Source: Oscillospiraceae bacterium (lineage in GTDB: Bacteria > Bacillota > Clostridia > Saccharofermentanales > Saccharofermentanaceae). Taken from it: a stretch of 13,787 nucleotides of DNA. This document shows positions 1 to 13,787 of this stretch, one piece after another. Under the pieces are notes generated by a model that did no database searches, had not been told where the DNA came from, and saw nothing but the letters and a program-made list of their open reading frames with translations. Position 1 is the first letter of the stretch. Each line of letters begins with the position of its first letter. Location of the stretch: NCBI GenBank assembly GCA_902795955.1, contig CADBNJ010000043.1:1-13787 (forward strand). Reading direction: 5' to 3'. The position numbers and the translations under genes are program-made.

Positions 1-195
1 TCCGGTCAAAAGAACACCCAATAGGGCCACCCCGGGTGTTCCTTTTGCGGGTTATTTTACGCTGATCCGGCCGGAATGACACCCAAAAGGGGCACCCCGG
101 GTGTTCCTTTTACGGGTTATTTTATGCTTATCCGGTCAAAAGAACACCCAAAAGGGCCACCCCGGGTGTTCCTTTTGCGGGTTCTTTTACGCTGA
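1..195. repeat. three tandem 65-bp units with internal hairpin
   Basis: Three head-to-tail units of exactly 65 bp start at 1, 66 and 131; the array may extend beyond the window edge. Each unit begins TCCGG and ends near ACGCTGA. Units 1 and 3 carry an imperfect inverted repeat, AAAAGAACACCC (8-19 and 138-149) against GGGTGTTCCTTTT (34-46 and 164-176), which is a 12-bp stem with one bulged base. Unit 2 has an eroded left arm and keeps only about 6 pairs. No gene lies between 1 and 276. The array sits just past the 3' end of the seven-gene minus-strand run, so transcription termination or boundary function is inferred. A REP-like intergenic element is the alternative. Confidence 0.85.
138..176 (-). 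terminator. terminator-like hairpin in third 65-bp unit
   Basis: Read on the minus strand, the stem is GGAACACCC, a GC-rich loop, then GGGTGTTC followed by TTTT. This has the layout of a Rho-independent terminator, placed about 100 bp after the last stop codon of the operon. The plus-strand reading also ends in a T run, so it could act in both directions. Unit 1 repeats the structure and unit 2 weakens it. The U-tract is short (four to five T), so strength is uncertain. Confidence 0.4.
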
Positions 196-276
196 TCCCC
201 TTTTCTCGACTTACCTTTTTCCTGCAGCCGTCAGCTGATGGTTACCCCGGCAGCGTCAGACGACCGGCATCAAGTA

Positions 277-1221
277 TCATTTGACGTCAAAACTGCCAAG
301 ATTCCTGATACTCATGGAACTGTTCCCTGTTACACGTGCGAATGTATCACCGGATATATAGGAACATTCGACAAGGAAGCTGTACTGACCGAGCTGTGTC
401 TTAAGAGGTCTGTCATGAACAGCGATCAGGGTTATTCCCTGCTTCTTGAGATCTGCGGCAAGCACCGCCATATCATCTGCCGTCCCCCCGGCAATGAATG
501 CTGTCCTGCCGGAACCGTATATACCTGCTTCACCGTTGGTCAGCACATAAAAACGCGTGACATTATTGCCGTTGTTCTGTATAGCGGGCGCCAGGATCTC
601 GAGACCGTAAACATCGGCACAGCCGGCGGAGGCTATGGCGGCACAGCTCCTGTCCTGCTCTTCGCTTACCCTGCGGGCGCCCTCAGCAGTGCTGGATACT
701 TCTATAACCTCCGCTTCAGGGAGATTAACAGAGAGCCACTCCTTTCCCTGTGCAATGCCCTGCTTGTGAGAATAGACCTTCCTGATATCGGACAGGACCG
801 TTCCGGGAAGAACGAGAAGATTCTGATTTATAGGGAGTTCAACTTCTCCCACTACGGAGACGCTCCTGTTAGAGATCAATGTATCAATATAATCTGTGAC
901 AGCGCCTCCGATCGTGTTCTCGACAGGGATCACTGCATAATTGCTGTCACCTTCGGCAAGAGCTGTCACGGCATCCGGAACTGTCTCAAAAGGAACAAGT
1001 TCAGGACCTTCACCGAAGAATCTCTCACAGGCTTCCTGCGTATACGTTCCGCGCGGACCGAGATAGCTTACTACGGCACCATCACGTTCTATTGCAGATG
1101 GCGCAGGTGCGACAGCCTCCCTGCTCTCTCCGCACGAGATAACAGATAATGCCAGTATAATTGCGAGAACGACTGATGCTGTCTTCCTTACCACCGGCAG
1201 ATTACCATCCTTATACCGCAT
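277..1221 (-). CDS. pheA: lipoprotein-type (exported) prephenate dehydratase
   Basis: PheA-family prephenate dehydratase of 314 residues; the family converts prephenate to phenylpyruvate in phenylalanine synthesis. All family blocks are visible: YLGPRGTYTQEA (53-64), IPVENTIGG (98-106), VVGEVELPINQNLL (123-136), VYSHKQGIAQ (149-158), SSTAEGA (176-182) and NNVTRF (219-224) with the catalytic Thr. An ACT regulatory domain follows (about 247-314), where the usual ESRP is HDRP (269-272). What is odd is the front: a basic start, a hydrophobic run (about 15-27) and a lipobox VISC ending at Cys30, then a Ser/Ala/Pro linker, so the enzyme should be tethered outside the membrane. The ATG at 1221 overlaps the upstream stop by 11 bp; a TTG at 1242 would add seven residues. 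It is the last gene of the Rnf-like run. The family call is firm; export is inferred from the signal peptide. Confidence 0.88.
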   Translation of the reverse strand: MRYKDGNLPVVRKTASVVLAIILALSVISCGESREAVAPAPSAIERDGAVVSYLGPRGTYTQEACERFFGEGPELVPFETVPDAVTALAEGDSNYAVIPVENTIGGAVTDYIDTLISNRSVSVVGEVELPINQNLLVLPGTVLSDIRKVYSHKQGIAQGKEWLSVNLPEAEVIEVSSTAEGARRVSEEQDRSCAAIASAGCADVYGLEILAPAIQNNGNNVTRFYVLTNGEAGIYGSGRTAFIAGGTADDMAVLAADLKKQGITLIAVHDRPLKTQLGQYSFLVECSYISGDTFARVTGNSSMSIRNLGSFDVK

Positions 1222-2326
1222 TATACAGACAGCATTCCACAAGCATGATGAGCAATGCGAACATGGTCATCATGAAGGGTGTTCCGTCTATATATTTGCT
1301 CCTCGATACGAAGATCTGACGGCGCCTTATAACAGCGAGCAGAGCACTTCCGATTATATCCGTACCGTTCAGGAGAAGGAAAGCATATACTATTTTGGAG
1401 ATGGACATATCCTCACCGTACCTGATGTAGAACATGCTGATGAGAGCTGCGGCAATGAATGCTTCATAAATGAAATGCTTTGTTCCGAAGCTCGATGTGT
1501 GATCCTTACCCGTGCGCGGGATAATATATACAAAAGGTAATGCGATGAGCATTGAAGCCGGAAGCATCATATGATTTTTGAAGTCACCTGCAACAAAATG
1601 ATCCAGCGCGTAGAGAGAAGCAAAGAGGAATGATGTAGTCATTATGAACTTTGCTTTCGCAATGATGAATATCCTGGTCTGGCTGAATTCGGCAACAGGG
1701 ATATCCCAGAATTCGGTAAGGTGCTTTGATGTGAAGAAGAAGCGGCTTCCCGACGACTTTGATATGATGATCGAGGTAAGTATCAGGAAAGATACTGATA
1801 TGATTATCCCGATAAAGAGGAACCGCGACTCGAACAGGAGACTGACATAGTAACCTGTCAGGGAAGCGCAGACCGCAAAGAATAAAGGAACTGTTATCTC
1901 CTTGAAGACATGAGGTCTGCTGCCGCTGTCATCATCGGTACCGACGGCCGACAGTGACACAAGGCCGAGCGAGAATACCGACAGGCTCGACGCCAGATAC
2001 ACGGAATCCAGATAGTACCCGGCCGCACATTCCGGAAGCGTCATGACAACAGCAACGACAGGTGCGATGACCGGAGTCTTAACGAACCTGAATGTCAGGC
2101 ACCATATAAGTGTCAGGGCAACAGCACAGCCTACCGGGATGAAGATGTTAAGGTCCGTCATCAGCGCCATTCCAAGCCCTATAACAGCGAAAGCCAGGAA
2201 CAAAGATGCCCGGGTAGTCATATACCTTGGAGGGCTCACATGCATTACATGGGGCTTATGTCCGTATAACCCCGCACCGCCTTCTGCATCAAATGGCAGA
2301 TCCTTTATTCTCTGTTCTTCTATCAT
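1211..2326 (-). CDS. unrecognised polytopic membrane protein (about 11 TM) of the Rnf-like operon
   Basis: A 371-residue protein with a soluble N-terminus of about 35 residues and roughly eleven hydrophobic segments (about 40-57, 59-80, 85-106, 112-128, 143-163, 168-189, 219-240, 252-270, 286-302, 309-334 and 349-369). I do not recognise the family. Its N-terminal quarter resembles an RnfD start: HVSPPRYMTTR (29-39), VGCAVAL (65-71; RnfD here has VGCAVAF) and MTLPECAAGYY (95-105), where RnfD proteins have a TLPP-like motif. It lacks the NPA and [ST]GxT flavin motifs. It occupies the place where RnfE and RnfA would be expected, and its size would also fit a fused, highly diverged RnfE-RnfA pair. 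Several membrane cysteines are present (67, 76, 100, 153, 365, 366). The start lies 2 bp after the rnfG stop with no clear ribosome site, suggesting translational coupling. Confidence 0.8.
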   Translation of the reverse strand: MIEEQRIKDLPFDAEGGAGLYGHKPHVMHVSPPRYMTTRASLFLAFAVIGLGMALMTDLNIFIPVGCAVALTLIWCLTFRFVKTPVIAPVVAVVMTLPECAAGYYLDSVYLASSLSVFSLGLVSLSAVGTDDDSGSRPHVFKEITVPLFFAVCASLTGYYVSLLFESRFLFIGIIISVSFLILTSIIISKSSGSRFFFTSKHLTEFWDIPVAEFSQTRIFIIAKAKFIMTTSFLFASLYALDHFVAGDFKNHMMLPASMLIALPFVYIIPRTGKDHTSSFGTKHFIYEAFIAAALISMFYIRYGEDMSISKIVYAFLLLNGTDIIGSALLAVIRRRQIFVSRSKYIDGTPFMMTMFALLIMLVECCLYNAV

Positions 2327-2328
2327 CT

Positions 2329-3708
2329 TTATACCAGCCAGTTAAGATAATCTTTCATGAATTTGTAGCATGTATTGATACAGGTCAATACGAGCTGCGA
2401 ACCCGGGCCGGCGCCCGGCACAGGATCTACATAACTTGCGATCTCGCTCATCGGAAGGTCGTCAACACTGTCTATAAGAGAATTGTCAGACTGACTGTCC
2501 GGATCGATGACACCGTCTTCTCCGCCGTCAACAAAGCCGCCTCCGTCACCGGCGTCGGGCTTGGTGTCATTATCAGGAACCACGTCATCAGGCTTGTCCT
2601 TATCCCCGCTTCCCTGCTGATCCTTATCATCGCCGGAGGACTTGTAACGCTCCGCCAGATCATGTATGGACCTGAGCTCAACAACTACTCCGTCGCTGTT
2701 CTTCACCTCGAAAGGAGCAAGATTTTTATCAAAAGATACAACTATGAATCCATCCTTGTTCATCAGATGAAGCGACTCTGCCGAGCCTCTCATCAGCTTG
2801 CCGAGCACTACATCAAAATCAGCGTAATAATCCGCCTTGCGGTACCCTGAATGAGCATATTCAATACACTCCTCCGACAGCCTGATGAACTGCCTTATAT
2901 CGCATGTCACCCCGTTGACAACTGCCGTGGTTCCGTCGGACTTCATGTTGAGCAGCTTGGGATCCTGAACCTCGATCAGGGCGTGGCAGATGTTATAAGA
3001 CTGTGTTGCCCAGTCAAGACCCGATACGCTGTATGCACCTGACAGTGATGCCTTGCTCCTTATCTCCGTTGTGGGATCCATGTTCACGGCATCCCAGCGG
3101 ACTTTGGTTATTCTGCCTGCCTCGACCTCTATCTCCACATAATCAATGTATCCGGACGAATCCTTGGAGACTGACTGGGCATAATACACACCGTCATGAA
3201 GTCCGTTGATGACAACCTCCTTGCGGGGTGCCGGAGAATCGTCCACTGATGTATTGCTCGTGAATGCCACAGGGATCCGCTTATCTGCAAGCGACTCTTT
3301 GAGCGCCGTGAACTGCCCGTCAGATATCGGAACCGGTATGTCCTCATCATTGATACGCTTGATGCCTGACAGAGTTGCCGATTCGTAATCTATACCGACA
3401 AGAACATGCATCTGCTGTCCGTACTCATTCGCACATTTGACATCGACAATATAGCACTTGGGAACATTGTCGCGGTCATACCCTATATATACTTCTTTGA
3501 TATCCTTATAGTTGTCGAGTATAGGCGGCGTCAGTTTCTCATATCTGTCACACCCGCTCACATCCGAGAACTTGCTGATATACAGCACCTGCTCCCTCTC
3601 AGCCTTGCGGAAGGAGGACAAATAGATACCGCCCGTTACGGCAAAAATGCTTACTATGAATATCACCACTATCTCAGTGATCACTCTGCGGAGGCTTGAA
3701 CCGTTCAT
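2329..3708 (-). CDS. rnfG: RnfG-like FMN-binding protein with two FMN_bind-like regions and an acidic tail
   Basis: A 459-residue membrane-anchored extracytoplasmic flavoprotein. RnfG/NqrC proteins carry covalently bound FMN and are usually about 200 residues, so this one is over twice the usual size. One membrane helix (about 11-32) precedes a first FMN_bind-like region (about 70-150, with VLVGIDYESATLSGIKRI) that has no acceptor motif. A second region (about 172-285) resembles the FMN_bind domains of PplA-type lipoproteins, with DGVYYA, ITKVRWDAVN and NGVT (265-268), where T268 fits the flavin-accepting Thr of the usual SGAT. Residues 356-436 are an acidic Asp/Gly/Pro-rich linker, followed by a short amphipathic end with two Cys (443, 447). 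The start overlaps the rnfD stop (ATGA) and has a GGAGGTGA site at 3719-3726. The flavin attachment is inferred. Confidence 0.85.
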   Translation of the reverse strand: MNGSSLRRVITEIVVIFIVSIFAVTGGIYLSSFRKAEREQVLYISKFSDVSGCDRYEKLTPPILDNYKDIKEVYIGYDRDNVPKCYIVDVKCANEYGQQMHVLVGIDYESATLSGIKRINDEDIPVPISDGQFTALKESLADKRIPVAFTSNTSVDDSPAPRKEVVINGLHDGVYYAQSVSKDSSGYIDYVEIEVEAGRITKVRWDAVNMDPTTEIRSKASLSGAYSVSGLDWATQSYNICHALIEVQDPKLLNMKSDGTTAVVNGVTCDIRQFIRLSEECIEYAHSGYRKADYYADFDVVLGKLMRGSAESLHLMNKDGFIVVSFDKNLAPFEVKNSDGVVVELRSIHDLAERYKSSGDDKDQQGSGDKDKPDDVVPDNDTKPDAGDGGGFVDGGEDGVIDPDSQSDNSLIDSVDDLPMSEIASYVDPVPGAGPGSQLVLTCINTCYKFMKDYLNWLV

Positions 3709-4697
3709 TTGGTTATCTTCACCTCCCTCTGATTGAACTTGCCCCTTCTGGCAATCGTTTTTGTGAAGAAGTCTATCTCAAAGGACATAAAATTAGTCGC
3801 CATTACAGGTGCCAACACTGCACACATATCAGATACTCTTCCATAGAGTACGGCTGTCATGACCGCGCAGATCACACCCGCGAACACACCGCCTAAGATC
3901 CTCGACGGCATCGTCGTGAAGTCTCCGAGCATATAGACGGCGATGAACAGCGCTCCCGAAGACAGAAGGAAGATGCCGAGAGATTTGAACCCTTCGGAAT
4001 TAAGTGACAGGCCTTCCCTCATAAACGGATACAGAAGCGCCAGCATAACAAGGTACGAAGACGGCGCATACACTCTTACCGTTCCTTTGACAAGGAGATA
4101 TATCCACGCGCACAGAATGAGCAGGGCACAACCCGTTCCGATATAACCCGCATAATTACCGGTGATTATCTCCACGATATGGAGACTCTGGGGATCATCT
4201 CCCCTGATGACTCCGTCCGTCCTGCCGGTAAGCGACATTACGTCGAACCATGATGTCAGCGGCTCCTTGAAGCTGGACATCTGTGAAGGGAAGATCATCT
4301 CAACGCACAATCTCGCCACACACGCCGGATTGAGGATATTATTTCCCGCCCCTCCGAAAAACTGCTTGACCACGAACGAGCCGAACAATACTCCCGTCAA
4401 AGCGACTACAAGCGAAGTTCCCGGCGGCAGCAGCAACGCATATATGACACCTGCCTCGATCGAGCTGAAATCAGTATAATTACGGCTTATCCCGTCCCTT
4501 CTTACCATCCTTCCGAAAGCATTATCCAGCAGCATGAATGCAACTGCGCACCCCACGATCAGCGTTATCGCGGATATCCCGTAGAATACAAAGCCAGCCG
4601 CAATACACGGCATTAGCGCGGCAATATGCGTCAGATAGATATACGGCGCTGTCTTCTCAGTATGTATAAATGGCGAGAGATATCTGATATTGCTCAT
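3705..4697 (-). CDS. rnfD: RnfD-like membrane flavoprotein subunit
   Basis: A 330-residue multi-pass protein of the RnfD/NqrB family, which carries electrons through the membrane using covalently bound FMN. Family marks are LSPFIHTEKTAP at the N-terminus (7-18), LLLPPGTS (88-95), the FGGAGNNILNPAC motif (114-126), and the C-terminal ATNFMSFEIDFF (300-311), matching the AILLMNxxxPLID end of RnfD proteins. About nine to ten membrane segments are present. The flavin motif, normally DxxSGATPL, reads DVMSLTGRTDG (152-162), so T160 in TGRT is the likely acceptor, with Arg replacing the usual Ala. The gene overlaps rnfC (ATGA, 4694-4697) and has a GGGGGGAAG ribosome site inside rnfC. It is coupled on both sides within the operon. 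Confidence 0.9.
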   Translation of the reverse strand: MSNIRYLSPFIHTEKTAPYIYLTHIAALMPCIAAGFVFYGISAITLIVGCAVAFMLLDNAFGRMVRRDGISRNYTDFSSIEAGVIYALLLPPGTSLVVALTGVLFGSFVVKQFFGGAGNNILNPACVARLCVEMIFPSQMSSFKEPLTSWFDVMSLTGRTDGVIRGDDPQSLHIVEIITGNYAGYIGTGCALLILCAWIYLLVKGTVRVYAPSSYLVMLALLYPFMREGLSLNSEGFKSLGIFLLSSGALFIAVYMLGDFTTMPSRILGGVFAGVICAVMTAVLYGRVSDMCAVLAPVMATNFMSFEIDFFTKTIARRGKFNQREVKITK

Positions 4698-6199
4698 ACT
4701 ATCTTCCCCCCGTCGAAAGGCAGTACGATTGCATCGGGATCCTCCGAAGTCTCCTCATCCGGGATATCCGATACATAATCCTCAAGGAGAGACAGATCAC
4801 CTATCCCCTCTATGTCGTACTTGAACCTCGTATTATGCAGAAGTGAATTCTCACCGATTATCTTGCCCTCCGCCGCAAACTTGGCAATGCGCTGCGTAAG
4901 CCTTATTCCCGCAGGGCAGATATACGAACAGATCCCGCAGGATATGCAAGTTCTGGCGCCTTCCTCTTCAGCCTTTTTGGGCATTCCCTGCTTGAGCATC
5001 TCATATATGATATGAGGCGACAGTCCCATCGGGCAGTTCTGGGCACAGAGGCCGCAGTGGATGCACGGCGTCCTGGGTGTCTCCTGCCTGCGTATGACGG
5101 TTATTGCATTCGTCAGCTTGATGATAGGCGTATTCTCCGGGTCTGTTATCGCAATACCCGTAAGTGCGTTGCCCCATACCAGAGGTCCCGCCGTATCGCC
5201 GCCCCTGCCGCCGTCAGGCAGCACCTCGGATACCGGCGTTCCAATGGGAACGATTATGTTGTGTCCGCCGGTGAGATCCCCGGTTACACTTACTACCCTG
5301 TTCATCAGCGGGATATTCTCAGACAATGCCTCCCAGCATGCACACATCGTGGAACAGTTGAACAGTACGGCTCCGCATCTCTTCTCAAGTGTCTCGTCAG
5401 GTCCTAAGACAACATCATAGAGAGCCTTCGCCACGAGCCTGTAGTAGCCCTGGGGGAATCTCTCCCTGAACAGCCTGATCTCAAATTCCAGATCGGAGAA
5501 ATCTTCTCTGGCATTCTCAATGGCATTGCTTATCACTTCTATTATCATCTTCCTGCGCTCAGACAAAAGGAAAACGACCTTGCCTGCACCGCACGCTCGC
5601 GCACAGGCGCCTGCTCCGTTGACCACATATCCCGGGTATTCGGACATTACCATCAGGTCAGATGTCGCGTAAGGCTCGCTCTGAAGTCCGTTGACCAGGA
5701 GTTCTCTTACGCCGCAGTTCCTTGCGCGGTCGATCTTGGCCGCGGTAGGAATGCCTTCACCGCCGAGTCCGCATATTCCCGCGTTGCTGATTATTCCCAT
5801 GACATCCTTGGAATCGAGCTTCATGCTTTCGCGATGACGCATGGAATTGACGCGCTGCATCTTCATGTCATTAACGATCGTTATGGCCGGACATTCTATT
5901 CCGTTGGGCATCCTGATGTTGCTGATCGAAGTGACCCTGCCGGAGATCCCGCTGTGCACCGCCAGCGAGAACTTGCCCTTGGGCGGCATGGCAACACACT
6001 GTCCCACCTTCACTTCGTCGCCGGCATTGACGACGGGGATGGCGCTGACACCGTAATGCTGCTTGCACGGAAGGATTATCCTCGACGGATTGACGCGCTC
6101 GAGCAAAATCTCCTTAATAAAAGATGAACGCTTTGAAAAATCCAAAGCGTTATCTGCCAAAAAGCCTTTGTGATATGTATACTTCCTGCCGCGGGCCAT
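4694..6199 (-). CDS. rnfC: RnfC-like electron-input subunit, two [4Fe-4S] clusters
   Basis: A 501-residue cytoplasmic/peripheral subunit of the Rnf family, which accepts or donates electrons with NAD(H) through FMN and iron-sulfur clusters. The N-terminal barrel-sandwich region (about 40-110) precedes a NuoF-like flavin/nucleotide fold with GLGGEGIPT (144-152) and NGLQSEPYATSD (170-181); the usual family form is ECEPY, so the Glu-Cys pair is Gln-Ser here. RFPQG (247-251) matches the YPQG motif. Two ferredoxin motifs follow: C379, C382, C385, C389 and C418, C421, C424, C428, each followed by Pro. An Asp/Glu-rich tail ends the protein. The ATG at 6199 is 16 bp after the rpoD stop, and no good ribosome site is visible there. 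Subunit identity is firm; the redox partner is not shown by sequence. Confidence 0.92.
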   Translation of the reverse strand: MARGRKYTYHKGFLADNALDFSKRSSFIKEILLERVNPSRIILPCKQHYGVSAIPVVNAGDEVKVGQCVAMPPKGKFSLAVHSGISGRVTSISNIRMPNGIECPAITIVNDMKMQRVNSMRHRESMKLDSKDVMGIISNAGICGLGGEGIPTAAKIDRARNCGVRELLVNGLQSEPYATSDLMVMSEYPGYVVNGAGACARACGAGKVVFLLSERRKMIIEVISNAIENAREDFSDLEFEIRLFRERFPQGYYRLVAKALYDVVLGPDETLEKRCGAVLFNCSTMCACWEALSENIPLMNRVVSVTGDLTGGHNIIVPIGTPVSEVLPDGGRGGDTAGPLVWGNALTGIAITDPENTPIIKLTNAITVIRRQETPRTPCIHCGLCAQNCPMGLSPHIIYEMLKQGMPKKAEEEGARTCISCGICSYICPAGIRLTQRIAKFAAEGKIIGENSLLHNTRFKYDIEGIGDLSLLEDYVSDIPDEETSEDPDAIVLPFDGGKIV

Positions 6200-6215
6200 A
6201 GTCTGTCAAACAGTA

Positions 6216-7277
6216 TTAATCCGTGTACCCCTCGAGCCTCTTTGAACTTGATGCTCTCGAGAGCTTCCTGATGGCCTTTGCCTCGATCTGACGGATTCTC
6301 TCTCTCGTAACGCCGAGCTTCTGTCCAACCTGCTCGAGAGTCATGGGAACGCCGTCCTTAAGTCCGAATCTGTGTTCGATAACCTTGCGCTCACGGTCTG
6401 TAAGTGTTCCCAGAGCCTTCATGAGGTCCTCCTTGAGAAGTGTCCTTGCAACCTCCTCCTCAGGAGCTGCGAGCTCATCGTTGGAGATGAAGTCAACCAG
6501 GTGGCTGTCTTCCTCCTCACCGACAGGCTTATCGATGGAGATGGGATCCTGAGAGATCTTCTGGATCTCTCTTATCTTTGCAGGAGTCATTCCGGCAGCC
6601 TCGCCGCCCATCTTCTCAGCAAGTTCCTCTATGGTAGGCTCTCTTCCGAGGTCCTGGACCAGCTGACGCTGTATTCTTGTAAGCTTGTTGATCGTCTCGA
6701 CCATGTGAACGGGGATCCTGATCGTCCTTGCCTGGTCGGCGATGGCTCTCGTGATAGCCTGTCTGATCCACCATGTTGCATATGTGGAGAACTTGAAGCC
6801 CTTCTGATAATCGAACTTGTCTACAGCCTTGATAAGACCGATATTGCCCTCCTGAATAAGGTCGAGCAGAGACAGTCCTCTGTTCATGTATTTCTTCGCG
6901 ATAGATACAACAAGTCTCAGGTTGGATTCGATGAGCTTGTTCTTGGCTTCCTCGTCGCCTTCAGCCATCCTGGAAGCAAGCTCTTTCTCCTCGTCTGCCT
7001 TGAGAAGTTCGATCTTACCGATCTCCTTGAGATACATTCTGACGGAGTCATCTACCGGTATCTCGTCCTCCCTTCCGTCAAGGACAAGAGCGTCCGGGAA
7101 CAGATCTTCGATCTTGTATCCGGACTTCTCCAGCTCGTTCGTGATCCTGTCCATGTCATCAGGCATGATGTCGTAATCATTGGAGATCGCATCCAAATCG
7201 CTTGATGAGAGGACCTTATTGTTCCTCTCCGCCTTCTGCTTCATCTGTTCAATAGCTAAATTAAGATCTGTTGACAT
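6216..7277 (-). CDS. rpoD: RNA polymerase primary sigma factor RpoD/SigA
   Basis: A 353-residue sigma-70 factor that directs RNA polymerase to housekeeping promoters. A short region 1.1-like part (about 7-60) is followed by region 1.2 (76-108), region 2 with the invariant core-binding and -10 melting block (about 115-185, including [14 protein letters not shown] and [12 protein letters not shown]), region 3 (about 190-265) and region 4 with the -35-reading helix-turn-helix (about 312-335, [15 protein letters not shown]). The length is normal for Clostridia, and the C-terminus RLEGYTD is typical. The ATG has a GGGGAG site 5 bp upstream. In many Bacillota this gene follows dnaG; here it lies 12 bp after a zinc-ribbon membrane protein and 16 bp before rnfC, so it probably shares a transcript with the Rnf-like genes. 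Confidence 0.98.
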
Positions 7278-7289
7278 ATAATCTCCCCG

Positions 7290-8087
7290 TTACTTTGACG
7301 CTGAAGTTGACGCTGTAGTTGCTTCTGTCGCTGCCGATGTCTGTACAGGGGCATCCTCAGTAAATACAACATTGATAACTCCGCCTTCTCCTGTCACCTC
7401 ATAGATTCCGTTGTTGACGAAGATCTCCATTGTGACACCCTTCATCTTATCCGATGTGATCCCTGCCTTCTCCGCACGGAGGTCAGTATACTTCTCAAAC
7501 AGTTGCTTGCACTTATCTTCTGTGATCTGTGAAGGAACGGCGAGCTTAACGTACTGGCATGACTGCCCGTAGATCATATACCCCTTCCCGTTGCCGGACT
7601 CATCAACGGATGTGTCGACGCTGGCAATCTCCTTGAGAACGGAAATCCCGTCTGAGATCTCATTCTTAAGCTTCTTCCTCGAATTGTAGAACGGGAAAGC
7701 AACCGCAATGATGATGATGATCAGCAAAGCCGTCGCACCGATAAGTATAGCCTTAAGCTTCGCCGGTGCCTTGACATCATTGGGCGAGATCTCAAAATCA
7801 GACGGCTTGATAGACCCGGAATCTTCCTTGGCCTTCATCGCCCTGTCACGCGCCACAGCGGACTCGATCATGTCGGGGTTCACCTTGGTAGCGTAATAAT
7901 GTGTGGATTCCGAGGACTCAGCTATCTCCTCATTCGCGAAAGTGTAATCATCCGGATTCTCAAGTATCTGAACCGCCTCTGCACCCGGAAAAATGCAATG
8001 GCAAAAGATGCATTCGCAATTCTCATTCCTGTCATCGAAGATGATCAGAGAACCGCAGTTCTTGCACATACCTTGCTTTGTAGCCAT
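7290..8087 (-). CDS. zinc-ribbon, single-TM protein of unknown function upstream of rpoD
   Basis: A 265-residue protein that I cannot assign to a named family. The N-terminus is a zinc-ribbon-like cysteine cluster: CKNC (8-11) and CECIFCHC (24-31), giving CxxC...CxxC pairs. A charged, probably cytoplasmic stretch (about 40-110) leads to one strong membrane helix (about 111-134). An extracellular domain of about 105 residues (about 141-245) and a Ser/Thr/Ala-rich C-terminal tail follow. The layout suggests a protein facing both sides of the membrane, with the metal site inside. It is the first gene after the promoter at 8232-8259, with a leader of about 135 nt, and is followed by rpoD after 12 bp. 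The start ATG has a modest GGCAGGA element upstream. Confidence 0.8.
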   Translation of the reverse strand: MATKQGMCKNCGSLIIFDDRNENCECIFCHCIFPGAEAVQILENPDDYTFANEEIAESSESTHYYATKVNPDMIESAVARDRAMKAKEDSGSIKPSDFEISPNDVKAPAKLKAILIGATALLIIIIIAVAFPFYNSRKKLKNEISDGISVLKEIASVDTSVDESGNGKGYMIYGQSCQYVKLAVPSQITEDKCKQLFEKYTDLRAEKAGITSDKMKGVTMEIFVNNGIYEVTGEGGVINVVFTEDAPVQTSAATEATTASTSASK

Positions 8088-8231
8088 TAATGTCCTGCCT
8101 TTATATCAAAGTATCACACTAAATGCAGACCATGCACCCCGAAAATATATGTTGCTTAAGTAAGCCATCGTCCATTATCATCGGACCTCTACCGCCTTCA
8201 GGGCATAGTACGGCATTAAAGTGCACTGTAT

Positions 8232-8290
8232 ATTTTACTCGGAAAGTTTGGTATGTCAACTATTATTTTTAAATTATATTAAAAAGCTTT
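8232..8290 (-). promoter_or_regulatory. sigma-A-type promoter with AT-rich upstream element
   Basis: On the minus strand a perfect TTGACA (8254-8259) is followed 16 bp later by TAAAAT (8232-8237), close to the TATAAT consensus. Directly upstream, 8261-8290 is almost pure A/T with A and T runs, matching an UP element that binds the alpha subunit. Transcription would start near 8224 and run into the zinc-ribbon gene, rpoD and probably all of the Rnf-like genes. No other promoter of this quality was seen inside the run. Confidence 0.75.
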
Positions 8291-8323
8291 ATAGGCTCAT
8301 AAGCTCAATCCCTGCGGCGCAGA

Positions 8324-8371
8324 CAGAATCGTTCACCAAAAACAAGCAGTCTTGCGCATGATTCTGTGAAC
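8324..8371. repeat. overlapping inverted repeats (alternative stems)
   Basis: CAGAATC (8324-8330) pairs with GATTCTG (8360-8366), and the adjacent GTTCAC (8331-8336) pairs with GTGAAC (8366-8371). The two stems share base 8366 and are arranged so that only one can fully form. A small perfect palindrome CTGCGGCGCAG lies next to it at 8312-8322. It sits upstream of the promoter for the rpoD run and outside any convincing gene. Function is unknown. Confidence 0.5.
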
Positions 8372-8384
8372 AACGTAAAACAAC

Positions 8385-8424
8385 GGCGGCCCGTGGTCCG
8401 GGCGGCCGGTGGTCCGGGCGGCCG
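8385..8424. repeat. GC-rich 16-bp tandem repeat, 2.5 copies
   Basis: GGCGGCCCGTGGTCCG (8385-8400) is followed by GGCGGCCGGTGGTCCG (8401-8416), which differs at one base, and by a half copy GGCGGCCG (8417-8424). Base composition is far more GC-rich than the surroundings. It directly precedes the 62-bp hairpin array after a 16-bp gap. Slippage expansion is likely; no function can be assigned. Confidence 0.8.
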
Positions 8425-8440
8425 TTCTCTATTTTGAACT

Positions 8441-8688
8441 GTATCCGTAAAACCGCACGGGAAGCCTGTTTGTGCATAAAAACGGATACATCCGGGGGTA
8501 ATGTATCCGTAAATCCGCACGGGAAGCCGGTCAGAGCATAAAAACGGATACATCCGGGGGTAATGTCTCTACATTTTGTAAAAAAGAACATACCGGTGCA
8601 GGAATGTAGAGACAATCGGGGTCAATGTCTCTACATTTTGTAAAAAAGAACATTCCGGTGCAGGAAGTTAGAGACATTCATGTCACCT
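8441..8688. repeat. four hairpin units of exactly 62 bp, two stem types
   Basis: Units start at 8441, 8503, 8565 and 8627. Units 1 and 2 begin GTATCCGT and carry the complement ACGGATAC at offset 41-48 (8482-8489 and 8544-8551). Units 3 and 4 begin GTCTCTACATT; unit 3 carries AATGTAGAGAC at offset 38-48 (8603-8613), and unit 4 has a partly eroded arm (8665-8675). In units 1-3 the hairpin is 49 nt and a 13-nt spacer follows, containing a CGGGG core and ending in AAT. Period and geometry are kept while stem sequence differs, and both arms of a stem change together. The short reading frames across the array break because 62 is not a multiple of 3, so it is treated as non-coding. Confidence 0.85.
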
Positions 8689-8699
8689 GACTACCTTCA

Positions 8700-8747
8700 G
8701 GTTCTTCAGGAATTCAAACCAAATTCCCACAAGTTCCGTGAAGAACC
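8700..8747 (-). terminator. 9-bp stem hairpin after the transport operon, possible terminator
   Basis: GGTTCTTCA (8700-8708) is perfectly complementary to TGAAGAACC (8739-8747), with a 30-nt loop that itself has some inverted symmetry. It lies about 90 bp past the stop of the MacB-core-like gene, where the minus-strand transport operon should end. No clear T run follows on the minus strand, so it may be a weak terminator or an RNA-stabilising stem. The rest of 8748-8833 shows nothing recognisable. Confidence 0.35.
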
Positions 8748-8833
8748 GAAAGTTTTTGTTTGTCGCGGAATCCCGTGGGATGAGTAGTAGTGACCGGCCT
8801 CACCTGTTACCAGATGCTGCAACATTCCCCGCC

Positions 8834-9907
8834 TCAATCCCTTTTATTCTTTCTGTTCAGAGCGAGACTCACTGCAACAAAGATCATGGCAGTCAGACTT
8901 ATCACTCCAATGACCTCCCATGCAAATAAACGGGATATACACCTCTGGGCTGACACCTCCCAGTATGGCAGTTCATATCCCCGGAGCATGGCACTCATCT
9001 CTCCGGGCGGGATCATGTGATCCCACACCCGGCCGAATCCGAACCGCCCGGTAATGCTCTCCACATAGAAATCCTGCGACGGCAGCGAATTCTTCAATTC
9101 GGTTACTGCCTCTCCCTTAACTATCTCGGGCAGCATGACTTCATAGCAAAGTACCGCAGGCGTCACGGGGACTTCAAGACCGGCACAGTATTCCTCCAGG
9201 CAATCATAATAAATATATGCACGGAACTGTGTATCATCGTGTTCTTTCACGACACCTATTACCGCATAATCATGCCCCCAGAGATTCACCCTGCTGCCGA
9301 CAACATCATACGAACCAAAGAACTTCCATGCCAGTTCATCGTTCAGCACTATCTGATACTTATCAACAGCCTTAACAGGCAGAAATCCTCCCGACAGATA
9401 CTCCATCGGATGGAAAGCCTTTAAATTGCCGCCTACTGCATATACGGATACCTCGGCGCTGTTCTCAGAGTCACCGTGATCATATACGATATCAGCAACA
9501 GCAAACGAACAATACGCATCCTCCCAACCCTCCGGGTCTGTCACGTTATCTGATGCTTTGCGCCTTTTGCCGCCCGCCTGATCCACTATTCCCTGAAGCG
9601 ACTTGCGCACATTGAACACATCTGACTTGCCGAGACACTTGCCGTACTCCTGAACCGAGGCAGGCGACTTGCCGCCCGATGCGCGTCCGCCACGTCCGTA
9701 TACCGCCATATGCCTGTACGCTACGGAGCCTCCCTGGCTCCACACTTCGGCACAGCTGCGCTCAGGTCTGGAACTTACAAGACAGATGATGCAGACGATA
9801 CTGACAAGGAGCATAACAGAAGATACAACCAGAACTGCCGCCGGTATCCTGCGGATCATGCGGGCGCCGGCCGACTTGGCATGACGAACTTTCTCAAGAA
9901 CCTTCAT
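8834..9907 (-). CDS. MacB periplasmic-core-like protein with two TM segments
   Basis: A 357-residue protein with a basic cytoplasmic start, one membrane helix (about 22-44), a large extracytoplasmic domain and a final helix (about 331-350). The middle (about 152-222) carries the signature of the MacB_PCD domain of FtsX/MacB-type ABC permeases: YLSGGFLP, KYQIVLNDELAWKFFG, DVVGSRVNLWG and YAVIGVVKE. Full permeases of this family have four membrane helices, three of them after this domain, and here only one follows, so the FtsX domain is missing. It starts 1 bp after the stop of the HlyD-like gene, so the two are translationally coupled and probably form a complex. No cognate ATPase lies beside it. 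The domain call is good; function (efflux, signalling or scaffold) is open. Confidence 0.75.
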   Translation of the reverse strand: MKVLEKVRHAKSAGARMIRRIPAAVLVVSSVMLLVSIVCIICLVSSRPERSCAEVWSQGGSVAYRHMAVYGRGGRASGGKSPASVQEYGKCLGKSDVFNVRKSLQGIVDQAGGKRRKASDNVTDPEGWEDAYCSFAVADIVYDHGDSENSAEVSVYAVGGNLKAFHPMEYLSGGFLPVKAVDKYQIVLNDELAWKFFGSYDVVGSRVNLWGHDYAVIGVVKEHDDTQFRAYIYYDCLEEYCAGLEVPVTPAVLCYEVMLPEIVKGEAVTELKNSLPSQDFYVESITGRFGFGRVWDHMIPPGEMSAMLRGYELPYWEVSAQRCISRLFAWEVIGVISLTAMIFVAVSLALNRKNKRD

Positions 9908-9908
9908 A

Positions 9909-11567
9909 TCACTTACCCGTATAATCCTCGAGTCTTACTCTCTGACCGTCTTCCAGCGCTTTCTCGCTTCTTATTACTATCATTCCCTGATCAAGACCGG
10001 AACCCGATAATGCCGATACCGCACCGTCAGTCGCAAGCACTTCAACATCCACTCGTCTGACAGTGTAGCGGTTGCCAAAAGGCGATCTTACCTCGTCGAT
10101 CAGATATACAAAAGTACCTGCGTTATCCTCGTTAACTGCACTCGATGCGATGCAGCAGTCGTAATCGGAATTGGAACTTCCCGGAGACACTGTGACGCTC
10201 TCTCCCGGCAGTATGTACTCAGCCGACAGCGAACACTTCACGAGCCTGTTCTCGCGGGGCGCCTCGGGATCGGGCTTGATCGACAGGATCTCGCACGAAT
10301 CGAGCCAGTACGTATCTGAAGACAGCTGCATCCCAGGCGTCATGCGCCTCTCCACGAGTTCCGTCGGAAAGCAGAAGGTCGCAGTATACTTTGTATCCAG
10401 CGGAACAACGATCAGTACAACACTGTTCTCTTCCATCGTATCACCGTCGCCGGCAGTCAATGCGTATACACGTCCGCCGGCAGGTGCCGTTATTACCGTC
10501 TTGGCATAATTGTCCTCGAGTTCTTTTATCTGTGTCTCAAGCTTATTGATCTTTATTTTACGGTCTGTTGCCGCATCACGTGCCCTGTCACGGGCTATCC
10601 CTTCGTTGATCCTGGTGTTGTCCAGAGTTCTGCGGGCAGACGACAGTGCTGCCTCGGCCGATTCCACGGTCACTTTGGCGGAGGATACGGAAGGCACGCT
10701 CTCCGCTGCTGCGATGGCTGCTTCGGCCTCCTGAATTGCCGCTTTGCAGTCAGACAGTTCCGAAGACAGCTTCTCGAGCCTGTCCTGTGCCGCACCGAGC
10801 TGACTCTTAAGTTCCCTGACAGACTTCTCCAGAAGGTCTATCTCTGCCTTGACTGCCTCGATCTGTTCTTCATACGGATTAACCTCTTCCGGATATGACG
10901 GAACGAATCCGGCCGCCTTCTCCTCCAGATCCTTCAATTCTTCCTTCTTTATCTCGAGCTCACTATTCGCGGTATCAATACTCTTATTCAGATCCTCAAC
11001 AGTATCAGACGCAGAAGTCACTTCCGCCGTAAGCTCCACCGTCTTGGGACTGTTCTTGTCTATTATCTTATTTGCCCTGTTGATCGTATCTTTCTTGTTC
11101 CTGGCTTCGTTCAATGATTCGCGCGCATCCTTAAGAGATTCCTGTGCCTGGGACACACCGGCACGAAGCGTTGCGTAATCGGTATCCGACGGCGTCCTTG
11201 AGGCATAGTCGTCTTCCCTCTTGATTTCCGTCAGCTGCTGCCGCAATGAATCGAGTTCGCTTGTATCAGTTACGGGGAACAGCGTCATTAATACATCGCC
11301 CTGCTTCACCTCATCGTAGTCGGAGACAGACACGTGATCTATCCTTCGGCCAGCTATACTCATCACCTTATAACTCGTCTCAGGTTCAACTACAGCCGAC
11401 GCATTATTGGTCAGCGACAGGTTCGCTCTTGACGCTCTCTTCCCTGCAACCTTGGGGATAAAAAGGTTCATTATCGTATTCGAGAAGAACGTCAGCAGCA
11501 GAAGTCCTGCCACGAACCCTATTATCAACTTTGTCACCCATTTGCGGTTCTTTACTTTATCACTCAT
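9909..11567 (-). CDS. HlyD/MacA-type membrane fusion (adaptor) protein
   Basis: A 552-residue adaptor protein that would link an inner-membrane transporter to the cell exterior. One N-terminal membrane helix (about 14-37) leads to the first half of a lipoyl-like domain (about 64-98, with VKQGDVLMTLFPV). A long helical coiled coil rich in Glu/Lys/Ala follows (about 102-350, broken near 220-232 by a Pro-containing segment). The second lipoyl half is at about 354-390 (ITAPAGGRVYALTAGDGDTM), and then beta-barrel-like domains run to the end. Gram-positive members, such as YknX-like proteins, normally partner a MacB-type permease and ATPase; here the partner is the MacB-core-like gene 1 bp downstream. 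A strong AGGAGG site at 11573-11578 overlaps the stop codon of the upstream permease gene. Confidence 0.88.
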   Translation of the reverse strand: MSDKVKNRKWVTKLIIGFVAGLLLLTFFSNTIMNLFIPKVAGKRASRANLSLTNNASAVVEPETSYKVMSIAGRRIDHVSVSDYDEVKQGDVLMTLFPVTDTSELDSLRQQLTEIKREDDYASRTPSDTDYATLRAGVSQAQESLKDARESLNEARNKKDTINRANKIIDKNSPKTVELTAEVTSASDTVEDLNKSIDTANSELEIKKEELKDLEEKAAGFVPSYPEEVNPYEEQIEAVKAEIDLLEKSVRELKSQLGAAQDRLEKLSSELSDCKAAIQEAEAAIAAAESVPSVSSAKVTVESAEAALSSARRTLDNTRINEGIARDRARDAATDRKIKINKLETQIKELEDNYAKTVITAPAGGRVYALTAGDGDTMEENSVVLIVVPLDTKYTATFCFPTELVERRMTPGMQLSSDTYWLDSCEILSIKPDPEAPRENRLVKCSLSAEYILPGESVTVSPGSSNSDYDCCIASSAVNEDNAGTFVYLIDEVRSPFGNRYTVRRVDVEVLATDGAVSALSGSGLDQGMIVIRSEKALEDGQRVRLEDYTGK

Positions 11568-11572
11568 AAGTT

Positions 11573-11578
11573 CCTCCT
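11573..11578 (-). promoter_or_regulatory. ribosome binding site of the HlyD-like gene
   Basis: AGGAGG stands 5 bases before the ATG at 11567 and overlaps the TAG stop (11577-11579) of the MalG-like gene. This fixes the start and shows translational coupling between permease and adaptor. Confidence 0.85.
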
Positions 11579-12632
11579 ACTTGATACCGGCCTGCGACAC
11601 GCCCTCAACGAGATAATCCTCGCCTCTGAGGAACACCAGCAACGGCGGCACCATATACAGCGCGCACGCGGCGAAAGCCATTCCCGTCTCATCCGTATTG
11701 ACCTGCGCCAGGAATACGGACAGCGGTCTCATTTCTTCGTTCGATAACATGATCAGCGGCTGCTCGACCATGTTCCAGTAATCTATAAAGAGCAGTATTG
11801 CCATGGCACATACCGCACTCTTGCAGTTAGGCAGGACTATCTTCGTGAATATCTGCCATTCACCGGCGCCGTCTATCTTAGCGGCATCTATGTATGCGGA
11901 AGGGATGCGGCGCATGTATTTCGTGAGGATATATACTGAGAATGTGGAGAATACGCCGGGCAGGATTATCGAGGAGTATGAATCGATAAGGCCGAGCTTG
12001 TCGCTTATGAGATAATTCGGCACGAGCGTCACCTGGAATGGCATGAGCATCAGCATGATGTACAGAAAGAACAGGACTTCCCTCCTCCTGCGTCTGTACC
12101 GCATGAAGCTGTAGGACGCGAGAAGCGACACGAGAAGCTGACCTGCCACGATCGGCACTGTAAGGATTATCGAATTCCAGTATCTGAACAGATATGAAGG
12201 AGTCATGAAGAGGAGCTTCTTGTACTGTTCTATAGACACCTGCTGAGGGATAAGCTGCAGCTGCGGCATCCTCTGGATAAACTCTGCGGTGCCCTGAGAA
12301 CCGCCGGGAAGGCTGCTGAAGACTATGCCGTAATTAGCCGTTATCTCGGACGATGACATGAACGAATTGAGGAACGTGAAGAATATCGGAACAAGAGCGA
12401 GGAATGCGAACACAGAGATCACGCCGACTCCCAACGCTGTTAACACCCGTCTCCTGACATTACGTCTTCTGAGGATCATCTGATTGGCACTTCTTGCCTC
12501 AGATACGATCTTCTGCCTCTGTCCCGGTGCCAGAGTATTGAAGAACGATTTCACCTCAGGCGTCTTGATATACACATTGCGCCTGGCAAGTGCAGCCTGT
12601 CTTCTCCTCTCATTGCGAAGCTTGGTATCCAT
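11577..12632 (-). CDS. MalG-type carbohydrate ABC transporter permease with basic N-terminal extension
   Basis: A 351-residue inner-membrane permease of the MalG (binding-protein-dependent, CUT1) family. The ATPase-docking EAA loop is at about 247-268 (YIDAAKIDGAGEW, then LP). About six membrane segments are present, with the first at about residues 63-84. The C-terminus GVSQAGIK resembles the family end that finishes near a Gly-rich VKG-like motif. Family members are usually about 280 residues; here a highly basic, Arg-rich segment of about 62 residues precedes helix 1, and the first external loop is also long. The start at 12632 is preferred over 12656 because GGAGGA stands 5 bases upstream. 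It begins 1 bp after the MalF-like stop. Confidence 0.92.
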   Translation of the reverse strand: MDTKLRNERRRQAALARRNVYIKTPEVKSFFNTLAPGQRQKIVSEARSANQMILRRRNVRRRVLTALGVGVISVFAFLALVPIFFTFLNSFMSSSEITANYGIVFSSLPGGSQGTAEFIQRMPQLQLIPQQVSIEQYKKLLFMTPSYLFRYWNSIILTVPIVAGQLLVSLLASYSFMRYRRRRREVLFFLYIMLMLMPFQVTLVPNYLISDKLGLIDSYSSIILPGVFSTFSVYILTKYMRRIPSAYIDAAKIDGAGEWQIFTKIVLPNCKSAVCAMAILLFIDYWNMVEQPLIMLSNEEMRPLSVFLAQVNTDETGMAFAACALYMVPPLLVFLRGEDYLVEGVSQAGIK

Positions 12633-12633
12633 A

Positions 12634-13557
12634 CTATTCCTCCGTCCCCGAATCAAGTCTGGATTCCAGGATGAACAGCAATCCGACGATAACTGCCATC
12701 ACGACGCACATGATAACCGCCCCTGTGGACAGCTGTGAATAGTCAAGATGCGTAAACTTGTTATTCATAAAATGCTGCAGCGTGTAGAGCTTATCGTACG
12801 GATAATCACCCGTAAGAAGGTACACTTCGCGGAAGATCTTGAATGAATTGATCAGCGACATTATCGCTACAAAGAACACGGTAGGCCCGAGATAGAAAAG
12901 CCTTATCGAGAAGAACCTCTTCACTGCTCCGGCACCGTCCATAACGGACGACTCGATAACTTCCTGCGGGATATTATTAAGCGCGGACAGGAACAGTATT
13001 ATGTTAAGTCCGAGGTTCTTCCACAGGAAGAGGAATACTATCACCAGCTGTCCCGAATTATCTTTGAACCAGTCGATACGTTCTGATCCGAACAGCTGAT
13101 ATATCCACCCGTTCAACACGCCGTTATAACTGAAGAACACCTGCCACATCAATACGATCGATGCAACAGGAACCATCATGGGTGTAAGAAGGATGCTCCG
13201 GAATACACTCCTGGCAGGTATCTTCGAATTGAGAATAAGCGCAAGCAGCAAGGATATCAGAACACCCAGTGGCACCGCTATCGCGGACAATATCAGTGTA
13301 TTGCCGGCAGCTTCCTTGAAAGCATCGTTGGACAATACCTTACTGTAATTCTCTATCCCGGCAAAGCTGCTGTTAGTTGCCGACTTCTGGAACGACATCT
13401 TGACGAGCATCGCGAAAGGCACAAAGAAAAACAGCATAACTCCTGCAAAAGAGGGCAGGAGAAATCCGGCCGAGACACCCCAGTCCGTCACCTTACGCCT
13501 GAAGCGGAGGAGCTTCAGTCTTCTTGCTTGTCTTATCTTAAGATCTTCGTTTTCCAT
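12634..13557 (-). CDS. MalF-type carbohydrate ABC transporter permease
   Basis: A 307-residue CUT1-family permease, partner of the MalG-like protein. Six or so hydrophobic segments (the first about 30-52) and the EAA loop at about 202-220 (SSVMDGAGAVKRFFSI) identify it; the usual Glu-Ala-Ala reads Glu-Ser-Ser. It would form a heterodimeric import channel for a sugar or oligosaccharide, energised by an ATPase that is not in this window (in many Bacillota a shared MsmX-type ATPase serves several importers). The ATG at 13557 gives the normal CUT1 N-terminus; a GTG at 13620 would add 21 residues that look translated from intergenic DNA. No ribosome site precedes 13557; instead a TATAAT lies 7 bases upstream, which could give a near-leaderless transcript. 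Confidence 0.92.
   Translation of the reverse strand: MENEDLKIRQARRLKLLRFRRKVTDWGVSAGFLLPSFAGVMLFFFVPFAMLVKMSFQKSATNSSFAGIENYSKVLSNDAFKEAAGNTLILSAIAVPLGVLISLLLALILNSKIPARSVFRSILLTPMMVPVASIVLMWQVFFSYNGVLNGWIYQLFGSERIDWFKDNSGQLVIVFLFLWKNLGLNIILFLSALNNIPQEVIESSVMDGAGAVKRFFSIRLFYLGPTVFFVAIMSLINSFKIFREVYLLTGDYPYDKLYTLQHFMNNKFTHLDYSQLSTGAVIMCVVMAVIVGLLFILESRLDSGTEE
12638..12643 (-). promoter_or_regulatory. ribosome binding site of the MalG-like gene
   Basis: GGAGGA sits 5 bases before the ATG at 12632 and inside the last codons of the MalF-like gene (stop TAG at 12634-12636). It decides the start in favour of 12632 over the longer reading from 12656. Confidence 0.85.
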
Positions 13558-13564
13558 ATTTATT

Positions 13565-13598
13565 ATTATAATGACCACATGTGTGCAAATTGTCACAC
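13565..13598 (-). promoter_or_regulatory. possible internal promoter -10 with palindromic operator or stem-loop
   Basis: On the minus strand TATAAT (13565-13570) lies just before the MalF-like start. Ten bases upstream is a perfect inverted repeat, GTGTG-N8-CACAC (13581-13598), whose core TGTGA-N6-GCACA is close to a CRP/FNR-type palindrome. An overlapping 8-bp palindrome CACATGTG is at 13576-13583. No good TTGACA is found at 17 bp, so the promoter would need an activator, or the palindrome may instead act as an RNA stem-loop between the binding-protein and permease genes. All of this is inference from motif position. Confidence 0.4.
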
Positions 13599-13603
13599 GG
13601 AGA

Positions 13604-13675
13604 TTACAAATCATTTTCACTAATGTAGAGTACTATTCGTGAGCGTAACGAATGCGCGATATCCTTGATAAGCAT
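13604..13675 (-). pseudogene. in-frame second copy of the binding-protein C-terminal tail (23 codons)
   Basis: From the ATG at 13675 the reading is MLIKDIAHSLRSRIVLYISE (first 20 residues) and then NDL, stop TAA at 13604-13606. The preceding gene ends SVKDIAHSLRSRLDVYVKEN and then YN, so 10 consecutive residues (KDIAHSLRSR) are identical and most of the rest is conservative. In that core, 6 of 10 codons differ (8 base changes) and every difference is synonymous, so this is not a fresh duplication: both copies evolved as coding sequence. It lies in the same frame, 78 nt after the first copy, with only the TGA at 13682-13684 between the core motifs. The best reading is the 3' remnant of a second, paralogous binding-protein gene. 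A small translated peptide or TGA readthrough is less likely. Confidence 0.6.
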
Positions 13676-13681
13676 GGCAAA

Positions 13682-13787
13682 TCAGTTGTAATTCTCTTTT
13701 ACATATACATCCAATCTCGATCTGAGGGAATGAGCGATATCCTTAACACTTCGATTCTGCAGATAATATGAATTTATCTCTTCTTCA
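13682..13787 (-). CDS. C-terminal end of a probable extracellular sugar-binding protein (partial)
   Basis: Only the last 34 codons and the TGA stop are in the window; the reading enters from the right edge in the frame starting at 13786. The tail (INSYYLQNRSVKDIAHSLRS at residues 4-23, then RLDVYVKEN) resembles the C-terminus of family-1 ABC solute-binding proteins of Clostridia, which end in a helix with an ...SRVxxYLxEN-like motif. Position supports this: binding protein, MalF, MalG is the normal order of a CUT1 importer. The gap to the MalF-like start is 124 bp, long compared with other gaps in this operon. The call rests on the tail pattern and context, so it is moderate. Confidence 0.55.
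   Translation of the reverse strand, partial: EEEINSYYLQNRSVKDIAHSLRSRLDVYVKENYN

Follow-up and report, generated by a model that had tools for sequence, protein, structure and literature searches.

The Gene and Its Neighbors

The window (the whole stretch of DNA that was analyzed, 13,787 bp) encodes on its minus strand, at positions 277..1221, a predicted exported lipoprotein of the PheA-type prephenate dehydratase (PDT) family, with the domain order PDT-ACT. The ORF list and its translation give 314 amino acids from an ATG at 1221, with an alternative GTG start at 1194. On the same strand, a signal peptide with the lipobox VISC occupies 1132..1221, the predicted lipidated residue being Cys30 (codon 1132–1134). 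The PDT catalytic domain (PF00800, residues 51–229; 535..1071, minus strand), which carries E101, N102, S151, Q158, and T222-R223-F224, scores 204.1 bits (E 2.1e-60) against a curated cut-off of 25.2, and the NCBIfam PDT model NF008865 matches residues 50–294 with 208.7 bits, below its cut-off of 219. A Pfam scan of the protein at E ≤ 1 reported PDT only, with neither ACT nor any solute-binding-protein family, and chorismate mutase was absent from the family scan. Structure prediction places an ACT fold (beta-alpha-beta-beta-alpha-beta) at residues 239–311, within the C-terminal domain (residues ∼239–312; 286..507, minus strand). The original prediction had described both the PheA-family catalytic blocks, including the TRF threonine, and the ACT domain as intact. 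The former are borne out, with Thr222 and the remaining putative catalytic positions all in place; of the latter the predicted fold stands, but Pfam reports none and the presumed Phe-binding motifs are changed, with HDRP (269–272) in place of ESRP and no glycine at the GALV position.

The N-terminus of the window protein shows the charged n-region, hydrophobic core, and lipobox with an invariant Cys expected of a bacterial lipoprotein (by a sequence-based hydropathy rule), and a helix is predicted at residues 12–28 (low confidence, block means 67–70). In a near-identical sister genome the codon equivalent to GTG 1194 (residue 10) is an ATG preceded by AAGGATGG, and the true start of the window gene may be GTG 1194. 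With that start the signal is retained, the lipobox residue becoming Cys21 of a 305-amino-acid protein.

Depending on the start, the PDT gene overlaps the preceding ORF by 11 bases (ATG 1221) or begins 16 bases after it (GTG 1194). This ORF (1211..2326, minus strand) encodes a membrane protein of an Rnf-like cluster that has no Pfam match and lies outside the exported PDT family. The rest of the cluster (2329..6199, minus strand) likewise consists of neighbors only: a protein in the RnfG position (2329–3708), which has no Pfam match and weakly resembles PplA/FMN-binding proteins, RnfD (3705–4697), and RnfC (4694–6199). The RnfG-position protein contains an Asp-rich stretch, and its match to the PplA electron-transfer flavoprotein is weak (21.8 bits; cut-off 325). 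The PDT gene is the last gene of this Rnf-like operon, as originally described, in the window and in the sister.

A Clade of Predicted Exported PheA-Type Dehydratases

A protein search with the window protein returned 778 relatives, with lengths between 0.55 and 1.75 times that of the query. Signals were called by a sequence-based hydropathy and lipobox rule of our own, not by SignalP or LipoP. Among the best 120 of the 778, 113 have a lipobox, six have a hydrophobic N-terminus without a called lipobox, and one (P0082) has no signal; lipoprotein-type homologs of the PheA domain thus exist in number. The same rule called none of 65 cytoplasmic PDTs, a set from which L163 (as found, an exported copy), L004, and L005 had been dropped. 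Alignment A1, of 30 sequences, shows the lipobox Cys without exception. Because the signal is conserved across the family, a true start downstream of Cys30 is very unlikely. Export of the window protein as a PheA-family lipoprotein, which the original prediction had proposed from VISC and Cys30, is very probable.

Scanning one genome per species gave 109 encoding stretches, of which 80 loci were kept. By record taxonomy 75 of these belong to the Bacillota (Oscillospiraceae 24, Lachnospiraceae 19, Erysipelotrichaceae 7, and others); the remainder comprise two Spirochaetota, one Actinomycetota, and two unplaced, one of them titled Candidatus Riflebacteria. Each of these carriers outside the Bacillota is a single metagenome bin and may reflect a binning error. 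A ruminant gut site or reindeer is named in 18 of the 80 locus titles, and many of the loci come from RUG records, which we take to be rumen genomes. Eight loci have strain-style titles and were taken for isolates (L042, L043, L054, L062, L079, L082, L090, and L095). In 398 genomes drawn evenly from the window's phylum and searched with the family profile (five best candidates each), only the window genome exceeded 208 bits (506), the next best being a cytoplasmic-type PDT at 207.6 bits. Of the 115 genomes of the window's taxonomic family, eight have the exported PDT, all of them in the window's genus and all scoring at least 467 bits. None of 20 viral pattern matches was a relative, and plasmids gave no match at E 1e-40. 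Exported PDT genes are interrupted by an in-frame TAG at two loci, L039 (near 9920–10906) and L262 (near 1419–2403), in genomes G067 and G541, and the gene can therefore decay.

In a tree of 102 proteins all 54 exported PDTs fall on one side of a branch of length 1.45 (SH-aLRT 100), and they remain one group, 54 of 54 (SH-aLRT 100), when the 19 nearest cytoplasmic PDTs are added. Both are quick trees computed without bootstrap, and their exported rows were chosen by hand (48 of the 190 listed exported proteins, 5 of the 80 loci, and the window); CAN_P0206 and CAN_P0214 were left out of both, and SEC_P0178, SEC_P0163, and CAN_L180 also of the second. In 38 genomes with both copies (G067, with its in-frame stop in the exported gene, was left out), the exported copies have a median pairwise identity of 65% (53%–97%) and the cytoplasmic copies of 37% (26%–99%). 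In 668 of 703 genome pairs the exported copies resemble each other more closely than the cytoplasmic ones do, and the two sets of identities are uncorrelated (Spearman 0.016); these genomes were found through A1 patterns, a sample that favors close exported relatives. Since the exported copies are more alike than PheA and vary independently of it, horizontal transfer of the exported family is suggested. A single-clade, probably horizontally spread family, together with the fusions described below, goes beyond what the original prediction had anticipated.

The DNA around the gene is little conserved. Flanks of 400–500 bases at non-fused loci gave only 10 upstream and 3 downstream similar pairs, and no neighbor is conserved, the largest neighbor cluster occurring at 5 of the 80 loci (many with short flanks). 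No receptor or transporter recurs beside the gene in the 80 loci, and an Rfam scan of the window and 20 loci at gathering scores found neither a riboswitch nor a T-box near it. Three Oribacterium loci (L090, L092, and L102, the last two from the same assembly) share 149–244 similar bases upstream of the exported PDT. At L105 three tRNA genes (2737–3608) lie downstream of the exported PDT (1728–2648), starting after about 90 bases, and these could mark an insertion site.

Most carriers also have a conventional enzyme. At least two PDT matches were found in 44 of 50 carrier genomes searched (drawn from the genomes behind the 80 loci), and in all 44 a cytoplasmic-type copy could be read; the six carriers with a single match are metagenome bins by title. 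We therefore reject the idea that the exported PDT is the cell's sole PheA. The matter of a second, cytoplasmic pheA, raised with the original prediction, is divided for the window itself: its genome, 68.85% complete, yields the exported copy only, and the near-identical sister (G031 = G059, the genome of L031) has the same operon and a cytoplasmic CM-PheA. In one Treponema carrier (L137) the other PDT lies in a 636-amino-acid frame whose N-terminus looks, by eye, like DAHP synthase.

The GALV and ESRP motifs of the PheA ACT domain, which we take to be Phe-binding and feedback motifs, have been lost from the exported proteins. Of the 54 exported sequences one still has the GALV glycine, against 47 of the 48 canonical ones; at the ESRP position the exported rows all have His, followed by Asp in 51 and Glu in three (HDRP or HERP), and ESRP is retained in all 19 of the nearest cytoplasmic relatives. 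The putative catalytic set is untouched: all 54 exported rows, the window included, match Escherichia coli K-12 PheA at E159, N160, S208, Q215, T278, R279, and F280. We take N160, S208, Q215, and T278 to be catalytic or substrate-binding positions. E159 is also described as such a position, and E232 as important for substrate binding (PMC8192741, excerpts). The E232 equivalent is Ser176 in the window protein, and Glu stands at this position in only one of the 54 exported and seven of the 48 canonical sequences. That the catalytic set is strictly kept while the feedback motif is gone is in keeping with an exported enzyme no longer coupled to biosynthesis. Clade-specific changes lie beside the catalytic positions (e.g., SHKQG for SHPQP in E. 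coli), and these may point to a different substrate.

Fusions to Other Predicted Exported Enzymes

Long fused proteins occur at 6 of the 80 loci: four His_Phos_2-PDT, one GH3-PDT (L079, strain MC2017), and one acetolactate decarboxylase-PDT. A further search used a His_Phos_2 fusion as query against targets of ∼385–1,223 residues, and the best 120 of 149 matches were considered. By score, the exported clade comprises rows P0121 to P0190 (E 2e-58 or better; the next row is at 1e-36). Among these 70 rows of the matches listed, 52 have a second domain in precomputed Pfam annotation, ten having been scanned anew. The partners are HAD (23, two of them also with a VanX-type M15 domain), His_Phos_2 (12), acetolactate decarboxylase (4), GH3 (3), PTP-like (2), and DHH-DHHA2 pyrophosphatase (2), with single cases of VanY, MsrA-MsrB, an alpha/beta hydrolase, rhodanese, dockerin, and HTH plus receiver; these counts are of protein clusters, not of independent fusion events. 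The PDT domain stands either first or last. HAD, His_Phos_2, PTP-like, or pyrophosphatase domains account for 39 of the 52 partners, the HAD domains being presumptive phosphatases.

Of the 70 long rows, 62 have a lipobox or hydrophobic N-terminus under the signal rule, and the other eight include apparent truncations. One long member, the HTH protein P0151, has neither a signal nor a transmembrane segment; it looks like a chimera, because its PDT end nearly matches that of the pyrophosphatase fusions in the tree. Two others (P0153 and P0158) join a family II Mn-type inorganic pyrophosphatase domain, an enzyme that is normally cytoplasmic, to a C-terminal PDT, and P0153 has an N-terminal hydrophobic segment.

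The fusion partners hint at the job of the exported PDT. They share predicted export, and most would act on small molecules or wall pieces of the kind expected from lysed cells, which favors processing of prephenate-like intermediates outside the cell. The partner domains could also be any exported carrier whatever.

Candidate Functions and Related Systems

We propose the following history on the basis of the sequence comparisons. A cytoplasmic PDT-ACT enzyme lacking a chorismate mutase domain would have gained a signal peptide, probably once, keeping its catalytic residues and losing its Phe-feedback motif; the gene would then have been passed between rumen and gut bacteria that are not close kin, becoming a module joined on more than one occasion to exported enzymes of other kinds. 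Its product would most likely aromatize prephenate-like (or arogenate-like) compounds outside the cell, yielding phenylpyruvate (or Phe). The most plausible source of substrate would be metabolites from lysed neighbors, a source that fits partners for released phosphorylated metabolites, pyrophosphate, acetolactate, and cell-wall fragments. That the family consists of exported, feedback-desensitized PheA-type enzymes for prephenate-like compounds, perhaps from lysed cells, is the reading we favor, with moderate confidence; export, activity, substrate, and salvage role are all what we infer from the genes. More tentatively, and as a possibility rather than an expectation, this mobile extracellular PheA-lineage dehydratase module might, with its phosphatase, phytase, pyrophosphatase, acetolactate decarboxylase, and cell-wall partners, serve rumen and gut anaerobes in the salvage of intermediates leaking from dying neighbors, or in sensing their lysis. 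Against the favored reading, no source of prephenate outside the cell turned up: the phrase "extracellular prephenate" was absent from open-licence PMC text. TIGR01806 (CM_mono2), which we take to represent exported chorismate mutases, exceeded its cut-off in none of the 50 carrier genomes (38 have weaker matches, mostly in frames of 360–419 amino acids), and six short chorismate mutase-like frames in them show no signal by eye; an exported chorismate mutase was accordingly rejected as a partner.

With cytoplasmic PheA (PF00800; NF008865) the exported family shares the PDT-ACT order, the putative catalytic residues, and the fold; it differs in having a signal peptide and lipobox, in HDRP/HERP for ESRP, in the absence of the GALV glycine from 53 of 54 members, and in forming a separate, long-stemmed clade, and the window protein lacks chorismate mutase. 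With PheC, the cyclohexadienyl dehydratase of Pseudomonas aeruginosa, it would share export and the reaction, as well as two alpha/beta subdomains with a cleft (PMC10520331, excerpts). The original prediction had called the PheC fold unrelated, which is inaccurate, in that descriptions of the PDT catalytic domain class it, too, as a periplasmic-binding-protein (PBP)-type domain (PMC8192741, excerpts). At the sequence level, unlike PheC, the window protein belongs to no solute-binding-protein family (E ≤ 1). PheC probably evolved from solute-binding proteins (PMC10520331, excerpts), and the window family, being of the PheA lineage, would thus represent an independent route to an exported dehydratase.

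The closest published parallel is a set of exported CM-CDT fusion enzymes from nine proteobacterial species, in which CDT is of PheC type (J Biol Chem 2023, PMC10520331, excerpts). They too are exported shikimate-pathway enzymes with cytoplasmic counterparts encoded in the same genomes and fusions in both orders, whereas here the domain is PheA-type, chorismate mutase is lacking, the partners are others, and the carriers are mainly Bacillota. Its authors call the reason for such export "still an enigma" and propose that lysed bacteria are sensed (PMC10520331). Among the titles and abstracts listed from open-licence PMC text, none concerned an exported PheA-type PDT. Beyond the nine proteobacterial cases, the present family would be a second lineage of probable exported dehydratases, on the PheA side. 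Some rumen and gut bacteria with a normal PheA have a second relative with an export signal, so that a reaction of the cell interior may occur outside too; should the enzyme be active, extracellular chemistry of the phenylalanine pathway would extend further than has been described, which is testable in isolates.

Alternatively, the PDT domain, with its PBP-type cleft and its ACT domain, could be a ligand-binding module that senses aromatic compounds or places or oligomerizes its partners, any enzymatic role being secondary. We regard this as unlikely: identity of the putative catalytic residues in every exported row argues against it, as does the absence of a recurrent receptor or transporter, and 74 of the 80 loci have no long fusion, so that there is usually no passenger. 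Much less probable is an exported amidase-like enzyme that resembles GqqA and so interferes with the signaling of neighbors; GqqA belongs to the PDT family, comes from Komagataeibacter, and is reported to hydrolyze N-acyl-homoserine lactones (PMC8192741, excerpts). It has the PDT-ACT fold, but its identity with the window protein is only 19%–23% by structural alignment and other PDTs match it equally well; moreover, it keeps two of four E. coli catalytic positions (PMC8192741, excerpts), whereas the exported clade keeps the whole tested set and has more PDT-like residues. The words "signal peptide" are absent from the main text of the GqqA paper.

Returning to the favored extracellular dehydratase, its proximity to the Rnf-like genes looks incidental. 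A functional part in the flavin electron-transfer chain, one of the roles originally suggested, would explain its place as last gene of the cluster in the window genome and its sister and the close spacing to the preceding ORF, but it is extremely doubtful and was not borne out: the cluster adjoins the PDT gene in 1 of 80 loci, the sister (flanks up to 10 kb, shorter at contig ends), and in none of the six other carriers of the taxonomic family (∼1.5-kb flanks), and every one of the 35 examined genomes of the genus, the window's included, has an RnfD homolog (31%–100% identical), with or without the exported PDT. Scarcely credible, too, is an artifact in which a wrong start makes a cytoplasmic PheA look exported, since for all the uncertainty between ATG 1221 and GTG 1194 the signal is kept with either, its Cys is invariant, and the isolate-style loci carry the gene.

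The window has further features around these genes. Directly upstream of the Rnf-like cluster lies a vegetative RpoD-type sigma factor gene (6216–7277, 353 amino acids), preceded by an ORF of 265 amino acids that matches no family and carries CxxC pairs close to its N-terminus. Between the ORF at 7290–8087 and a MacB-like gene there are two tandem duplications of 62 bases and a 16-base array (8385–8676), and directly downstream of the PDT gene, at 1–198, are three copies of a 65-base unit with an inverted repeat.
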